From Rubrivirga marina (GTDB lineage: Bacteria; Bacteroidota; Rhodothermia; Rhodothermales; Rubricoccaceae), in contig NZ_MQWD01000001.1 in assembly GCF_002283365.1 (NCBI RefSeq), forward strand, positions 683,694 to 747,693: a DNA stretch of 64,000 bases, given 5' to 3'. Below, piece by piece: positions 1-64,000 of the stretch (positions within the stretch are counted from its first letter, which is position 1; each line of letters starts with the position of its first letter). The translations under genes were made by a program, and so were the position numbers. The notes under the pieces were generated by a model. That model was not told the DNA's origin. It saw only the letters and a program-made list of their open reading frames with translations, and searched no databases.

Positions 1-2704
1 AGGTGAAGTCCGGTCGCGGGCTCCCGAGCTTGACGCGGTCGTCGTCGCCGGGGCTGTCGGTCGTCCCGACGAGCTCACGGTCGAGCGGGCCGGGCGCCGT
101 GTCCGGGTCCCCATCGACGTCGACGACCTCGTAGTCGTTGAAGATCGGCTTGCCGTCGGCGTTGTACTCACCGGTGAACTCGTAGCCGTAGAAGATCGGG
201 AACTCCTCGCCCGGCGTGAGCAGGAGCGACTGGCCGCCCGACTGGCCCTCGCCCGAGATGTTGCCCGTGAAGAGCTGCGTCGCGCCGCCGAGGTCGAGGA
301 CTTCGTTCCGGTTCGTGTTGAACGTGAGGCCGAGCGTGAAGCTCGACGCGTCGTTCTCGAACAGGAGCGCGTCGAGGGCCAGGTCGACGCCCGTGTTCCG
401 CAGCGAGCCCACGTTCTGGACCTGCGTCGGGACGACGTCGGCCAGGACCGGGACGTTGAGGAGCAGGTCGTTCGTCGTGTTCCGGTAGAACTCGACGGAG
501 CCGTAGAACCGGTCGCTCAGGAGCCGGTAGTCGAGGCCGACCGTGACCTCCTCCTTCTGCTCCCACTGGAGGTCCGGGTTGGCCAGCTGGCTCGGCGCGT
601 AACCCGGGACGATGATCCCGTCGATGACGGCCGAGTTGGCCGGGTTCGCCGCCAGCAGGGGGAGGAACAGGTAGTCGCCGATGGCCTGGTTGCCCACGAC
701 TCCGTAGCCCGCGCGGAGGCGGAGGTCCGTGACGGCCGTCCCGCCGTCGAAGAACGGCTCGGCCGAGATCCGCCAGGCACCCGAGATGGCCGGGAACAGC
801 GCGTACCGGTTTTCCTCCGAGAACCGCGACGAGCCGTCGTAGCGGAGCGAGCCCGTGAGGAAGTACCGGTCGCCGTAGTTGACGTTGGCGCGCGTGAAGA
901 ACGACGCCAGGAGGTTGTCGGCGCGGTACGAGAAGGTGCCCGGGCCGGCGTTGTTGCCGTTGATGGCGACGGTCCCCGACTGGAGGAGGTTGTCCTGGGT
1001 GAAGTCGGTCACGAAGCTCGTCGTCTGGACCGACGTCTCGCTCACGTTGAACTCCTGGTACTCGTAGCCGCCGAGGAGGTCGTAGTTCGTGTTCTCACCG
1101 AGCTGGCTGGCCCAGGTGAGGTAGGTTGAGATCGTCGCCGAGGTCCGCTCGAGCGTCCGGCGGTAGGCCGATCCGCCGTTCGTGGTCGCCGTGGCGAACT
1201 CCTGGCCGACCGGGCTCTGGGCCGGCGTGTAGGCCCGGCGCGTGCCGACCGAGCGGTCGCCACCGACGTTGAGCGAGGCCGTGAGGCCCTCGACGAGGTC
1301 GAGTTCGGCCGTGATGTTGCCGAGCGTCCGGACCGTCCGGGCCGTCTCGTCGATCTGGTTGGCGAGGGCGACCGGGTTGCGGAACGACCGCTGGCCCTCG
1401 ATCTCGTAGTACCCGTCGAGCTGACTGTCGTCGTTGACCGGCGCGATCGGGCGGAACTGGATGGCGTTCTGGAACAGGCCGCCCTCGAACCCACCGACGT
1501 CGTTGGCCGCGACGAAGTCGTCGTCGGTCAGCGCCGACGTGAGGTTCAGGCCGAGGCGGAGCCGGTTGTCGAAGAGCTGGTTGTTCGCGTTGAGCCGGGC
1601 GGTCACGCGCTCCTGGCCCTCCGAGATCACGATCCCCTCGTTGTTGAGGTAGCTCACGCTCGCCCGGTACTGCGTCGTCGGCGTGCCGCCGCCGAACGAG
1701 AGGTTGTGCGACTGGGACACGCCCGTCCGGAAGATCTCGTCGACGAAGTTGGTGTCGAACGCGTTGATGTTGAGGTTGGCGTCGGGGCCACCGAGAATGT
1801 CGTCGCCACTCTGCCCGTCGGCGCCCAGAACGCCCGCGTTGTCGCGGACGAACTGGCGGTACTCCTCGCCCGTGAGGACGTCGTAGGTCGAGGCCGCCGT
1901 CGAGAACGAGGTCGAGCCCTCGTAGTCGACGGTCACGCGGCCCTCGCCGCCGTCCTTCGTCGTGATGAGGATGACGCCGTTCGCGCCGCGCGAGCCGTAG
2001 ATCGCCGTCGCCGAGGCGTCCTTGAGGACGGTCACCGACTCGATGTCGTTCGGGTTGATGAGCGTGAGCGGGTTTCGCGGGGGGCCCGACGAGACCTGCC
2101 CAGCGCCGCCCGGGGTGACGTTGTCGCTCGAGATCGGGATGCCGTCGACGACGTAGAGCGGCTCGTTCGAGGCCGTGATGGAGGTGCCGCCGCGAATCTG
2201 GACGGAGACGGCCGCGCCGGGCTCGCCCGAGTTCTCGATCACGTTGACGCCGGCGACGCGGCCCTCGAGGAAGTCAGTGGGGGCCGTGACGAGGCCCTGG
2301 TTCGCGTCGTCGATGTCGATCGTCGCGACCGACGCCGTGACGTCGCCACGGCGCTGCGTGCCGTAACCGACGACGACGACCTCGTCGAGGATGTCGGAGT
2401 CCTCTTCGAGGCCGACGTCGATGACGGAGCGGCTGCCGACCGTCTCGCGCGTCTCGAGGTAGCCGAGGAAGCGGTACACGAGGACGGCGCCGGGGCCGTC
2501 GACGTCGATGGAGTATTCGCCGTCGACGTTCGTGGCGGCACCGCGTGTGGTGCCCTCGATGGTGACGTTGACGAAGGGGAGGGGATCGCCGCTGGTGGCA
2601 TCCGTGACCGTCCCTGTGACCGTCCGCGACTGGGCGACGGCCGGGGCCGAGCCGAGTGCGAACAACAGGGCGGCCAGCCCGAGGAGGGTAGCGTTCCGAC
2701 GCAT
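1..2704 (-). CDS. SusC/RagA-family TonB-linked outer-membrane receptor, C-terminus missing at window edge
   Basis: This is an outer-membrane active transporter that would import a glycan or other nutrient with a SusD lipoprotein partner, expected beyond the left edge. About 901 residues are visible, starting MRRNATLLGLAALLFALGSA, a signal peptide ending near AVAQ. A carboxypeptidase-regulatory-like domain follows (about 28-105; GTVTDATSGDPLPFVNV), then the TonB-box-like DEVVVVGYGTQ and a plug domain (about 125-240; PLYVVDGIPI, DASATAIYGSRGANGVILIT), then beta-barrel strands. Full-length members usually have about 1000 residues or more, so roughly the last tenth is missing. The ATG was chosen because it gives the signal peptide; no Shine-Dalgarno sequence precedes it. 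Two LacI-type operators and a palindrome lie upstream. The family is certain, the substrate unknown. Confidence 0.95.
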   Translation of the reverse strand, partial: MRRNATLLGLAALLFALGSAPAVAQSRTVTGTVTDATSGDPLPFVNVTIEGTTRGAATNVDGEYSIDVDGPGAVLVYRFLGYLETRETVGSRSVIDVGLEEDSDILDEVVVVGYGTQRRGDVTASVATIDIDDANQGLVTAPTDFLEGRVAGVNVIENSGEPGAAVSVQIRGGTSITASNEPLYVVDGIPISSDNVTPGGAGQVSSGPPRNPLTLINPNDIESVTVLKDASATAIYGSRGANGVILITTKDGGEGRVTVDYEGSTSFSTAASTYDVLTGEEYRQFVRDNAGVLGADGQSGDDILGGPDANLNINAFDTNFVDEIFRTGVSQSHNLSFGGGTPTTQYRASVSYLNNEGIVISEGQERVTARLNANNQLFDNRLRLGLNLTSALTDDDFVAANDVGGFEGGLFQNAIQFRPIAPVNDDSQLDGYYEIEGQRSFRNPVALANQIDETARTVRTLGNITAELDLVEGLTASLNVGGDRSVGTRRAYTPAQSPVGQEFATATTNGGSAYRRTLERTSATISTYLTWASQLGENTNYDLLGGYEYQEFNVSETSVQTTSFVTDFTQDNLLQSGTVAINGNNAGPGTFSYRADNLLASFFTRANVNYGDRYFLTGSLRYDGSSRFSEENRYALFPAISGAWRISAEPFFDGGTAVTDLRLRAGYGVVGNQAIGDYLFLPLLAANPANSAVIDGIIVPGYAPSQLANPDLQWEQKEEVTVGLDYRLLSDRFYGSVEFYRNTTNDLLLNVPVLADVVPTQVQNVGSLRNTGVDLALDALLFENDASSFTLGLTFNTNRNEVLDLGGATQLFTGNISGEGQSGGQSLLLTPGEEFPIFYGYEFTGEYNADGKPIFNDYEVVDVDGDPDTAPGPLDRELVGTTDSPGDDDRVKLGSPRPDFT

Positions 2705-2744
2705 CGGTGGTAAAGAGTGTGTGTGGAGGTCCGTGCGACGCGCA

Positions 2745-2768
2745 CCGGGCTCGATCGATCGATCCCGG
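2745..2768. promoter_or_regulatory. Imperfect 24-bp palindrome in susC leader
   Basis: The arms CCGGG (2745-2749) and CCCGG (2764-2768) flank the perfect 12-bp palindrome TCGATCGATCGA (2751-2762), with one mismatched pair between arm and core. It lies about 41 bp before the susC start codon. It could be an RNA hairpin in the leader or a dimeric repressor site; the sequence alone does not decide. Confidence 0.5.
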
Positions 2769-2814
2769 AAGCGCTATCGGCTCGGTTCCGATGTTAAGGG
2801 ATGGTGGAGCGCTG

Positions 2815-2828
2815 TGCAAACGCTTACA
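2815..2828. promoter_or_regulatory. LacI-family operator-like site 1 upstream of susC
   Basis: The sequence TGCAAACGCTTACA fits the general LacI/GalR-family operator pattern TGNAANCGNTTNCA at every defined position, with the central CG typical of the family. It lies about 110 bp upstream of the susC ATG. A similar site starts 84 bp further upstream, about eight helical turns. No LacI-type regulator gene is in the window. Confidence 0.6.
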
Positions 2829-2898
2829 CATGCGATTCTGAACGGTTTAGGCCGGTTTCCAATTTTGGAAGGGCACGTCTCGCCCGCTTCATTTCTTC

Positions 2899-2912
2899 TG
2901 AAAGCGCTTCGA
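2899..2912. promoter_or_regulatory. LacI-family operator-like site 2 upstream of susC
   Basis: TGAAAGCGCTTCGA fits the same TGNAANCGNTTNCA pattern at all but one defined position and contains the palindrome GAAGCGCTTC-like core AAGCGCTT. Its 84-bp offset from site 1 would allow binding on the same DNA face. The TTCCAA-N2-TTGGAA repeat lies between the two sites. Confidence 0.5.
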
Positions 2913-3075
2913 TTCCCCTTCCAACGCGGATCCGGGGCTTCGGCCGCCCCCGCCCAGGCGATCTCCCTGGCCGGCCAACCACCCCTCAAGACAAGGGCAA
3001 AACCCCGTCCCCCCTCATCGCCACATTCCCGCGCAGCCCCTGTCGAGCTCCGAGCCGTGCGGGTCCGAGGGGGTC

Positions 3076-3513
3076 TCAGGAGTCGTCGTCGGAGACCTGG
3101 GGCGGCCGGAGCGTCGTGATGAGGATGACGCCATTGGCCCCGCGCGCGCCGTAGATCGCCGTCTCGCTCGCGTTCTTCAGCACCCGGATCGACTCCACGT
3201 CACGTGGGTTGAGCCCGTCGAGCGCGCCGTCGGCGCCGAGCGGGATTGGGTAGCCATCGACGACGAAGAGCGGGTCGGCGTTGCTGATCCCGAAGGTCTC
3301 GGCCCCACGGATCCGAATGACGAGGCTCCCACCGCGCTGCTCGACCTGGACGCCGGCCACCTGCCCCCGGAGCATCTGCTCGATCCGCTGGAGGCTGCGT
3401 CGCTCGATGTCCTCGCCCTCGACGACGTTCGGGTCGCTCCGGTCGCGGACGCCGTTCCCCGGCCCGCACCCGGCGATGACGAGGGCGACGAGAGCGAGGA
3501 CGACGTGGCGCAT
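3076..3513 (-). CDS. Free-standing TonB-plug-domain lipoprotein
   Basis: This 145-residue protein consists of a lipoprotein signal (MRHVVLALVALVIAGC, with the lipobox ending at Cys16) followed by little more than one TonB-receptor plug domain. Plug signatures are plain: LRGQVAGVQVEQRGGSLVIR, DPLFVVDGYPIP, NPRDVESIRVLKNASETAIY and GARGANGVILIT. There is no beta-barrel, so it cannot be a transporter by itself. It lies between the CRTAC1-like gene and the susC gene on the same strand. It may sit on the periplasmic face of the outer membrane and interact with TonB or with a receptor. The domain assignment is secure; its role is inference. Similar short plug proteins occur in Bacteroidota without a settled function. 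Confidence 0.85.
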   Translation of the reverse strand: MRHVVLALVALVIAGCGPGNGVRDRSDPNVVEGEDIERRSLQRIEQMLRGQVAGVQVEQRGGSLVIRIRGAETFGISNADPLFVVDGYPIPLGADGALDGLNPRDVESIRVLKNASETAIYGARGANGVILITTLRPPQVSDDDS

Positions 3514-3589
3514 GACGTCGGAGGCGACTGATGGCGTAAGGTTGGGGATCCGAGCCCGCCGCGCAAGCGAAGACGTCGGCCCCTCTCCG

Positions 3590-5812
3590 TCAGCGGTCGA
3601 GCGCGTCGGCCCGGCCGGCGCCCTCCACGACCCGGTACCTCCCGCCCGGCGCGGCGCCCGCGATCGACTCCTCGGCGCCGCCCGGCCAACGGACGGTCAC
3701 GGCCTCGACCGCCTCGGCGTCGCCGAGGCCGAGGTCGACCGTGAGCGAGCCGGCCCCGAAGCTGCCGCCCGTGCCGACCGTCCGCGCCAGCGTCCGCGTC
3801 GTGCCGTCCGGCCGGCGGACGGTGACGGCGACGCGCGCACCGATGGCGGAGCGGTTCGCGCGCCGGCCTTCGAGCGTCAGCGACAGCCAGCGGGCGTCGG
3901 AGGCGGGCCCGTCGAACAGGACGTTGAGCGCGCGGTCGCCCTCGACGGCGCCGCCCATGACCTCGTAGATCTCCTCGTCGCCGTCGAGGTCGACGTCGGC
4001 GAACGCGATCGCGTGGCCCTTCTGGAGGTGGCCGAGGCCGGACGACAGCGTGACGTCCTCGAAGGCCGGCGCGCCGGGCGCCGATCGGTTGAGGAACGCG
4101 CGGTTCGGGATGAGCGACCGGAGCTCGGGCGCGCCCGTGCCCACGTAGACGTCGAGGCGGCCGTCCCCGTCGAGGTCGCCGACGCCCAGCCCCATCCCGA
4201 AGAGGGGGAGGTCGAGGCCGGCCTCGGCGGAGGCGTCGCGGAACGTACCGTCGCCGTTGTTGAGGTAGAGCCGCGTGGTTTCGGCCGTCGGCTCCATCCC
4301 CAGCGCCTCACGAGCGGCGTCGGCGGGCGTCTCGAAAAAGTGGCGGACGTCGTAGCTCACGACGAGGAGGTCGTCGCGGCCGTCGCCGTCCGCGTCGAAC
4401 CAGGCGACGGGGAACGAGAAGTCGGGGCCAGCGACTCCGGCCGCCTCGGCGGCTTCCTCGAAGCGCGGGCGCCCGCCTTCCGTCCGGTTGAGGTACAGCT
4501 TGTTCGGCCCGCCGAGGACGCTGACGTAGAGGTCCGGCCGGCCGTCGCCCTCGACGTCGCCGAAGGCCACGCCCTTGACAAACGCCGCCAGCTCGATGCC
4601 GGCCTCGGCCGCCGCCTCGCGGAACTGGGGCACGCCGCGCTCATCCGTCCCTTCGTTCAGAAAGAGCTCCGAGGCGTGCGCCGTCGACTCGCCGGTCTGG
4701 CCGAGGGCGTCTGGGTAGGCCCCGCCGCTCTCGTTGCCGACGAACAGGTCAAGGTCGCCGTCGCCATCGACGTCGGCGAAGGCGGCCGTCTGGGTCGGGT
4801 GCTCGGAGCCGAGGCCGGCCGCGTACGTCACGTCCTCGAACCGGCCCGTGCCGTCGTTGAGGAGCAGCGAGTTGGGCCAATCGCCGACGACGCCGAACCA
4901 GCCGCCGCGGAGGACGAGCACGTCGGCGTCGCCGTCGTTGTCGACGTCGCCGTGGACCGTGTTGAGCCCGCCGGTCAATCCGCCGAGGCCGGCCGCCTCG
5001 GTCTGCTCGGCGAACCGGCCGCCGTCGTTTTCGAAGTAGCGGATCGGGTCGCGGAGGCCGTAGCTCGTGACGAGGAGGTCGGGGTCGCCGTCGCCGTCGA
5101 AGTCCTCGGCCGAGACGCCGCCGGAGATGCCGTCAACGGCCGCGCCGCGGTGGGGCGCGACGTTGGTCCAGCGGGCGTCGCCGGGCGCGTCGAGCCCGTC
5201 GATCCGCCACGCCTCGGGGACGCCCTCGGGGTAGCTGCCGAGCGCGTGGTGGGCCACGTTGAGGAGCCACCGGCTGCCGAGGTCGGTCGGCGCGGCCTCG
5301 AGGAGATCCGCCAGCACGTCGGCCGCGCGGCGGGCGCCGTCGGGGTCGTCGTGGACGGCGGCGCCGCGGAACGGGAGCACGCAGACCTCGCCGGCGTGGT
5401 GGTTGGCGAGGCAGTTGGCCTGCTCGCCGCGCCGGAGGTAGGCCGTCGCGAGGAGGTCGTAGACCGGCCGCGCCGGCCCGTCGAGGGCGCCGACGCCGCC
5501 GGCCCGCTCGCCGAGGTCGACCAGTTGGGCGATCGCGGCGTCGGTGTCGCCGGCCTGGAGCCGCTCGCGGGCCAGGTCGAACCGGGCGCGGAGGAGGTCG
5601 TCGCCGCGGTACCGGCCGAGTGCCGCCTCCAGCCGGTCGGCCCTGTCCGTGTTGAGCACGAAGTATGGCATCGGCGCGGCCTCGGCGGCGGCGGCGCGCG
5701 CCGCGAGGGTGTCGGCCATCCGCTGCGTCCCCTCTGCCCGCTCCGGCGCCGGGTCGCACCCGGCGGCCGCGGCGGCGAGCAGGATGAGGAGCGCGAGCCG
5801 AGCAGAGGTCAT
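3590..5812 (-). CDS. CRTAC1/ASPIC-UnbV family FG-GAP repeat lipoprotein
   Basis: This 740-residue exported protein begins MTSARLALLILLAAAAAGC, a lipoprotein signal with Cys19 as the lipidation site. Residues about 40-190 form a helical, TPR-like region. From about 200 onward there are repeated calcium-binding FG-GAP/VCBS motifs (DFDGDGDPDLLV, DVDNDGDADVLV, DVDGDGDLDLFV, DLDGDGRLDVYV), each normally one blade of a beta-propeller. The C-terminus has the ASPIC/UnbV signature (IGARVAVTVRRPDG, then TVRWPGGAEE). In this phylum such genes often accompany SusC/SusD loci. It follows the glycoside hydrolase by only 35 bp on the same strand, which suggests co-transcription. The ATG was chosen because it begins the signal peptide. 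Its molecular role is not established. Confidence 0.9.
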   Translation of the reverse strand: MTSARLALLILLAAAAAGCDPAPERAEGTQRMADTLAARAAAAEAAPMPYFVLNTDRADRLEAALGRYRGDDLLRARFDLARERLQAGDTDAAIAQLVDLGERAGGVGALDGPARPVYDLLATAYLRRGEQANCLANHHAGEVCVLPFRGAAVHDDPDGARRAADVLADLLEAAPTDLGSRWLLNVAHHALGSYPEGVPEAWRIDGLDAPGDARWTNVAPHRGAAVDGISGGVSAEDFDGDGDPDLLVTSYGLRDPIRYFENDGGRFAEQTEAAGLGGLTGGLNTVHGDVDNDGDADVLVLRGGWFGVVGDWPNSLLLNDGTGRFEDVTYAAGLGSEHPTQTAAFADVDGDGDLDLFVGNESGGAYPDALGQTGESTAHASELFLNEGTDERGVPQFREAAAEAGIELAAFVKGVAFGDVEGDGRPDLYVSVLGGPNKLYLNRTEGGRPRFEEAAEAAGVAGPDFSFPVAWFDADGDGRDDLLVVSYDVRHFFETPADAAREALGMEPTAETTRLYLNNGDGTFRDASAEAGLDLPLFGMGLGVGDLDGDGRLDVYVGTGAPELRSLIPNRAFLNRSAPGAPAFEDVTLSSGLGHLQKGHAIAFADVDLDGDEEIYEVMGGAVEGDRALNVLFDGPASDARWLSLTLEGRRANRSAIGARVAVTVRRPDGTTRTLARTVGTGGSFGAGSLTVDLGLGDAEAVEAVTVRWPGGAEESIAGAAPGGRYRVVEGAGRADALDR

Positions 5813-5826
5813 GCGTGCGAGGCGGG

Positions 5827-5846
5827 CCGCCTCGGGACCGAGGCGG
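5827..5846. terminator. Post-stop hairpin, CCGCCTCGG family
   Basis: The arms CCGCCTCGG (5827-5835) and CCGAGGCGG (5838-5846) can pair into a near-perfect stem immediately after the stop codon of the glycoside hydrolase gene. There is no T-run on either side, so it is not a canonical intrinsic terminator. Near-identical stems follow other stop codons in this window. Confidence 0.55.
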
Positions 5847-5847
5847 G

Positions 5848-8532
5848 CTACCGGAGAGGGACGGCGATCTCCCGCCGAACGTAGCCCGAGCGTCCAGGCG
5901 TGCCGTCGAACGTGACGGTGAGGGCGTAGGTGGGGGGCTGCGTCTGGACGGCCGCCCGCAACAACGTGGCCCGCGCGCCCTCCGCTTCGATCTCGCCCAC
6001 CTCGCGGTCCGTCACGAGGCCGAGCGTGTACGTCTCCCCCGCGCGGCCCTCTAGCACGAGGCGGAGCGCGTCGTCGGAGGCAACGGACCGGAGGACGCGG
6101 ACCTGCCGGCTCACGTCGCCCGGATCGGCCGGCTCGTAGCGGACGGCGACGTCGGTCCCAAACCGGTCCAGTTCGAACCGGACGTCGGTGCTCTCCGAGG
6201 CCGCGACGCGGACCGTCGGCCGCTGCACGTCGCCCTGGCGGACCGTCTCGAAGGGAACCTCCTCGCCGTTGACGGTCGCCCGGGCCACGACGGCGTCGAG
6301 CGGCAGGGCCGGGGCGACCTCGACCTCGGCGTCGAGGCCCGACAGGGACACGAGGACCTCCTCCGCGGTGCGCCCGAGGCGGAACCGGTAGGTGCCGTCC
6401 CCGGCCGGCGCGTTCGCCACGGTCACCGCGTCCCAGTCGATCGGGAGCTGCGGCGCGACGCGGACGCGCCGACCGCCTTCGGAGACCTCGATCCCCAACA
6501 GCCCGCGGACGAGCGGCGTGGCGACCATGGCCTCGGACCAGATCTGGTGGTGGCTGCTCCGCCCGAACGCCGTGTTGTAGTCGCCGGAGAGGAGCTCCGT
6601 GACGTAGCCGAGCGCGTCCTGCCGTGTCAGGAGCGCGTTCGCGTAGAGCGCCTGCGCGCCGACGTGCGGCCGGCCGTAGCGGTAGGCGCCCATGCTCGTC
6701 CAGCCCGTGAAGAGGGCCCAGACCGAGCCGTTGTGGTAGCTCAGCGGGTCGTAGCGGTCGCTGTCCTTGTCGAGGATCCGCGCCCCCCAGTCGGTCGCGA
6801 TGCCGCCGCCGCCGACCGCCGTGACGGCCTGCTGGGCGCGGGCGTCGGCGAAGAGGCCCCACCAGAGCGGGACGGCCTGGAGCGCGGTGTTCTCGCGGAC
6901 GACCTCGAGGTCGCCCAGGTCGCGGTTGGCGGCGCTCAGGAAGCCCGTGTTCTCGCGCATGTCGGCGTCAGTCAGCGGGCCGCTCCGCTCGCTGAGCGTC
7001 GGGGCGCCGGGGAACGCCGTGGCGACAGCGTAGAAGCCGTCGGCGTCGTGCCAGTACGTCGCTTCGGCGGCGGCGAGCGTACGGTCGGCGGCGGCGCGGG
7101 CCTCGGCCGCGCCGGCCTCGCCGAGCGCGTCGGCCAGCTCGGCGAGGCTCCGGGCGGCCTGGACGAACACGGCCTGCTGGTACAGCTCCTCGTGCGGCGG
7201 GTACAGCTCGCCGCCCTCGACCCACCCGTGCCCGACGCCCGTGTTCTCGACGAGCCCGTTGCCGTCGGTGTCGGTGGCGGCCGTGAAGGCGTAGGCGCGC
7301 CGGGCCACCGGGAAGAGCTCCCGGGTGAACGCGTCGTCCCCCGACTGGCGCCAGTAGTCCGCCAGGGCGATCACGAAGAGCGGCGTCGCGTCGGCCGAGG
7401 CCCAGGCGTAGGGGTAGTCCTCGAACCAGTCGAGGTAAGCGGCAGACTGGCTGATCTCGTGGGGGATCTTGCCGTCGTCGCGCTGGAACTGGGCGAGGAA
7501 GGCGAGCGCGTCGCGGGTCGTCTGGAGGTCGCCGACGGCCGTCGTGGCGAGGGCCGTCCAGAGGGCGTCGCGGCCGAAGAACCACGCGAAGCCGGGCCGC
7601 TCCGAGTTGCCGGACGTCCGGTAGCCGGCGACGAGGCCGGTCCCGAGGTCGGGGCTCGTGGCGACGCCCTTGTCCATCCCGACCTTCGCCCACGCGAACG
7701 CCTCGTCGAGCCGGTCGTCGGGCGTGTCGACCCGCATGGTCTCGTCGAGGCCGCGGTAGTGCGCGGCGGTCTCCTCGAACAGCGCCGGGATGGAGCCGAG
7801 GATCCGGTCGTAGGCCGCCTCGGCGTCGGCGCGGCCCGTGGTGCTCCCGGTGATCACGACCGGGACGAGGTAGTCCCGCGCGACCTCGGGCGCGACGCGC
7901 ATCTCGAACCGCGTCGGGACGTCCTGCGGCTCCTCCTGGTACGGCTGGACGCTCACGTCGACCGCCAGCGGCGAGCCGAAGACGCCGTAGAACCGCTGGG
8001 TCTCTTCCCCCGTGAAGTACCGCCCGCGCTCGGCGTCGAACCCGACGAACCCGGTCATCAGGCCGGCCGGCCACATGAGCCCGAGGTCCGGCCGCAGCTC
8101 CATCCCGATCGTCAGCGGCCGGATCGCGTCGACGTCGAGGAGCATCACGATCCCCGCCTCGTCGATGGGCGCGAGGATCGTCTGGCGGACGGTGAACGCG
8201 GGGTGCGTGTAGACGAGCGTCGTGGCCTCCGGGCGGACCTCGATCCGCCGCATGATCTGGAGCCCGTCCGACGGCACCGGGTAGGCCTCCAGGTTGAACG
8301 TGAGGCGGGCGTCCTCGAAGATCTTCAGCGGGTAGACCCACGCCTCGAACGGCCGGTTCTCGTACCCGAACACGGCCGACCGCCCGCCGACGACGTCGAA
8401 GAACGCGCCGGTCGTGGTCGTCCGCTCCAGCAGCGGCCCGCTCTCCGGGAACGCGAAACGCGGGACGAGCCCGTCGGGGACCTGGGCGCTGGCGGACACC
8501 GCCAACAGGACGAGACACGTGAAGAGCCGCAT
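5848..8532 (-). CDS. Secreted glycogen-debranching-like glycoside hydrolase, (alpha/alpha)6 barrel
   Basis: This 894-residue protein begins MRLFTCLVLLAVSASAQ, a signal peptide, so it acts in the periplasm or outside the cell. The N-terminal third is beta-rich. The middle (about 300-680) is an (alpha/alpha)6-barrel like those of amylo-1,6-glucosidase/GH63-type enzymes. Typical motifs are RPGFAWFFGRDALWTAL, FQRDDGKIPHE, YAWASADATPLFV, TDTDGNGLVENTGVGHGWVEG and YHNGSVWALFTGW. It probably releases glucose from an alpha-glucan or a glycan side chain, but the exact linkage cannot be read. An upstream in-frame ATG would add 19 residues before the signal peptide, so the internal ATG was preferred. 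A LacI-type operator lies 8 bp upstream. It heads a run of CRTAC1, plug lipoprotein and SusC genes. Confidence 0.88.
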   Translation of the reverse strand: MRLFTCLVLLAVSASAQVPDGLVPRFAFPESGPLLERTTTTGAFFDVVGGRSAVFGYENRPFEAWVYPLKIFEDARLTFNLEAYPVPSDGLQIMRRIEVRPEATTLVYTHPAFTVRQTILAPIDEAGIVMLLDVDAIRPLTIGMELRPDLGLMWPAGLMTGFVGFDAERGRYFTGEETQRFYGVFGSPLAVDVSVQPYQEEPQDVPTRFEMRVAPEVARDYLVPVVITGSTTGRADAEAAYDRILGSIPALFEETAAHYRGLDETMRVDTPDDRLDEAFAWAKVGMDKGVATSPDLGTGLVAGYRTSGNSERPGFAWFFGRDALWTALATTAVGDLQTTRDALAFLAQFQRDDGKIPHEISQSAAYLDWFEDYPYAWASADATPLFVIALADYWRQSGDDAFTRELFPVARRAYAFTAATDTDGNGLVENTGVGHGWVEGGELYPPHEELYQQAVFVQAARSLAELADALGEAGAAEARAAADRTLAAAEATYWHDADGFYAVATAFPGAPTLSERSGPLTDADMRENTGFLSAANRDLGDLEVVRENTALQAVPLWWGLFADARAQQAVTAVGGGGIATDWGARILDKDSDRYDPLSYHNGSVWALFTGWTSMGAYRYGRPHVGAQALYANALLTRQDALGYVTELLSGDYNTAFGRSSHHQIWSEAMVATPLVRGLLGIEVSEGGRRVRVAPQLPIDWDAVTVANAPAGDGTYRFRLGRTAEEVLVSLSGLDAEVEVAPALPLDAVVARATVNGEEVPFETVRQGDVQRPTVRVAASESTDVRFELDRFGTDVAVRYEPADPGDVSRQVRVLRSVASDDALRLVLEGRAGETYTLGLVTDREVGEIEAEGARATLLRAAVQTQPPTYALTVTFDGTPGRSGYVRREIAVPLR

Positions 8533-8539
8533 GGCAGAG

Positions 8540-8553
8540 TGGAAGCGCTTCCT
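8540..8553. promoter_or_regulatory. LacI-family operator-like site at glycoside hydrolase start
   Basis: TGGAAGCGCTTCCT matches TGNAANCGNTTNCA at all but the last position and includes the perfect palindrome GGAAGCGCTTCC. It lies 8 bp before the start codon in a 69-bp gap, where a bound repressor would block transcription. It shares the core AAGCGCTT with the second site before susC, so the two genes may share a regulator. Confidence 0.6.
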
Positions 8554-8601
8554 CCAAGCTAGTGCGTTCTTCCGCCCCGGCGCCTCCACCGGTGCGCCGA
8601 T

Positions 8602-8925
8602 TCAGGTCCCGAGGGCGAACAGCGCGCTCGTGAGCGCCCGCAGCGCCGCCGTCGGCGGCGGGCCGGCCCACGCCACCTCGTCGGCGCCGAGCCGCAGGCG
8701 GGTGACGACGGCGCCGTCGGTCGGGTGCTCGGCCCCGACGTCCACCGCCTCGGCGAGCCGACCGAGGCGGGCGGCCTCGCGCTCCGACAGCCAGCCCTCG
8801 CGGCGCCCACCGGTCGCGTACCCGCCGCGCTCGACCGAGAACGCGCCGTTCGGGTCGACGTCGACCTCGAAGGCCACGTCGTACTCGCCGGTCTGGCGGA
8901 GGAGGAGCGGGCGCGTCCAGATCAC
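8602..8925 (-). CDS. Small hypothetical protein translationally coupled to glpD
   Basis: This is a 107-residue protein starting at a GTG whose bases overlap the glpD stop codon (GTGA, 8922-8925), a classic coupling arrangement. It has no signal peptide or membrane segment. The N-terminal half looks beta-stranded (EYDVAFEVDVDPNGAFSVER, GGYATGGRREG). A helix follows (LSEREAARLGRLAEAVDV), then more strands and a helical end (PPTAALRALTSALFAL). I do not recognise the family. The layout loosely recalls small protease-inhibitor-like proteins of the emfourin type, but that is only a resemblance. The same reading frame stays open further upstream inside glpD, but there it is antisense-quality shadow sequence, so the GTG was preferred. 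Confidence 0.7.
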   Translation of the reverse strand: MIWTRPLLLRQTGEYDVAFEVDVDPNGAFSVERGGYATGGRREGWLSEREAARLGRLAEAVDVGAEHPTDGAVVTRLRLGADEVAWAGPPPTAALRALTSALFALGT

Positions 8926-10514
8926 GCCGTCGGCGCCGAGGGCAGCGTCTCGTCTGTCAAGAGGTACTGTTGGGCGAGGGCCGTGAACGCCTCGACCTGG
9001 GTGCGTTCCCACTCGGCGTCGCGGCCGAGTTCGGCGGCGAGCAGCCCGGCCACGCGCGGCGCCATGTCGATCGCGGCGCGGGCGTCCAAGAACAGCTCGC
9101 GCGTGCGGCGGGCGAGGACGTCCTCGACGGTCCGCGCCATCTCGTGGCGCGCGGCCCACACGACCTGCACGGCGAGGACGGGCCGCCGCTCGTGGAGCCG
9201 CTCCGCCAGCGCCTCGTCCTCGCGCATGAGGGCCTGGAGGGCGGGCGCGTCGGAGCCGTAGGCGCGGAGGTCGCCGAACGCCTCGGCGTTGTCGTGGGCG
9301 CCGTGGAGCTGGAGCCGGGCCGTGACCGAGTCGCGGTCGTCGAGGCCGGCGAGCGTGGCGGCCTGGTCGATCGTGTCCTCGGCCATCTTCCGGTACGTCG
9401 TCCACTTCCCGCCCGTGATGGTCACGAGGCCCGACTCGGCGATGTGGAGCGTGTGGTCGCGCGAGATCGCCGAGGTGCCCCCGGCGTCGGGGTCGGCCAC
9501 GAGCGGGCGGATGCCGACGAACACGCTCCGGACGTCCTCGCGGGCCGGGTCGTCGGTGAGATAGCGGGCCGCGTGGCGGAGGAGGAACGCGACCTCCTCC
9601 TCGAACGGCTTCGGCTCCAGGGGCGTCCCGTCGATCGGCGTGTCGGTCGTGCCGACCACGACCGAGTCGTGCCACGGGATCGCGAAGAGGACGCGGCCGT
9701 CGTCGGTCTTCGGCACCATGATGGCGCTGTCGCCGGGCAGGAAGCGCCGGTCGAGCACGATGTGCACGCCCTGGCTGGGCTGGATCATCGGCCGGACGTC
9801 CGGGTCGTCCATCCGACGGACCGAGTCAGTCCACACGCCCGTCGCGTTGATGACGACCCGGGCCGGGACCTCGAACGAGTCGCCCGCTTCGAGATCGGTC
9901 GCGACGACGCCCGTGATCTCGCCGTCGTCGGCCTTGAGGAGGCCCGTGACCTCACTGTACGTGAGGAGCGTCGCGCCCTGCTCGGCCGCCGTCTGCGCCA
10001 TGTTGAGCGCGAGGCGGGCGTCGTCGAACTGGCCGTCGTAGTAGATCACGCCGCCGTCGAGGCCCTCCGGCTCGATGGTCGGCAGGCGCTCCATCGTCTT
10101 CTCCTTCGAGAGGTGCTTGCTCTTGCCGAAGCCGGACCGCCCGGCGAGCAGGTCGTACACCTTCATCCCCACGCCGTAGAACGGCCCCTCCCACCACGTG
10201 TAGTTCGGGACGACGAACGCGAGGTCGTGGACGAGGTGGGGCGCGTTCTTGAGCAGGATGCCGCGCTCCTTCAGCGCCTCCAGCACGAGCGACACGTTGC
10301 CCTGCTGGAGGTACCGCACGCCGCCATGGACGAGCTTCGTCGACCGCGACGACGTGCCCTTGGCGAAATCGGACTGCTCCAGGAGCAGCGGTCGGTAGCC
10401 GCGCGAGGCGGCCTCGATGGCGCACCCGAGCCCCGTCGCGCCGCCGCCGACGATGACGAAGTCCCAGGGGTGGTCGGCCGCGTCGATCGCGCGGCGCATG
10501 GTGTCTCGGTTCAT
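8922..10514 (-). CDS. glpD: Aerobic glycerol-3-phosphate dehydrogenase
   Basis: This 530-residue FAD enzyme oxidises sn-glycerol 3-phosphate to dihydroxyacetone phosphate at the membrane and passes electrons to the quinone pool. The N-terminus has the Rossmann dinucleotide motif DFVIVGGGATGLGCAIEA and acidic residue LLLEQSDF. Next come the family signatures GTSSRSTKLVHGGVRYLQQG and, later, NATGVWTDSVR and TITGGKWTTYRKMAED. The C-terminal helical domain (about 400-520) is present, so the protein is full length. The ATG giving MNRDTMRRAID was chosen; a second ATG lies five codons in. It follows glpK by 80 bp on the same strand, which fits a glycerol catabolic operon, and it overlaps the small downstream ORF by four bases. 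Confidence 0.96.
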   Translation of the reverse strand: MNRDTMRRAIDAADHPWDFVIVGGGATGLGCAIEAASRGYRPLLLEQSDFAKGTSSRSTKLVHGGVRYLQQGNVSLVLEALKERGILLKNAPHLVHDLAFVVPNYTWWEGPFYGVGMKVYDLLAGRSGFGKSKHLSKEKTMERLPTIEPEGLDGGVIYYDGQFDDARLALNMAQTAAEQGATLLTYSEVTGLLKADDGEITGVVATDLEAGDSFEVPARVVINATGVWTDSVRRMDDPDVRPMIQPSQGVHIVLDRRFLPGDSAIMVPKTDDGRVLFAIPWHDSVVVGTTDTPIDGTPLEPKPFEEEVAFLLRHAARYLTDDPAREDVRSVFVGIRPLVADPDAGGTSAISRDHTLHIAESGLVTITGGKWTTYRKMAEDTIDQAATLAGLDDRDSVTARLQLHGAHDNAEAFGDLRAYGSDAPALQALMREDEALAERLHERRPVLAVQVVWAARHEMARTVEDVLARRTRELFLDARAAIDMAPRVAGLLAAELGRDAEWERTQVEAFTALAQQYLLTDETLPSAPTA

Positions 10515-10594
10515 GGGTCGGTCGGCCTCGGTGGAGATGAGGAGGGGCCCGGTGGACCGGCGGGCGGCCCCCCGGTTGCCCGAGGCGGGCAGAG

Positions 10595-12097
10595 TCAGGC
10601 GTCGTCCTCGGCCCAGCCGCGGGCGCGGTCGAGGGCGCGGCGCCAGTGGGCGTGGCGGGCCTCGGCCTCGTCCGCGGACATCTGCGGCTCGAACCGCTTG
10701 TCGAGCTGCCACTGGGCCGAGATCTCCTCGGCCGAGCCCCAGTAGCCGACGGCGAGGCCGGCGAGGTACGCCGCCCCGAGTGCCGTCGTCTCGGTCACCG
10801 CCGGGCGGACGATCGGGGCCTGCAGGAGGTCGGCCTGGATCTGCATCAGGAGGTCGTTCGCGGCCGCGCCGCCGTCGACGCGGAGCTCCTGGAGCTCGAT
10901 GCCGGCGTCCTTCTTCATGGCCGTCAGCACGTCGGCCACCTGGAAGGCGATGCCCTCGAGCGTGGCGCGCGCGATGTGGGCCGCCGTCGTCCCGCGCGTG
11001 ATGCCGACGATCGTGCCGCGGGCGTACGGGTCCCAGTGCGGCGCGCCCAGCCCGGTGTAGGCCGGGACGAGGTAGACGCCGTCGGTGTCCTCGACCGAGC
11101 CCGCCAGCGCCTCGACCTCGGGCGCCGAGCGGATGATCTGGAGCCCGTCGCGGAGCCACTGGACGGCCGAGCCCGTCACGAAGACGCTCCCCTCCAGCGC
11201 GTACTCCACCGGCGCGTCGCCCAGCTTCCAGGCCACCGTCGTGAGGAGCTGGTTGGTGGACTCGACGGCCTCCGTGCCCGTGTTGAGCAGCATGAAGGAG
11301 CCCGTGCCGTAGGTGTTCTTGGCCATGCCCGGCTCCACGCAGCGCTGCCCGAACGTGGCCGCCTGCTGGTCGCCCGCGATCCCCGCGATCGGCGTCTGCG
11401 ACGAGAAGATCTCGCCGCTCGTGTTCGCGTAGACCTCCGAGGACGACCGGACCTCCGGCAGCATCGAGCGCGGCACGCCGAGCAAGTCGAGCAGCTCGTC
11501 GTCCCAGTCGCCCGTGTGGATGTTGTACATCAACGTCCGCGAGGCGTTCGTGACGTCGGTCATGTGGAGGGCGCCGTCGGTGAGGTTCCAGACGAGCCAG
11601 CTGTCGACGGTCCCGAAGGCGAGGTGGCCGGCCTCGGCGGCCTCACGGGCGCCGTCGACGTGGTCGAGGATCCAGCGGACCTTGGTGCCGGAGAAGTAGC
11701 TGTCGATCACAAGGCCGGTTTTGGCCCGGACCGTCGCCTCGTGCCCCTGCTCCTTGAGCTGGGTGCAGAACGGGGCCGTCCGGCGGTCCTGCCACACGAT
11801 GGCGTTGAACACCGGCTTGCCCGTCCGGCGGTCCCACACGACGGCCGTCTCGCGCTGGTTCGTGATCCCGATGGCGGCCACGTCGCGGGGGCGGAGCCCG
11901 GCCCGCGTCAGCGCCTCCGTCGCCACCCCGACCTGCGACGACCAGATCTCCTCGGGGTCGTGCTCCACCCAGCCGGGCTTCGGGAAGTGCTGCTCGAACT
12001 CCTTCTGGGCGACGGCCTGGATCGAGCCGGCCTGGTCGAAGAGGATGGCGCGGGAGGACGTGGTGCCTTGGTCGAGGGCGAGGACGTACTGCGGCAT
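10595..12097 (-). CDS. glpK: Glycerol kinase
   Basis: This 500-residue FGGY-family kinase phosphorylates glycerol to glycerol 3-phosphate with ATP, feeding GlpD directly downstream. It has the N-terminal phosphate loop [18 protein letters not shown], the substrate region [13 protein letters not shown], the core [15 protein letters not shown], and the FGGY signature region [14 protein letters not shown]. The ATP-site segment [20 protein letters not shown] lies near the C-terminus. Length is normal for the family. Like most genes here it has no clear Shine-Dalgarno sequence. No glycerol facilitator gene (glpF) is seen nearby. The gene diverges from the DUF4177 gene, with 85 bp between their starts that should hold both promoters. 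Confidence 0.97.
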
Positions 12098-12182
12098 GGG
12101 CGAAGAGGCGAGGGGCAGAGCCTACGCCGCCGCCGCGTCGCCGGTCCGCCGGCGCTATTCTCGCGTGCCCCACCCCTTTGAC

Positions 12183-12383
12183 ATGATGGAATACAAGGTC
12201 GAAGCCCGGACGTACTACACGAAAATGACGACCAACGCGAACCACATCGCGGAGTCCTCGCAGGAGGAGGTCCAGGAGATCATCGACGGCTACGCGGCCG
12301 ACGGCTGGCGGCTGGTCTCGACCGACGCGACGTCGTTCGGATTGGCGGTCTACGTCTACCTCTACTTCGAGCGAGACCGGTAG
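12183..12383 (+). CDS. DUF4177-family small protein
   Basis: This 66-residue protein begins MMEYKVEARTYYTKM and ends VYVYLYFERDR. It has the DUF4177 layout: an initial strand with YKV, a helix (SSQEEVQEIIDGYAADGWRL, containing the GW) and a final pair of strands. There is no signal peptide or membrane segment. A second ATG follows immediately, so the start may be three bases downstream. The gene is divergent from glpK and stands alone. The family has no established function. Small size lowers confidence slightly, but the family pattern is clear. Confidence 0.75.
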   Translation: MMEYKVEARTYYTKMTTNANHIAESSQEEVQEIIDGYAADGWRLVSTDATSFGLAVYVYLYFERDR

Positions 12384-12495
12384 GGCCGGAGCGTGCGCGG
12401 GGAACCGACCGTGCTCTGAAAAAGGGCAAAAAAGCGAGACCTTTTCTGCAGTCGAGGGAGAGAGTAGCGTGGGCCACCTATTCGCCCGTGGGCCC

Positions 12496-13692
12496 ATGTC
12501 CCGACTCCTAATCGCCGCATCGTTCCTCCTCGCGGCCGGCGCCCCCGCCCAACCCTTCGAGCCCGGGTACGTCGTCGTCGAGGGGGACACGTTGCGGGGG
12601 GCCGTCGCGCTCGAGAGCGAGACCCAGAACGCGCTCGGCGTTCGGTTTCGGTCCACCCCGACCGCGACTCCCGTCATGCACGGCGTCGAGGAGGCCTCCG
12701 CGTTCGGCGCCGACGGCGGCCGAGCGTACCGCCGCGCTCGCTACCAGACCGACCCGAGCCCCGACGCGCCGACGGGCCGCCGGCTGTTCGCTCGTGTCGT
12801 ACGTGATGGCCCAGTGGACCTGCTCGCCGCCGAGACGGTCGAGGGCCGACCGACCTTCTTCGTTCAGACCGACGCCGCGCCCATCGGGCTGTACCTCGTC
12901 CGTGACGAGGTCGCGACCGAGTCGGGCGTCCGGCAGCGCGAGCGCGCGCTGTTTCGCCAGACCCTTGCCGTCGTCCTGGAGGGTCCTTGTGCGGCCGCGC
13001 TCGACATCCCCACCCTCGCGTACACCGAGCCCGCGCTGACCGACGCGATCGACACGTACAACGAGTGCGCGGACCCGGGGTACACCGCTTCGGCCTCTCG
13101 GGCCGTGCGAACCCCCATCCGCGTCCGGTTCGAGGGTGGGCTCGACGCCGCCACCGGCTCTCTCGAGCGCGTGTCCGAACCGCCCGGCACGCCCGACGAG
13201 CCCGCCCTCGGCGCTCTCCGAGCGCGGGCTGCGCTCGAGGTGGCGCCGCCGTTCTTCGCCGGCGAGATCCGGCCGGTCCTCGGCCTCGAGTACGAGCGGG
13301 ACGTCGTCCGGTTGGTGACGGGCGCGCGAGGCCGCGACGTGACGGCCTACGACCTGCTCCACGTGCGGCTCGGCGTCCGGTTCGCACCCGAGGTCGCCGG
13401 CGGGCGCGTCCGACTCGGAGCCGGCCTCCTCAGCGGGTACACGCTCGACCGCGTGGTCGCGTCCGACGTCGACGTCGACGCCCGCGAGGATGTCGTCCGG
13501 TTCGTCGACCGGCGGGACTTCGAGGCCAGCGTCGGGCAGTATGTGGAGTTCGGCCTCCGGCCGGCGGCGGTGCCCGTGGAACTCGCCGTGCGGACGCAGC
13601 GGACCCTCTTTACAAGCGAGAACCCGTTCGTCGCCTTTACCGGCCAGTACGAGGTCCGGTCGCTGAGCGCCGGCCTCACCGTCCGGCTGTAA
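12496..13692 (+). CDS. Exported, probably outer-membrane beta-barrel protein of unknown function
   Basis: This 398-residue protein begins MSRLLIAASFLLAAGAPAQ, a signal peptide; an in-frame ATG 27 bases upstream would place nine residues before it and was not used. The N-terminal half (to about residue 210) resembles the unassigned N-terminal region of Bacteroidota exported proteins. From about 225 the sequence alternates polar and apolar residues in strand-like stretches (IRVRFEGGLDAATG, EIRPVLGLEYERDVVR, LLHVRLGVRFAPE, YVEFGLRPAAVPVELAVRT). It ends YEVRSLSAGLTVRL, as barrel proteins do. Residues such as GPCAAA and YNECADPGY provide two cysteines that could pair. It converges on the GH13 gene, and the 3' ends overlap by 17 bp. 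The family is not recognised. Confidence 0.7.
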   Translation: MSRLLIAASFLLAAGAPAQPFEPGYVVVEGDTLRGAVALESETQNALGVRFRSTPTATPVMHGVEEASAFGADGGRAYRRARYQTDPSPDAPTGRRLFARVVRDGPVDLLAAETVEGRPTFFVQTDAAPIGLYLVRDEVATESGVRQRERALFRQTLAVVLEGPCAAALDIPTLAYTEPALTDAIDTYNECADPGYTASASRAVRTPIRVRFEGGLDAATGSLERVSEPPGTPDEPALGALRARAALEVAPPFFAGEIRPVLGLEYERDVVRLVTGARGRDVTAYDLLHVRLGVRFAPEVAGGRVRLGAGLLSGYTLDRVVASDVDVDAREDVVRFVDRRDFEASVGQYVEFGLRPAAVPVELAVRTQRTLFTSENPFVAFTGQYEVRSLSAGLTVRL

Positions 13693-15328
13693 GCCCCGGC
13701 CCGACGACCGCGCCCGCCCACGGCCCGAGGCAGAAGACCTCGCCCACGGGCTCCACCTCCCGGTCGTGCGTCGCCAGCGCGACCGGCGCGCCGCGGTACG
13801 CCTCGGGGACGGCCACCTCGACGTCGTCGTCGCCAAAGTGGAGCAGGACGAGCCGGCGGTCGTCGCCTTCAGCGCGTTCGAACCCGAACACGCCCTCGGG
13901 CACGTCGTCCAGTGGGCGGTAGCTCCCGGCCTGGAGCGCGGGCGACGCGTTGCGCACGGCGAGCGCACGCCGGTAGAAGCTCAAGACCGAGTCGGGGTCG
14001 GCCGCCTCGGCAGCGACGTTGACCGACTCATGGTCCGGGTGGAGCGGGAGCCAGTAGTCCGACGGGCCCGCGCCCTCCGAAAAGCCGGCGCCGGGCGAGG
14101 CGTCCCAGGCCATTGGCGTGCGGCAGCCGTCGCGGCCCAGCTCCGGCACCCCGCTCCGAAAACCCCACGGGTCGACGCGCCGGTCAAGCGGCACGTCGAC
14201 CTCCTCCATGCCGAGCTCGTCGCCGTAGTAGAGGGTCGGGGCGCCGCGGAGCGTGAGGAGGAGCATCCCCGCGAGGCAGACCGACTCCGGCCCGAGGCGC
14301 GTCGCGAGGCGCCGCTCGTCGTGGTTGCCGAGGACGTAGTTCGGCCACGCGCCGTCGGGCAGCACCGCCTCGATCGCGTCGACGTGGGCGCGGACGCCGG
14401 CGGCCGTCCACGGCGTGTTCAACAAACCGAAGTTGAACGGCATGTGGAGCCCGCTGAGCCCGCCCGCCTCGGTCGGCGTACCGTAGTAGCTGGCCCAGCG
14501 CCCGAGGTCGTCGTACTCGTGGATCTCGCCGATCGTGACCCGCTCCTGCGCGTCGAACCCGTCGACCGTCTGGCGGAACCGCGCGAACGCCTCGTGGACG
14601 TCCGGGTGCGCCTTGTCGTGGACGTGGACGAGCGTGTCGTACGCCCCCATCGGCTTGTGGAACCCGCCCGCGTCCTCGGCGAGCGGGTTGTCCCGGAGCT
14701 CCGGGTCCTTCAGGATGGCGTGCGCCACGTCGATCCGGAAGCCGTCGACCCCACGCGCCATCCAGAACCGGAGCGTGTCCATCATCTCGTCGACGACGGC
14801 CGGATTGCGCCAGTTGAGGTCGGGCTGCTCCTTCAGGAACGAGTGGAGGTAGGACTGGCCCGTCGCCTCGTCGAGCGTCCAGGCCGGGCCGCCGAAGTGG
14901 CTCAGCCAGTTGTTCGGCGGCGAGCCGTCGGGCTTCGGGTCGCGCCAGACGTACCAGTCGCGTTTCGGGTTGTCGCGTGACTGGCGACTCTCCACGAACC
15001 ACGGGTGCTGATCGGACGAGTGGTTCGGCACGAAGTCGACGATGAGCTTCAGCCCGAGGTCGTGCGCGCGCGCCGCCAGCCGGTCGAAGTCGTCCAGCGT
15101 CCCGTACTGCGGGTCGACGCCGCGGTAGTCGCTCACGTCATACCCAAAATCGGCCTGGGGCGAGGGGTAGAACGGGCTGAGCCAGACCGCGCCCACGCCG
15201 AGGTCGGCGAGGTAGCCCAGCTTCTCCGTGATCCCCGCGAGGTCGCCGACGCCGTCGCCGTCGCCGTCGCGGAAGGAGCGGGGGTAGATCTGGTAGACGA
15301 CGGCCGTCTGCCACCACGGGCGGTCCAT
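13676..15328 (-). CDS. GH13 alpha-glucosidase (alpha-amylase family)
   Basis: This 550-residue enzyme hydrolyses alpha-glucosidic ends of malto- or isomalto-oligosaccharides. All four GH13 conserved regions are visible: DFVPNHSSD (I), VDGFRIDVAH with the nucleophile Asp (II), VTIGEIHEY with the acid/base Glu (III) and VLGNHDERR with the transition-state Asp (IV). The start WWQTAVVYQIYPRSFRDGDG and the segment KRDWYVWRDPKPDGSPPNNW are typical of the alpha-glucosidase/oligo-1,6-glucosidase group. No signal peptide is seen, so it is probably cytoplasmic. The frame stays open far upstream, but only the ATG giving MDRPWWQTA fits the family. It may work with glycan products released by the secreted hydrolase. 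Exact linkage preference is unknown. Confidence 0.93.
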   Translation of the reverse strand: MDRPWWQTAVVYQIYPRSFRDGDGDGVGDLAGITEKLGYLADLGVGAVWLSPFYPSPQADFGYDVSDYRGVDPQYGTLDDFDRLAARAHDLGLKLIVDFVPNHSSDQHPWFVESRQSRDNPKRDWYVWRDPKPDGSPPNNWLSHFGGPAWTLDEATGQSYLHSFLKEQPDLNWRNPAVVDEMMDTLRFWMARGVDGFRIDVAHAILKDPELRDNPLAEDAGGFHKPMGAYDTLVHVHDKAHPDVHEAFARFRQTVDGFDAQERVTIGEIHEYDDLGRWASYYGTPTEAGGLSGLHMPFNFGLLNTPWTAAGVRAHVDAIEAVLPDGAWPNYVLGNHDERRLATRLGPESVCLAGMLLLTLRGAPTLYYGDELGMEEVDVPLDRRVDPWGFRSGVPELGRDGCRTPMAWDASPGAGFSEGAGPSDYWLPLHPDHESVNVAAEAADPDSVLSFYRRALAVRNASPALQAGSYRPLDDVPEGVFGFERAEGDDRRLVLLHFGDDDVEVAVPEAYRGAPVALATHDREVEPVGEVFCLGPWAGAVVGPGLTAGR

Positions 15329-15507
15329 ACGGGTCGAGGTGTCGGGGGTTGGGGATCGGAAGATGGAGCGGCCGTCGCGATCCGGCCGCATGGCCTCGCC
15401 CGCCTCGCCCCTTCGGCGTCCCTCAGGAGAGCCGCCGAGGCCGACCGGGTGCGACGTGGCGCTCCCGCGTCGGACGGAGCCCCCTCCTGCCGAGCGACCG
15501 CCCTGGA

Positions 15508-16056
15508 TCAGTCCAGCAGCTCGCGGACGCCGCGGCGGACGAGGTCGACGGTCAGGCCGTAGACGAGGTGCGAGCCGAGCTCCCACACCCACCACGCCTT
15601 CGGCAGTTCGCCGACGTCGGCCTGGAGGCCGAGGGCGGGGAGCGTGGTCCCGTGCGTGCCGGCGAAGAGGGCGACCGAGGCCGGGATGCCGAACCCGATC
15701 TCGGCGTCGGTGAACTCGGCGGCGACGCCGTAGGCCACGCCCGCGCTCGTCCCGAACGCCCAGTGGATGGCCTCCTGCGCCTCCAGCTTCTCGTCGCGGC
15801 TCAGCGTCACGCCGACCTCGTCGGTCACCTCCTGCGCCAGCTTCGACGGCGGCATCCGGTCCGGGTGGCCCTGCACGTCGGCGCCGGGCTGCTCCTTCTC
15901 GCGGTGGGTCGGCGGGAAAAGCCGCTCGCCGAGGTCCTGGAGCAGCGGCTCGGCCTGGCTCTTGACGAACGTGCCGACGAGGCCGCCCGCCAGCCCGGCG
16001 ACGGCGCCCTTCCAGATGGAGGGCTGCGGACGGGCGAAGGGAGTCGAGAACGGCAT
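15508..16056 (-). CDS. DUF1440 (YagU-like) membrane protein
   Basis: This 182-residue protein begins MPFSTPFARPQPSIWKG. Its hydrophobic segments include GAVAGLAGGLVGTFVKSQAE, AFGTSAGVAYGVAAEF, IGFGIPASVALFAGTHGTTL and WELGSHLVYGLTVDLVRRGV. This fits the DUF1440 family of inner-membrane proteins (E. coli YagU, linked there to acid resistance). The segment between the first and second hydrophobic parts is charged and probably soluble. The 179 bp to the next gene on the same strand has no T-rich terminator. It diverges from the dehydrogenase gene downstream. Function here is not known. Confidence 0.8.
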   Translation of the reverse strand: MPFSTPFARPQPSIWKGAVAGLAGGLVGTFVKSQAEPLLQDLGERLFPPTHREKEQPGADVQGHPDRMPPSKLAQEVTDEVGVTLSRDEKLEAQEAIHWAFGTSAGVAYGVAAEFTDAEIGFGIPASVALFAGTHGTTLPALGLQADVGELPKAWWVWELGSHLVYGLTVDLVRRGVRELLD

Positions 16057-16189
16057 GGGAGGGGCAGAGGCGAGGGGACCGCTCCAACCGCCCCGCCCCC
16101 GCCGTGTTCGTCGCGATGCCCCGCCTCGGGCCATCCCCGAGGATCCTTCCCCCGCCGCGCGCCGTGCCCTCCTCCCCTGCCGCCGCGCC

Positions 16190-17155
16190 ATGCCCACCCT
16201 CCTCGTCTGCCTTTCCGACGTCCAACTCGCCGATCTCGACCGGGTCCGCGAGATCGCGCCCGAGTTCGACGTCGTCCGCACCCGCACGAAAGACGACGTC
16301 CGCCCCCACCTCGGGGACGTCGCGGTCGCCCTCGGCTACTTCCCCCCTGCCCTCGTCGCGGAGGCGCCGAGTCTGGGGTGGATCCAGTCGTGGAGCGCCG
16401 GGCTCGACTGGCTCGTCGAGCACGAGGCGTTCGACGCGTCGGCGCACCCCGACCTCGCGGTGACGAGCGCGTCGGGCGTCCACGCCGTGCCCATCGGAGA
16501 GCACGTCTTCTCGTTCCTGCTCGCCTTCGCGCGGCAGCTCCCGACGGCGCTCCGCGACCAGCGCGCGCACCGGTGGGGCGGCAGCGACGACTACGGCGGC
16601 GTGTTCGAGCTTTTGAACAAGCGGCTCGTGGTGATCGGCGCCGGCGCCATCGGCGAGCGCGTGATCCGGCTGGCCGACGCGTTCGGCATGACGTCCGTCG
16701 CCGTCCGCCACAGCGGGCGCGAGACGCCGGGCGCGCTCCGGACCGTCACGCCCGACGCCATGGCCGACGAGCTCGCCGAGGCCGACGCGGTCGTGGCCGC
16801 GCTCCCCGCCACCGACGCGACCTACCGGATGCTCGACGCCGGCGTGTTCGGCGCGATGAAGCGCGGGACCGTGTTCGTCAACGTCGGCCGCGGCGAGACG
16901 GTCGACCAGCACGACCTCGTCGAGGCGCTCCGGTCCGGCCATGTCGGCGCGGCCGGGCTCGACGTGGTCGAGGACGAGCCGCTCCCCGCGTCGTCGCCGC
17001 TGTGGGACATGGACAACGTGATCCTCACGCCGCACGTGGCCGGCGACACGCCGCACTACGCGGAGCGCGCCCTCCACCTGTTTGCCGACAACCTCGAGCG
17101 CTGGCGGGCTGGCGACGACCTCCGCAACCGCGTAGATCTCGAGGCCGGCTACTGA
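16190..17155 (+). CDS. D-2-hydroxyacid dehydrogenase (NAD-dependent)
   Basis: This 321-residue member of the D-isomer-specific 2-hydroxyacid dehydrogenase family interconverts 2-oxoacids and D-2-hydroxyacids. The nucleotide-binding domain has RLVVIGAGAIGERVIRLA. Catalytic residues can be read as Arg in VNVGRGETVDQHDL, Glu in GLDVVEDEPLPASS and His in VILTPHVAGDTPHYAER. The N-terminal substrate domain begins MPTLLVCLSDVQLADLD and contains the segment SWSAGLDWLVEHEAF. It resembles the hydroxypyruvate/glyoxylate reductase-like branch, but the substrate cannot be fixed. A longer upstream reading frame is antisense to the DUF1440 gene and was rejected. The gene is transcribed alone. Confidence 0.92.
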   Translation: MPTLLVCLSDVQLADLDRVREIAPEFDVVRTRTKDDVRPHLGDVAVALGYFPPALVAEAPSLGWIQSWSAGLDWLVEHEAFDASAHPDLAVTSASGVHAVPIGEHVFSFLLAFARQLPTALRDQRAHRWGGSDDYGGVFELLNKRLVVIGAGAIGERVIRLADAFGMTSVAVRHSGRETPGALRTVTPDAMADELAEADAVVAALPATDATYRMLDAGVFGAMKRGTVFVNVGRGETVDQHDLVEALRSGHVGAAGLDVVEDEPLPASSPLWDMDNVILTPHVAGDTPHYAERALHLFADNLERWRAGDDLRNRVDLEAGY

Positions 17156-17430
17156 CCGGCGCTGGCGGGAGGTGCGAGGCCGCCTCTCTCATCGGGTCGG
17201 CTACGAAGCGTTGGACGTCCGTGCGGAAGGGGACCCCCTCGCTCGTCCACGCCCACGCCAGGAGCCGACGGCGGCTCTCGATCTCGGCCGACGCCGCGGC
17301 GTCGGCCCCGGTCGGGCGCCCGTCTGCATCGGCCCCTCGTCGAGCCATGCGGGGCGGAGAACGGACGGTCACGGAGCGGCTCGGGTCGCAGGGCGCCGGG
17401 GCTGGCCGGCCGATCCCGAGGCGCTCGCGC
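17156..17430. other. Intergenic region, possible small ORF remnant
   Basis: This 275-bp gap separates the convergent dehydrogenase and DUF6090-like genes. On the minus strand a frame from an ATG at 17348 reads through with coding-like GC3 for about 45 codons (RRLLAWAWTSEGVPFRTDVQ). It then runs on antisense into the dehydrogenase gene, past its stop codon. I cannot tell a small gene from a fossil and see no terminator. Confidence 0.3.
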
Positions 17431-18258
17431 TCAAGGCGCCGCCGACGCCAACTCTCGGTCGATCCGCCCCACCATCCGGCCCAGCAGCGCGCGGACGGGC
17501 TCGCCCTCCTCCAGGATCGCGTTCGCCATCACCCACCGGTTCTCCGTGTGGTTCTCGAAGGCCACGTCCGAGAGGAGCGCGTCGTAGCGCTGGGGGAACT
17601 GGCTCGGCCGGTCGGTCGCGATGTAGCCGACTTGGAGGTCGGCCGTCACGAGCGGCGTCCGCTCGACGAGGTAGGGGAAGAACCGGTCGAGCACGTCCGC
17701 CCGCATCTCGTCCTCGGCCGCCCGCAGCTGTTCGAGCACGTCCGGCCACGAGGCCAGCATGGCCCGGAGGCTGTCGTCGCGGACGAGCCCGAGGTGCCCG
17801 GCGCCCAGCATGGCCTCGACCTCGCCCATGGCGGGGTGGTACGCCGGGATCTCGTTGATGAGCGCGGTCAGCAGCGTGTCCATCGTGGCCGGCGGCACGT
17901 CGGCCGGGTCCGGCCCCGTCCACGCGAGCAGGCGGCGGGCCTGGCGGATGGTCCGGCGGTGCTCTTCGGCCACCCGGTCGAGATGGTCGACGTTGGCCGC
18001 GAGCTCGGACCGGAGGCCGCGCAACAGCTCGCGCTCCTGCGCTCGTGCCGCCCGCTCGTTGCCCCAGGCCGTGACCTGGAAGCCGATCACGACGCCGAGC
18101 ACGACGATGGCGACCTCAAGCCCGACGGCGAACCAGTTCTGCTCGCGGACGGCTTTCGAGAGCCGCCCGAGGAACGTCATGGCCCGCCTCGTGGGCGGCG
18201 TCGGCTCGGCCGTGGCGGACACCGAGGCGAGCGGGGTGGAGGTAGGCAGGGGCTCCAT
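17431..18258 (-). CDS. DUF6090-like single-pass membrane protein, solitary paralogue
   Basis: This 275-residue protein has a Pro/Thr-rich N-terminal tail, then the family start FLGRLSKAVREQNWFAVG and one membrane segment (EVAIVVLGVVIGFQVTAWG, about 48-66). A helical, probably coiled-coil part follows (ERELLRGLRSELAANVDHLD), and the motif GLVRDDSLRAML near the middle. The C-terminal half ends ENRWVMANAILEEGEPVRAL. It is a clear paralogue of the four proteins encoded at 19.5-22.4 kb, sharing the LVxDDSLR motif, but lies apart from them across an alcohol dehydrogenase gene. A second in-frame ATG 26 codons in (MTFLGRL) is also a possible start. Proteins of this type are common in Bacteroidota and have no known role. 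Confidence 0.75.
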   Translation of the reverse strand: MEPLPTSTPLASVSATAEPTPPTRRAMTFLGRLSKAVREQNWFAVGLEVAIVVLGVVIGFQVTAWGNERAARAQERELLRGLRSELAANVDHLDRVAEEHRRTIRQARRLLAWTGPDPADVPPATMDTLLTALINEIPAYHPAMGEVEAMLGAGHLGLVRDDSLRAMLASWPDVLEQLRAAEDEMRADVLDRFFPYLVERTPLVTADLQVGYIATDRPSQFPQRYDALLSDVAFENHTENRWVMANAILEEGEPVRALLGRMVGRIDRELASAAP

Positions 18259-18307
18259 GCGCGAAGGTAGCCGCCCGGGACCGCCCCCCCCGTTCTGCGC
18301 GTCGGCG

Positions 18308-19327
18308 CTACACGTTCGACAGCACGATCCGGTACCGCGCCTCGCCCGACTTCAGGCGGCCGAGCGCGGCGTTGACCTCGCTCATCGGAAACACCTCGAC
18401 CTGCGGCTTGATGTCGTGGAGGTGCGCGAAGTCGAGCATCTGCTCGATCGTCGCCGGGGCACCAACCGGCGAGCCAGAGATCGACCGCTGGCCCAGCATC
18501 AGCGGGAACACGCCGAGGTCCAGCGGCTCCAGCGTGGCGCCGACGAAGTGGAGCCGCCCCTTCGGCTTGAGCGTGCTCACGTAGACGTTCCAGTCCAGCT
18601 TCACGTTGACCGTCGAGACGATGAAGTCGAACGTGCCCGCGGCCGACGCGATGGCATCGGGGTCGCGCGAGCTGAGCACCTTGTGGGCGCCGAGGTCGAG
18701 GGCCTCCTCCTGCTTCGACGGGCTCGACGTGAAGGCCGTCACCTCGCAGCCCCACGCGTTGAGGAACTGGAGCGCGAGGTGCCCGAGCCCGCCGATCCCG
18801 ATCACGGCCACCGCGTCCGTCGGGCGGACGTCGAACTGGACGAGCGGGTTGAAGACGGTGATGCCGCCGCAGAGCAGCGGCCCGGCGGCCTCGAGGTCCA
18901 TCCCGTCGGGGATCGCGACGACGCTCGACGCCTGGGCCCGGACCGTGTCTGCGAACCCGCCGTGGTGGCCGACGATCGTGGGCTGCGCCGTCGCGCAGAG
19001 GTTCTGGTCGCCCGTCTTGCACGAGCCGCAGTGGCCGCAGTAACCGGCGTGCCAGCCCAGCCCGACGACCGCCCCCTCGGCCAGGCTCTCGACGTCGCTG
19101 CCGACCGCGGCGACGCGGCCGATCACCTCGTGGCCGGCGACGAGCGGGTACTGGGTCATCCCCCACTCGTTCTCGATCATGCTCAGGTCGCTGTGGCAGA
19201 TGCCGCAGTAGAGGACGTCGATCTCGACCTCGTCGGCGCCGAGGGGCCCGGCCTCGTAGGTGAACGGCTCCAGCGGGCCTCCGCTTTCGTGGACAGCGTA
19301 GGCGGCGACGGTCTGGGAATCGGCCAT
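18308..19327 (-). CDS. Zinc-dependent NAD(P) alcohol dehydrogenase, YahK/CAD type
   Basis: This 339-residue medium-chain dehydrogenase reduces aldehydes or oxidises alcohols, usually with NADPH in this branch. Catalytic-zinc ligands are in [18 protein letters not shown] and [11 protein letters not shown]. The structural-zinc cysteines are in [16 protein letters not shown]. The cofactor motif is [17 protein letters not shown], followed by [19 protein letters not shown]. The layout matches cinnamyl-alcohol-dehydrogenase-like proteins such as YahK. It is flanked by DUF6090-like genes on the same strand, but with more than 100 bp upstream and about 50 bp downstream, so it need not share their transcript. 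The substrate is unknown. Confidence 0.94.
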
Positions 19328-19473
19328 TGGGGGATGTCGGGGTATCGGCGGGGCGCCGGCAGTCGGTCAGGCGGGCGGGCGCTGGGGCTCGCTGTGGGCG
19401 ACCGGAGAGGGGGTCCCACTCGCGGTAGCAATATGATTTTGATCAAGTTACGAACCAGGGTCTCCCCGCCGGA

Positions 19474-19987
19474 CTATCGGACCTCGACCCCGCGCCGCGC
19501 GAGGACACCCTGGAGATCACGGACGCGGCTGAGCATGGTCGTCGCGGACGAGCGAGAGGTCGGTGCTGACGAGGGCGCGGGCGACGCCGAGCGCCAGCCC
19601 GGGCCGGTCGTTCCAGACGACGGCCCCGGCCCACGCCGCGACCGAGTCGGGGTCGGCGCGGTCGGGCGCGTTGAACGCGACGAGGAGCTTGGCCGAGGCC
19701 TCCATCGAGTTCCGCATGGCGGCCGTCGAGCCCTCAAGGCGGCCGGCGGTCGTCGCCAGGTCGGCGGCGAGCTGCTGGAGGTAGACGCGCTCCTGGGCCG
19801 CGCCCTGGCGGTCGCCCCACCACACGTTGAGGGCGAGGGCGATGAGGATGCCCGCCACCACCACGACGATCTCGGCGGCGAACCAGCGCGCCTTGGGCCG
19901 CCAGTCCCACCGCCTCGGGGATGGCGTGGGCGGGGGCGGGTCGGGCGGCGGAGGTGCCGAGGTGGATGGGGTGGGAGCGTCGGTCAT
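19474..19987 (-). pseudogene. DUF6090-like membrane protein, frameshifted and C-terminally truncated
   Basis: The readable frame (19517-19987) gives 156 residues: a proline-rich tail (MTDAPTPSTSAPPPPDPPPP), the start RRWDWRPKARWFAAE, a membrane segment (IVVVVAGILIALALNVWWG) and the helical part. It then reaches STDLSLVRDD and goes out of frame to a stop as HAQPRP. In the next frame the sequence MLSRVRDLQGVLARRGVEVR continues to a TAG at 19474, which looks like the expected continuation after the RDD motif. A single-base change near 19540 would join the two. Even joined, it lacks about 100 residues found in its neighbours. Its start overlaps the stop of the preceding paralogue (ATGA). It may be decaying, or be a short functional variant. 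Confidence 0.65.
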
Positions 19988-20805
19988 GGCTGGGCGTCGG
20001 GCGGGCCGTCGAGGTCGGTCGCCAGCGCCGCGCGGAGGCGTCGGAGGAGCCCGTCGAGCTGACCGTACTTGAACAGCACGTCGTCCTCGATCCAGACCTT
20101 CTGCACGAGCGCGTTGCGGAGCGCCCGGCTCTGGAGAAGCGGCCGGTGGTCGGTGGGCGTCGGCGGCGTGGGGAGCGCCGCCCCCTGGTACGGGTCGCTG
20201 CTGCCGGGGACGGTCTCGGCCCGGTTGGAGACCTGGGCCAGCTCCGTCTCGGCGCGGAGGAGAGGGACCCAGACGGTCTCGTAGTGGGCGCGCTCCTGCT
20301 CGCCCTGCACCCGGACGGCGGCGAGCTCGGTGTGCCACGTCCCGAGGAGGCGCCGCAGCGAGTCGGTCTGGACGACGTCGAGTTGCCCGTCCTGGACGGC
20401 CGCGTCGAGCACGGCCGACTCCAGCGTCGTGTAGCTGCTCCACCACGAGACGTCGGTGAGGAGCTGGTCGGCCGAGTCGGCGGAGACCTCGGAGGTGGGG
20501 TCGGCGGAGACGGCCAGGAGCGTCGTCGCGGTCTCCTTGACGGCGCCGTGGAACGCGACGATCCGTGCGAGGCGGGCCTCGTTGGCGTCGGCCTCGGCGA
20601 GGAGCGCCGTCAGGAGGCGCCGCTCCTCCTGGGCCTGCTGGCGGTCGCCCCACCACGCGTTGATGCCGACGGCCGTGAGCACGCCGAGCACGACGATGAG
20701 GTACTCGGCGGCGAACCACCGAACCTTGGGCCGCCAGTCCCACCGCCTCGGGCGCGGCGCGGGCGGCGGAGTCGCCAGGGGGGGCGGGGTCGGGGCGTCG
20801 CTCAT
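19984..20805 (-). CDS. DUF6090-like single-pass membrane protein
   Basis: This 273-residue protein begins MSDAPTPPPLATPPPAPRPR, a proline-rich cytoplasmic tail, then RRWDWRPKVRWFAAE and a membrane segment (YLIVVLGVLTAVGINAWWGD, about 35-54). The rest, probably outside the membrane, starts with helices (RRLLTALLAEADANEARLAR). It contains the family motif VVQTDSLRRLLGTWH in the middle and ends with ALRNALVQKVWIEDDVLFKY. N-terminal 50 residues are almost the same as in the downstream truncated gene, showing recent duplication. It overlaps both neighbours by four bases (ATGA), so translation is probably coupled throughout the unit. Function unknown. Confidence 0.8.
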   Translation of the reverse strand: MSDAPTPPPLATPPPAPRPRRWDWRPKVRWFAAEYLIVVLGVLTAVGINAWWGDRQQAQEERRLLTALLAEADANEARLARIVAFHGAVKETATTLLAVSADPTSEVSADSADQLLTDVSWWSSYTTLESAVLDAAVQDGQLDVVQTDSLRRLLGTWHTELAAVRVQGEQERAHYETVWVPLLRAETELAQVSNRAETVPGSSDPYQGAALPTPPTPTDHRPLLQSRALRNALVQKVWIEDDVLFKYGQLDGLLRRLRAALATDLDGPPDAQP

Positions 20806-21647
20806 CGGTCCAGTTCGGCCTCGACCTGCTCGCGGAGGGCCGCCGCGTACTGGGCGATCTCTCGCCGGTTGATCGCCATGTTGTCTTTCGCAATCGTGAT
20901 CCGGACCATCAAGCGGTGGACCTGCTCGTCGCGAACGAGCGCATCGGTGTCCAGGGCAGGAAGGGCCACGCCGGGAGGCGCGAGCGCCATCCAGTCGTCG
21001 GCGCGGTCGAGCGAGTCCAGCGCGGCGGGGCCGACCCACTCCGCGAAGAGCAACGCGACGGGCGTCGTCGCGCCGTACTCGTCGGTCTGTCGGAGGAGCA
21101 CGTCCTTCCAGGCCCCCCACCCCCGGATGTTCTCCCGCGCTTTCTCGAGGTAGGCGGTGATCGCGATGCGGAGGGAGTCGTCGCGGATGAGCCCGATGTC
21201 GCCCGTCGAGACGAGGGCCTCGGCGGTGCCCAGGACGGGGCTGATCTCCCAGTACGCGGGCGCGACGGCGGCCCAGTGGATGACGGAATCGCGAGGCGGC
21301 GGCTCGGGGAGATAGTGGGCCTGAGCCAGCCGTCGCGGGGCCCGTTCGAGCGGGGCCATCGTTCGAGCGAGGTCGTCCGCCAGCCGCTCGGTCTCGGCGA
21401 GGTCGCGCGAGAGCTGGCGGAGGTACGTCTGTTCCTTGGCGCGGTCCGACTGGGCCTGCCCCCAGCTCGTCACCTGGAAGCCGATGACGACGCCGAGCAC
21501 GACGATGCCGACCTCGAGACAGACGACGAACCAGTCCTGCCGCCGGACGGCCGCCGCCAGCCGGGCGAAGAAGGTCCGCCTCGGGCTCGGCGCGGGTGCA
21601 CTCGTCGGCGGAGGCGCCGAGGCGGGCGGGGGCGGGGCGTCGCTCAT
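20802..21647 (-). CDS. DUF6090-like single-pass membrane protein
   Basis: This 281-residue protein begins MSDAPPPPASAPPPTSAPAP, then FFARLAAAVRRQDWFVV and one membrane segment (CLEVGIVVLGVVIGFQVTSW, about 43-62). The extramembrane part starts with a helix (EQTYLRQLSRDLAETERLAD), then TAEALVSTGDIGLIRDDSLR, the family motif. It continues to a C-terminal helix (INRREIAQYAAALREQVEAE). It is most similar to the solitary paralogue at 17.4-18.3 kb, sharing EVxIVVLGVVIGFQVT. The start codon overlaps the stop of the upstream gene and its stop overlaps the next start (ATGA each time). Confidence 0.8.
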   Translation of the reverse strand: MSDAPPPPASAPPPTSAPAPSPRRTFFARLAAAVRRQDWFVVCLEVGIVVLGVVIGFQVTSWGQAQSDRAKEQTYLRQLSRDLAETERLADDLARTMAPLERAPRRLAQAHYLPEPPPRDSVIHWAAVAPAYWEISPVLGTAEALVSTGDIGLIRDDSLRIAITAYLEKARENIRGWGAWKDVLLRQTDEYGATTPVALLFAEWVGPAALDSLDRADDWMALAPPGVALPALDTDALVRDEQVHRLMVRITIAKDNMAINRREIAQYAAALREQVEAELDR

Positions 21648-22402
21648 GCGTCGAGGGTAGCGTCGATAAGCGCGACCGCCCGCTCGGCCGCGGCGATGAG
21701 CGGGTCGAAGCTGACGCTGAGCGCGGCCGCGAAGCCGGCCCACTCCGTCAGCGCGGCGTGGACGTCGAGGTGGGCTGCGAGGGCCTGCACCCCGGCCGCG
21801 GCCACCTCCGGCGCGACGCCCGCCGGGCAGTCGCCGCGGTAGAGCTCCTCGCCGTCGGTCAGCTTGAAGCAGTTCGTCCAGTACGGCATGTGGGCCGCGA
21901 GGGGGATCAGGCCGCGGGCGAGGGACCGGTACGCGGGCGGCTGCTCCAGTGGGGCCTCGAACTGATCGGCCTGACGGAGGTAGTCCTCCATGGCGTCGAC
22001 GAGGTCGCGGTCGCGGGGCCACCCGTTGCGCCGCATCTCGTCGTAGGTCGAGCGACCGACCGTGACCTGCTGCCACTGCGAGGCATGGAAAAAGTCGACG
22101 AGGGGGCCCCAGCAGTCGTCCGTGCACGGCTCGCCCGCATCCAGGAAGGCGAGGGCGGCCTCGCCGGACTGACCGACCTGGGCGTACGCGTTCCGCTTGA
22201 TGGTTAGCTGGCGAGCGGCCTCGACGAGTTCGGCGCGGAGCTCGCCCAGCAGCAGGCGCTCGCGTGCGTCCTCCGCCCGCGCGGTGTTCCAGTTGCCGAG
22301 CTGGATGCCGAGGAACACGCCGACCACTACGATCACGAAGTCGATGGCGACAGCCGTCCAGTTCTGGTCTTGGACGTGCTGGGCGACGCGGCGGAGGATC
22401 AT
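21644..22402 (-). CDS. DUF6090-like single-pass membrane protein, no proline tail
   Basis: This 252-residue protein begins MILRRVAQHVQDQNWTAVAI and goes straight into a membrane segment (DFVIVVVGVFLGIQLGNWNT, about 21-40), without the proline-rich tail of its neighbours. The helical part RLLLGELRAELVEAARQLTI follows. It has cysteines at EPCTDDCWGP and TNCFKL ... RGDCPAG that are missing from the paralogues and might form disulfides outside the membrane. The usual DDSLR motif is replaced by a divergent region (YDEMRRNGWPRDRDLVDAME). It is the first membrane gene after the histidine kinase, overlapping its stop by four bases. This neighbour is the best candidate for direct contact with the kinase, but that is inference. 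Confidence 0.78.
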   Translation of the reverse strand: MILRRVAQHVQDQNWTAVAIDFVIVVVGVFLGIQLGNWNTARAEDARERLLLGELRAELVEAARQLTIKRNAYAQVGQSGEAALAFLDAGEPCTDDCWGPLVDFFHASQWQQVTVGRSTYDEMRRNGWPRDRDLVDAMEDYLRQADQFEAPLEQPPAYRSLARGLIPLAAHMPYWTNCFKLTDGEELYRGDCPAGVAPEVAAAGVQALAAHLDVHAALTEWAGFAAALSVSFDPLIAAAERAVALIDATLDA

Positions 22403-25104
22403 GGCCGGTCGCCGGTCGGGAGCGTGAGCACGAACGTGGCGCCCATGCCCTCAGCGCTCTCGACGGCGAGCGTGCCGCCGTGGCCCTGCGCCACGATGTC
22501 GTGACTGAGCGAGAGCCCGAGGCCCGTCCCCTCGCCGGTCGGCTTCGTGGTGAAGAACGGCTCGAACACGCGGGCCCGCACGGCCTCCGCCATCCCCGGC
22601 CCGTTGTCCCCCACGCGGACCTCCACGCTGCCGACCGTCCGGCACGTCGCGACGGTGACCGTCGGGGCGTACCCGTCCCCCTCCGCCTCGGCGCGCTGGC
22701 GGGTGGCGTCGAGCGCGTTGTCGATGAGGTTGATGAGGACCCGTCCGATCTCTTGCGGCGCGAGCTCGACCTCGCCCACGCCATCCCCGAGGTGGAGCGA
22801 GAGCCTCGCTTCGAACCCGGGGTGCCGGACCCGCACCGCGTGCTCGGCGTGCCTCGCGTACTCTGCGACGAGCGCGTTGAGGTCCACGACGTGCCGCTCC
22901 CCCGATCCGCTCCGTGCGTGCTCCATCATCGACCGCACGATGGCGTCGGCGCGGCGGCCGTGCTCCTCGATCTTGGCCGCGTTCGCCTGGAGGTCGGCGA
23001 GGAGAGTCGCCCGCTCCTCGGGGTCCGTCTCGTTGGTCAGTTCCTCGACGAGCTCCTGCGAGAGCGCGGCGAAGTTGTTGACGAAGTTGAGCGGGTTCTT
23101 GATCTCGTGGGCGATCCCCGCGGTCAGTGCCCCCAGGGAGGCCATCTTCTCGGCCTGGACGAGCTGGGCTTGCGTGGCGCGGAGCTCGTCGAGCGCCCGC
23201 TCGGTGAGGGCCTTCTCCTCCAACAGCGCCTGGTGATCGGCCTCGGCCTGCTGGAGGTCCTCGAAGCGGCGGTAGGCTAGGTCGAAAGCCGTCGTAAAGC
23301 GGACAAGCACGTCCTTCGCCTCCTCGGTCGGCTCGGCCTCGCCCCAGAGCGAGTAGCCGATCTCGCCGTGCGACGTCCGCGCCTGGACGAACGTGATTCC
23401 ACCGTGCTCGCGCACCATCTCCACGGTGATGGCCTCGGGGTCGATCTCGGAGAACTTCCCCTTCGTCGCCATGTGGTGCATGTACTCCGCGCCCGCCTCG
23501 GCGTCGAACGGGAAGACGCCGACCTTCTCGTCGCCGTGCTCCCAGGCCGCGAGGGCCGGGTTGCTGGCGAAGTCGCGCGGGAGCTCCATCACGGCGGCCA
23601 GCTTCTTTCCGTCGAGGCTGGTGAGCGCCTTCTGGTAGACCTCGGGCGTGTAGCGGGTGTGCCAGAACGCCCCACACTCCAGCCCCAGCCCGGCGAACTC
23701 GCGCCGGATCGTGAACGCCACGTCGAGCAGCTCGTCGGACGTGATCATGGCGAGGGCCCGCGAGCGGACGCGCTCCATCGCCACCTCGATCTGGGCCTCG
23801 CGGGCGCGGGCCTCGGCCTGCTCCAGGTCGAGGTAGCGCGTGTACGCCTGGTCGAACACCGTCGCCACGCGGCGGAGGATCGCCGCGCTCTCGTCCGCCA
23901 GCGGCTCGAGGCTGGCGACGTGGAGCGCGCCGAAGGGTGTGAACGAGGCCGTGAGCAGGACCCGGTCGGGGGCCGCCATCCCCGCTTTTACCTCGTCGGG
24001 GAGCCGGCGGAGCTCGGTCTCGGAGAAGAGCACCGCGTCCCAGGTCGCCTTGAGTTCGCCGTGGAGGTCGTAGGTCCACAGCGCCTCCCGACGGTCCCAT
24101 GCGTCGAGGAAGGCGCGGTACGACGGGTGGTCGTGGTAGGGGATGTGGTAGCTGTCCGGCTCGTCGGGGCGCTCCGCGTTCGCCATCCAGAAGCGCGCGC
24201 TCCGCGTCTCCGGGTCGATGACCCAGATGACGCACCCGGTGAGGTCGAGGTCGAGGTGCGTCAGCACGCTGAACATCCGGCCGATCACGTCGGAGAGCTC
24301 GTCGCTGGAGCGCATCCCCATCGTCCGGCTCCGGATCCGTTCGAGGGCCGCCTCGATCTGGGACTCGCGCGCCTGCGCCTCCGCCTTCTGGAGGTCGAGG
24401 AAGCGGGTGTAGGCCCGCTCGAACTCGAGAGCGAAGCGGCGGAGGATGGCCTGCTCCTCCGCGGCCGGCTCTCGCCGGATGTTGACCCCGAAGCACCCGT
24501 ACGCCATGTACCCCTCGGCGTAGAAGATCCCGTCGGAGAAGCGCTCCGGGCTCAGGTGCTCGGCGTTGCCGATGAGCTCGTCCCAGATCTCGAAAACGTG
24601 CGCGATGTCGGCGGGCGGGACAAAGTCGACGAGGAAGCGCTCGTCGCTCTCCCACGCGGCGAAGCACGCGGCCGTGTACGGTTCTTCCTTGTCGAGTCCG
24701 TAGGTGATCGCCTTGCTCCGGTGCACCGTCTCGCCGTCCTCGTCGGCCGTCCACGTCGCCCAGAACTGGTGCTGACCGGCCGCCTCGTCGGGGAGCCAGA
24801 CGTACGAGAACTCCGTCGGGACGCCCAGGGCCAGGAGCTGCTCGTGGAACACGGCCGACGTGGCGACGAGCTCGCTCGAGTGCTCCATGAGCGAGGTCTG
24901 CGTCCGGATCCGCTCGAGGGCGAGCTGGATCTGGGCCTCGCGCTGGGCCGCCTCGAGGTCGGCCTGGAGGCGCCGGTAGAGGTGCTGGTCGCGGTCGTGC
25001 TGGTTCTCCAGGTCGACGCGGTGCCACTCGGAGCGCTCGAGCTTCCGCTGGAGCTGGCGGAGCGTCTTCTCGAGGGTCGCGATGGGGGGCGTGCCGTCGC
25101 TCAT
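22399..25104 (-). CDS. Soluble multi-sensor histidine kinase
   Basis: This 901-residue protein has no signal peptide or membrane segment, so it should be cytoplasmic. After an N-terminal coiled coil (TLRQLQRKLERSEWHRVDLE) there are three sensor modules of about 190 residues (starting near 60, 255 and 445). Each is introduced by a helix of the form QIxxALERIRxR plus a Met/Ser-Glu-Leu segment (ALERIRSRTMGMRSSDEL, AMERVRSRALAMITSDEL) and resembles a GAF-type fold. A coiled coil leads to the dimerisation domain with the phospho-acceptor His in GIAHEIKNPLNFVNNF (about 665). The ATPase domain has NLIDNALDAT, VGDNGPGMAEAV and GEGTGLGLSLSHDIV. No receiver domain or response regulator accompanies it. 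It overlaps FIST 1 upstream and a DUF6090-like gene downstream by four bases each. Confidence 0.9.
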   Translation of the reverse strand: MSDGTPPIATLEKTLRQLQRKLERSEWHRVDLENQHDRDQHLYRRLQADLEAAQREAQIQLALERIRTQTSLMEHSSELVATSAVFHEQLLALGVPTEFSYVWLPDEAAGQHQFWATWTADEDGETVHRSKAITYGLDKEEPYTAACFAAWESDERFLVDFVPPADIAHVFEIWDELIGNAEHLSPERFSDGIFYAEGYMAYGCFGVNIRREPAAEEQAILRRFALEFERAYTRFLDLQKAEAQARESQIEAALERIRSRTMGMRSSDELSDVIGRMFSVLTHLDLDLTGCVIWVIDPETRSARFWMANAERPDEPDSYHIPYHDHPSYRAFLDAWDRREALWTYDLHGELKATWDAVLFSETELRRLPDEVKAGMAAPDRVLLTASFTPFGALHVASLEPLADESAAILRRVATVFDQAYTRYLDLEQAEARAREAQIEVAMERVRSRALAMITSDELLDVAFTIRREFAGLGLECGAFWHTRYTPEVYQKALTSLDGKKLAAVMELPRDFASNPALAAWEHGDEKVGVFPFDAEAGAEYMHHMATKGKFSEIDPEAITVEMVREHGGITFVQARTSHGEIGYSLWGEAEPTEEAKDVLVRFTTAFDLAYRRFEDLQQAEADHQALLEEKALTERALDELRATQAQLVQAEKMASLGALTAGIAHEIKNPLNFVNNFAALSQELVEELTNETDPEERATLLADLQANAAKIEEHGRRADAIVRSMMEHARSGSGERHVVDLNALVAEYARHAEHAVRVRHPGFEARLSLHLGDGVGEVELAPQEIGRVLINLIDNALDATRQRAEAEGDGYAPTVTVATCRTVGSVEVRVGDNGPGMAEAVRARVFEPFFTTKPTGEGTGLGLSLSHDIVAQGHGGTLAVESAEGMGATFVLTLPTGDRP

Positions 25105-26252
25105 GCCTCCTCGCCGATCAGGACGGTGACGAAGGTGGACCTGTGGGTGTAGGGCGTCGGCGAGCCCGGGAGCGGGCAGATCTCGCCGAAGGTGTAGAAC
25201 CCGGCCGCGGGGACCTCGGCGCCGACGTGCTCCCGGAGGAGCCCGTGCTCGCGGCCGATCTGGGTGCCGAGCCAGGCGTGGCGACCGGCGCACGAGAACA
25301 CGAGCGCGGCGTCGGGCGTGCCCTCGAAGCCGGCGCGGGCGGCGGCGGCCGACGTCCCAGCCGCATCCAGCACCTGCTCGCGCGCGGCATCGCCGAAGCG
25401 CATGCGGGCGCCCTCGATCACCGGGTTGTGCATGACCATGCGCCCGTCGTCGTCGAAGTGGGAGGGGGCGCAGAGGTAGAACTCCCGCTCCTCGACCCCT
25501 TCGGGGTAGAGGGCGAACTGATTGCGCGCGCCGTGGAGGTCCAGAGAGCCGAAGTACTGCATCCAGACGTCCCGCACCGGCCTCCCGTCGATCTCGAGGA
25601 CCGTCTGGCCCTCCGTCTTCGTGAGCCGGTGCTCGCCGCCCATCGGCACCCAGCCGCTGGCGACGCCGGTCGCGACGCGGAGCGGGCCCGCCAGCAGAAG
25701 CACGGGCACCGCGTCCGAGTAGACGTTCCCGTTGCAGAACTGGTAGGCCCGCTCGAAGCGCAGCTGGTCGCCCGCCGTCCCCCCGCACACGGGCGTCTCC
25801 GGTCCGAGCTCGGCGTGGAGCGTGTCCGTGACCGCCATCACGTCGATGCCGATCCCCTCGGGGACGGTGAGCCCGAGCCGGACCGGCTGCGTCAGCCCGC
25901 TCCGGGCGCTTGCCACGGCGGCCCGCGCGGCGCCCGCCGGGTCGGCCCGGACGCCCTCCCCCACCCCGGCCCCGAACTCGACGTGGTCGGAGTGGAGGAG
26001 CATGAGGGCCACGGAGTCCTCCGCGAACCCCTCCGACGACAGCTCGCCGTGGCCCGTCCCGCCGACGAGCGGGAGGCCGGGGTACCGCGCCTCGACGCCG
26101 TCGAGGAGGGCCTGGTGGTCGTGGTCGATCCCGGCGAAGAGCAGCCCCGCCCCCGGGGTCGCCCCGCCGAGCGCGTCGGCGCAGGCGTCGAGGGCCTCGG
26201 CGATGGCGTCGGCGGAGTCGAGGTCGTGGCTGTGGCCGGTGGCGACGGTCAT
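25101..26252 (-). CDS. FIST N- and C-terminal domain protein 1
   Basis: This 383-residue protein has the FIST_N region (about 25-200; GLLFAGIDHDHQALLDGVEA, LPLVGGTGHGELSSEGFAED) and the FIST_C region (about 215-365; LEIDGRPVRDVWMQYFG, AALVFSCAGRHAWLG, GAEVPAAGFYTFGEICPLPG). FIST proteins are regarded as small-molecule sensors, possibly of amino acids, tied to signal transduction. They often sit beside or are fused to kinases and cyclases. There is no signal peptide. Its stop overlaps the kinase start (ATGA), so the two are probably made together and may act as a ligand sensor feeding the kinase. It shares the N-terminal 12 residues (MTVATGHSHDLD) with the second FIST protein. Confidence 0.92.
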   Translation of the reverse strand: MTVATGHSHDLDSADAIAEALDACADALGGATPGAGLLFAGIDHDHQALLDGVEARYPGLPLVGGTGHGELSSEGFAEDSVALMLLHSDHVEFGAGVGEGVRADPAGAARAAVASARSGLTQPVRLGLTVPEGIGIDVMAVTDTLHAELGPETPVCGGTAGDQLRFERAYQFCNGNVYSDAVPVLLLAGPLRVATGVASGWVPMGGEHRLTKTEGQTVLEIDGRPVRDVWMQYFGSLDLHGARNQFALYPEGVEEREFYLCAPSHFDDDGRMVMHNPVIEGARMRFGDAAREQVLDAAGTSAAAARAGFEGTPDAALVFSCAGRHAWLGTQIGREHGLLREHVGAEVPAAGFYTFGEICPLPGSPTPYTHRSTFVTVLIGEEA

Positions 26253-26285
26253 GGGTCTACGGACGGGCGGTGTGCACGGGCCGGG

Positions 26286-27470
26286 CTACTCGTCCTCCCC
26301 GATGAGGACGGTGACGAAGGTGCTGACGTGGTGGACGGGCGCCGGCGTGCTCGGGAGGGGGCAGATCTCGCCGTAGGTGTAGAACCCGACGGCCGGCAGG
26401 GCCCCGCCGACTTCCTCCTGGAGCCGCTCGGCCTCGTTCCGCACGCGCGTGCCGAGGAGAGCCGGGCGGCTGGCGCACGAGAACACGAGGGCGGCCTCGG
26501 GCGCGGCGCCCGGGTAGGCCGCGCGCGCCCGTTCGGCCGAGGCCGCCGCTCCGTCGAGCAGCTGGTCCCGCGTCGCCGACGTGAACCGGAGGCGGGCGCC
26601 CGGCGTGACCGGCGTCATCGTGACCATGCTCCCGTCGTCTTGGAAGCGCGAGGGGGAGCTGAGGTAGAACGCCTCGCCCCCCGCCGCCCCCTCCTCGCCC
26701 GGGTAGACGGCGAAAAAGTTGGGCGCGCCGGTGTGGGCGTCGACCCCGAAGTAGCGCCGCCAGACGTCCCGGGGGGACTCCCCGTCGATCGCGCGGACGG
26801 TCAGCCCGTCCACGTCCGTCAGCCGGTGCGCCTCGCCGAGCGGCTCCCACCCGCTGGCGAGGCCGGTCGCGACGTGGAGCGGCCCGGCCGCGAGCAGGAC
26901 CGGGAGGGCGTCGGTGTAGACGCGGCCGTTGCAAAACTGGACCGTCTCCTCGAACCGCATCTGGTCCGCCGCCAGCCCGCCGCACACGGGCACGCCCGGC
27001 CCCAGCGCCGCGCCCAGCGCGTCGACCATGCCGAGCGGGATCGTGCAGGGCGCGTCGGCATCGACGCCGCCGATCCCTTCGGGGAGCGCGATGCAGAGCT
27101 TGACGGGCTCTGCCAGCCCGTCGAGCGCCTGCGCGACGGCCTGCCGCGCCGCCTCGGGGTTGGTCCGGGTGTTCTCGCCAACGCCGGCCCGGAACTGCAC
27201 GCGGTCGGAGTGGAGGAGCATGAGGGCGACCGAGTCCTCGGCGAAGCCGCTGGAGGAGATCTCGCCGTGCGTCGTGCACCCGATCAGTTGGAGGCCGGGG
27301 TAGCGCGCCTCGATGCCGTCGAGGAGGGTCTGGTGGTCGTGGTCGACGCCCGCGTAGAGGAGGCCGGCGTGCGCCGCCCGCCCACCGAGCGCGTCGGCAC
27401 ACTGGTCGAGCACCTCTTCGATGGCGTCGGCGGAGTCGAGGTCGTGGCTGTGGCCGGTGGCGACGGTCAT
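26286..27470 (-). CDS. FIST N- and C-terminal domain protein 2 (tandem paralogue)
   Basis: This 394-residue protein is a tandem duplicate of the previous one, with the same ends (MTVATGHSHDLDSADAIEEV and STFVTVLIGEDE). The FIST_N region has HAGLLYAGVDHDHQTLLDGI and CTTHGEISSSGFAEDSVALM. The FIST_C region has VRAIDGESPRDVWRRYFGVD and VGFYTYGEICPLPSTPAPVH. Differences lie mostly in the mid-part (PSRFQDDGSMVTMTPVTPGA here, SHFDDDGRMVMHNPVIEGA in FIST 1), where ligand specificity might differ. It leads the seven-gene unit: 33 bp separate it from FIST 1. An AT-rich block about 105-125 bp upstream is the likely promoter. Confidence 0.92.
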   Translation of the reverse strand: MTVATGHSHDLDSADAIEEVLDQCADALGGRAAHAGLLYAGVDHDHQTLLDGIEARYPGLQLIGCTTHGEISSSGFAEDSVALMLLHSDRVQFRAGVGENTRTNPEAARQAVAQALDGLAEPVKLCIALPEGIGGVDADAPCTIPLGMVDALGAALGPGVPVCGGLAADQMRFEETVQFCNGRVYTDALPVLLAAGPLHVATGLASGWEPLGEAHRLTDVDGLTVRAIDGESPRDVWRRYFGVDAHTGAPNFFAVYPGEEGAAGGEAFYLSSPSRFQDDGSMVTMTPVTPGARLRFTSATRDQLLDGAAASAERARAAYPGAAPEAALVFSCASRPALLGTRVRNEAERLQEEVGGALPAVGFYTYGEICPLPSTPAPVHHVSTFVTVLIGEDE

Positions 27471-27510
27471 GGGTCGGGAGGCAGCGGGGTGGGGATGACG
27501 GCCGCCGCGC

Positions 27511-27527
27511 GCGCTGGCCGCCAGCGC
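27511..27527. other. GC-rich hairpin upstream of FIST gene
   Basis: GCGCTGG (27511-27517) and CCAGCGC (27521-27527) form a perfect 7-bp stem around a 3-nt loop, in the leader of the FIST-kinase unit. It could be an RNA leader hairpin. No T-run follows on either strand. Confidence 0.35.
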
Positions 27528-27574
27528 GGCGCCTGCGCGGGGCGCCGCCCCGGTGGCGAAGGTAGACGAGCGGC

Positions 27575-27593
27575 CTAAATTTTAGAATTTTAA
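27575..27593 (-). promoter_or_regulatory. AT-rich block, candidate promoter of the FIST-kinase unit
   Basis: In DNA that is otherwise very GC-rich, this 19-bp stretch is almost only A and T. On the minus strand it contains two TAAAATT repeats in a row. It lies between the DUF5916 gene stop and the first FIST gene, about 105-125 bp before the FIST start. It only loosely resembles the Bacteroidota TAnnTTTG box. Confidence 0.4.
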
Positions 27594-27610
27594 CGTGATG
27601 GGACCGTCAT

Positions 27611-29836
27611 CTACAGCGCGAACGTGGTCGTCACCTTGGCCAGGACCGCGCGCTGGCTGGTGAACGGCCGCGCCGGCGACGCCCGCAGCCGGTCCGTGTT
27701 GAAGCCCTCGTTGACGACGAGGTAGATGTCGCGCCCCTCGCGGGGGTTGTACCGGAGGCGGAGGTTGAGCAGCCCGCCGCGGGCGGCGCTGTTGACCTGG
27801 GCCACCGACGACAGCGACCACCGCGTGTTGAGCGCGGCCCGCACCCGGAGCCGCCCCACGTGGGCCGTGAACGACTGGTCGCGGTCCGGGAAGCCGATCC
27901 GGTTGAGCTCGTAGGTCCCGTACAAGGCGAGGTGCTTCGAGACCACCCACGTCGGCGAGACGCCAGCCGTGATCCGCCAGCCGTCGTAGAAGGCCCCGCC
28001 GCCGGCGAACACGGACGCCCGTCGCGGCTGGCCGCCCGGCGTGCCGGCGCTGGCCCGCGCGGAGGCGAACGTGTAGGTGCCGGCCGGCACGTCGGCGTCG
28101 TCGGAGAGCGCGAACCCGTTGCGCAGGTCCTCGCGGACGACGTTCGCGCCGACCGACAGCGAGGCGCCCGACCGGAACTGACCGTCCCAGTTCAAGTCCG
28201 TGTCCACCGTCTCGGTCGAGCCGTCGGCGTTGCGGAGGAACGCGAGCGACGAGGCCTCGACGCGGTGGCGCGAGAACGGGCCGCCGGCGCCCCACCCCTG
28301 CGACAGCTCCCCCCGGAGCGCCGTGTAGTCCCGCCTCTGCTCGAATCCCAGTCCGGGCCGGTAGGCCTCGCCCGAGTAGGTGACGGTCGCCGAGTAGCTG
28401 GTCCCGGTGTAGGCCCGCCGCTCCAGCCGCGCCCTCAAGCGCGCCGTGTCCCACGGCGACGCGCCCTCGACCCCGCTGTCGACGGTCTGGACCGCGTTGA
28501 GCGACAGGAACGACTCCTCGAAGACGCGGACGTCGGCGTCGAGGCCGAGCGCGACGTTCGTGGCGCCGTCCTCGCCGACCCGGCTCGTGAGCATGGCCCC
28601 GGCCGTCGAGCGCGCGTTGAACACGGGCCGCCGCACGCGCAGCACGCCGACGTTCTCGGACGGCAGCCGGTCGTCGGGCTCGAGCCCGATCGTCCGCCGC
28701 CCCGTCTGGAGGTTGATCGCGCCGACCTCCCACGCCCCGACGCGCCCCACGAGGCGCCCGCCGCCCAGCAGCGGCACCGCCTCGCCGTCGACGAGCCCGA
28801 TCCGCCGCGTGTAGAACAGCCGGTCCGACCCGCCGAGCCCGACGTCGAACAGGCTCGCGCGCTCGAGGAAGAACTGGCGCTGCTCGGGGAAGAACAGCGA
28901 GAACCGCGTGAGGTTGACCTGCGGCGCGTCGGCCTCGACCTGGGCGAAGTCGGTGTTGAGCGTGAGATCGAGCGTGAGGTCGTCGCTCAGCCCCACCTTG
29001 ACGTCGGCCCCGATCTCGGTCACGGCGTCGTCGGCGCGGACGTAGGCCGACTCGGCCGCGTCCAGGTCGAACGACTGGCCCATCCCGCCGAGCGCGTACG
29101 GCGTCACGTAGACCTGGCGCCGCGGCTCGACGCCCTCGAACACGACGGTCTGGAACTGCGACGGCTTGTTGAAGCTCCAGAACCCCCAGTCGGGCCGGAT
29201 GGCCGGGAAGATGTCGAGCTCGTTCTTCTTGCCGAGGTACCGCCACGCGCTCAGCCCCATCGTCACGCGCCCGCCGTCGGACCGGAAGCGGAGGCTGGAG
29301 AACGGGACGCGCATCTCGGCGAACCAGCCCTCGTCGGTAACCGTCACCTCGGCGTCCCAGAACGTGTTCCACGCCTCGTCGTTGGCGCCGGTGTCACCCG
29401 ACGTCGCGGTGTCGGTGCGCGAGCCCGTGGGGGAGGTCATAAAGGACACGCCGGACTCGTCGTCGCTGAAGGTGTCGAGGCCGAGGGTGAGGTAGTCCGT
29501 CCCGAGCGTGGCGAGGTCGCGCTCGAACGACGCCGCGAAGACGGCCTCGGGCGGGGCGTAGCACCGGCACGAGAGGTAGACGTAGGCGTCGTCGTAGGCC
29601 AGGCGGATCTCGGTCGGCTCCGACGGCGCCTCCCCGAACGAGGGCCAGTGCGTCACGAGCGGGAGCGGGGCGACGGCGTCCCACGCGGCCTCGTCGACGC
29701 GGCCGTCGAGGGTGACGGGGCCCGCCAGCCGGGGCACGACGAACGGCTCGTCGATCGATGCGGGCGCGACGTCGGGCGTCGCCTGGGCGAAGGCGAAGGC
29801 CGGCGCGAGGGCGGCGAGCAGGAGGAGGCGGGTCAT
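27611..29836 (-). CDS. DUF5916 outer-membrane protein with CBM9-like N-terminal domain
   Basis: This 741-residue exported protein begins MTRLLLLAALAPAFAFAQ, a signal peptide. Residues about 40-220 form a carbohydrate-binding-family-9-like domain (GPVTLDGRVDEAAWDAVAPL, YDDAYVYLSCRCYAP, DEGWFAEMRVPFSSLRF). The remainder is the DUF5916 region, with its marker NTDFAQVEADAPQVNLTRFS and LFFPEQRQFFLERASLF, followed by many barrel-like strands. It ends VLAKVTTTFAL. Length is normal for this common Bacteroidota family, which is thought to sit in the outer membrane. No ligand is known. It follows the esterase gene by 65 bp on the same strand. Confidence 0.92.
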   Translation of the reverse strand: MTRLLLLAALAPAFAFAQATPDVAPASIDEPFVVPRLAGPVTLDGRVDEAAWDAVAPLPLVTHWPSFGEAPSEPTEIRLAYDDAYVYLSCRCYAPPEAVFAASFERDLATLGTDYLTLGLDTFSDDESGVSFMTSPTGSRTDTATSGDTGANDEAWNTFWDAEVTVTDEGWFAEMRVPFSSLRFRSDGGRVTMGLSAWRYLGKKNELDIFPAIRPDWGFWSFNKPSQFQTVVFEGVEPRRQVYVTPYALGGMGQSFDLDAAESAYVRADDAVTEIGADVKVGLSDDLTLDLTLNTDFAQVEADAPQVNLTRFSLFFPEQRQFFLERASLFDVGLGGSDRLFYTRRIGLVDGEAVPLLGGGRLVGRVGAWEVGAINLQTGRRTIGLEPDDRLPSENVGVLRVRRPVFNARSTAGAMLTSRVGEDGATNVALGLDADVRVFEESFLSLNAVQTVDSGVEGASPWDTARLRARLERRAYTGTSYSATVTYSGEAYRPGLGFEQRRDYTALRGELSQGWGAGGPFSRHRVEASSLAFLRNADGSTETVDTDLNWDGQFRSGASLSVGANVVREDLRNGFALSDDADVPAGTYTFASARASAGTPGGQPRRASVFAGGGAFYDGWRITAGVSPTWVVSKHLALYGTYELNRIGFPDRDQSFTAHVGRLRVRAALNTRWSLSSVAQVNSAARGGLLNLRLRYNPREGRDIYLVVNEGFNTDRLRASPARPFTSQRAVLAKVTTTFAL

Positions 29837-29901
29837 GGGATCGGGGGAGAGCGTCGGTCCCGCTGGCGGAAGGCGCTGGCGGGTTGTCGGGGGCGGGAGC
29901 G

Positions 29902-30792
29902 TCAGTCGCTGCGGCCGTAGAGCGTGCGGAGCGTCCGGGACACCTGGGCCGGGACGACGGAGGTGTGCGTCTCGTCGGCGAACACGACGGCGTCGACGGT
30001 CACCCCGTCGTAGCCCCGGGTCCGGAGCGCCATGGCGAGCTGTTCCACTGAGGGCACCATCAAGCGCCCCTCCTCCCCTCCCACCGAGAGGAAGACGTGG
30101 GCCGGCGCCGCGTTGGCCTCAGCGAACGCCGCCGCCGTCGCGAACACCTCGCCGCCGTTCCACCACAGCGAGGGGCTGTTGATGCCGACGCGCTGGAACA
30201 GGCCGGGCGCCTCGAAGAGCGCATAGGTCGCGAACAGGCCACCCAGCGACTGCCCCATGAGGCCCCGGTCGCCGGAGGTCCGGTAGGCCCCGTCGACGAA
30301 CGGGATCACCTCCTCGCGGAGGACGCGGAGAAAGTCCGGGCCTCCCCCGGAGACGACGGCCTCCGGGTCCTGCCCGAACTGGGCCGCGACCGTCGAGTCG
30401 GTCGCCAGGCTCACCGACGGGGTGTAGTCCCGCCAGCGGTTCGTGAGCCGCCCGTCGAAGGTCTCCTCTCCGCTATGGACCCCGACGAGGACGACCTCGT
30501 CCAGCGCGCCGTAGATGTCCATGAACTCCCGAGCCATGACCGCCGCGGGGAAGGTGAGGCGGCCGTCGAGGATGTAGAGGACCGGGTAACGCGTCGTGTC
30601 GTCGGCCGCGTAGCCATGGGGCGGGGCAATGGTTAGCCGATACGGGTGTCCGTTGACGGCCGAGATGAGGTCGTGCTGGTGCGTCCCGAGGAGGGTGACG
30701 GGGGGCGCGTCGGCCATCGGCTGGGCGTCGGCCATCGGCTGGGCGCTCGCGGACACCGCCAGCAGGGCGAGAATGAGGAGGCGACAGGTCAT
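29902..30792 (-). CDS. Secreted alpha/beta-hydrolase, esterase D/enterochelin-esterase-like
   Basis: This 296-residue protein begins MTCRLLILALLAVSASAQ, a signal peptide. It belongs to the putative esterase family (IroE/Fes/esterase D type). Signatures are YPVLYILDGRLTFPA near 75, the nucleophile Ser in RGLMGQSLGGLFATYALF, INSPSLWWNGGEV, and the catalytic His in FADETHTSVVPAQV near the end. Residues 19-28 repeat QPMAD twice just after the signal peptide. It may cleave an ester in a siderophore, sugar or xenobiotic; the substrate is unknown. Just downstream of a SnoaL-like gene with a 23-bp gap, it is probably in the same transcript. Confidence 0.9.
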   Translation of the reverse strand: MTCRLLILALLAVSASAQPMADAQPMADAPPVTLLGTHQHDLISAVNGHPYRLTIAPPHGYAADDTTRYPVLYILDGRLTFPAAVMAREFMDIYGALDEVVLVGVHSGEETFDGRLTNRWRDYTPSVSLATDSTVAAQFGQDPEAVVSGGGPDFLRVLREEVIPFVDGAYRTSGDRGLMGQSLGGLFATYALFEAPGLFQRVGINSPSLWWNGGEVFATAAAFAEANAAPAHVFLSVGGEEGRLMVPSVEQLAMALRTRGYDGVTVDAVVFADETHTSVVPAQVSRTLRTLYGRSD

Positions 30793-30815
30793 AGCAGGGG
30801 GGGTTGGAGGGAGGG

Positions 30816-31298
30816 TCAGTTGAACAGGTCGGCCGCCACTTTCCACTCGCCGTCCTCCCTCGTCCACACGACGAGGTAGGACCCCTCGACGACGGAGCCG
30901 TCGGCCAGCGTCGTCGCCGCCCGGCCCCAGTCGAAGGCCATGTCCCCGGACGGAGACACGACGGCGTCCACGGGCTCCCACGAGACCGACACGCCGTCGG
31001 CCGCCTCGGCGGCGAGGAGCGCGCGGGTCGCGGCGACCACGCTATCGCGCCCGACGGTCGGGGGGCGGACCGGGGCCGGGAGGACCGACTCGTCGGCCAG
31101 GAGGGCGGCGATGCCGTCCACGTCGCCCCGACCGTACATCGCCGACGACTCCCGCTCCGGGGCCATCACCGCCTCCCGCTCGGCCGCGAGGTCCACGGCG
31201 ACGGCCTCCGCATTCGTCTGCGGGTCGGGCTGGCAGGCGCCGAGGGTGAGGGCCAGAGCAAGCGCCAGCAGGACGATGGAGGCGGAGCGGGAGATCAT
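30816..31298 (-). CDS. SnoaL/DUF4440-like lipoprotein
   Basis: This 160-residue protein begins MISRSASIVLLALALALTLG with a lipobox ending at Cys22 (TLGAC). The mature part is an NTF2-like (SnoaL/DUF4440) fold: AVMAPERESSAMYGRGDVDG, LLADESVLPAPVRPPTVGRD, SGDMAFDWGRAATTLADGS and the closing strand YLVVWTREDGEWKVAADLFN. Such proteins bind small ligands or act as simple isomerases and hydrolases. An in-frame ATG 14 codons upstream is also possible but does not start at the signal peptide. It is one of four NTF2-like proteins in this region. Confidence 0.85.
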   Translation of the reverse strand: MISRSASIVLLALALALTLGACQPDPQTNAEAVAVDLAAEREAVMAPERESSAMYGRGDVDGIAALLADESVLPAPVRPPTVGRDSVVAATRALLAAEAADGVSVSWEPVDAVVSPSGDMAFDWGRAATTLADGSVVEGSYLVVWTREDGEWKVAADLFN

Positions 31299-31333
31299 GA
31301 GTCTGTCGGGTGTGGGGAGGGACCGGGGGCCGC

Positions 31334-31819
31334 TCATCGCGCGTCGCCGTCGAGCTGGCGGCGGTAGTCGTCGGCGTCGAAGCGGCCCACCGACTCGGCG
31401 ATGCGGCCGCCGTCCCAGCGCGTCCACGTCTCGAACCCGCTGATCCGGACCGCCCGCCCGGTGCCGCCGGGGCCCGTATTCGTGCCGGTGAGCGTCCAGT
31501 GGTACTCGACGCCCGCGGCCCCCTGGTGGAGCGAGTCGAGCGCGACCACCATGTCGGGGAAGGCGACCATGAAGCCGCGCGCGGCCTCGGTGATGGCCTC
31601 CCGGCCGACCGACGGCTCGCCGTCGTTGATGACGAGCCGGCCCCCCTCCGCGTAGAACGAGGCGACGCGGGCGGGGTCCTGACTGGACCACGCGGCGCTG
31701 TAGCGGGCCGCGAAGTCCTGGAGGTCGTCGGGCATGGCAGACGAGGCGGGGCCGGACGCGCACCCGCCGAGGGCGAGCGCCAGTGCGGCGAGGGCGTGGG
31801 TGAGGGCGCGTGGGGTCAT
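31334..31819 (-). CDS. SnoaL-like NTF2-fold lipoprotein
   Basis: This 161-residue protein begins MTPRALTHALAALALALGGC, a lipoprotein signal with Cys20. The mature domain is SnoaL-like: LQDFAARYSAAWSSQDPARV, ASFYAEGGRLVINDGEPSVG, REAITEAARGFMVAFPDMVV, a central HWTLTGTNTGPGGTGRAVRI and the end RIAESVGRFDADDYRRQL. The pattern matches the polyketide-cyclase-like SnoaL group more than DUF4440. It overlaps the MFS gene stop by one base (TGATG), so the two are coupled, and the next gene follows after 35 bp. The substrate is unknown. Confidence 0.87.
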   Translation of the reverse strand: MTPRALTHALAALALALGGCASGPASSAMPDDLQDFAARYSAAWSSQDPARVASFYAEGGRLVINDGEPSVGREAITEAARGFMVAFPDMVVALDSLHQGAAGVEYHWTLTGTNTGPGGTGRAVRISGFETWTRWDGGRIAESVGRFDADDYRRQLDGDAR

Positions 31820-33195
31820 CAGAGCACCTCGGCGGGTTCGAGGGGGGCCGGCGGCCGCGACGGCTCGGGCATGGCGTCGAGCACGTCCGGCACGTACGCG
31901 CGGTCGAGCGCGGCCAGGCGCGCCACGTGGGCCGCCACGTCCAGGCGCAGGAGCAGGGTGGCGCCTGCGATCGGGACGGCCGCCAGCGCGAAGAACACCT
32001 GCGCGGGAGAGAGCGTCGCCACGAGCAGTCCCATCGCCCCCGATCCCGAGATGTACCCGACGTTCGCGACGGCCATGAAGAGGGCGAACTGGACCGCCGC
32101 GACAGGCCGCCAGCACAGCGCCATGCACGTCGCGAAAAACGCGATGGTGGCGAGCGTCTGGGCCGTGACCGCGAGCAACAGGTACCCCTGCACCACGAGC
32201 GCCGTCCCCCAGAGCGCCGGCGCGAGCCCCATCCCGACGCCGACGGCGGCGAGGGTGAGCAACGCGCCCCCGACCGCGCCCGTCCACCCGAGCCGCCGCA
32301 CGAGCAGTCCGCCGCCGACCATCCCGACGACGCCCCCCACAAGCTTGGCGACGGCCATCGCGTTCGAGAACGCCGCGTCGGCCCAGCCGAGGTGCTGTAC
32401 GGTGAACACGGGGCCGTAGGCGTCGAAGAGGCCCTCGCTGAGCTGGAGGACGAACCCCAGCGCCGCGGCGAGCAGGACGGCCGGGAAGACGACGACCCGG
32501 CGGAGGCCCCGCCCGATCTCACCCCACCCGTCGGGCTGGAGGGCCTCCGCGACCGCCGACGCCTTGCCCGCCGTCCACGGCAGCAGCCGCTCGCCGGGCC
32601 GCTCGCGGAGCAGTAGTGGCAACAGCACGAACGCGAGTGTCGCGCCCCCCGCCAGCGCGAACGTGGCCGAGACCCCGACCCGCCCGAACAGCCAGGACGC
32701 GACGGTCGCCGTCGCCGCCGTCCCGAGGACTTTCCCGCCCCACATCAGCCCATTCGCCCGGCCCTGCTCGTCGAGCGGCACCACGTCGACCACCAGCGCG
32801 TCGGTCGCGATGTCCTGGAGGGCGAGGAAGAGGCTCCCGGCGACCATCATCGCCGTGAGCAGGCCGAGGTGGGCGAGCGGGTCGGGCACGAGGGCCATCG
32901 CGGCGTAGCCGAGCGCGCCGCCCGTGGTCCCCGCGAGCATCCAGGGCCGCCGCCGCCCCATCGCGAGGACCGTGTACCGCTCCATGACCGGCGCGTAGAC
33001 CAGCTTGAGCGTCCACGGCAAGACCGAGACGCTCACCCACCCGCCGATGACGGCGGGCGCGACGCCCTGGGCGGCCAGGTAGGCCGGGAACGCCGTGATG
33101 ATCAGCCCGATCTGGATGCCCTGCGCGACGTACATCGCGGTGACGGTCGTCAGGCGGAGCGGACGGCTGGCGGAGAGGGAGGGGAGCGTCGGCAT
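31819..33195 (-). CDS. MFS transporter, AmpG-like
   Basis: This 458-residue inner-membrane protein has about 12 hydrophobic segments. It begins MPTLPSLSASRPLRLTTVTAMYV. The first loop has WTLKLVYAPVMERYTVLAMG and GRRRPWMLAGTTGGALGYAA, a layout seen in AmpG-type muropeptide permeases and related acetyl-CoA-transporter-like MFS proteins. The central loop is LRERPGERLLPWTAGKASAV. Length is normal for MFS. The gene starts 4 bp after the amino-acid permease stop and overlaps the downstream SnoaL-like start by one base, so it is part of a tightly packed transport/metabolism operon. The substrate is not known. Confidence 0.88.
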   Translation of the reverse strand: MPTLPSLSASRPLRLTTVTAMYVAQGIQIGLIITAFPAYLAAQGVAPAVIGGWVSVSVLPWTLKLVYAPVMERYTVLAMGRRRPWMLAGTTGGALGYAAMALVPDPLAHLGLLTAMMVAGSLFLALQDIATDALVVDVVPLDEQGRANGLMWGGKVLGTAATATVASWLFGRVGVSATFALAGGATLAFVLLPLLLRERPGERLLPWTAGKASAVAEALQPDGWGEIGRGLRRVVVFPAVLLAAALGFVLQLSEGLFDAYGPVFTVQHLGWADAAFSNAMAVAKLVGGVVGMVGGGLLVRRLGWTGAVGGALLTLAAVGVGMGLAPALWGTALVVQGYLLLAVTAQTLATIAFFATCMALCWRPVAAVQFALFMAVANVGYISGSGAMGLLVATLSPAQVFFALAAVPIAGATLLLRLDVAAHVARLAALDRAYVPDVLDAMPEPSRPPAPLEPAEVL

Positions 33196-33199
33196 AGGG

Positions 33200-34666
33200 T
33201 CAGAGCACGGGTTCTGGATCGGGGACGGCGCGCGGGTGGGGGGCCACCGCCTGGGGCTCGTCGGCGGCCGGTTCGTCGCCCAGCCAGTCGGCCGGGTCAT
33301 CGGGCGGGAGACGATGGGCGTAGTGGGCGTAGACCGGCAGGCCGAGGGCGATCAGCCCCAGCCCCGCGAGCGCCCGCCCCGGCGTCGCGACGAGCGTGTT
33401 GACGAGCAGGAACCCGACCGCCAGGAGGTACAGCGCGGGCACAACCGGGTAGCCCCACGTGCGGACGGGCCGCTCCGCCTCGGGCCGCTGGCGGCGGAGC
33501 ACGAACAGGGCCCCGACGGTCAGCCCCTGGAACAGGAGCGTGGCGAAGACGAACAGGTCGCTCAGGATCTCGAACGTGCCCGAGGCCGCGAACACGACCC
33601 CCAGCGCCCCGGCCAGCAGAACCGCGTTGCGCGGAACGCGCGTGCGCGGCGAGATCCGCGCGAGGGGGGCGGGCAGGAGCCCGTCGGCGGCCATCGCGAA
33701 GGGGATGCGGGAGGTCGTGAGGACCGATGTGTAGAGCGTCCCGAACGACGACATGACCAGCCCGGCGGCCATCGCCGAGGCCGCCCCGGCCCCGAGGAAC
33801 CGCACGGCCACCTCGCGGGCCACCGACGACGCCGGCGACACGGCGGCGACGGCCTCGGGTGGCAGCACGTAGAAGTAGGCCGCGTTGATGAGCACGTAGA
33901 GCGCCACGATGAGCACGGTCGCGCCGACGAGGGCGCGTGGGAGCGTCCACGACGGTCGCCGGACCTCACCGGCCACGCCGACCATGTACTGCCAGCCGTT
34001 GTAGCTCCACAACGCCCCGATCATGGCGGCGCCGAACCCGGCCACGCCGAACCGCGCACGCGACGGCACGTCGGCGCACGCTGCCGCTGCGCCCGTCTGC
34101 CCGAAGTGGGCCCACGACCCGTCGCCCAGCCAGAACGCCCCCATGCCGATGCCGAGCACGAGGGCCACCTTCGCCGCCGTCAAGACCGTGGCCATGCGCC
34201 CCGACGCACGGACCGAGGTGAGGTTGAGCGCGACGACGACCCCGAGCACCGCCAGCGGGAGCAGCCGGACCGCCCAGGGCGCGAGCGCTCCGCCGACGAG
34301 GTCGTTCAGGAAGACGACGAACAGGATCGCGAGGGCCGCGAGGCCCGCGCCGTTCCCGACGAACGTCTCCATCCAACCGTAGAGGAACGCCCATCGCCGC
34401 CCGAAGGCGGCGCCGAGGTAGTTGTAGGCCCCGCCCGCGCGGGGCATCATCGTCGCCAGCTCGGCGTAGGCGAGCGCGCCGAACAACGTGAGCGCGCCCG
34501 CGAGGCCATAGACGGCCAGCACCGCGCCCGGCGAGCCGACGTTGCACGTCATCACGCGGGCCTTGACGAAGACGCCCGTCCCGATGACGACGGCGATGAC
34601 GATGGCCGCCGTGGGGACGAGCGTCAGCCCGCGCGTGAGGGTGGCGTCTGGTGCCGGCGCCTTCAT
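33200..34666 (-). CDS. APC-superfamily amino-acid permease
   Basis: This 488-residue inner-membrane protein has about 12 transmembrane segments. The N-terminal part has IAVVIGTGVFVKARVMTCNV and the consensus region AYAELATMMPRAGGAYNYLG, both typical of the APC (amino acid/polyamine/organocation) family. Later come YNGWQYMVGVAGEVRRPSWT and RISPRTRVPRNAVLLAGALG. The C-terminal tail (DDPADWLGDEPAADEPQAV) is acidic and proline-rich. Its start overlaps the SDR stop by four bases, and the MFS gene follows after 4 bp. It probably imports or exchanges an amino acid or amine; the substrate cannot be read. Confidence 0.92.
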   Translation of the reverse strand: MKAPAPDATLTRGLTLVPTAAIVIAVVIGTGVFVKARVMTCNVGSPGAVLAVYGLAGALTLFGALAYAELATMMPRAGGAYNYLGAAFGRRWAFLYGWMETFVGNGAGLAALAILFVVFLNDLVGGALAPWAVRLLPLAVLGVVVALNLTSVRASGRMATVLTAAKVALVLGIGMGAFWLGDGSWAHFGQTGAAAACADVPSRARFGVAGFGAAMIGALWSYNGWQYMVGVAGEVRRPSWTLPRALVGATVLIVALYVLINAAYFYVLPPEAVAAVSPASSVAREVAVRFLGAGAASAMAAGLVMSSFGTLYTSVLTTSRIPFAMAADGLLPAPLARISPRTRVPRNAVLLAGALGVVFAASGTFEILSDLFVFATLLFQGLTVGALFVLRRQRPEAERPVRTWGYPVVPALYLLAVGFLLVNTLVATPGRALAGLGLIALGLPVYAHYAHRLPPDDPADWLGDEPAADEPQAVAPHPRAVPDPEPVL

Positions 34667-35580
34667 CGGGCCTCCTGGAGATCGCTCACGTGCGTCGCCA
34701 GCGTGGCGAGCTCGGTCATCCCGAACGCCTCCGCCAACGCCGCGTCGTGCGGCGCGTCGCTCTCATTCCGGGCGCGGACGCCGAAGTCGAGCCCGACGAC
34801 GGTCCGGAACGGGCGCGTACCCGGGGCCATCGCGAGGAGCTCGGTCACGGCCTCCACCACGAGGGCGGGGTCGGTCGGGGTGTCGGGACGGGCGAGCATC
34901 GCCTGGAACTCGGCGCCCATCGCGCCGAAGGCGCCGGCCACCGTGTCCGGGTACGTCGCCGCGCGTCCGTCCGCGTCTGCCGGCGCCGTCATCGACGGGA
35001 ACAGGCTCGTCGTGAACGGCCCCGGCTCGACGATCACCGCGTCCACGCCCGTCTGGGCGAGCTCGACCCGGAGCGCCCCGGTGTAGCCCTCGAGCGCCCA
35101 CTTGCTGGCGTGGTAGACGCCGAAGAAGGGGAGCGTGCAGCGCCCGGCGGTCGAACTCACGTTCACCACGAGGCCGCGGCCGGCCTCCCGCATCGCGGGC
35201 AAGAACGCCCGGAGGACGCGGTGGACGCCGACGACGTTGACGTCGAGCTGGCGAGCGAACTCGTCGGCCGTGAACGCCTCGGTGATCCCGCCGAACATCT
35301 GCCCGGCGTTGTTGACGACGACGTCGGGCGCGCCAGATTCGTCGGCCACGGCCTGGGCGGCGGCGCTCACCGAGGCGGACGAGGTCACGTCGAGGTCGAG
35401 CACGCGGAGGTCGAGGGCGTCCGCCTCGGCGAGGTCGCGGAGCGCGCGCGCGGGCTCCGCGTTCTTGCCGTCGGGCGCCCGCATGGTGGCGTACACGCGG
35501 TGCCCGTCGCGAGCGAGGGCCTGCGCGAGGTCGTAGCCGAAGCCGGAGCTGCAGCCGGTGACAACGAGGGTCTGGGTCAT
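34663..35580 (-). CDS. Short-chain dehydrogenase/reductase
   Basis: This 305-residue SDR has the nucleotide-binding motif LVVTGCSSGFGYDLAQALA, the NNAG motif (PDVVVNNAGQMFGG), the catalytic Ser in VNVSSTAGRC and the catalytic Tyr/Lys in GVYHASKWALEGYTGAL. The next segment VIVEPGPFTTSLF is typical of the classical SDRs that act on retinol-, steroid- or ketone-like substrates. Length is slightly above the usual 250 because of a longer C-terminus. The stop overlaps the permease start (ATGA). Substrate and cofactor are unknown; the cofactor loop (MRAPDGKNAEPAR) suggests NADP but does not settle it. Confidence 0.92.
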   Translation of the reverse strand: MTQTLVVTGCSSGFGYDLAQALARDGHRVYATMRAPDGKNAEPARALRDLAEADALDLRVLDLDVTSSASVSAAAQAVADESGAPDVVVNNAGQMFGGITEAFTADEFARQLDVNVVGVHRVLRAFLPAMREAGRGLVVNVSSTAGRCTLPFFGVYHASKWALEGYTGALRVELAQTGVDAVIVEPGPFTTSLFPSMTAPADADGRAATYPDTVAGAFGAMGAEFQAMLARPDTPTDPALVVEAVTELLAMAPGTRPFRTVVGLDFGVRARNESDAPHDAALAEAFGMTELATLATHVSDLQEAR

Positions 35581-35609
35581 GGGTCTGGGCGTGTCGGTGA
35601 GGGTGGGGA

Positions 35610-35624
35610 CCGCCCCGCGGGCGG
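35610..35624. terminator. Short GC-rich hairpin between SDR and RidA-like genes
   Basis: CCGCCC (35610-35615) and GGGCGG (35619-35624) form a 6-bp stem with loop CGC in the gap after the RidA-like gene stop. No T-run follows. It could be a weak terminator or only GC-rich sequence. Confidence 0.3.
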
Positions 35625-35661
35625 CCCGCGCCAGCGGGCGGCGGTAGACCGATCCGTGCGG

Positions 35662-36051
35662 TCAGGGCTTGTGGGCCTCGAGCTCGATCTCGATCAGGAG
35701 CTCGGGCAGGGCCAGCCCCTTCACCTCCAGCCAGCTCCCGGTCGGGAACCGCGTCGTGTAGATCGTGCCTCGGTACTCGGCCGCCTCGAGGAACCCGGCC
35801 ATGTCCGTCGTGAACACGTTCTCGACGATCACGTCGTCGAACGTGCAGCCGTAGTGCTCCAAGACCCGGCGGAGGTCGTCGTAGACGTTCCTCATCTGCT
35901 GCGCGAGGTCCCCGACGGCCGTCGGATTCCCCTCGTCGTCCATGCTGACCGCGCCGGAGATTTTGATGTCGTCGCCGACCTTGATGGCGTGCGTGTAGCC
36001 GTACGCCTGCTCGATCTCCGGTCGGAGGTGGAAGTAGTCGGGAGTGCCCAT
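35662..36051 (-). CDS. RidA/YjgF-like protein lacking the catalytic arginine
   Basis: This 129-residue protein begins MGTPDYFHLRPEIEQAYGYT and has the RidA layout: DIKISGAVSMDDEGNPTAVG, LAQQMRNVYDDLRRVLEHYG, DVIVENVFTTDMAGFLEAAE and the closing LPELLIEIELEAHKP. RidA proteins hydrolyse reactive 2-aminoacrylate and other imines, using an Arg that normally lies in a motif like ARSxVEV. The matching segment here reads TGSWLEV, so this Arg appears to be missing. The protein probably belongs to a non-canonical subgroup (Rid-like) with another activity. It lies upstream of the SDR and permease genes, 81 bp away on the same strand. Confidence 0.88.
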   Translation of the reverse strand: MGTPDYFHLRPEIEQAYGYTHAIKVGDDIKISGAVSMDDEGNPTAVGDLAQQMRNVYDDLRRVLEHYGCTFDDVIVENVFTTDMAGFLEAAEYRGTIYTTRFPTGSWLEVKGLALPELLIEIELEAHKP

Positions 36052-36098
36052 AAGGGTGCCTCGGTAGTGGGTTAGGGGGAAGGAGCCGGGAGCGGGAC

Positions 36099-36130
36099 CC
36101 GCTGGCATCGCCGGCGGCGTCCGCCAGCGG
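36099..36130. terminator. Post-stop hairpin, CCGCTGGC family
   Basis: CCGCTGGC (36099-36106) and GCCAGCGG (36123-36130) pair perfectly around a 16-nt loop, about 43 bp after the stop of the small A/B-barrel gene on the minus strand. A near-identical stem lies at 37303-37330. There is no T-run. Confidence 0.45.
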
Positions 36131-36172
36131 CCCGGGCGGCGCCGGGCGGCGCGCACGCCGGGTTCCGGCGCG

Positions 36173-36454
36173 CTACGGCGCGACCTCGCTCAGGACCCGC
36201 ACGGTCTCGACCTTCAGCCGGTCCTCTTTCATGGCCTGCGCGACCTCGTCCGTGGCCATGAAGGCCTGGAACCGGTCCACGTCCGGCACCTCCAGGAGGA
36301 CCCCCGTCAGGTTGGGGCGCTCGGGGTCTCGGAAGATGCGGGCCGTCGCGCCGATCTGGCCGAACATCTCCTGCCGGCTGCCGGCCCCGCCGTGCCATGC
36401 CTCGGCCCAGTGGTCGCCGTCCTCGACCTCGTGAAATGCGATGAGTGTTGCCAT
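36173..36454 (-). CDS. Small protein, probably ABM/DUF3764-like alpha/beta-barrel
   Basis: This 93-residue protein begins MATLIAFHEVEDGDHWAEAW and ends KVETVRVLSEVAP. The pattern is one half of a ferredoxin-like/dimeric alpha-beta barrel: strand (TLIAFHEV), helix (HWAEAWHGGAGSRQEMFG), strand with RIFRDPERPNLTGVLLEVPD, helix (VDRFQAFMATDEVAQAMKED) and a last strand (VETVRVL). Proteins like this are annotated DUF3764 or antibiotic-biosynthesis-monooxygenase-like. There is no signal peptide. It lies between the orphan C-terminal tail and the RidA-like gene. The function is unknown. Confidence 0.7.
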   Translation of the reverse strand: MATLIAFHEVEDGDHWAEAWHGGAGSRQEMFGQIGATARIFRDPERPNLTGVLLEVPDVDRFQAFMATDEVAQAMKEDRLKVETVRVLSEVAP

Positions 36455-36554
36455 GATGGTCCTCGTAGGGGAGTAGGTGGATGGAAAGTGGCAGGCCGGA
36501 TCCCGGCCGACCGTCGGGGCCCCGCCTCAACAGAGGGGACCCCAGGCCCGACCG

Positions 36555-36767
36555 CTAGCCGAGCAGCGTGAGCCGCTCCGCGGCCGTCTGCGCGCCCGTC
36601 GTCAGCCGGACGAGGTAGGCCCCCGTCGGGAGCGCCCCGCCGTCGAGCGGAGCCGGGCGCCGGGCGGCCGCCTCCGCCCCGTCGGAGCCCCATGGGGTCG
36701 CGGGGCCGGCCGGCTCGGGGAGGCCCGTCGCCGGGGGAAGGCGTCGGGCGGGGCGAGCGGCGGTCAT
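36555..36767 (-). pseudogene. Orphan T9SS-type C-terminal sorting tail (gene remnant)
   Basis: A 70-residue frame from an ATG ends LDGGALPTGAYLVRLTTGAQ followed by TAAERLTLLG. That ending matches the type IX secretion C-terminal sorting domain seen at the end of secreted proteins of this group (compare GRPAGVYVVRVVADG near 58.7 kb). Nothing before it looks like a signal peptide or a mature domain; the stretch PPATGLPEPAGPATPWGSDG is low complexity. It is therefore probably the leftover end of a deleted cargo gene. It lies between the cupin gene and the small barrel gene. Confidence 0.5.
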
Positions 36768-36808
36768 GATCCAAAGGAGAGCGGTGGAGACAGGCGAAGC
36801 CGGCGCCG

Positions 36809-37255
36809 CTACGGCTTGATCTCGACCCTGAGGAGCCGGATCGTCACGGTGTCGCTGAGGTTCTCGACGGAGTGGGGGGCCTCCGCGTCCTTCCACATCG
36901 TGAGCGGCAACGGCAGGGGCCCCTCTATCTGGCGGGTGTCGGCGATGACCTGGCCGTCCATGTCGCGGTCGATGAAGTGGCCCATCTCCGTGATGTAGAG
37001 CACGCTCGGCCAGCGGTGGTGGTGCAGGGGCTCCACCTCGCCAGGTGCGAGCGTGACCTCCAGCACGCGGACGCGGTCGGTCTCCATGAGCACCGTGTGG
37101 TTCAGGGGGGCCGCGAGCACGGCGTCGAGGTCGGGGGGCCAATCGGCCGGGTCGCCGGTCTGGTAGGGCAGGGCCCGGGCGTCTTGGTTCTGGGCGCTGG
37201 CGACGGGGGCGAGCGCGAAGACGGCGAGGGCGAGGAGTACGGAGCAGGGAGCCAT
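36809..37255 (-). CDS. Exported cupin-like protein
   Basis: This 148-residue protein begins MAPCSVLLALAVFALAPVAS and a signal peptide ending near SAQ. The mature domain is a single cupin barrel: DRVRVLEVTLAPGEVEPLHH then HHRWPSVLYITEMGHF supply the metal-binding His cluster (the stretch LHHHRW). The closing motif is DAEAPHSVENLSDTVTIRLL, with a further His. Similar exported cupins have no firm role and may bind a metal or a small ligand. It follows the TPR/SnoaL gene in the same direction after 82 bp with a hairpin between. Confidence 0.82.
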   Translation of the reverse strand: MAPCSVLLALAVFALAPVASAQNQDARALPYQTGDPADWPPDLDAVLAAPLNHTVLMETDRVRVLEVTLAPGEVEPLHHHRWPSVLYITEMGHFIDRDMDGQVIADTRQIEGPLPLPLTMWKDAEAPHSVENLSDTVTIRLLRVEIKP

Positions 37256-37302
37256 GGAGGAGCCTCGGAGTTGGGGGCAGCGGAGGACGGTGCCCGGCAG
37301 GG

Positions 37303-37330
37303 CCCGCTGGCGAGTCGCCCCGCCAGCGGG
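37303..37330. terminator. Post-stop hairpin, CCGCTGGC family
   Basis: CCCGCTGGCG (37303-37312) and CGCCAGCGGG (37321-37330) form a perfect 10-bp stem with an 8-nt loop, 7 bp after the stop of the TPR/SnoaL gene. There is no T-run on either side, so it may end transcription or protect the 3' end of the mRNA. Confidence 0.5.
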
Positions 37331-37337
37331 GGGCCGA

Positions 37338-38432
37338 TCAGTTGGCGTCGGCGGTCGCGGCCTCGCCGTTCGAGCTGTACATGTCGCGGGCGTAGAGCCA
37401 CTCCCCGCCCACGAGGCGCCACACCTCGAGCGCCTTGGCGCGGTCCACGACCTGGCCGCCGGCGCTGAGGACGATGTCGGAACGCCGGATGGCCGTGTTC
37501 CCGAAGCGGGCGACCTCGGCCGTCTGGACGTCCAGGCCATCGATGCCCGCGGCCAGGACCCCGGCGAAGTGGTCGCGGATGGCGTCGCGGCCCTGGACGG
37601 GCGGCGCGCCCGGGGGCATGACCATGGCGTTCTCGGTATAGAGCGCCGCGATGGCGTCGGCGTCGCCGCCGGCGACGGCCTGCTCGAAGCGCAGGTCGCT
37701 CCGCTCCATCGCGATCCGGACGAGATGGTCCGCGCTCGCGGTCAGGTCCGGGTCGCGGGCGAGGGCCTTGGTGAACTGGACCTCGGCCTCATCGAGCCGC
37801 CCCTCATCGAGGAGGAACTCGCCGTAGGAGTCGTACGGGTTGCCTTCGTCGGGCGCTACGCGGATGTGCTCGAGGAAGACCCGCTCGGCCCCGTCGGCGT
37901 CGCCGGCCTCCTTGAGCGTATAACCGAGCATGTTGAGCGCGCCGGCGTTGGACGGGTCGGCCTCGAGGGCGCGTCGGAGGACGGCGGCGGCCTCGTCGTA
38001 GCGGTCGTTGAAGTAGAACTCGTTGCCGAGCCACGTCGCCACGTCGCCGTCGTCGGGGTGCTCCTCGTGGAGGGCCCTCATGATCTCGATCTCGCGGTCG
38101 TGGTCGCCGTCGTGGTGGGCCGCGTAGGCCTCCACCATCTGGCGCTCGGCGTCGGAGACGCGCGCCGCCTGAGCGTGGCGGAGGTGCTCGGCGCCCTCGG
38201 CCGCCGGGGAGAGCCACGCGCGGTAGATGTGGGCGAGCGCGAACTGGGGATCGGCCTCGATCGCGGCATCGAGGTGCGCGCGGGCTGCGTCGAAGTCGAC
38301 GTACGAGACTTGTGTCAGGGCGAGCGCGTAGTGGTCGCGGGCGGCGTCGGAGGCCGTCGTCACGGGGACGTGCTGCGCATGGGCCAGCGAGGCCGTGAGG
38401 AGCAGGGCGAGGAGGGGCAGGAACCGTGTCAT
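37338..38432 (-). CDS. Exported TPR protein fused to SnoaL-like (NTF2) domain
   Basis: This 364-residue protein begins MTRFLPLLALLLTASLAHAQ, a signal peptide. Residues about 30-235 are tetratricopeptide repeats (ARAHLDAAIEADPQFALAHI, AAAVLRRALEADPSNAGALN, DEAEVQFTKALARDPDLTAS). Residues about 240-355 form a SnoaL-like/DUF4440 domain (FEQAVAGGDADAIAALYTEN, AMVMPPGAPPVQGRDAIRDH, ending WRLVGGEWLYARDMYSS). Combining a protein-interaction scaffold with a small ligand-binding domain is unusual. Three more SnoaL-like genes lie in the same gene run. The partners and ligand are unknown. It is followed closely by the cupin gene. Confidence 0.87.
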   Translation of the reverse strand: MTRFLPLLALLLTASLAHAQHVPVTTASDAARDHYALALTQVSYVDFDAARAHLDAAIEADPQFALAHIYRAWLSPAAEGAEHLRHAQAARVSDAERQMVEAYAAHHDGDHDREIEIMRALHEEHPDDGDVATWLGNEFYFNDRYDEAAAVLRRALEADPSNAGALNMLGYTLKEAGDADGAERVFLEHIRVAPDEGNPYDSYGEFLLDEGRLDEAEVQFTKALARDPDLTASADHLVRIAMERSDLRFEQAVAGGDADAIAALYTENAMVMPPGAPPVQGRDAIRDHFAGVLAAGIDGLDVQTAEVARFGNTAIRRSDIVLSAGGQVVDRAKALEVWRLVGGEWLYARDMYSSNGEAATADAN

Positions 38433-38464
38433 GGCCGTAGGGAGGTTGGGGAAAGGGGGAGACG

Positions 38465-38932
38465 TCAGCAGGGCTCAGCGCCGCAGAGGGCGGCGGCCGA
38501 GAGGTCGGGCCCGTCGTCGGCGCGGTCGACGCCGGTCACCCGGCCGTCCGCGAGCCGCCATTCGTGCCGGAACCGGGTGGTGATGAGCTGGCCCGTCGCC
38601 GGGTGGGTCCGGCGGCGCGTGCCCACGGCGACGACGCGGTCGCCCTCGACCGTGATCATGTCAGGGACGAAGGCGGGAGCGCCGACCTGCGGGCGGAGCA
38701 CGCGCGCCGCCACGGTGCCGGAGCCCACGTGCCGCCCGACCTGGAGGCTGTGGGGCCCCTCCACCCACACCACGTGCGGGTCCAGCACGGCCACGACAGC
38801 CTCGACGTCGCCCCGGGCGAGGTCGGCGTAGATCTGGGCCACGGCGTCGGGGGCCGCCGGGGCGGTCGAGCGCTGGGCCGAGGCCGCCGGGGCCAGCGCG
38901 AGGAGCAGCAGGAGGGCGAGAAGGCGAGTCAT
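38465..38932 (-). CDS. Exported SnoaL-like (NTF2) protein
   Basis: This 155-residue protein begins MTRLLALLLLLALAPAASAQ, a signal peptide. The mature domain is SnoaL-like: AVAQIYADLARGDVEAVVAV, LDPHVVWVEGPHSLQVGRHV, GTVAARVLRPQVGAPAFVPD and TTRFRHEWRLADGRVTGVDR. It ends with a Cys-containing tail (SAALCGAEPC) that could form a disulfide. A GTG two codons upstream is an alternative start. The TPR/SnoaL gene begins 32 bp downstream. Its function is unknown. Confidence 0.83.
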   Translation of the reverse strand: MTRLLALLLLLALAPAASAQRSTAPAAPDAVAQIYADLARGDVEAVVAVLDPHVVWVEGPHSLQVGRHVGSGTVAARVLRPQVGAPAFVPDMITVEGDRVVAVGTRRRTHPATGQLITTRFRHEWRLADGRVTGVDRADDGPDLSAAALCGAEPC

Positions 38933-38967
38933 GGTCACAAGGGTCGGGGGGCGGCCGCGGCAGCGGG

Positions 38968-39330
38968 TTAGGGGCGATCGAGCAAGAGCGCGACGGCCTC
39001 CCGGAGCCGGGCGGCGTTAAAGGGCTTGGCGAGGAAGCCGTCGGCGCAGGCCGCGGCCCGGCGCGGCTCCCCGCTGACGAGGAGGACGGGCACCCCGTGC
39101 GTCGCGGCGTCGGCGTGGAGGGCGGCGCAGAGCGCGTAGCCGTCGAGGCCCGGCATCCGGACGTCGGCGATCACGAGGTCCGGCGTGGTGGCGAGCGCGA
39201 CGGCCAGCGCCTCGGCCCCGTCGGCGACCTCCACGACGCGGGCGGAGCCGCGGAGGCCGTGGCGGATGTAGGCCCGCATCTCCCGGTCGTCGTCGGCGAT
39301 GAGTACGTGGGGCATGAGAGCGTCGGCCAT
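38968..39330 (-). CDS. Stand-alone response-regulator receiver (REC) protein
   Basis: This 120-residue protein is only a receiver domain. It has the acidic pair in HVLIADDDREMRAYIR, the phospho-acceptor Asp in DLVIADVRMPGLDGYAL, the Ser of VPVLLVSGEP and the conserved Lys in FLAKPF. With no output domain it should act by interaction, like CheY or a phosphorelay carrier. A second ATG five codons in (MPHVLIADD) is also a possible start. It lies between the SnoaL-like genes and the large hybrid kinase on the same strand; a link with that kinase is likely but not shown. Confidence 0.88.
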   Translation of the reverse strand: MADALMPHVLIADDDREMRAYIRHGLRGSARVVEVADGAEALAVALATTPDLVIADVRMPGLDGYALCAALHADAATHGVPVLLVSGEPRRAAACADGFLAKPFNAARLREAVALLLDRP

Positions 39331-39461
39331 GGGTGGCGGGGCTGTGGCGCCTGGGCGGGGGGCGCCCACCACAGCGCCCCCGCCCGTCCCGGCGTCCGCC
39401 GCAGCGTGCGACGGGCCGGGTGGCGACCGACGGGAACCTGGGCCGGCCGCCCTCCCCCGCC

Positions 39462-39537
39462 GTTGCGGTCAGGGCCCCACTTGTTGCGCCTGGGGCGCAT
39501 GCGACGCTGACGCAACAGCGCGCAACGTCGACGCAAC
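39462..39537. promoter_or_regulatory. CGCAAC/GTTGCG repeat cluster upstream of the REC gene
   Basis: Within 76 bp there are two copies of GTTGCG (39462-39467, 39483-39488) and three of CGCAAC (39511-39516, 39521-39526, 39532-39537). The last three are spaced 10 and 11 bp apart, about one helical turn. They lie between the REC gene start and the end of the hybrid kinase/AraC gene. Turn-spaced direct repeats suit an AraC-type regulator; binding by the adjacent protein is inferred. Confidence 0.5.
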
Positions 39538-39561
39538 GGCGCCCCCTCGGGCGCGCCCCGG

Positions 39562-42500
39562 CTACCGGGTGGCCTCGGCGTAGGCCGACGGCCGTGAGCC
39601 GGTGTGGTCGAGGAACGCGTTCGAGAAGTGGGCCACGCTCTTGAACCCGACGCCGTAGGCCACCTCGCTGACGGTCCCGGCGCGGGCCGCCAGAAGGTCG
39701 GCCGCCCGGTCGAGCCGGGCTGTCCGGAGGAGGTCGCTCGGCGTCGTGCCCATCAGCTCCGTCGTCCGGCGGAGGAGGTGGCTCCGGCTGAGCCCGACGG
39801 CCTCGGCGAGGGCGCTGACGCTGAACGTCTCGTCGCTGAGGCGGGCCTCGATGGCCTCGCGGACCGACGCCACGAACGCGTCCTCGGCCGACTCGATGGG
39901 CGGGGGGCCGCCGGCGGCCCCGTCGCCGGCGACCCCGTCGCCCGAGGCCCCCTCGAACCGATCGCGCAGGCGCCGTCGCAGCGCGATGAGGTTGTCGGCA
40001 CGCGCGACCAGCTCGCGGACGTCGAACGGCTTGGTGAGGTAGTCGTCGCAGAGCTCCGCCAGCCCGTCGAGGCGGTCCTGGGGCGCGGCCCGGGCCGTGA
40101 GGAGGAGGATCGGGACGAAGTCGGTCTCGGGGTCCGACCGGAGCGCGCGGCAGAGGCCGAGCCCGTCGAGCCGCGGCATCATCACGTCGCTCACCACGAG
40201 GTCGGGGAGCCGCTGGCGGGCGCGGTCGAGGGCCTCCTCGCCGTCGGCGGCCTCGACGACGCGGTAGCCGGCCCCTTCGAGGTGGCGGCGGACGAAGGCC
40301 CGGATCTCGGGCTGGTCGTCGGCCACGAGGACCGTCGTCACGTCCTCGTCGTCCGAGTGCGCGAGCGGCGCCGGATCCGGCTCGACGTCGGGCTCGGGGA
40401 CCGGCACGACGGCCCCGCCCTCCCACGGCTGGTCGTCGACCTGCTCCGGCGTGAGGTGGTCCCGGCCGAGCAGGAGCGACAGCGTGAACGCGCTCCCCTC
40501 GCCGACCGCGCTCTCGACCGTGAGCGTCCCGCCGTGGAGCGCCGCCAGCTCGTGCGCGAGCGCCAGCCCGATGCCCGACCCGAGCGGCTGGCCGCCCCCC
40601 CCATCGGCCTGGTAGAACCGGTCGAACACGTGGGGGAGGTCGGCCTCGGCGATCCCCGGGCCGGTGTCGCGGACCGTCACGCGGGCCGCTCCGCCATCGA
40701 CCTCGAGCACGACGCGGACGGTGCCGCCGGCGGGCGTGAACTTGAAGGCGTTCGAGAGGAGGTTGGCGAGGACCGTCCCGAGGTGGGCGGGGTCGGCCCA
40801 GACCGGGACCGGCGCCTCGGGCGTGGCCACGTCGACGGCGACCCGTCGGTGGGTGGCGAGCGGCGTGAACGCCTCGACCTGGGCCTCGACGAAGGCCCGG
40901 AGGTCGAGGCGGCGCGCCCGGAGCGGCGCGCTCCCGGCCTCCAGCCGCGCCACATCGAGGATCTGGTTGATGAGGTCGAGGACCCGATGGGCCGAGCGCC
41001 GCGCCAACCCGAGCGGGTCGGCCACCTCGTCTGGGACCGGCCCGTACTCGCCGGCGAGCACGTCGTCGAGCGGGCCGAGCGTGAGCGTGAGCGGCGTCCG
41101 GAACTCGTGGCTGACGTTCGCGAAGAACCGGCTTTTGGCCCGGTCCAGCTCGCGGAGCGTCTGGGCCTCGACGTGCTCGAGCTCCAGCCGGTGCCGGAGC
41201 GCCACCCGCCGGCGGCGGTCCCGGACGGCGAGCATCGCGCCGCCCAGACCGAGGGCCAGGTACCCGGCGTACGCCCACCACGTCCGCCACCACGGCGGGG
41301 CGACGACCAGCCCCACCGAGGCCCCCTCCTCGTTCCAGACGCCGTCGCTGTTGGCCGCCCTTACCCGGAAGGTGTACCGGCCCGGCGGGACGTTCGTGTA
41401 CGTCGCCGACGGCTGCGCCCCGCCGTCGATCCAGCGTTCGTCGAGGCCCTCGAGGCGGTAGGCGTAGCGGTTCGCGTCGGGCTCCTTGAAGTGGAGCGCG
41501 GCGAACTCGAACGTCACCTGGTTCTGATCGTGCGCCAGCCGGATCGTTTCCGTCTCGGAAAGCGACCGCCGCAGTGGCGAGCTCGGCCCCCCGACGGGCT
41601 CGTTGAACACCCGGAGGCCCGTCAGCGCGACCTGCGGCGGGATCCGGTTGATCTGGAGCCGCTCGGGCCGGAAGGACGTCACGCCCATGCCGCTCCCGAA
41701 GTGGAGCACGCCGTCGCGCCCCATGGTGAACCCGTGCGTGTTGTACTCGAGCGCGATGAGCCCGTCGCCGAGCCCGTAGCGCCGGAACGTCTCTGTGGTG
41801 GGGTCGAACGCCGCGATCCCATGGTCCGTGCTCATCCAGAGCACGCCCCGCTCGTCCTGCAGGAGGCCGTAGACCACGTCGCTCGGCAGGCCGTCGTCGG
41901 TCGTGAACAGGCGGGCCGTGCCGGCGCGGGCGTCGTAGCGGTTGAGCCCCCCGCCGCGCGTGGCCAGCCAGAGGACGCCCGGCTCCTCGGGCCGTTCGGC
42001 GATGTCCAAGATGAGGTTGCTGCTGATCGTCGTCGGGTCGCTCGAGTCGTAGGCCGACGCGATCTCGGCGACGCTCGACGGTGCCAGGCGGACGAGGCCG
42101 TCCGTCGTCCCGGCCCAAAGCGTCCCGTCGGGGCTCTCATGCAGGACCTCCACGTTCGGGGCCTCGCCCGCAGCGCCGAGCCGGAGTGGGACCCGTGAGA
42201 ACTGGCCCGTCCGTGTGTCGAAGCGGTCGAGCCCCCCGACCGACCCGACCCAGAACACGTGCCCGTCGGCCGCCGTCGGCAGCAGCGCGTAGACGTCGTT
42301 GCGGCGTCGGTCGGCGGGCGAGCGCTCCGGCTGGAGAAAGCGGGTCACACGCCCGGTGGCCCGGTCGAACCGGCTGACCCCCCGCTCCTCCGCGATCCAC
42401 AGCCGCCCGTCCGGGTCCTCGGCGAAGGACCGGTTCACGCCCGGGTACAGCGCGGTGGGGTCGGTGGGGTCGTGCCGGTACCGGACCACCCGCCCCCCCG

Positions 42501-43983
42501 CGTCGACCCGCGTGAGGTAGAACTCGAGCTCGCCCACGTCGGTGTTCACCCAGAGCGTGCCCTCGCGGTCCTCGTAGATCCCCCACACGATGCCGGGCGC
42601 GAGGCTCTGGTCGTCGCGGGGGTCGTGCCGGAGGTGAGAGAGGTAGGCCGATCCTGTGTTGAACGCGCTGACGCCCTGCGACGCGTACCCCACCCACATC
42701 GTCCCGGAGCGATCGGAGGCGACGGTAAAGACGGAGTTCTCGGCCAGGCTGTACGCGTCGACCGGGTCGTGGCGGTAGCGCGTGAACGCCTCGGCGCGCA
42801 CGTCGAACCGGGCGATGCCGGTGCCCATCCCCGACACCCATAGCACGCCGGGGGCCTCGGGGTCCGGGATGACCGAGCGCAGGGTGTTGCGCGAGTTCGG
42901 CGCCCCCTCGTTCGGGACGAGCACGTACCGCTGGAACGCTCCGGTCTCGCTGTCGAGCCGGACGAGGCCGTTGCCGGTCGCCAGCCAGACGATCCCCGAG
43001 GTGCCGGGCGGGTGGTACATCGCGTAGACGTAGAACGGGGTCGCCAGCCCCCCCGCGCTCTCCGGGACGAACAGGAACCGCGTGACCGCGCCCGTGGCCG
43101 GGTCGAGGCGGAGGACGCCGTTCGCGGACCCCGCCCAAATCCGCCCGTCGGGCGCCTCGCTCAGGCGGTACAGTTCGTCGGACGGGAGGCTCTGCGGGTC
43201 GTCGGGGTCGTGGCGGAAGCGGGTGAACCGGCCGTCCTCGCCCGCCCGCATCCGGTTGAGCCCCCCGTCGAGCGTACTCACCCAGAGGTCCCCCCGCCGG
43301 TCCACGAGCGCGTCGACGGTCTTGTCGCTCGAGAGGCTGGCGGGGTCGTCGGGGTCGTGGCGGTAGTGGACGAAGGTGCCTGCCGTCCGGTCCATCCGGT
43401 TCAGCCCTCCGCGCTGGGTCGTGACCCAGAGGTCGCCGTCGGCCGCCTCGACGGTTGCGTTGACCCAGCTGTCAGAGATCGAGGTCGTGTCGAACGGGGT
43501 CGTCTTGTAGACGACGACGGCGTGGCCGTCGTAGCGGTGGAGCCCGCCCTGAGTCGAGAGCCAGAGGAAGCCCTCACGGTCCTGCATGACCGTGCGGACG
43601 GTCCCCTGCGCGAGCCCGTCGTCGATGGTCAGGTGGCGGAACCGGACGGAGGGGTCGGTGCGCCCGACGTCGGGGGGCGCCGCCGGATCGACCGACGCCT
43701 CGGCCTCGGGCTCGGCCGCGCGTGGGAGACGTGGAGCGTCACTGCGCGGCGCCTGGCACCCCGCTGCCAGCGCCACCGCCAACAACAGGTGGGCGACCGC
43801 CGCCGAACGAAACGCGTGGCCGCCTCCCCGCTCACGCAGAGGGGCGGCCCGATCCGTCTCGACGGCCCCGGCGCCCTGTCCGTGAGCGGGCCGTCTGCCG
43901 ACCCTCAGTCGCCGTAGCCGCACGTCTCTCCCTGGCCGTCCGTCGAAGGCACCACGGGCCCGCAGGGTACCGAACGTCTGCAT
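39562..43983 (-). CDS. Hybrid two-component system regulator (sensor, kinase, REC, AraC)
   Basis: This 1473-residue protein combines a whole signalling pathway. Residues about 90-820 are Reg_prop beta-propeller repeats (EGFLWLSTQGGLHRYDGHAV, GTMWVGYASQGVSAF) ending in a Y_Y_Y domain (GRYTFRVRAANSDGVWNEEG). One membrane segment follows (WWAYAGYLALGLGGAMLAV, about 900-920). The kinase has the phospho-acceptor His in FFANVSHEFRTPLTLTLG (about 957) and an ATPase region (GTVLANLLSNAFKFT, GSGIGLALAHELA). A receiver has Asp in DLVVSDVMMPRLDG (about 1264). The AraC-type HTH ends the protein (VAYGVGFKSVAHFSNAFLDH). HTCS proteins sense oligosaccharides in the periplasm and control nearby loci. The ATG start leaves about 60 residues before a hydrophobic signal (LLLAVALAAGC); a GTG at 43923 is an alternative. 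Confidence 0.95.
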   Translation of the reverse strand: MQTFGTLRARGAFDGRPGRDVRLRRLRVGRRPAHGQGAGAVETDRAAPLRERGGGHAFRSAAVAHLLLAVALAAGCQAPRSDAPRLPRAAEPEAEASVDPAAPPDVGRTDPSVRFRHLTIDDGLAQGTVRTVMQDREGFLWLSTQGGLHRYDGHAVVVYKTTPFDTTSISDSWVNATVEAADGDLWVTTQRGGLNRMDRTAGTFVHYRHDPDDPASLSSDKTVDALVDRRGDLWVSTLDGGLNRMRAGEDGRFTRFRHDPDDPQSLPSDELYRLSEAPDGRIWAGSANGVLRLDPATGAVTRFLFVPESAGGLATPFYVYAMYHPPGTSGIVWLATGNGLVRLDSETGAFQRYVLVPNEGAPNSRNTLRSVIPDPEAPGVLWVSGMGTGIARFDVRAEAFTRYRHDPVDAYSLAENSVFTVASDRSGTMWVGYASQGVSAFNTGSAYLSHLRHDPRDDQSLAPGIVWGIYEDREGTLWVNTDVGELEFYLTRVDAGGRVVRYRHDPTDPTALYPGVNRSFAEDPDGRLWIAEERGVSRFDRATGRVTRFLQPERSPADRRRNDVYALLPTAADGHVFWVGSVGGLDRFDTRTGQFSRVPLRLGAAGEAPNVEVLHESPDGTLWAGTTDGLVRLAPSSVAEIASAYDSSDPTTISSNLILDIAERPEEPGVLWLATRGGGLNRYDARAGTARLFTTDDGLPSDVVYGLLQDERGVLWMSTDHGIAAFDPTTETFRRYGLGDGLIALEYNTHGFTMGRDGVLHFGSGMGVTSFRPERLQINRIPPQVALTGLRVFNEPVGGPSSPLRRSLSETETIRLAHDQNQVTFEFAALHFKEPDANRYAYRLEGLDERWIDGGAQPSATYTNVPPGRYTFRVRAANSDGVWNEEGASVGLVVAPPWWRTWWAYAGYLALGLGGAMLAVRDRRRRVALRHRLELEHVEAQTLRELDRAKSRFFANVSHEFRTPLTLTLGPLDDVLAGEYGPVPDEVADPLGLARRSAHRVLDLINQILDVARLEAGSAPLRARRLDLRAFVEAQVEAFTPLATHRRVAVDVATPEAPVPVWADPAHLGTVLANLLSNAFKFTPAGGTVRVVLEVDGGAARVTVRDTGPGIAEADLPHVFDRFYQADGGGGQPLGSGIGLALAHELAALHGGTLTVESAVGEGSAFTLSLLLGRDHLTPEQVDDQPWEGGAVVPVPEPDVEPDPAPLAHSDDEDVTTVLVADDQPEIRAFVRRHLEGAGYRVVEAADGEEALDRARQRLPDLVVSDVMMPRLDGLGLCRALRSDPETDFVPILLLTARAAPQDRLDGLAELCDDYLTKPFDVRELVARADNLIALRRRLRDRFEGASGDGVAGDGAAGGPPPIESAEDAFVASVREAIEARLSDETFSVSALAEAVGLSRSHLLRRTTELMGTTPSDLLRTARLDRAADLLAARAGTVSEVAYGVGFKSVAHFSNAFLDHTGSRPSAYAEATR

Positions 43984-44120
43984 GCCCGAACGTACGGCAT
44001 CGGATCACAACGACTTACCCCACAGACTCGGCAGAGCCTCTGGCCACGTTCTTCGCCGCCCGCCTGAGCGCTGGGGGTCCGGCCGCCACCTCCGGGACCG
44101 CGTCGACCTCGACGCCGGCT

Positions 44121-44170
44121 CCTGACACCCCGGCCTCGGCGGCACCGTCCTCGAGGCGGAGGATGTCAGG
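44121..44170. other. Stem-loop upstream of the formate dehydrogenase gene
   Basis: CCTGACA (44121-44127) and TGTCAGG (44164-44170) are perfect inverted repeats, enclosing a second stem GCCTCG (44133-44138)/CGAGGC (44152-44157) related to the post-stop hairpins elsewhere. It lies about 75 bp before the formate dehydrogenase start. It could be a leader structure. The rest of the 261-bp gap (43984-44244) shows nothing clear. Confidence 0.35.
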
Positions 44171-44244
44171 CGAGTCCCGAGCGCTCGGGCGGAGCGCGGG
44201 GCCGCCGGCGCGTGTACCCTGTCAGTCCCTTCACACGCCCTTCG

Positions 44245-47200
44245 ATGGAGCTCCCGCGCCTCGGCCCGCAGTCCCACAACGCCGCCGCCCCCGGCGCCAC
44301 CCGCGTGCCCGTGGCCCTGACGGTCGACGGCCGAGCCGTCACCGGCCGCGACGGCGAGTGGCTGGCGACGCTCCTGGATCGCCTCGACGCGGCCGACGGG
44401 CAGGCGACGGCCACCGAGGGCGGGCCCGGCGGCCACTCCGTTCCCCACGTCTGCTTCCAGCCGGAGCTTGGCCCGATCCAGACCTGCGACACGTGCGTCG
44501 TCGAGGTCGACGGTCGGCGCGTCCGGGCCTGCGCGACGCCCGTCCGCGCCGGGCTGGTGGTCGAGACGCGGACCGAGGCGGCCGCGTCGGCGCGCGAGGA
44601 GGCGATGCACCGGGTCCTCGGCCACCACAACCTCTACTGCACGGTCTGCGACCGGAACAACGGCGACTGCCCGGTCCACAACGCCACGAAGCACGTCGCC
44701 ATCGAGCACCAGCGGTACCCGTTCGAGCGGAAGCCGTACGACGTCGACGCGAGCCACCCGTTCTACCAGTACGACCCGGACCAGTGCATCCTCTGCGGCA
44801 AGTGCGTCGAGGCGTGCCAGGAGGTCCAGGTCACGGAGACGCTGTCGATCGACTGGGAGGCCGACGTGCCGCGCGTAAAGTGGGACGCCCGCCCTGATGG
44901 CACCAGCGCGCTCGCCGGCGAGAGCTCGTGCGTGAGCTGCGGGCACTGCGTCACCGTCTGCCCCTGCAACGCGCTCATGGAGAAGTCCATGATCGGGCAG
45001 GCCGGCCACTTCACGAACCTCCAGAGCGACGTCTTCTACCCGGCCGTCGACGTCGTGAAGGCCGTCGAGCCGTTCGTCGGCAACAGCCCCATCTTCGCGC
45101 TCTCGGACGCCGAGGCCACGATGCGCGAGGCGTCGGTGAAGCAGACGAAGACCGTCTGCACCTACTGCGGCGTCGGCTGCTCGTTCGACGTGTGGACGCG
45201 CGAACGGCGGATCCTCAAGATCGAGCCGACGGGCGAGGGGCCGGCCAACGGCATCTCGACGTGCGTGAAGGGCAAGTTCGGGTGGGACTTCGTCAACGCC
45301 CCGGAGCGGCTGCGCGGGCCGCTCGTGCGCCGCGCCGCCGCGGACGGCACCGAGACGTTCGAGCCGGCGTCATGGGACGAGGCCCTCGAGACCGTCGCGA
45401 CCCGAATGCGCGCCATCGCCGACGAGCACGGGCCGCAGTCGGTGGCCTTCATCGCGTCGAGCAAGGCGACGAACGAGGAGAGCTACCTCGTCCAGAAGCT
45501 GGCGCGCGCCGTGTTCGGCACGAACAGCGTCGACAACTGCAGCCGCTACTGCCAGGCGCCCGCGACGCAGGGGCTCTGGCGGACCGTCGGCTACGGCGGC
45601 GACGCGGGCACGATGGACGACATCCGCGCGGCCGACCTCGTCCTGATCGTCGGCTCGAACACGGACCAGAGCCACCCGGTCCTGGCGGCCCACCTCCGCG
45701 CAGCGCAGAAGAAGCGCGGGCAGACCCACATCGTCGCCGACCTCCGCGCCCACACGACCGCCCAGCGCGCCGACCTCTTCCTCCGCCCGACCCCCGGGAC
45801 CGACCTCATCTGGCTGAGCGCGGTCACCAAGCACATCTTCGACCAGGGCTGGGAGGACCGCGCGTTCCTCGACCGCTGGGTCAACCACGAGCAGATCTAC
45901 CGGGAGAGCCTGGAGCCGTTCACGCTGCAGTTCGCGGAAGCGACGACCGGCATCCCGCGGGCCCAGCTCGTCGAGTGTGCCCGCCTCGTCGCCGAGGCGG
46001 GGACGGTCTGTGGGCTCTGGGCGATGGGCGTGACGCAACACACGATGGGCTCCGACACGAGCACGGCCATCTCGAACCTCCTCTTGGTGACCGGCAACTT
46101 CGGGAAGCCGGGCACGGGCGGCTACCCGCTCCGCGGCCACAACAACGTCCAGGGCTGCTCGGACTTCGGCTCGATCAACACCTTCTTCCCCGGCTACCAG
46201 AAGGTCGAGGACGACGCGGCCCGCCAGCGCTACGAGGACGCCTGGGGCGTCGAGCTCTCGACCGAAAAGGGCCTCGACAACCGCGAGATGATCGACGCGA
46301 TCCACGACGGGTCGCTGAAGGCGCTCTTCCTCGTGGGCGAGGAGATCGCGCTCGTCGACGCCAACGCGCACTACGTGCAGGACGCGCTCTCGAAGCTCGA
46401 CTTCTTCTGTGTCCAGGAGATCTTTTTCTCGAAGTCGGCCGAGTTCGCGGACGTGGTGCTGGCGGCGAGCCCGAGCCTCGAGAAGGACGGGACGTTCACG
46501 AACACGGAGCGGCGGATCCAGCGGCTCTACAAGGTCATGGACCCGCTCGGCGACTCCCGCCCCGACTGGGAGATCCTGACCGACCTCGCCCGCAAGCTCG
46601 GCCACGACTGGGGCTACACGCACCCGTCGGAGATCATGGACGAGATCGCGGCCACGACCCCGCTGTTCGCCGGCGTGACCTACGCCCGGCTCGCCGGCTA
46701 CCAGTCGCTCTGCTGGCCCGTCGCCGAGGACGGCACCGACACGCCGCTCCTCTACACCGACGAGTTCCACCTGCCGGAGGGCAAGGCCCGCCTGTACCCG
46801 CTCGCGTGGACCGAGCCGAGCGACCAGCCCGACGACGAGTACGACCTCCATCTCAACTCGGGCCGCAACCTCGAGCACTTCCACACGGGCAACCAGACGC
46901 ACAAGTCGGCGGGGCTCAACTCGATCATCCCGGACACCTACGTCGAGGTCTCCCACGAACTCGCCGAGGCGCGCGGGGTGGCGACCGGCGACTGGGTCCG
47001 CCTCGTGTCGCGGCGGGGGGCGGTCCGCGTGCAGGTTCTCGTGAGCGACCAGGTCCGCGACGGCGAGCTGTTCATGCCGTTGTCGTCGTCGCAGCACGCC
47101 GTGAACTACCTCACGTCGAACGTCGTCGACCCCGACAGCCACACGCCGGCCTACAAGGAGCTGGCGGTCAAGATGGAGGTCCTCGATGGCGCCGTGCCCG

Positions 47201-47352
47201 AGCGCCGCCGCCGGCCGGTCAAGCCGGGCTTCCACCGATACGGGAATCCCACGCCCCAACGCGGCGTCGAGGTCGAGCGGAAGTGGGCCCGGCCGGACTA
47301 CGAGCTGCCCGTCCTCCCCGCCCCGCCGGTGGGGTACCCTTCGCGGGCGTAG
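44245..47352 (+). CDS. Formate dehydrogenase, molybdopterin catalytic subunit with N-terminal FeS domains
   Basis: This 1035-residue enzyme oxidises formate to CO2. The N-terminus is a plant-type 2Fe-2S domain (CFQPELGPIQTCDTCVVEV). Next are a His/Cys cluster motif (YCTVCDRNNGDCPVHN) and two 4Fe-4S motifs (QCILCGKCVEACQEVQ, CVSCGHCVTVCPCNAL). The molybdopterin domain starts with the 4Fe-4S motif CTYCGVGCSFDV (about 303) and STCVKGKFGW. The metal ligand is probably the Cys in DNCSRYCQAPATQGL, so this is a cysteine, not selenocysteine, type. The C-terminal cofactor domain has LHLNSGRNLEHFHTGNQT. There is no Tat signal, so it is cytoplasmic. This layout, followed by DUF1641, matches the Bacillus YrhE/YrhD pair. 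The chosen ATG matches homologue starts; an ATG 33 bases upstream is less likely. Confidence 0.94.
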   Translation: MELPRLGPQSHNAAAPGATRVPVALTVDGRAVTGRDGEWLATLLDRLDAADGQATATEGGPGGHSVPHVCFQPELGPIQTCDTCVVEVDGRRVRACATPVRAGLVVETRTEAAASAREEAMHRVLGHHNLYCTVCDRNNGDCPVHNATKHVAIEHQRYPFERKPYDVDASHPFYQYDPDQCILCGKCVEACQEVQVTETLSIDWEADVPRVKWDARPDGTSALAGESSCVSCGHCVTVCPCNALMEKSMIGQAGHFTNLQSDVFYPAVDVVKAVEPFVGNSPIFALSDAEATMREASVKQTKTVCTYCGVGCSFDVWTRERRILKIEPTGEGPANGISTCVKGKFGWDFVNAPERLRGPLVRRAAADGTETFEPASWDEALETVATRMRAIADEHGPQSVAFIASSKATNEESYLVQKLARAVFGTNSVDNCSRYCQAPATQGLWRTVGYGGDAGTMDDIRAADLVLIVGSNTDQSHPVLAAHLRAAQKKRGQTHIVADLRAHTTAQRADLFLRPTPGTDLIWLSAVTKHIFDQGWEDRAFLDRWVNHEQIYRESLEPFTLQFAEATTGIPRAQLVECARLVAEAGTVCGLWAMGVTQHTMGSDTSTAISNLLLVTGNFGKPGTGGYPLRGHNNVQGCSDFGSINTFFPGYQKVEDDAARQRYEDAWGVELSTEKGLDNREMIDAIHDGSLKALFLVGEEIALVDANAHYVQDALSKLDFFCVQEIFFSKSAEFADVVLAASPSLEKDGTFTNTERRIQRLYKVMDPLGDSRPDWEILTDLARKLGHDWGYTHPSEIMDEIAATTPLFAGVTYARLAGYQSLCWPVAEDGTDTPLLYTDEFHLPEGKARLYPLAWTEPSDQPDDEYDLHLNSGRNLEHFHTGNQTHKSAGLNSIIPDTYVEVSHELAEARGVATGDWVRLVSRRGAVRVQVLVSDQVRDGELFMPLSSSQHAVNYLTSNVVDPDSHTPAYKELAVKMEVLDGAVPERRRRPVKPGFHRYGNPTPQRGVEVERKWARPDYELPVLPAPPVGYPSRA

Positions 47353-47420
47353 GACGTGGAGCGCAGGGCCGCCTGCCTCCGCCTCTCCGCCCACACGCGA
47401 CGCCCCACGCACACGAGTTC

Positions 47421-47909
47421 ATGGCCCAGCCCCTCGCCTACGCGCCGCCGCCGGCCCCGCCCGGCCAGGACGCCTTCACCGCCGAGGACGACCTCCGCCG
47501 GCTGCTCGACACGCTCCACGAGTCGGGCACGCTCCGCGTGCTGAACGGGCTGCTGGCCCAGTTCCAAGACGTGATGGCCGTCGTGTTGAAGGGCCTCAAC
47601 ACCGACGAGGGGCGCGCCGGGCTGGCCAACCTCCTCACGCTGGCGAAGCTCCTCGGCCGGATCGACGCCGACGGCCTCGACCGGTTCGTGGCCGCCCTCG
47701 ACCGTGCGCTCGAGGCCGCTGGCGGGCGGATCGACGAGAAGGACGACGCGCCGGGCTCGCTGTCGGTCCTCGCGAAGCTGAGGGACCCCGACGTGCGGCG
47801 CGGGCTCGACGCGACGCTCACGCTCGTCGGCACGCTCGGGAAACAGCTCCACGACCCGCAGCCGCCCGTCCACTCGGCCCACGACGGGCGCGACGGCGCG
47901 CGGCCCTGA
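47421..47909 (+). CDS. DUF1641 protein associated with formate dehydrogenase
   Basis: This 162-residue protein begins MAQPLAYAPPPAPPGQDAFT. It is mostly helical, with the DUF1641 core LRRLLDTLHESGTLRVLNGL, LLAQFQDVMAVVLKGLNTDE and LTLAKLLGRIDADGLDRFVA. A polar linker, then a last conserved part LAKLRDPDVRRGLDATLTLV, complete it. DUF1641 proteins are found next to this kind of formate dehydrogenase (Bacillus YrhD) and are thought to assist it, perhaps as a small subunit, but the exact role is unproven. It follows the dehydrogenase by 68 bp on the same strand. The C-terminus is His/Asp-rich (HDPQPPVHSAHDGRDG). Confidence 0.88.
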   Translation: MAQPLAYAPPPAPPGQDAFTAEDDLRRLLDTLHESGTLRVLNGLLAQFQDVMAVVLKGLNTDEGRAGLANLLTLAKLLGRIDADGLDRFVAALDRALEAAGGRIDEKDDAPGSLSVLAKLRDPDVRRGLDATLTLVGTLGKQLHDPQPPVHSAHDGRDGARP

Positions 47910-47926
47910 GCGCCCCAACAGGGACG

Positions 47927-48478
47927 CTAGATCTCGGGCGGCACCGTCGCCTCGCCCTCCCGGGCCTCGCCGTCCGGGAACCGGATGAGGCCGAGGTAGC
48001 CCGACTCCTCGAGGAAAGCGTAGCGGACCTCGCCGGTGTTCGCGACCTCCTGCTCTCGGAGGAGCCCCATGAGCTCGTTCCGCCGGAGTCGCGCCGCGCG
48101 GAGGCCGCCCGACACGACCTCGCCGTCCCGGACGAGCAGGATCGGCTCGCCCGACATCGCGAGAAACGTCCACCGGGACCGAAGCTGGAGCGCGTCGATG
48201 AGCCAGTCCAGGAGGACGACGCAGACGATCACGAGCCACGCGTAAACGATCGGGACCTCCGGGTAGAACATCCCGTCGCCGACGGCCGACCCGAGGGCGA
48301 TGATGACGAGGGTCTCGAACGGCGAGAGGGACCGCTGGCCGCGCTTCCCCATGAGACGCATGAAGACCGCCGCGAACAGGTAGATCGCGACGATCCGGAT
48401 CACGATCTCGACCAGGAACAGGGGCGGCTCGACGCCGAAGAACATCCGGTGCCAGTCGAGTGGCGTGGTTGGGTCCAT
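47927..48478 (-). CDS. DUF421 (YetF-like) membrane protein
   Basis: This 183-residue protein has three membrane segments near the N-terminus (PPLFLVEIVIRIVAIYLFAA, SPFETLVIIALGSAVGDGMF and VYAWLVIVCVVLLDWLIDAL). A soluble C-terminal domain carries the DUF421 pattern (GEPILLVRDGEVVSGGLRAA, LRRNELMGLLREQEVANTGE, RYAFLEESGYLGLI). The segment MGKRGQRSLSPFETLVIIA is characteristic. Family members such as YetF affect membrane stress or spore traits in Bacillus, but their biochemical role is not known. It is transcribed against the formate dehydrogenase genes and diverges from fdhD, so it is probably not part of that pathway. Confidence 0.9.
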   Translation of the reverse strand: MDPTTPLDWHRMFFGVEPPLFLVEIVIRIVAIYLFAAVFMRLMGKRGQRSLSPFETLVIIALGSAVGDGMFYPEVPIVYAWLVIVCVVLLDWLIDALQLRSRWTFLAMSGEPILLVRDGEVVSGGLRAARLRRNELMGLLREQEVANTGEVRYAFLEESGYLGLIRFPDGEAREGEATVPPEI

Positions 48479-48564
48479 GGGGGTGTTGGGGGCGAGCGGA
48501 GTGAACGCCCGCCCGGTCTTCCCGCTCCGCGCGAACCCGGCCGGCCGGCCGGGGTAGAGCGCGC

Positions 48565-49422
48565 ATGCCCCTCCTCTCCCCCAGCGTCCGCGAGGTGCCC
48601 GTCGTCCGCGTGCGGGGCGACGATGCCGAAGACAGCCACGACCAACTGGCGACCGAGGAGCCGCTCGAGATCCGCCTCCGCTTCGGCGCCGGGCGCGACG
48701 CGCGCGTCCAGCGGCTGGCGGTGACCATGCGGACGCCCGGCGACGACCTGGCGCTCGCTCTCGGCTTCTTGCACGGCGAGGGCGTGATCCGCTCTCCTGA
48801 CGACGTGATCGACGTGGCGCACACGCCGGTCCAGGGCGGCCGGCGCGACCCGAACATCGTCGTCGTCACGCTGGCCGACGGCGTACGCGTGAACCTCAGC
48901 AGGCTGGAGCGGCACGTGTACACCACCTCGTCGTGCGGCGTCTGCGGGAAGGCGTCGCTGGAGGCCGTCGCCACGGTCGGCGCGCCGGCGCTGCCGGCCG
49001 GACCGTCGCTCCTCCCGGCGACCATCCACGGCCTGCCCGACGCGCTCCGCCAGCACCAAGCCGTGTTCGAGCAGACGGGTGGGCTCCACGCCGCCGCCCT
49101 GTTTACCGAGACCGGCCGCCTCGTCCGCCTCCGCGAGGACGTCGGGCGGCACAACGCGGTCGACAAGCTCGTCGGGTCGTTCCTCACGGCCGGCGAGTCC
49201 GTGCCGGCCGAGCACGGCGTGCTGGTCAGCGGGCGGGCGTCGTTCGAGCTGGTCCAGAAGGCGCTGATGGCGGGCGTTCCGGTCCTGGCCGCGGTCGGCG
49301 CGCCGTCGTCGCTGGCGGTCGACCTCGCCGACGAGCACGGGGTGACGCTGCTCGGGTTCGTCCGCGACGGCCGGTTCAACGTCTACACCGGCGCCGCGCG
49401 AATCGCGGAGCCCGAGGCCTGA
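48565..49422 (+). CDS. fdhD: Formate dehydrogenase accessory sulfurtransferase FdhD
   Basis: This 285-residue protein transfers sulfur from a cysteine desulfurase to the molybdenum cofactor of formate dehydrogenase, which activates the enzyme. The sulfur-binding motif is TTSSCGVCGKASLEAV. Other FdhD signatures are RTPGDDLALALGFLHGEGVI, TGGLHAAALFTETGRLV, REDVGRHNAVDKLVGSFL and SGRASFELVQKALMAGVPVL. Length is normal. It diverges from DUF421 with 86 bp between. A hairpin follows its stop by 6 bp. Its presence supports the activity of the formate dehydrogenase encoded just before it. Confidence 0.97.
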   Translation: MPLLSPSVREVPVVRVRGDDAEDSHDQLATEEPLEIRLRFGAGRDARVQRLAVTMRTPGDDLALALGFLHGEGVIRSPDDVIDVAHTPVQGGRRDPNIVVVTLADGVRVNLSRLERHVYTTSSCGVCGKASLEAVATVGAPALPAGPSLLPATIHGLPDALRQHQAVFEQTGGLHAAALFTETGRLVRLREDVGRHNAVDKLVGSFLTAGESVPAEHGVLVSGRASFELVQKALMAGVPVLAAVGAPSSLAVDLADEHGVTLLGFVRDGRFNVYTGAARIAEPEA

Positions 49423-49428
49423 CCCGGC

Positions 49429-49448
49429 CCGCCTCGGCGCCGAGGCGG
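49429..49448. terminator. Perfect 20-bp palindrome after fdhD, CCGCCTCGG family
   Basis: CCGCCTCGGCGCCGAGGCGG is a perfect 20-bp palindrome 6 bp after the fdhD stop codon. It is the tightest member of the stem family seen after other genes. No T-run follows, so termination would have to be factor-dependent or the stem may protect the mRNA. Confidence 0.55.
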
Positions 49449-49488
49449 AGGAGGCCGGCGTAGACTGCGCGGCCCCTCTCTCCCACCC

Positions 49489-51033
49489 GTGAGCGACGCC
49501 CCCTCCGACCTCGACCGCGACCTTGCGGACGCCGACCTCATGCTGGAACGGGACGCCGACGACCCAGCGCCACCGCCCCAGCGGGTCCAGCGCGCGGGTC
49601 TGATCGGCGGGGCCCTCCTGTTCGCCGTCCTCCTGGTGATGCCCGCCCCCGAGGGCCTGTCGGTCGAGGGCTGGCGGTGCGCGGCGATCGGGCTCCTCAT
49701 GGCCACGTGGTGGATCACGGAGGCCATCCCGATCCCGGCGACGGCGCTCCTCCCGCTCGTCCTGTTCCCCGCCCTCGGCGTCCTGCCCGTCGACGAGGCC
49801 GCGGCGCCGTTCGCGAACCCGCTCATCTACCTCTACCTCGGCGGCTTCCTCCTCGCCCTCGGGATGCAGCGGTGGGGCCTCCACCGGCGGATCGCGCTCT
49901 CCATCGTCCAGCTCGTCGGCGACAGCCCGCGGCGGATCGCGTTCGGCTTCCTCCTCGCCACGGCGTTCGTGTCGATGTGGGTGAGCAACACGGCGACGGC
50001 GCTCATGATGCTGCCCATCGGCGTGAGCGTGGCCGGGCTGGTCGGCGAGGGGGCCGAGGGCCCCACGCGTCGGAACTTCGGGATCGTCATCGCGCTCTCC
50101 ATCGCCTACGGCGCGACGGTCGGCGGCGTCGGGACGATCATCGGGACGCCGCCGAACGCGCTCCTCGCCGGCTTCCTGAGCGAGACCTACGGCGTCGACC
50201 TCGGGTTCGGCCGCTGGATGCTGATCGGCGGGCCGATCGTCGCGCTCGGCCTGCCGCTCGTGTTCGCCGTCCTGGTCCGGCTCTACCCGGTCGGCCGCGA
50301 GCCGATGGCGACGGGCGCGGCGTACGTCCGCAACGCCCTCCGCGACATGGGGCCGATGTCGAGGCCGGAGAAGACGGTCGCGTTCGTGTTCGGGCTCGTC
50401 GCGGCGCTGTGGATCGCCGGCCCGCTCGTGCGCGGCGTGCTCCCCAGCCTGAGCGACACGGCGATCGCGATGGGCGGCGCGCTCCTCCTCTTTCTGATCC
50501 CGGCCGACTGGCGGCGGATGGAGTTCGTGCTCGACTGGCGGAGCGCGGAGGCCCTCCCGTGGGGCGTGCTCATCCTGTTCGGCGGCGGGCTCTCCCTGGC
50601 CGCGGCGATCCAGGCGACGGGCCTCGCGGACTACATCGGCTCCCTCCTCGTCGGCCTCGGCGGCCTGCCGACGCTGGCGGTCGTGGCCGTCATCGCGCTC
50701 GTGATCCTCCTGCTGACGGAGATGACCAGCAACACGGCGACGGCGGCGGCCTTCTTGCCGGTCGTCGCGGCGCTCGCGCTCGCGCTCGGCGAGAGCCCGC
50801 TTCTGCTGGCCGTGCCGGCGGCGCTCGCGGCGTCGTGCGCGTTCGCGCTCCCGGTCGGCACACCGCCCAACGCCATCGTGTTCGGGAGCAACCTCGTGTC
50901 GCTCCCCGAGATGGCGCGGGCCGGCGTCTGGCTGAACCTCGCGTTCGTCGTCCTCGTGACGGCGGCGGCCTACCTCCTGCTCCCGCTCGTCTTCGGCGTC
51001 GTCTACGGCCAGGTTCCGGTCTGGGCCCAGTAG
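49489..51033 (+). CDS. SLC13 (DASS) family anion:sodium symporter
   Basis: This 514-residue inner-membrane protein has about 11-12 hydrophobic segments and the two family SNT motifs: FVSMWVSNTATALMMLP in the first half and LLTEMTSNTATAAAFLP in the second. Other signatures are WWITEAIPIPATALLPLVLF, GVGTIIGTPPNALLAGFL and FALPVGTPPNAIVFGSNL. These transporters carry dicarboxylates, sulfate or related anions with sodium. The GTG start gives an acidic N-terminus (DLDRDLADADLMLERDADD); the first ATG, 13 codons in, is another option. It lies between fdhD and mobA, so its substrate may be linked to formate metabolism or molybdenum cofactor supply, but this is only context. Confidence 0.93.
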   Translation: MSDAPSDLDRDLADADLMLERDADDPAPPPQRVQRAGLIGGALLFAVLLVMPAPEGLSVEGWRCAAIGLLMATWWITEAIPIPATALLPLVLFPALGVLPVDEAAAPFANPLIYLYLGGFLLALGMQRWGLHRRIALSIVQLVGDSPRRIAFGFLLATAFVSMWVSNTATALMMLPIGVSVAGLVGEGAEGPTRRNFGIVIALSIAYGATVGGVGTIIGTPPNALLAGFLSETYGVDLGFGRWMLIGGPIVALGLPLVFAVLVRLYPVGREPMATGAAYVRNALRDMGPMSRPEKTVAFVFGLVAALWIAGPLVRGVLPSLSDTAIAMGGALLLFLIPADWRRMEFVLDWRSAEALPWGVLILFGGGLSLAAAIQATGLADYIGSLLVGLGGLPTLAVVAVIALVILLLTEMTSNTATAAAFLPVVAALALALGESPLLLAVPAALAASCAFALPVGTPPNAIVFGSNLVSLPEMARAGVWLNLAFVVLVTAAAYLLLPLVFGVVYGQVPVWAQ

Positions 51034-51131
51034 GCTCGTTGCGCTCGTGGGACTGGGGAAAGGGCAGAGGCGACGGTCTGCCACGCGTTAGGACAAACCA
51101 CGCGGCGCCGTGACCTCCGACCTCCGACTTC

Positions 51132-51491
51132 ATGAAGCTTCGCATCCAAGACGATTCGATCCGCCTTCGCCTGTCGCACGGCGACCTCCAGCGGCTCGCC
51201 GAGGCGGGCAGAGTCGAGGCCGAGACGCGCGTCGCGCCCGGGTCGTCGCTCGTCTACCGCGTCCAAACGGCCGACCGCGCCGACCTCGGTGCCGAGTTGG
51301 ACGGGACCACGTTGACCGTCTTCGTACCGGAGCGTTGGATCGTGGGCTGGCCCGACGACGAGCGCGTGGGCTTCGAGGGCACGCAGGACGCAGGCGAGGG
51401 CCGACAGGTGGCGCTCCTCGTGGAGAAGGACTTCGACTGCCTCCACAAACGGCCCGACGAGACGGACCTCTTCCCGCACCCCAATGCCTGA
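51132..51491 (+). CDS. DUF7009-like small protein next to mobA
   Basis: This 119-residue protein begins MKLRIQDDSIRLRLSHGDLQ and ends DETDLFPHPNA. It has strand-rich features: RLAEAGRVEAETRVAPGSSL, YRVQTADRADLGAELDGTT, TVFVPERWIVGWPDDERVGF. The C-terminus has the conserved-looking segment ALLVEKDFDCLHKRPDETD, with one Cys and a His. I recognise it as DUF7009-like from memory; the family has no known function. It overlaps mobA by 8 bp in another frame. This suggests coupled translation and a role near molybdenum cofactor formation, perhaps as a partner or regulator of MobA. No signal peptide is present. Confidence 0.78.
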   Translation: MKLRIQDDSIRLRLSHGDLQRLAEAGRVEAETRVAPGSSLVYRVQTADRADLGAELDGTTLTVFVPERWIVGWPDDERVGFEGTQDAGEGRQVALLVEKDFDCLHKRPDETDLFPHPNA

Positions 51492-52044
51492 GCCCTCTGA
51501 GGTCACCGGGCTAATCCTGGCGGGCGGCGCGTCCCGGCGGTTTGGGCGCGACAAGGCGCTCGTGGAGTTGGGCGGCCTCCCGTTCGTCGCCATCGTCCAC
51601 GCCGCGCTCGCGCCGCACGTCGGGACGATGCTCCTCGCGACGGGGTCCGCGCCTCGCGACTACCCCGTGCCGGCAGAGGTCGTGCTCGACGCCGCGCCCG
51701 ACGCCGGTCCGCTCGCGGGCCTCGTGGCCGGGCTGGAGGCCGCGGAGACGCCGTGGGTCCTGTCGGCCGCCGTCGATCTGCCCTACCTCACGCCGGCCGC
51801 GCTCCGCCCGCTCGTCACCGCCGAGGCGGGCCGGGCCGACGCGCTCGTCGCCGTCGACGCTCGCGGCCGCCGCCAGCCGACCCTGGCGCTCTGGCGCGTG
51901 GCGACGGCGGCGCCGGTCGCGCGGGCCTGCCTCACGGAGCGCCGGCTCGCGCTGCGGGACGTGCTGGCGCGGCTGGCAGTGCGGGAGGTCGCCGTCGAGG
52001 GAGGCGCGCTCCACAACGTCAACGCGCCGGGCGACCTGGGGTGA
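51484..52044 (+). CDS. mobA: Molybdenum cofactor guanylyltransferase
   Basis: This 186-residue enzyme attaches GMP to molybdopterin to form the guanine-dinucleotide cofactor needed by formate dehydrogenase. It begins MPEPSEVTGLILAGGASRR, with the nucleotide-binding motif LAGGASRRFGRDKALVEL. The metal-site Asp lies in SAAVDLPYLTPAALRPL. The later segment GRRQPTLALWRVA and the final NVNAPGDL motif are typical for MobA. Length is normal. It overlaps the DUF7009-like gene by 8 bp. It is the last gene of the island and converges on the phosphodiesterase gene after 40 bp. Confidence 0.95.
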   Translation: MPEPSEVTGLILAGGASRRFGRDKALVELGGLPFVAIVHAALAPHVGTMLLATGSAPRDYPVPAEVVLDAAPDAGPLAGLVAGLEAAETPWVLSAAVDLPYLTPAALRPLVTAEAGRADALVAVDARGRRQPTLALWRVATAAPVARACLTERRLALRDVLARLAVREVAVEGGALHNVNAPGDLG

Positions 52045-52084
52045 CCCGCCTGGACGGACCGCGCCGACGACCGACCGCGGGCGC

Positions 52085-53452
52085 TCAGGGGAGGGAGACC
52101 AACCCCGGATACAGGGCGCCGTCCGGCGGGTCGAAGTCCAGCCCGAGCAGCGCCGCGACGATGGCGGCCGTGTCCTCCTGGCGCGAGACCGGGATCACGA
52201 CCCCACTCCGAATCCCGGGCCCGACCGCGACGAGGCCGGTGTAGATCTCGTCGAACGTCGGGGCGTAGCCGTGCGTCCCGCCGCTCGCCGGCCGGATGGC
52301 CTCACCGCGCGCGGACCCCGAGAACGAGACGCCTGGGACCGGCGTGAGGGCGAAGGCGGCCTCCGGCGCGGTCCCCAGTCGGTCGAGCTCGTCCCGGTCC
52401 AGAACGGTGAACAGGCCGCGGACGCCCGGGGGCAGCGCGTCGAGAACCCGGAGGGCGGAGTCGGCCGCGGCCGCGTCGGACGGATCGCGCAGGTGGAGGA
52501 ACGCCGACGCGCCCGTGACCATGAACGACGCCCGCCAGTCGGGCCCCCGGTCGCGGGTGTCCCCGGTGAGCCCCGCCTCCAGGAGCCACACGTTCGGGGC
52601 CAGCGTCGTGTGGATGTCGGAGAACCCGTGGTCGCCCGTGACGATGAAGGTCGTCTCCGCAGCGATGCCGGCCCGGTCGGCCGCCTCCGTCAGGCGCCCG
52701 ATGGCGCGGTCCGCCGCCGCGACGGCCCGCCGGACGGTGGGGCCGTCGCGGCCCTCCACGTGCTCGAAGTGGTCGACGGCGCCGAGGTGGATGGTGGTGA
52801 GCGTCGGCCGGTACGTCTCGAGGAGGTACGCCCCGATCGTCCCGATCACGTCGTCGCGGCCGGGGTAGTCGCCCGACAGGGGCCCGGCCACGGACAGCGT
52901 GCCCGTCGCCCGCTCTTCGATCTCCTCCACGAGCCCGGCCGGCGTCGCGGCAGCGCGGACCGACACCAGAAAGTCGGCGCCCTCCTCGAGAGACCACACC
53001 TCGGGAAAGTTGTAGTCGATGGGGGCCCCCACGGAGACGGGCCACATGACGCTGGCCGTCGTGCCGCCCGCCGCCCGGACCGCGTCCCACAGCGTCGGCA
53101 CCCGGATCGCGTCGGCCTCCCAGTACCACCGGCCCGTCTGCCCGTCGGGCTCGAACACCGTGTTGTAGAAGACGCCGTGCCGGGCCGGCAGCGCGCCCGT
53201 GATGATGGTCGTGTGGTTCGGGTAGGTGACCGAGGGGAACGCCGGCCGGACCGCGTGCGCCACGGCCCCGGCGCCCGCCAGCTGCTGGAGCACGGGGGCC
53301 GGCCACCCGGCGTCGAGGTAGAACTCGGGCCGCAGGCCGTCGATCGTGACGAGGACGACGTGCGCGGGCCGCGTCGGCGGGGCGTCTTGGGCGGCGGCCA
53401 CGCCGACGAGGCAGGCGGCGACGAGCAACACGCGGACGGAGGGGAAGCGCAC
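52085..53452 (-). CDS. Exported nucleotide pyrophosphatase/phosphodiesterase-type protein
   Basis: This 455-residue protein belongs to the alkaline-phosphatase superfamily, type-I phosphodiesterase/nucleotide pyrophosphatase group. It starts at a GTG giving MRFPSVRVLLVAACLVGVAA, a signal peptide; upstream in-frame ATG codons would place 50 unrelated residues before it. Metal ligands and nucleophile are visible: Asp in HVVLVTIDGLRPEFY, the nucleophilic Thr in SVTYPNHTTIITG, Asp/His in HLGAVDHFEHVEG, Asp/His in IVTGDHGFSDIHT and the final His in GGTHGYAPTFDE. The mature protein is periplasmic and would cleave a phosphodiester or pyrophosphate substrate. It lies alone between the formate island and the peroxidase gene. 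Confidence 0.93.
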   Translation of the reverse strand: MRFPSVRVLLVAACLVGVAAAQDAPPTRPAHVVLVTIDGLRPEFYLDAGWPAPVLQQLAGAGAVAHAVRPAFPSVTYPNHTTIITGALPARHGVFYNTVFEPDGQTGRWYWEADAIRVPTLWDAVRAAGGTTASVMWPVSVGAPIDYNFPEVWSLEEGADFLVSVRAAATPAGLVEEIEERATGTLSVAGPLSGDYPGRDDVIGTIGAYLLETYRPTLTTIHLGAVDHFEHVEGRDGPTVRRAVAAADRAIGRLTEAADRAGIAAETTFIVTGDHGFSDIHTTLAPNVWLLEAGLTGDTRDRGPDWRASFMVTGASAFLHLRDPSDAAAADSALRVLDALPPGVRGLFTVLDRDELDRLGTAPEAAFALTPVPGVSFSGSARGEAIRPASGGTHGYAPTFDEIYTGLVAVGPGIRSGVVIPVSRQEDTAAIVAALLGLDFDPPDGALYPGLVSLP

Positions 53453-53655
53453 GGGGGACGGGAGTCTGATTCGATAGGCGGCGCGCTGGCCGGCAGAGAG
53501 CGACGGTGAGGTTACGCGCCGATCCGACCCGCGGCGGTTTCCCGTCCCCGACCCCACGAACCCGACACCGGACGCACCGCTCGTCCCGGCCGATAGGTGC
53601 GCGCCCACCCCGGGAGAAGCGGGGCGGGCTCGGTGCCGGCAACCGTCGACTCCGC

Positions 53656-53681
53656 CCGCCTCGGCGACGCGACCGAGGCGG
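53656..53681. terminator. Hairpin of the CCGCCTCGG family downstream of the peroxidase gene
   Basis: CCGCCTCGG (53656-53664) and CCGAGGCGG (53673-53681) form a perfect 9-bp stem with an 8-nt loop in the 298-bp gap between the peroxidase stop and the phosphodiesterase start. It lies about 70 bp after the stop codon. Nothing else clear is seen in this gap. Confidence 0.5.
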
Positions 53682-53750
53682 AGGACCGGTGCCGGACGGC
53701 GACGGCGCCTGCGGTGCGGAGGCAGGGGGCCCGGCGGCGCTGGAGGCGTC

Positions 53751-54920
53751 TCATTGACCGGCCGGCGCCCGGGAGACGAACGGGTCGGACCACCGCGGGT
53801 CGGTGGTGAGGGTGGTGTCGGTGAGGGTGCGGAGGAAGGCCACGAGGGCGGCCCGCTCGTCGTCCGTAAAGGACGGGCGGATCGGCCGGCCGCCCCTGCG
53901 GAGGCGGGGGTCGAGGGTGGGGCTGATCCGGACGCCGGTGCTGTAGTGATCGACGACCTCCTCGAGCGTCGCGAACCGGCCGTCGTGCATGTAGGGCGCC
54001 GTGAGCTCGACGTTGCGGAGCGACACCGTCTTGAACGCCCCCCGGCCCCGACCCGTCACGGTCTTCAGGCCCAACGGATCTCGCCTCCCACCGCCTCCGA
54101 GGTCCGTAAAGGTCGAGTCCAGTCCGTTGTTGAGGAGTCCATTCCCCACAAACATGTCGCCGGAGTGGCACTGCTCGCAGCGGCCCTCCCCGAAGAACAA
54201 TTCGATCCCGCGGTTCTCCTGCTCCGTCAGCCCGGCGAGGGGCCGGCCGAACAGCTCTTCTTCGGCCTCGCGCGCGGCGTCGTAGCGGGAGTTGGAGGCG
54301 ACGATGGAGCGGATGAACTGGGACAGCGCCTTCGCGACGCGGTCTGAGGTGACCTCCGGCGTGCCGAAGGCGTCGGCGAAGAGGCCAGGGTAGAAGGCGG
54401 TGGCCTCCAGTCGGGCTTCGAGCGCGTCGAGGGTCATGCCCATCTCGACGGGGTCCTGGATCGGCTCCAGCGTCAGGGCCTCCAGCGTCCGGGCGCGGCC
54501 GTCCCAGAAGAACCGGCGGGTGCGGTCGTAGCGGGCGAACGACAGCGCCATCGAGTTCCGGTCCGTCGGCTCGCCTTCAAAGCCGATGCTGAGGGGCCGG
54601 GGGTCGGAGAAGCCGTGCTCCTGCCGGTGGCACGAGGCGCACGAGACGGTCTCGTTCTGGGACAGCCGTACGTCGTAGAAGAGGACGCGCCCGAGCGTCG
54701 CACCCGCGTCGGTGATCGGGTTGTCGTCGGGGGTGTTGTCCCAGCGGAGGACCGAGCTGTGCTGGAGGTGGAGCGGCAGCTCGGCGCTGGCGTAGTCGTA
54801 GGGCGTCTCGGGGAGGACGGGCGTGCCGGCCATCCGGGTGGCGAAGCTGGCTCCGAGGGTGACCACGGAGACAAGGGCGAGCGACGCGAGCCGGAACCGG
54901 GGAGTCGACGCAATCGGCAT
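53751..54920 (-). CDS. Di-haem cytochrome c peroxidase (CcpA/MauG family)
   Basis: This 389-residue periplasmic enzyme reduces hydrogen peroxide with electrons from small cytochromes. The N-terminus (MPIASTPRFRLASLALVSVV) is a signal peptide or anchor. Two haem c motifs are present: VSCASCHRQEHGFSD (about 95) and CEQCHSGDMFVGNG (about 250). The family segments TDRNSMALSFARYDR, FFWDGRARTLEALTLEPIQD, MGMTLDALEARL and APYMHDGRFATLEEVVDHYS are all there. No third haem motif is seen. The enzyme class could also be a MauG-like oxidase. It stands alone between ahcY and the phosphodiesterase on the same strand, with 190 bp upstream. Confidence 0.95.
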   Translation of the reverse strand: MPIASTPRFRLASLALVSVVTLGASFATRMAGTPVLPETPYDYASAELPLHLQHSSVLRWDNTPDDNPITDAGATLGRVLFYDVRLSQNETVSCASCHRQEHGFSDPRPLSIGFEGEPTDRNSMALSFARYDRTRRFFWDGRARTLEALTLEPIQDPVEMGMTLDALEARLEATAFYPGLFADAFGTPEVTSDRVAKALSQFIRSIVASNSRYDAAREAEEELFGRPLAGLTEQENRGIELFFGEGRCEQCHSGDMFVGNGLLNNGLDSTFTDLGGGGRRDPLGLKTVTGRGRGAFKTVSLRNVELTAPYMHDGRFATLEEVVDHYSTGVRISPTLDPRLRRGGRPIRPSFTDDERAALVAFLRTLTDTTLTTDPRWSDPFVSRAPAGQ

Positions 54921-54997
54921 GTCGAACGGCGCGGGGCAGGGAGGGCAACGTACGGGGGCCGGGGCCTGTGGGGTTGCGGAGGCCCTTGAACAGCGAA

Positions 54998-55037
54998 CGC
55001 CCGCCCCCCTGAGAAGGGGGGGCGGGCGCTCTTTTCC
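54998..55037 (+). terminator. Intrinsic-terminator-like hairpin with T-run, plus orientation
   Basis: A stem of about 13 bp (54998-55010 with 55015-55028, GC-only, one bulged G, loop GAGA) is followed on the plus strand by CTCTTTTCC. This is the only canonical hairpin-plus-T-run in the window. Both flanking genes (peroxidase and ahcY) lie on the minus strand, where no T-run follows the stem. On the plus strand it would stop antisense transcription towards ahcY. Confidence 0.55.
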
Positions 55038-55070
55038 GGGAGGCTATGGCGGTAGCCGCCCCGGCTCGGT

Positions 55071-55104
55071 CCGCCTCGGCGACTCCGCAGAGCCACCGAG
55101 GCGG
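55071..55104. terminator. Post-stop hairpin of the CCGCCTCGG family after ahcY
   Basis: CCGCCTCGG (55071-55079) and CCGAGGCGG (55096-55104) can pair around a 16-nt loop, just 6 bp after the ahcY stop codon on the minus strand. There is no T-run on this side. Confidence 0.55.
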
Positions 55105-55110
55105 GGGATG

Positions 55111-56406
55111 TCAGGTGCCGGCCGAGTAGTCGGTCGCGTAGGCGACCTGCTCGTCGGACAGCGTGTCGATGGCGAGGCCCATCGTCTCGAGCTTGATCCC
55201 GGCGATCTCCTGGTCGAGCTCCTCCGGGAGGTCGAGGACCGTGTTCGGAAGGTCCTCGCCGGCCTCGTGGCGGCGGATCAGCGCAAGGTGGGCCTGGAGC
55301 TGGTTGGCGAAGCTCATGTCCATGACCTCCGACGGGTGGCCCTCGGCGGCGGCGAGGTTCACGAGCCGGCCGTCGGCGAGGACGTAGACCTTCCGGCCGT
55401 TGTCCATCGTGTATTCGACGTTGTCCTCGCGGATCGTCCGCTTCGAGACGGCGATGTCGTTGAGGGCGACGAGGTCGAGCTCGACGTCGTAGTGGCCCGT
55501 GTTGCAGACGATGGCGCCCTCCTTCATCGAGACGAAGTGCTCGCCGCGGACGACGTCCTTCATGCCCGTCGCGGTGACGAAGATGTCGCCGACCTTGGCG
55601 GCCTCCTCCATCGGCATCACGCGCATGCCGTCGAGCGTGGCCTTGAGCGCGGCCGTCGCCTTGATCTCGGTGACGATCACGTTGGCGCCCATGCCCTTGG
55701 CCCGCATCGCGACGCCGCGGCCGCAGTGGCCGTAGCCGGCGACGACGAAGTTCTTGCCGGCGAGGAGCACCGACGACGCGCGAAGGATGCCGTCGAGCGT
55801 CGACTGGCCCGTCCCGTAGACGTTGTCGAAGTCCCACTTCGTCTCGGCGTCGTTGACGGCGTAGACGGGGTACAGGAGCTTGCCGTCCTCGGCCATGGCG
55901 CGGAGGCGGTGGACGCCGGTCGTCGTCTCCTCGGAGCCGCCGATGATGTCCTGGGCCTTCTCGGGGAACTGGCTGTGGACGCGGAAGATGAGGTCGGCGC
56001 CGTCGTCGAGCGTCGTGCTCGGCGTGGTGTCGATGGTCCGGTCGATGCACCAGTAGAAGGCCTCGGTGTCCTGGCCGTACCACGCGTAGATCTCGACGCC
56101 GTCGCCGTCGCCGTTGGGCCCGAGCGCGAGCGCCGCGGCGACGCTGTCGTTGGTTGAGAGCGGGTTGCAGCCGCTCCACGCGACCTCGGCCCCGCACGCC
56201 TTGAGCGTCTCGATGAGGACCGCCGTCTCCTTCGTGACGTGGAGGCAGCCGGTGATCTTGTAGCCGGCGAACGGCTGCGACTGGCTGTACTCCTCGCGGA
56301 GCTTCATGAGGACCGGCATCCGGCTCTCGGCCCACTCGATCCGCTTGCGGCCCTCCTCGGCGAGGGAGAGGTCGGCGACCTTGTACTGTCCTTCCTTGTG
56401 GTCCAT
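55111..56406 (-). CDS. ahcY: Adenosylhomocysteinase (S-adenosylhomocysteine hydrolase)
   Basis: This 431-residue enzyme splits S-adenosylhomocysteine into homocysteine and adenosine, clearing the product of methyl transfer. The N-terminus has the substrate region FAGYKITGCLHVTKETAVLI and CGAEVAWSGCNPLSTNDSV. The NAD-binding region is KNFVVAGYGHCGRGVAMRAK with MGANVIVTEI. Later come DMSFANQ and TGHYDVELDL, and the usual C-terminal segment SDEQVAYATDYSAGT. The length fits the short bacterial/archaeal type. The ATG start matches homologues (MDHKEGQYKVADLSLAEEG). About 203 bp upstream have no other gene; I saw no clear SAH riboswitch pattern there. Confidence 0.97.
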   Translation of the reverse strand: MDHKEGQYKVADLSLAEEGRKRIEWAESRMPVLMKLREEYSQSQPFAGYKITGCLHVTKETAVLIETLKACGAEVAWSGCNPLSTNDSVAAALALGPNGDGDGVEIYAWYGQDTEAFYWCIDRTIDTTPSTTLDDGADLIFRVHSQFPEKAQDIIGGSEETTTGVHRLRAMAEDGKLLYPVYAVNDAETKWDFDNVYGTGQSTLDGILRASSVLLAGKNFVVAGYGHCGRGVAMRAKGMGANVIVTEIKATAALKATLDGMRVMPMEEAAKVGDIFVTATGMKDVVRGEHFVSMKEGAIVCNTGHYDVELDLVALNDIAVSKRTIREDNVEYTMDNGRKVYVLADGRLVNLAAAEGHPSEVMDMSFANQLQAHLALIRRHEAGEDLPNTVLDLPEELDQEIAGIKLETMGLAIDTLSDEQVAYATDYSAGT

Positions 56407-56560
56407 GTTTGGGGGCCGGGCGGGCCGGCGCGGGTGTCAGGCGAAGTAGAGGACCGAAACCTACGCTGTGGGGCGTCGGAATCGGGCTAGGACTCTGCAA
56501 AGTCAGGACGTCCCCGGCGGCGCCCCAGCGCCCCGGCAGCCGCTTGGCGGCGCACGTCGC

Positions 56561-56586
56561 CCGCCTCGGCGGAGCGACCGAGGCGG
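56561..56586. terminator. Post-stop hairpin of the CCGCCTCGG family
   Basis: CCGCCTCGG (56561-56569) and CCGAGGCGG (56578-56586) form a perfect 9-bp stem with an 8-nt loop. Outer repeats GCACG (56552-56556) and CGTGC (56594-56598) could extend it. It follows the stop of the truncated sigma factor (minus strand) by 23 bp. Confidence 0.55.
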
Positions 56587-56609
56587 CCGGGATCGTGCGG
56601 CCGCCTCGC

Positions 56610-56771
56610 CTACTCCGTCCCGTCCGACCAGACGAGCTTGAGGTCCGCCTCGTGGACGAGGGCCGTCGTGTTGAGCGTCTCGCCTGCGCCCCGGACAGAC
56701 CGCGCCAGCCGCTGGAGCTCGCCGTAAACGAGCGGGAACACCTCGTCGGTCGGGGACGGCGAATTAGACAC
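56610..56771 (-). pseudogene. Truncated ECF sigma factor (N-terminal fragment)
   Basis: This 53-residue frame from a GTG reads SPSPTDEVFPLVYGELQRLA then RSVRGAGETLNTTALVHEAD and LKLVWSDGTE before a stop. It matches the first part of ECF sigma factors of the TIGR02999 type (LVYxELRRLA, ATALVHEAYLRLV). Such proteins are normally about 180-200 residues, with a second DNA-binding region; none follows here. Only half of the core-binding region 2 is left. It is probably a fragment of a deleted gene. It lies 142 bp from the secreted protein gene, which points the other way. Confidence 0.65.
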
Positions 56772-56912
56772 GGATCGGAGGGACGCGCATTGCCACCCTA
56801 GAGCACCTGACAACAACGCCTTGCGACCGTGGTGGGATTTGGAGGGCGTTCGGTTATAGACTGGTGAGCGGACACGGGCCGCTCGCTTCCTCACCGGCTT
56901 CCAGCTCTCCCC

Positions 56913-58754
56913 ATGTCCCCTTCGCTTCTCTCCCGCGCCGCCGCGCTCGCGGCGCTCGTCGCTCTCGCCAACGCACCGTCGGCGCAGACCGTCCGCCTCG
57001 GCCCGTCCTCGGGCGCTCTCTCCATCGTCCGACTGCCCGTCGAGGCGGGCTCGCACCGGGCGAAGCCGGTCCGCCTCGAGACGCCGGCCGGGGCGGTCCT
57101 GCCCGAACTCATCGTCGACGGCTCGTTCGAGGACGGCGCTCCGAACCCCGCCTGGGACGAAGCAGGGGGCCCCTCCTTCTCCACCCCGATCTGCCCGGCC
57201 TCGGAGTGCCCGGCCCCCGGTCCCCGGACCGGGTCCTGGTACGCCTTCTTCAATGGCGAAGGCGTCGACTCCGAGTACTCGCTCGCCCAGAGCGTCACGA
57301 TTCCAGCCGACGCGACCGGCGTGCTCCTCTCGTTCTGGCTCCAGATCCGGGCGGCCGGCGACGCGACGGGCACGTTCTCGTACGCCATCGACGGGGTCGA
57401 GATCGACACCTTCACGGAGGCCGACACGGCCGCGTACGCCGACTATGCCCAGGTCAACATCGACATCGGGGCCTTCGCCGACGGTCTCCCCCACACGCTC
57501 ACCTTCCGCGGCGTCGAACGGGCCGGGACGGCTCCGGACGCGTTCGTCACCTTCGTCCTCGACGACGTCTCGCTGATCTCGACGGGCGGCGGGGGGGGCG
57601 ACCCCACAACCTCCCTCAACGACAACCTGACCACGGCCGAACCGGTCTACGCCGGACAGGCGACCTACACGGGAGACACCCGAGAGGCCGAAGCTTCCGC
57701 CTTAAATGTCGAGACGGCGGCGTCCTGCACGGTTGGGGGGGCCGACAACGACGATGGAAACGCGATCTGGTGGGCGTTCGAGGCCACGGCCAGCGGGACC
57801 GTGTCGCTCGACCTCGCCGGCTCCTCCTTCGACACGATCCTCTCCCTCTACCTGTCCGGGGACGACGGGGCGCTCACGGAGGTCTCGTGCAACGACGACG
57901 ACGCCTCGAACCCGAGCGGGGACTTCACGTCGGCGCTGTCGGCCGACGTGACGCCCGGGCTCTACTTCGTCCGGGTGTCGGGGTACGGAGGCTCCGTGGG
58001 CGACGTCGTGCTCACCGTAGCGGCTCCCGGCGTGATCACGGGCCCGCCCAACGACGACCCGTTCCGGAGCGGCGTGCAGGAGATCGCCATCGGCTCTACG
58101 CACCTCGACACGAACCGCGGCGCGACGGCGAGCGGCTTCCCGCCCCCGACCTGCGGCACCGCGACCGGCCCGGTCCCCGACGTCTGGCGCGTCGTCGTCG
58201 TGCCCGAGGCCGGCACCCTCACGATCGACACCGAGGGCTCTGGCTTCGACACCGTCGTCAGCGTCTACGCGACCGACGAGGCCGGGGAGGTGGACCCTAC
58301 AACGCCCGCCGCCTGCAACGACGACGACCCGGCGAACGCGGCCGACGACGGCTCATCGCGCGTCTCGTTCGAAGCCCTGCCGGGCGTGGCCTACATGGTC
58401 CAGACGACGTCCGACGGGTCGGAAGGCGACCTCCTGTACACGGTCGCGTTCGAGGCCTCCCCGCCGATCGCGTCTGAGGCCGCGCCCGGCGCCCGGCTCG
58501 CGCTCCTCCCCGCCGCACCGAACCCGGCGGCCGGCCCCGTCCGCCTCGGCGCCACGCTGGCCGAGGCCGCCGACGTCCGGGTCGAGGTGTTCGACGCGCT
58601 CGGCCGGAGCGCCGGCGTCGTGTTCGAGGGCGCGGCGCCCGCGGGCAGAGCCTCGTGGACGTGGGACGCCGCGGGGCGACCAGCCGGCGTCTACGTCGTC
58701 CGCGTGGTGGCCGACGGTGAGGCCCACGCCCAGCGCGTGACGGTCGTGCGCTGA
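56913..58754 (+). CDS. Secreted protein with T9SS-type C-terminal sorting domain
   Basis: This 613-residue protein begins MSPSLLSRAAALAALVALAN, a signal peptide ending near SAQ. A jelly-roll-like domain (about 65-225) starts LIVDGSFEDGAPNPAWDEAG and has GTFSYAIDGVEIDTF and VTFVLDDVSLISTG. After a Gly-rich linker (STGGGGGDP) are two related modules (about 230-380 and 385-520) with GSSFDTILSLYLSGDDG and GSGFDTVVSVYATDEAG and paired CNDDD motifs, resembling bacterial pre-peptidase C-terminal domains. The last 80 residues are a type IX secretion sorting domain (LLPAAPNPAAGPVRLG, AGRPAGVYVVRVVADG). The protein is probably exported to the surface. No enzyme motif is seen; substrate unknown. Confidence 0.85.
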   Translation: MSPSLLSRAAALAALVALANAPSAQTVRLGPSSGALSIVRLPVEAGSHRAKPVRLETPAGAVLPELIVDGSFEDGAPNPAWDEAGGPSFSTPICPASECPAPGPRTGSWYAFFNGEGVDSEYSLAQSVTIPADATGVLLSFWLQIRAAGDATGTFSYAIDGVEIDTFTEADTAAYADYAQVNIDIGAFADGLPHTLTFRGVERAGTAPDAFVTFVLDDVSLISTGGGGGDPTTSLNDNLTTAEPVYAGQATYTGDTREAEASALNVETAASCTVGGADNDDGNAIWWAFEATASGTVSLDLAGSSFDTILSLYLSGDDGALTEVSCNDDDASNPSGDFTSALSADVTPGLYFVRVSGYGGSVGDVVLTVAAPGVITGPPNDDPFRSGVQEIAIGSTHLDTNRGATASGFPPPTCGTATGPVPDVWRVVVVPEAGTLTIDTEGSGFDTVVSVYATDEAGEVDPTTPAACNDDDPANAADDGSSRVSFEALPGVAYMVQTTSDGSEGDLLYTVAFEASPPIASEAAPGARLALLPAAPNPAAGPVRLGATLAEAADVRVEVFDALGRSAGVVFEGAAPAGRASWTWDAAGRPAGVYVVRVVADGEAHAQRVTVVR

Positions 58755-58945
58755 CACGAGTCCCCGGGGTGCGGTCCCACCGGACGGCACGCCCGGGCTC
58801 CGTCATCGTCGCGGCGGGCTTCCTGGGGCCGACCGCGTGGCGTTGCGGGACCCGTGCGGCGTCGAGCCCTGCGAAATCGTGCGGGCACAGGACGGCTGAT
58901 CGAGCGCTGACGCGTACCCTCCTCCGCCACCCGTTGTCCGCCGTC

Positions 58946-60196
58946 ATGCTCACGTCTCTCGACGTCGCCATCGGCGTCACGTTCTATTTTCTCCTCATCA
59001 GCGTCGTAGTGATGGCGGCGGCCGAGGTCCTGGAGATCGTCTGGAAAAAGAGGACCTCGCTGCTCCGGCTCGGCATCCAGGCGCTCCTCCAGGAGGCGAC
59101 GAAGGCCCGGTTGGCGACGGGCCAGCAGACGGGAGAGGGCCACGCGACCGAGAGCCTCACGGACGCGTTCTACGGGCACCCGCTCATCCGGCCGTTCGGG
59201 TCCGGCGGTGCCGAGACCGCAGCCTGGGTGCGGTGGCTCCGGCGGCGCTTCCGCCTCGGCGACGACCTCGGCCCGGCCTACGTGCCCCCGCGCGACTTCG
59301 CCTTGGCCCTCTTCGACCTCCTCGGGCTGACCGAGCACGCCTCGGGCTCGCTCGGCAAGCGGCTCCGCGACACGCCAGGATGGGCCGGCCCGACGCCGGC
59401 GTTCGACGCCGGCAGCCTGGCTGCGCTCCGCGAGGCGCTCCGCCCGCTCGTCGCCACGGCCGACACGCTCGACGAGGCCGCGCTTCACGTCGAGCGGTGG
59501 TACAACAGCCAGATGGACCAGGTCGCGGGCTGGTACAAGAGGCACGCGCAGAAGGTGGCGTTCGTGCTCGGCCTCGCCATCGCCGTCGGCCTCAACGCCG
59601 ACGCCATCGCCGTCGTCAACGCGCTGACGCACGACGACGACCTCCGCGCGGTCTACGTTGCCGCGGCAGGGGCCTACGTCGAGGAGATGGCCCGGTCGGA
59701 CTCCTCCGCGAGGGCGACACCCCTCGCAGCCGGCCCGGCGGGGACCGACTCGACCGCGGGCTCGACCGACGACCTCGGCGACGCCCAAGCCCGCTACGAG
59801 GCGGCCATCCACGACCTCCGCGCGCTCGGGGTCCCGCTCGGGTGGGAGTTCTCGAACCCGTCAGCCCGGTGGCCTGGCCGCGACGCCACGACGCCGCCCC
59901 CGTCGTGGCGGTCCGTCGCCTGGTGGTGGCTGGCGAAGGTCATGGGGCTGCTGGGCACGGGGATCGCCGTGTCGCTGGGCGCGCCGTTCTGGTTCGACCT
60001 CCTCAACAAGATGATGGTGGTCCGGTCGGTGGTGAAGCCGCACGAGAAGAGCCCGGCGGAGGGCTCCGAGGACCGCCGGCCCGTCAACCCGGAGGTCCCG
60101 GACCTCCGCGTGCTCAACGCCCGCCTCGGTCGTGTCGAGGCCGAGCTGTCCGGCGAGGCGCCCGAGGCGGAGAGCGGCGGCAAGACCAAAGAATGA
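58946..60196 (+). CDS. Membrane protein of unknown function with long soluble loop
   Basis: This 416-residue protein begins MLTSLDVAIGVTFYFLLISV, the first membrane segment. A long soluble part contains ESLTDAFYGHPLIRPFG, PSYI-like PAYVPPRDFALALFDLL and VERWYNSQMDQVAGWYKRHA. Further membrane segments are KVAFVLGLAIAVGLNADAIA and SVAWWWLAKVMGLLGTGIAV, followed by GAPFWFDLLNKMMVVRSVVK. The C-terminal tail is charged. The combination FYGHPLI, WYxxxMDxVxGWYKR and GAPFWFDLLNK is seen in a widespread family that I know only as hypothetical. It follows the secreted protein by 191 bp. No enzymatic site is visible. Confidence 0.78.
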   Translation: MLTSLDVAIGVTFYFLLISVVVMAAAEVLEIVWKKRTSLLRLGIQALLQEATKARLATGQQTGEGHATESLTDAFYGHPLIRPFGSGGAETAAWVRWLRRRFRLGDDLGPAYVPPRDFALALFDLLGLTEHASGSLGKRLRDTPGWAGPTPAFDAGSLAALREALRPLVATADTLDEAALHVERWYNSQMDQVAGWYKRHAQKVAFVLGLAIAVGLNADAIAVVNALTHDDDLRAVYVAAAGAYVEEMARSDSSARATPLAAGPAGTDSTAGSTDDLGDAQARYEAAIHDLRALGVPLGWEFSNPSARWPGRDATTPPPSWRSVAWWWLAKVMGLLGTGIAVSLGAPFWFDLLNKMMVVRSVVKPHEKSPAEGSEDRRPVNPEVPDLRVLNARLGRVEAELSGEAPEAESGGKTKE

Positions 60197-60298
60197 TCTC
60201 GGCGCTAGCAGCGAGCGCCCGTCGGCGCGGTTCGGGCAGACGCACGACTCCCTCTCGGAATCGGTGGTATACCATTAGGGCGCTCACACCCACCGGCC

Positions 60299-61198
60299 AT
60301 GACTCAACCCTGGAAGCTCCTCTGGTACCACTTCGGTGACCTCATCGCTGCGTCCTCCACGCCCCACAGCTCGCAGGGGGTGCTCCGCGCGTCCCTGACC
60401 CAGGCCGACAAGGTCACCTTACAGAACGTGTTCACTCCGGCGACCCGGACCGGCGTTCCGGCGCTAGCCGAGATCTTCCGGACCCACGTGCTTCCGGCCT
60501 ACCATGGGAAGCGCCGGTCCCACGCGAAATGGACGTCATCCGACTTCTCCGGCTTCCGCGTCCAGATCGTCCAGATGCCCGCGAGGTGGGAGAGCGAGGC
60601 GCTCCTCACCCCAGACAGCCTGTATCTGTCGGGCGACGGGCTGGTCACGCCCGAGCTCGCCGACCGCCTCAGCCAGTTTTCCATCGAGATCCAAAACCTT
60701 CCGCCCGAGGCCACTACAGGACAGCACATGTGGATGATGACGACGATGGCCGTCGGCGACGTCCTCACGAGGTGCTACGCAGCCGACCTCGAATCCGACG
60801 GGGCTCAAGCCGACGCCTTCCTCCGCGTCGCCACGGACCGGCTCCGGGAGCACGACCGGGTCGGGACCCCGGACCTCAACGGACTGCGAGGGGAGCTCAC
60901 TGACCGCCGATCCAAGCCGGAGTTTTTCAATGCCGGCCGGTTCGTGACGCTTCCTCCGCGGCCGACGCTCGAGCGGCGGCACACCTTCCTCATGGGAGAG
61001 GGGTCCTCCGACGACGGAACGCTCATTCTCCAGTTCGGGACGAAGAAGAACGAAAGCGAGGGCCTCGTCGAGGCTGCCGGGACGAGCTACAACCCCTGGC
61101 CGTGCGGGGGCTTCACCGACTGCAGCCCCTTCGTACCCGTCGACTGCGACGAGCAAAAGAAACCGATCACCGGCCTCGACGAGACGCCGCGGGTGTGA
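60299..61198 (+). CDS. Hypothetical protein
   Basis: This 299-residue protein begins MTQPWKLLWYHFGDLIAASS and ends KPITGLDETPRV. There is no signal peptide or membrane segment. A helical middle part (HMWMMTTMAVGDVLTRCYAA, AFLRVATDRLREHDRVGT) lies between more mixed stretches. The C-terminus has a Cys-rich patch (NPWPCGGFTDCSPFVPVDCD) that could hold a metal or a disulfide. I do not recognise the family. The gene follows the membrane-protein gene by 102 bp and precedes the sensor kinase by 58 bp, all on the plus strand. The frame is long and has normal codon use for this genome, so it is probably real. Confidence 0.7.
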   Translation: MTQPWKLLWYHFGDLIAASSTPHSSQGVLRASLTQADKVTLQNVFTPATRTGVPALAEIFRTHVLPAYHGKRRSHAKWTSSDFSGFRVQIVQMPARWESEALLTPDSLYLSGDGLVTPELADRLSQFSIEIQNLPPEATTGQHMWMMTTMAVGDVLTRCYAADLESDGAQADAFLRVATDRLREHDRVGTPDLNGLRGELTDRRSKPEFFNAGRFVTLPPRPTLERRHTFLMGEGSSDDGTLILQFGTKKNESEGLVEAAGTSYNPWPCGGFTDCSPFVPVDCDEQKKPITGLDETPRV

Positions 61199-61256
61199 CG
61201 GGCGCCAGGCGGGGCGGACCGATAGCTTCGGACCCCCGCTCACTTCCTGCCCTCAC

Positions 61257-64000
61257 ATGGCGACGTTCCGGCTGTGGCCGGTCGCGGCGCTCCTGTTCGC
61301 CTCCGCTGCCGCGGGTCAACCCACCGCGCTCACCGTCCGCCACCTTACCCCGGCCGACGGGTTGTCGGGTGTGACCGTCGCCGCGTTGGCGCCCGAGGCG
61401 GGCGGGTTCGTGTGGGTCGGGCTGCCGTCCGGGCCCGACCTCTACGACGGGGCCCGCGTCCGCCCGATCGGGGTCTCGCTCCCGGGGCCGCTCCGGGCCC
61501 TCGCGACCGGGCCCGAGGGGGCGCTCTGGCTGGGCACCGACAGCGGCCTCGCGCGCTGGGACGCCGGCGACCCGCCGCTCTCCATCCGTGACCTCGGCGC
61601 GGCCGTCAGCGCCCTCCTGCCCGACGGCGCCGGGATCTGGGCGGGGACCCAAGGCGCCGGGCTCGTCCGCCTCGGCAGCAGGGGCGGGCGACGGCACCGC
61701 CGAGTGACGGGCCACCTCGCGTCCGACACCGTCCGCGCCCTCGCGGCCGTCCCCGGTGGGGCCGTGGTGGCGGCGACGACGGGCGGGCTGAGCCGGGTGG
61801 CCCCAGGCCAGCGACCTCGCCACGCGCGCGCCCTCCGCGACGTGACCACCCTCGCCGCCTCCGGCGACGCCCTCTGGGCAGGTCGCGCCGACGGCACGCT
61901 GGTGCCGTTCGATCCGACCGCGCTCGTGCCGGATGGCCCCGTCCTCGACGTCGGCGCTGGGGTCTCGGTGCTAGAGCCGTCGGCGGTGTATCCCGGGTGG
62001 GCGTGGGTCGGGACGCGGGGTGGCGGGCTGTTTCTCCTCGACGCCCGAGGCGCGAGCGCCCACGCGGTGACGCTCACGCGCGTCCGCGACGGCGACCCCA
62101 TCGCTCGGCCTGAGATCCTCTCCGTTCTCGAAAGCCGAGGCTCGCTCTGGATCGGCACGACGGACGGCGTCCTCCACGCAGACGTGACGCCGCCCCGGTT
62201 CGAAACCATCGCGGCCGACCCCACTCGGCCGGACGGTCTCCGCACGCCGGAAGTCATGTCGGTCTACGCCTCTCGCCGAGACCCCGGCACGGTCTGGGTC
62301 GGGACGGTCCGGGGCGGGCTTCACCGCTACGACCGGGAGACCGGCCAGGCCGAGGCGTGGTTTGGCGACCCAACTCACTCGCTCTCGGTCCCGTTCGCGA
62401 TCCGCGAGGCCTCAGACGGTGCGCTCTGGCTCGGCGGACTCCGCACGACGCTGTACCGGTTCGAGCCCGGCGTCCCGCTCGATTCGATCCCGTTGGCAGC
62501 CGACCCCAGGAGCTACATCACCAGCATCGTCCCGGCCCGGGGCGGCGGGCTCTGGGTGACGACCTCGGCATCCGGCGTCTTCCGCGTCGAGCCGGCGGCG
62601 CGGAGGGTGACCTCGCTGCCCGATATCATGCCCGAGGCGGGGCCAGTGGCGGTCTACCAAGTCGTGGAGCCGACCGACGAGCCCGGCGTGCTCTACGCGA
62701 CGACCTACGGAGCCGGTCTCGTCCGAGTCGATGTAGAGGCTGGCCGGACCGAGCGTGTTCAGCCCCAAGGCTGCGTGCTCGACGACAAGCTGATCGGGCT
62801 CGCCGTCGGGCCCGACGGCGCGCTCTGGGTGGGAAGTGACGAGAACCGGCTCGCCCGCATCGACAGGCAGACCGAGACCTGCCGCGCCTGGGGTCCGGCC
62901 GATGGGGTTCCCAATGGGAGCGTCGGCGGGATCCTCCTGGATGCGCGCGGACGGGTGTGGACGAGCACGATGGCCGGGCTGGCCGTCTTCGACCCGAAGG
63001 CCGAGGTGTTCACCCGGTTCTCGGCGGCCGATGGACTTCCCGAGGGCGCGCTCTACTTCCACGCCCACGATCAGACGCCGGCCGGTGAGGTTCTCGTCGG
63101 GGGCGCCGCCGGGTTCGCGGCGTTCGACCCCCTGGCCGTCGCCATCGACTCGGCGGGGGCGCCCGTCCGACTCACGCGCGTGCTCGTGGATGGCGAGCCG
63201 GTGCCGCTGGCGGAGGCGCGCGGTGGGCTCCGCCTCCGCCACAACCGGAACGACCTCGCCGTCGAGTACGCCGCGCTCGACCTCCGCCAGCCCGAGAAGA
63301 CCCGCTACCGCGTCCAACTCGTCGGCCTCGACGAGGACGCGGCGACGACGGACCGCGCCGACGTCCGCTACGCGTCGCTGCCGCCGGGCCGGTACACGCT
63401 CCGAATCGCGGCCACCAACCGCGACGGCTACTGGAGCGAGCCGACCGAGCTCGGCGTCCGGATCCTCCCGCCCGTCTGGCTGCGGCCGTGGTTCTGGCTG
63501 CTCGTGGCGGGCCTCGTCGGCGCCGTCGGGCTGGCGGCCCACCGGTACCGCGTGGCCCAGCTCCTCCGCGTCGAGCGGACGCGGCGCCGGATCGCCGACG
63601 ACCTCCACGACGACATCGGGAGCAAGATTTCGAGCGTGGCCCTCCGGCTCGAGGCGGCCCAGCGCTCGCCGGCCCTCCCGCCCGACGAGCGCGACCGCCT
63701 CGCCCGCCTCGGCGACACGACGCGCGCCGTCGTCGGCGACCTCCGCGACACCGTCTGGCTCGTCGACGCCGGACACGACGACCTGAGCTCCGTGGCCGAC
63801 CGGATGGAGCAGTTCGCCCGGCACACGCTTGAGGGCGGGCGCGGCGCCGTCGAGCGCGGGCCGGTTCCCAAGGCCCCACTCGGCATGGAGGCCCGGCGCG
63901 ACCTCTACCTCCTCTTTACCGAGGCCCTCCACAACGCCGTCCGCCACGCCGAGGCCGGCCACGTCGCGGTCCGGATCGGGTGTGATGACGGCGCCTTCCG
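61257..64000 (+). CDS. Membrane sensor histidine kinase (Reg_prop/Y_Y_Y, HisKA_3), C-terminus missing at window edge
   Basis: About 914 residues are visible before the right edge. The protein begins MATFRLWPVAALLFASAAAG, a signal peptide. Many Reg_prop propeller repeats follow (EGALWLGTDSGLARWD, GWAWVGTRGGGLFLLD, GSLWIGTTDGVL, GALWVGSDENRLARID), then a Y_Y_Y-like domain (TRYRVQLVGLDE, PPGRYTLRIAATNRDGYW). One membrane segment is WFWLLVAGLVGAVGLAAH (about 742-760). The kinase is of the NarX/HisKA_3 type, with the phospho-acceptor His in RRRIADDLHDDIGSKISS (about 783). The ATPase domain starts with LLFTEALHNAVRHAEAGHV and is cut by the edge. A LuxR-type response regulator would be expected just outside. 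The sensed ligand is unknown; such propellers usually bind glycans. Confidence 0.92.
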   Translation, partial: MATFRLWPVAALLFASAAAGQPTALTVRHLTPADGLSGVTVAALAPEAGGFVWVGLPSGPDLYDGARVRPIGVSLPGPLRALATGPEGALWLGTDSGLARWDAGDPPLSIRDLGAAVSALLPDGAGIWAGTQGAGLVRLGSRGGRRHRRVTGHLASDTVRALAAVPGGAVVAATTGGLSRVAPGQRPRHARALRDVTTLAASGDALWAGRADGTLVPFDPTALVPDGPVLDVGAGVSVLEPSAVYPGWAWVGTRGGGLFLLDARGASAHAVTLTRVRDGDPIARPEILSVLESRGSLWIGTTDGVLHADVTPPRFETIAADPTRPDGLRTPEVMSVYASRRDPGTVWVGTVRGGLHRYDRETGQAEAWFGDPTHSLSVPFAIREASDGALWLGGLRTTLYRFEPGVPLDSIPLAADPRSYITSIVPARGGGLWVTTSASGVFRVEPAARRVTSLPDIMPEAGPVAVYQVVEPTDEPGVLYATTYGAGLVRVDVEAGRTERVQPQGCVLDDKLIGLAVGPDGALWVGSDENRLARIDRQTETCRAWGPADGVPNGSVGGILLDARGRVWTSTMAGLAVFDPKAEVFTRFSAADGLPEGALYFHAHDQTPAGEVLVGGAAGFAAFDPLAVAIDSAGAPVRLTRVLVDGEPVPLAEARGGLRLRHNRNDLAVEYAALDLRQPEKTRYRVQLVGLDEDAATTDRADVRYASLPPGRYTLRIAATNRDGYWSEPTELGVRILPPVWLRPWFWLLVAGLVGAVGLAAHRYRVAQLLRVERTRRRIADDLHDDIGSKISSVALRLEAAQRSPALPPDERDRLARLGDTTRAVVGDLRDTVWLVDAGHDDLSSVADRMEQFARHTLEGGRGAVERGPVPKAPLGMEARRDLYLLFTEALHNAVRHAEAGHVAVRIGCDDGAF

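Follow-up and report, generated by a model that had tools for sequence, protein, structure and literature searches.

The 76-bp element at positions 39462-39537 of the window (the whole 64-kb stretch of DNA that was analysed) very probably serves as operator for the hybrid two-component (HTCS) regulator encoded beside it. The element consists of two 21-bp direct repeats that face each other, with a palindromic centre between them, and we base the assignment on the fact that the HTCS motifs predicted in Bacteroides are also direct repeats with an average spacing of 21 bp. To the explanation as a whole, in which the 76 bp are an HTCS operator and the HTCS would bind it, activate from it, form a tetramer on it and be subject to feedback, we give a probability of roughly 0.78.

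Geometry of the element

The initial annotation had reported five copies of CGCAAC or its complement GTTGCG in 76 bp, three of them spaced by a helical turn, and both points are confirmed; no other such cluster exists in the 64-kb window. On the plus strand, GTTGCG starts at 39462 and 39483, and CGCAAC starts at 39511, 39521 and 39532, the last three being 10 and 11 bp apart. The turn-spaced CGCAAC is not the repeating unit for which it had been taken. As read from the sequence, the unit is instead a 21-bp half-site, composed of an A-box (GTTGCG) and a B-box (approximately GTCGCAtg), which is used four times as a dyad. The exact pattern on the minus strand is GTTGCG-N15-GTTGCG-N7-CGCATGCG-N7-CGCAAC-N15-CGCAAC, and the fifth copy of CGCAAC (39521-39526) falls on the B-box position of the outer left half-site in the alignment consensus (Table 1).

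As in predicted HTCS sites, two boxes form a direct repeat with a spacing of about 21 bp; A1 and A2, like A4 and A3, are exactly 21 bp apart. A single direct repeat is usual in published HTCS sites without being a defining feature; here there are four half-sites in a dyad, and the layout is therefore a variant. The element begins 24 bp past the HTCS stop codon and lies 146 bp ahead of the start of a gene for a stand-alone receiver (REC).

Table 1. Features of the HTCS locus in window coordinates.
Feature	Position	Strand	Remarks
HTCS gene, presumed binding protein	39562..43983	-	Pfam Reg_prop, Y_Y_Y, HisKA, HATPase_c, Response_reg, HTH_18
76-bp dyad, putative operator	39462..39537	-	four AraC-type half-sites, -> -> <- <-; exact pattern, and ungapped frame in six other genomes
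A1, A-box of outer left half-site, GTTGCG	39532..39537	-	
B-box of outer left half-site, GTTGCGC (consensus GTCGCAA)	39520..39526	-	A2 consensus columns 12-18 of alignment; the extra turn-spaced copy of the initial annotation
A2, A-box of inner left half-site, GTTGCG	39511..39516	-	21 bp from A1
Centre, meeting point of inner B-boxes, GTCGCATGCGCC	39494..39505	.	perfect palindrome CGCATGCG at 39496-39503
A3, A-box of inner right half-site, GTTGCG	39483..39488	+	
A4, A-box of outer right half-site, GTTGCG	39462..39467	+	21 bp from A3
GGTTCCCGTCGGTCGC, candidate core-promoter element	39423..39438	-	16 nt, 23 nt behind A4, chosen by eye
REC, stand-alone receiver, presumed first target	38968..39315	-	Pfam Response_reg; in-frame ATG 15 bp upstream possible
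SnoaL_2-domain gene	38465..38938	-	29 bp after REC
TPR + SnoaL_2-domain gene	37338..38432	-	32 bp after SnoaL_2-domain gene

Conservation in other Rhodothermales

Each of the 60 genomes searched with the HTCS protein, the source genome among them, contained a match, and many of the matches were only partial. The 76-bp frame was compared with the HTCS 3' flanks of six other genomes, which were chosen from flanks already inspected and are not a random sample: G002 and G007 from the same family as the window, G017, G039 and G029 from a second family, and G009 from a third. In every one of the six the ungapped frame ranked first among all placements (225 per flank, or 119 for G009), with an identity to the window of 0.49-0.66 against a mean placement identity of 0.27-0.28. 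It starts 21-219 nt past the HTCS stop codon. The HTCS proteins are 80% identical to that of the window in G007 (query 932-1471), 67% in G002 (677-1472) and 46-51% in the remaining four. MAFFT aligned the seven frames in 76 columns with no gaps, and the consensus reads GTTGCG-N5-GTCGCAA...GTTGCG-N5-GTCGCATG, followed by its mirror image.

We built a sequence-only profile from the seven frames and scanned 114 genomes of the order with a cut-off of E 0.01. Eleven genomes matched at this level, seven of them the training genomes and four new. The best E-values among the four new genomes were those of G076 (1.8e-6) and G092 (contig C177, 5.2e-4), whose matches lie 49 and 182 bp past HTCS stop codons; the C177 match has an HTCS gene before it and a REC gene after it. 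The probability of two of four new genomes matching in an HTCS 3' flank by chance is about 2e-5, assuming a generous 6 kb of such flank per 3.3-Mb genome. For the other matches, in G084 (9.0e-4), on contig C209 of G092 (3.2e-3) and in G005 (9.0e-3), there is no AraC-HTH match within the 12-14 kb fetched, and we take them as chance matches; matches to a propeller sensor and to a receiver lie at least 1.7 kb from the one in G005. With six flanks aligned and two found by profile, the element is conserved near orthologous HTCS genes, as would be expected of an HTCS operator. The free REC behind the HTCS of G092 (L252:4368-4841, plus strand) scores slightly below the Pfam cut-off and by eye appears to have lost its acidic pair, with Glu replacing the phospho-accepting Asp; it is possibly a pseudo-receiver.

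The four half-sites are not kept equally. A1 and A2 agree at 5-6 of 6 positions in the window, G002 and G039, and at 2-3 in G007, G017, G029 and G009, the four of the seven genomes with a poorly conserved outer left half-site; in G076 they agree at 2 of 6. A3 and A4 agree at 4-6 positions in all seven training genomes, and the weak box in G092 is the outer right one (3/6). Agreement between A2 and A3 reaches at least 4 of 6 in eight of the nine genomes, with 2 of 6 in G009. Given the weak A1 in five genomes and the weak outer right box in G092, four-fold occupancy may not be general. In G076 and G092 the inner dyad is retained although its A-boxes are spelled differently (CTTCTG/CTTCTG in G076, CTTGCC/CTTGCT in G092), A2 and A3 mirroring each other at 6 and 5 of 6 positions, respectively. 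The 12-nt centre is a perfect palindrome in these two; it is palindromic at 10 of 12 positions in the window, G002, G017 and G029, at 8 in G039 and G009, and at 4 in G007. A palindrome score calculated for 88 flanks recovered the 76-bp frame in the window, G002, G039, G029 and G009, although the score of the window is weak (z 1.7); it favoured another centre in G007, and G017 is absent among the 22 rows listed. The three highest-scoring flanks (L016, L177 and L046) contain unrelated palindromes.

A simple covariation between recognition helix and A-box was looked for by eye and is not supported, the first helix SRGHLHRQLKAL being common to G017, G029 and G076 and the A-boxes differing. Also by eye, the gap between HTCS and REC in three further loci (L067, L068 and L069, from G019, G015 and G030) appears to contain an oppositely oriented tandem repeat of 21 bp, of the type TTGCGAC...GACATC in L068, without a mirrored arm; lag 21 ranks 7, 2 and 1 in these loci in the test described below. 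The related regulator of G007 (L013:1492-4599, minus strand) has a HAMP-type sensor with no Reg_prop match and retains the kinase, receiver, HTH, operator and REC; the sensor has been exchanged and the output module conserved.

Generality of the 21-bp spacing

Repeat spacing was also assessed without regard to letters, as the best 18-bp self-match at lags of 12-80 in up to 300 nt past each gene, with this one box width and lag range. The genes were those with a C-terminal match to the HTCS HTH domain, among the matches listed, and nearly all loci had been retrieved by HTCS protein; the flanks were selected before the test, and some had already been inspected. After removal of 37 duplicates, two rows with N runs and one partial match, 88 distinct flanks were left, 69 from Rhodothermales and 19 from named organisms.

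Lag 21 was the best spacing in 18.0 of the 69 Rhodothermales flanks and 6.5 of the 19 named ones, where about 1 and 0.3 would be expected for 69 equally likely lags. Coding controls gave 1.8 of 69 and 0.5 of 19, DNA 600-900 nt downstream gave 3.0 of 63 and 0.8 of 17, and resampled sequence gave 0.3, 2.5 and 2.2 of 69 and 0.7, 0 and 0 of 19. A lag-21 score of at least 12 was found in 25 of 69 flanks, compared with 11 of 69 coding and 9 of 63 downstream controls. The majority of flanks have another best spacing and no clear lag-21 repeat. Named flanks with lag 21 in first place include those of Hymenobacter, Larkinella and Runella. The analysis suggests that the 21-bp HTCS spacing extends into Rhodothermales and Cytophagales. 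Searching for lag-21 repeats directly past HTCS genes would be a cheap way of finding targets.

One HTCS and one site detected

By Pfam, the product of the neighbouring gene combines sensor, HisKA, HATPase_c, receiver and AraC-type HTH domains in a single polypeptide, the composition of an HTCS. In its genome (4.98 Mb in 11 contigs, 97% complete) the query's kinase, receiver and AraC regions are all matched by only one protein, so that one HTCS was detected. The only other frame there with a receiver and an AraC-type HTH, among the matches listed, is one of 338 amino acids (G000:C1:3637629-3638360).

The initial annotation had suggested looking for the repeat at other promoters, and pattern and profile searches of the 4.98 Mb returned no second site, although diverged sites could escape them. 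GTTGCG-N15-GTTGCG occurs exactly twice in the genome, both times in the 76-bp element, and the dyad core with up to three mismatches occurs only there. A regulon-wide repeat was rejected, since pattern counts are not above those of the reversed control: 2 against 6 for the direct repeat, 2 (one palindromic place) against 4 for the dyad core, and 6 against 16 for a further pattern. Nor are there the many genomic copies of a REP-like dispersed repeat, and a search for plasmid DNA resembling the region gave no match. With a single HTCS detected and with direct repeat, dyad and profile matches only here, the site looks like a private operator rather than part of a regulon. The proposal of the initial annotation that the AraC domain may bind upstream of REC is strongly supported by comparison, that is, by the 21-bp spacing, the conserved HTCS flanks, the two new flanks found by profile, the one HTCS and the lack of a second site in these searches.

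Downstream genes and promoter

The element had been proposed to control a run of REC, SnoaL and transport genes. This may hold in part, as the short gaps make one transcript arguable for REC, SnoaL and TPR-SnoaL only; the rest of the run, with the transport genes, is more distant. The most likely target, judging from gene arrangement, is REC together with the SnoaL and TPR-SnoaL genes packed closely behind it.

No sigma-70-like promoter was found at the locus. For the 45 nt that follow the operator, register 0 gives the best alignment in G007 (0.56) and G002 (0.71, partly homopolymer) and does not do so in G017, G039, G029 and G009. The candidate promoter element GGTTCCCGTCGGTCGC is partly common to G007 and G002 only. 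The G002 contig opens with a G/C homopolymer run (L011:1-78), apparently an assembly artefact, and the sequence past its operator is lost.

A REC match occurs within 1.8 kb past the HTCS gene in 10 of the 64 Rhodothermales flanks with 600 nt or more of DNA downstream, the window included, and in eight of the ten it starts 149-407 nt past the HTCS stop codon. REC is present in 7 of 23 flanks with a lag-21 score of at least 12, compared with 3 of 41 others (Fisher p 0.028, from one test on related sequences). The genes past the HTCS gene vary among genomes: G017 and G039 have no REC match within 1.8 kb past the HTCS gene with the operator, and a RidA-like gene directly follows REC in G007 and lies farther downstream in the window.

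Alternative explanations

Could the element be a chance cluster of a short word in GC-rich DNA? CGCAAC is no common word in the window, since its 26 occurrences on both strands fall below the 35.3 expected. In 60 Markov-2 simulations of a 64-kb window, the densest 76-bp cluster of CGCAAC held one copy in 24 cases, two in 35, three in one and five in none. When all 6-mer families are considered, however, 25 of the 60 simulated windows hold a cluster of at least five copies in 76 bp, and in the real window CGCAAC is the only family to reach this density. The copy count alone is mildly unusual, whereas the geometry, conservation and location are unusual, and in view of the 25 simulated windows the case is made by geometry and conservation, not by count. 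The self-complementarity of the 76 bp, 46 of 76 positions, is unremarkable in DNA so rich in GC (z 1.7), which also favours chance. Because the frame is kept in six other genomes and in two outside the training set, we find a chance origin hardly credible.

The inverted GTTGCG and CGCAAC arms immediately past the stop codon might also form an RNA or DNA hairpin, serving as a terminator or processing signal of the HTCS gene. We searched for an intrinsic terminator, a GC-rich hairpin with a T run, and rejected this candidate, as no terminator-like site was found at the locus and the RNA folding energy is ordinary for the composition (z -1.34). A hairpin has no need of 21-bp direct repeats, and lag 21 returns with different letters in other HTCS flanks, which makes this role very improbable. 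The site could instead belong to another regulator that also controls REC, the HTCS being an incidental neighbour, as the differing gene content past the HTCS in different genomes would allow. This we consider improbable, since the operator tracks the HTCS gene in three training-set families and in G076 and G092, is present in G017 and G039 without a nearby REC, and has the spacing of predicted HTCS sites. A further possibility overlaps with our preferred reading: only the right direct repeat (39462-39503), beside the REC promoter, would function, holding one dimer as proposed for Bacteroides, and the left arm would be a relic or a weak accessory. The steadier right arm in the seven training genomes, together with the weak A1/A2 match in four of them, argues for this arrangement, as do the predicted Bacteroides sites, which are described as single direct repeats. 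Against it stand the well-matched A1 and A2 of the window, G002 and G039 and the mirroring of A2 and A3 in all nine genomes except G009. We regard it as a serious possibility, somewhat short of even odds.

Proposed mechanism

Under the preferred reading, in which the whole 76 bp form the HTCS operator, a half-site with its B-box about 10 bp on from the A-box would fit one AraC-type domain, the recognition helices lying in successive major grooves. The two domains of an HTCS dimer could sit on two half-sites spaced by 21 bp, and a second dimer could occupy the mirrored pair. The assigned box centres lie at approximately 3.5, 13, 24.5, 34, 43, 52.5, 64 and 73.5 in the frame, with gaps of 9-11.5 bp, so the eight boxes, about one helical turn apart, could present eight contacts on one face of the DNA. 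This one-face reading draws on the established architecture of the AraC family, whose domain, according to PMC4514859, has two helix-turn-helix units in adjacent turns.

We infer that occupation of the propeller sensor would lead the HTCS kinase to phosphorylate its own receiver, and that the phosphorylated receiver would free the AraC domains to bind. The bound HTCS would activate the promoter that serves the free REC gene and the SnoaL genes packed closely behind it, and the free REC may accept phosphoryl groups from the HTCS kinase, damping the response. The recurring pairing of HTCS and free REC suggests such a phosphate-sink feedback. A bolder version, rather unlikely in our view, has two kinase-tethered dimers clamped head to head on the 76 bp, their inner B-boxes sharing the palindromic centre, as a cooperative switch of a single promoter; the free REC would drain phosphoryl groups from the same kinase in a feedback loop recurring across Rhodothermales. 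The head-to-head layout raises the question of how a regulator tethered to a kinase dimer sits on four half-sites, and the element offers a testable candidate binding site, read from the sequence, for an HTCS outside the classical Bacteroides.

Relation to known sites

MelR and RhaS/RhaR are soluble sugar-binding regulators whose operators contain several half-sites, direct or inverted. The present site resembles theirs in having several half-sites, where each domain would use two recognition helices in adjacent turns, and differs in that its regulator is a sensor kinase fused to an AraC domain.

In Bacteroides thetaiotaomicron, according to Ravcheev et al. (2013, PMC3878776), motifs were predicted for 16 of 36 HTCSs, all of them direct repeats with a mean spacing of 21 bp, and HTCSs were proposed to act as dimers with monomers two helix turns apart. 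Our site shares with the motifs described there the regulator architecture, the two direct-repeat boxes about 21 bp apart and the position near the HTCS gene. It differs from those sites, described as single direct repeats ahead of polysaccharide-use operons, by its two facing repeats and palindromic centre. It is followed by a stand-alone receiver and then SnoaL genes, not by susC/susD or similar genes, which were a criterion in selecting the published set and are not a defining feature. Among the matches listed from the open-licence PMC literature, there was no paper on Rhodothermota HTCS operators or on HTCS operators with four half-sites. Sites of this general type have precedents; what looks new is the mirrored arrangement in four parts.

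A later paper on Bacteroides HTCSs reports DNA binding that depends on phosphorylation and is restrained by contact between the receiver and the DNA-binding domain, with an S/CHIP motif as its mark. At this position of the receiver loop, the window HTCS has DFVP. Across 37 Rhodothermales sequences, DF[VIL] occurs there in at least 17 and SHI in at least 6 (from the 15 commonest 4-mers, which cover 30 of the 37), and SHI is the commonest form among 25 named sequences, with 12.
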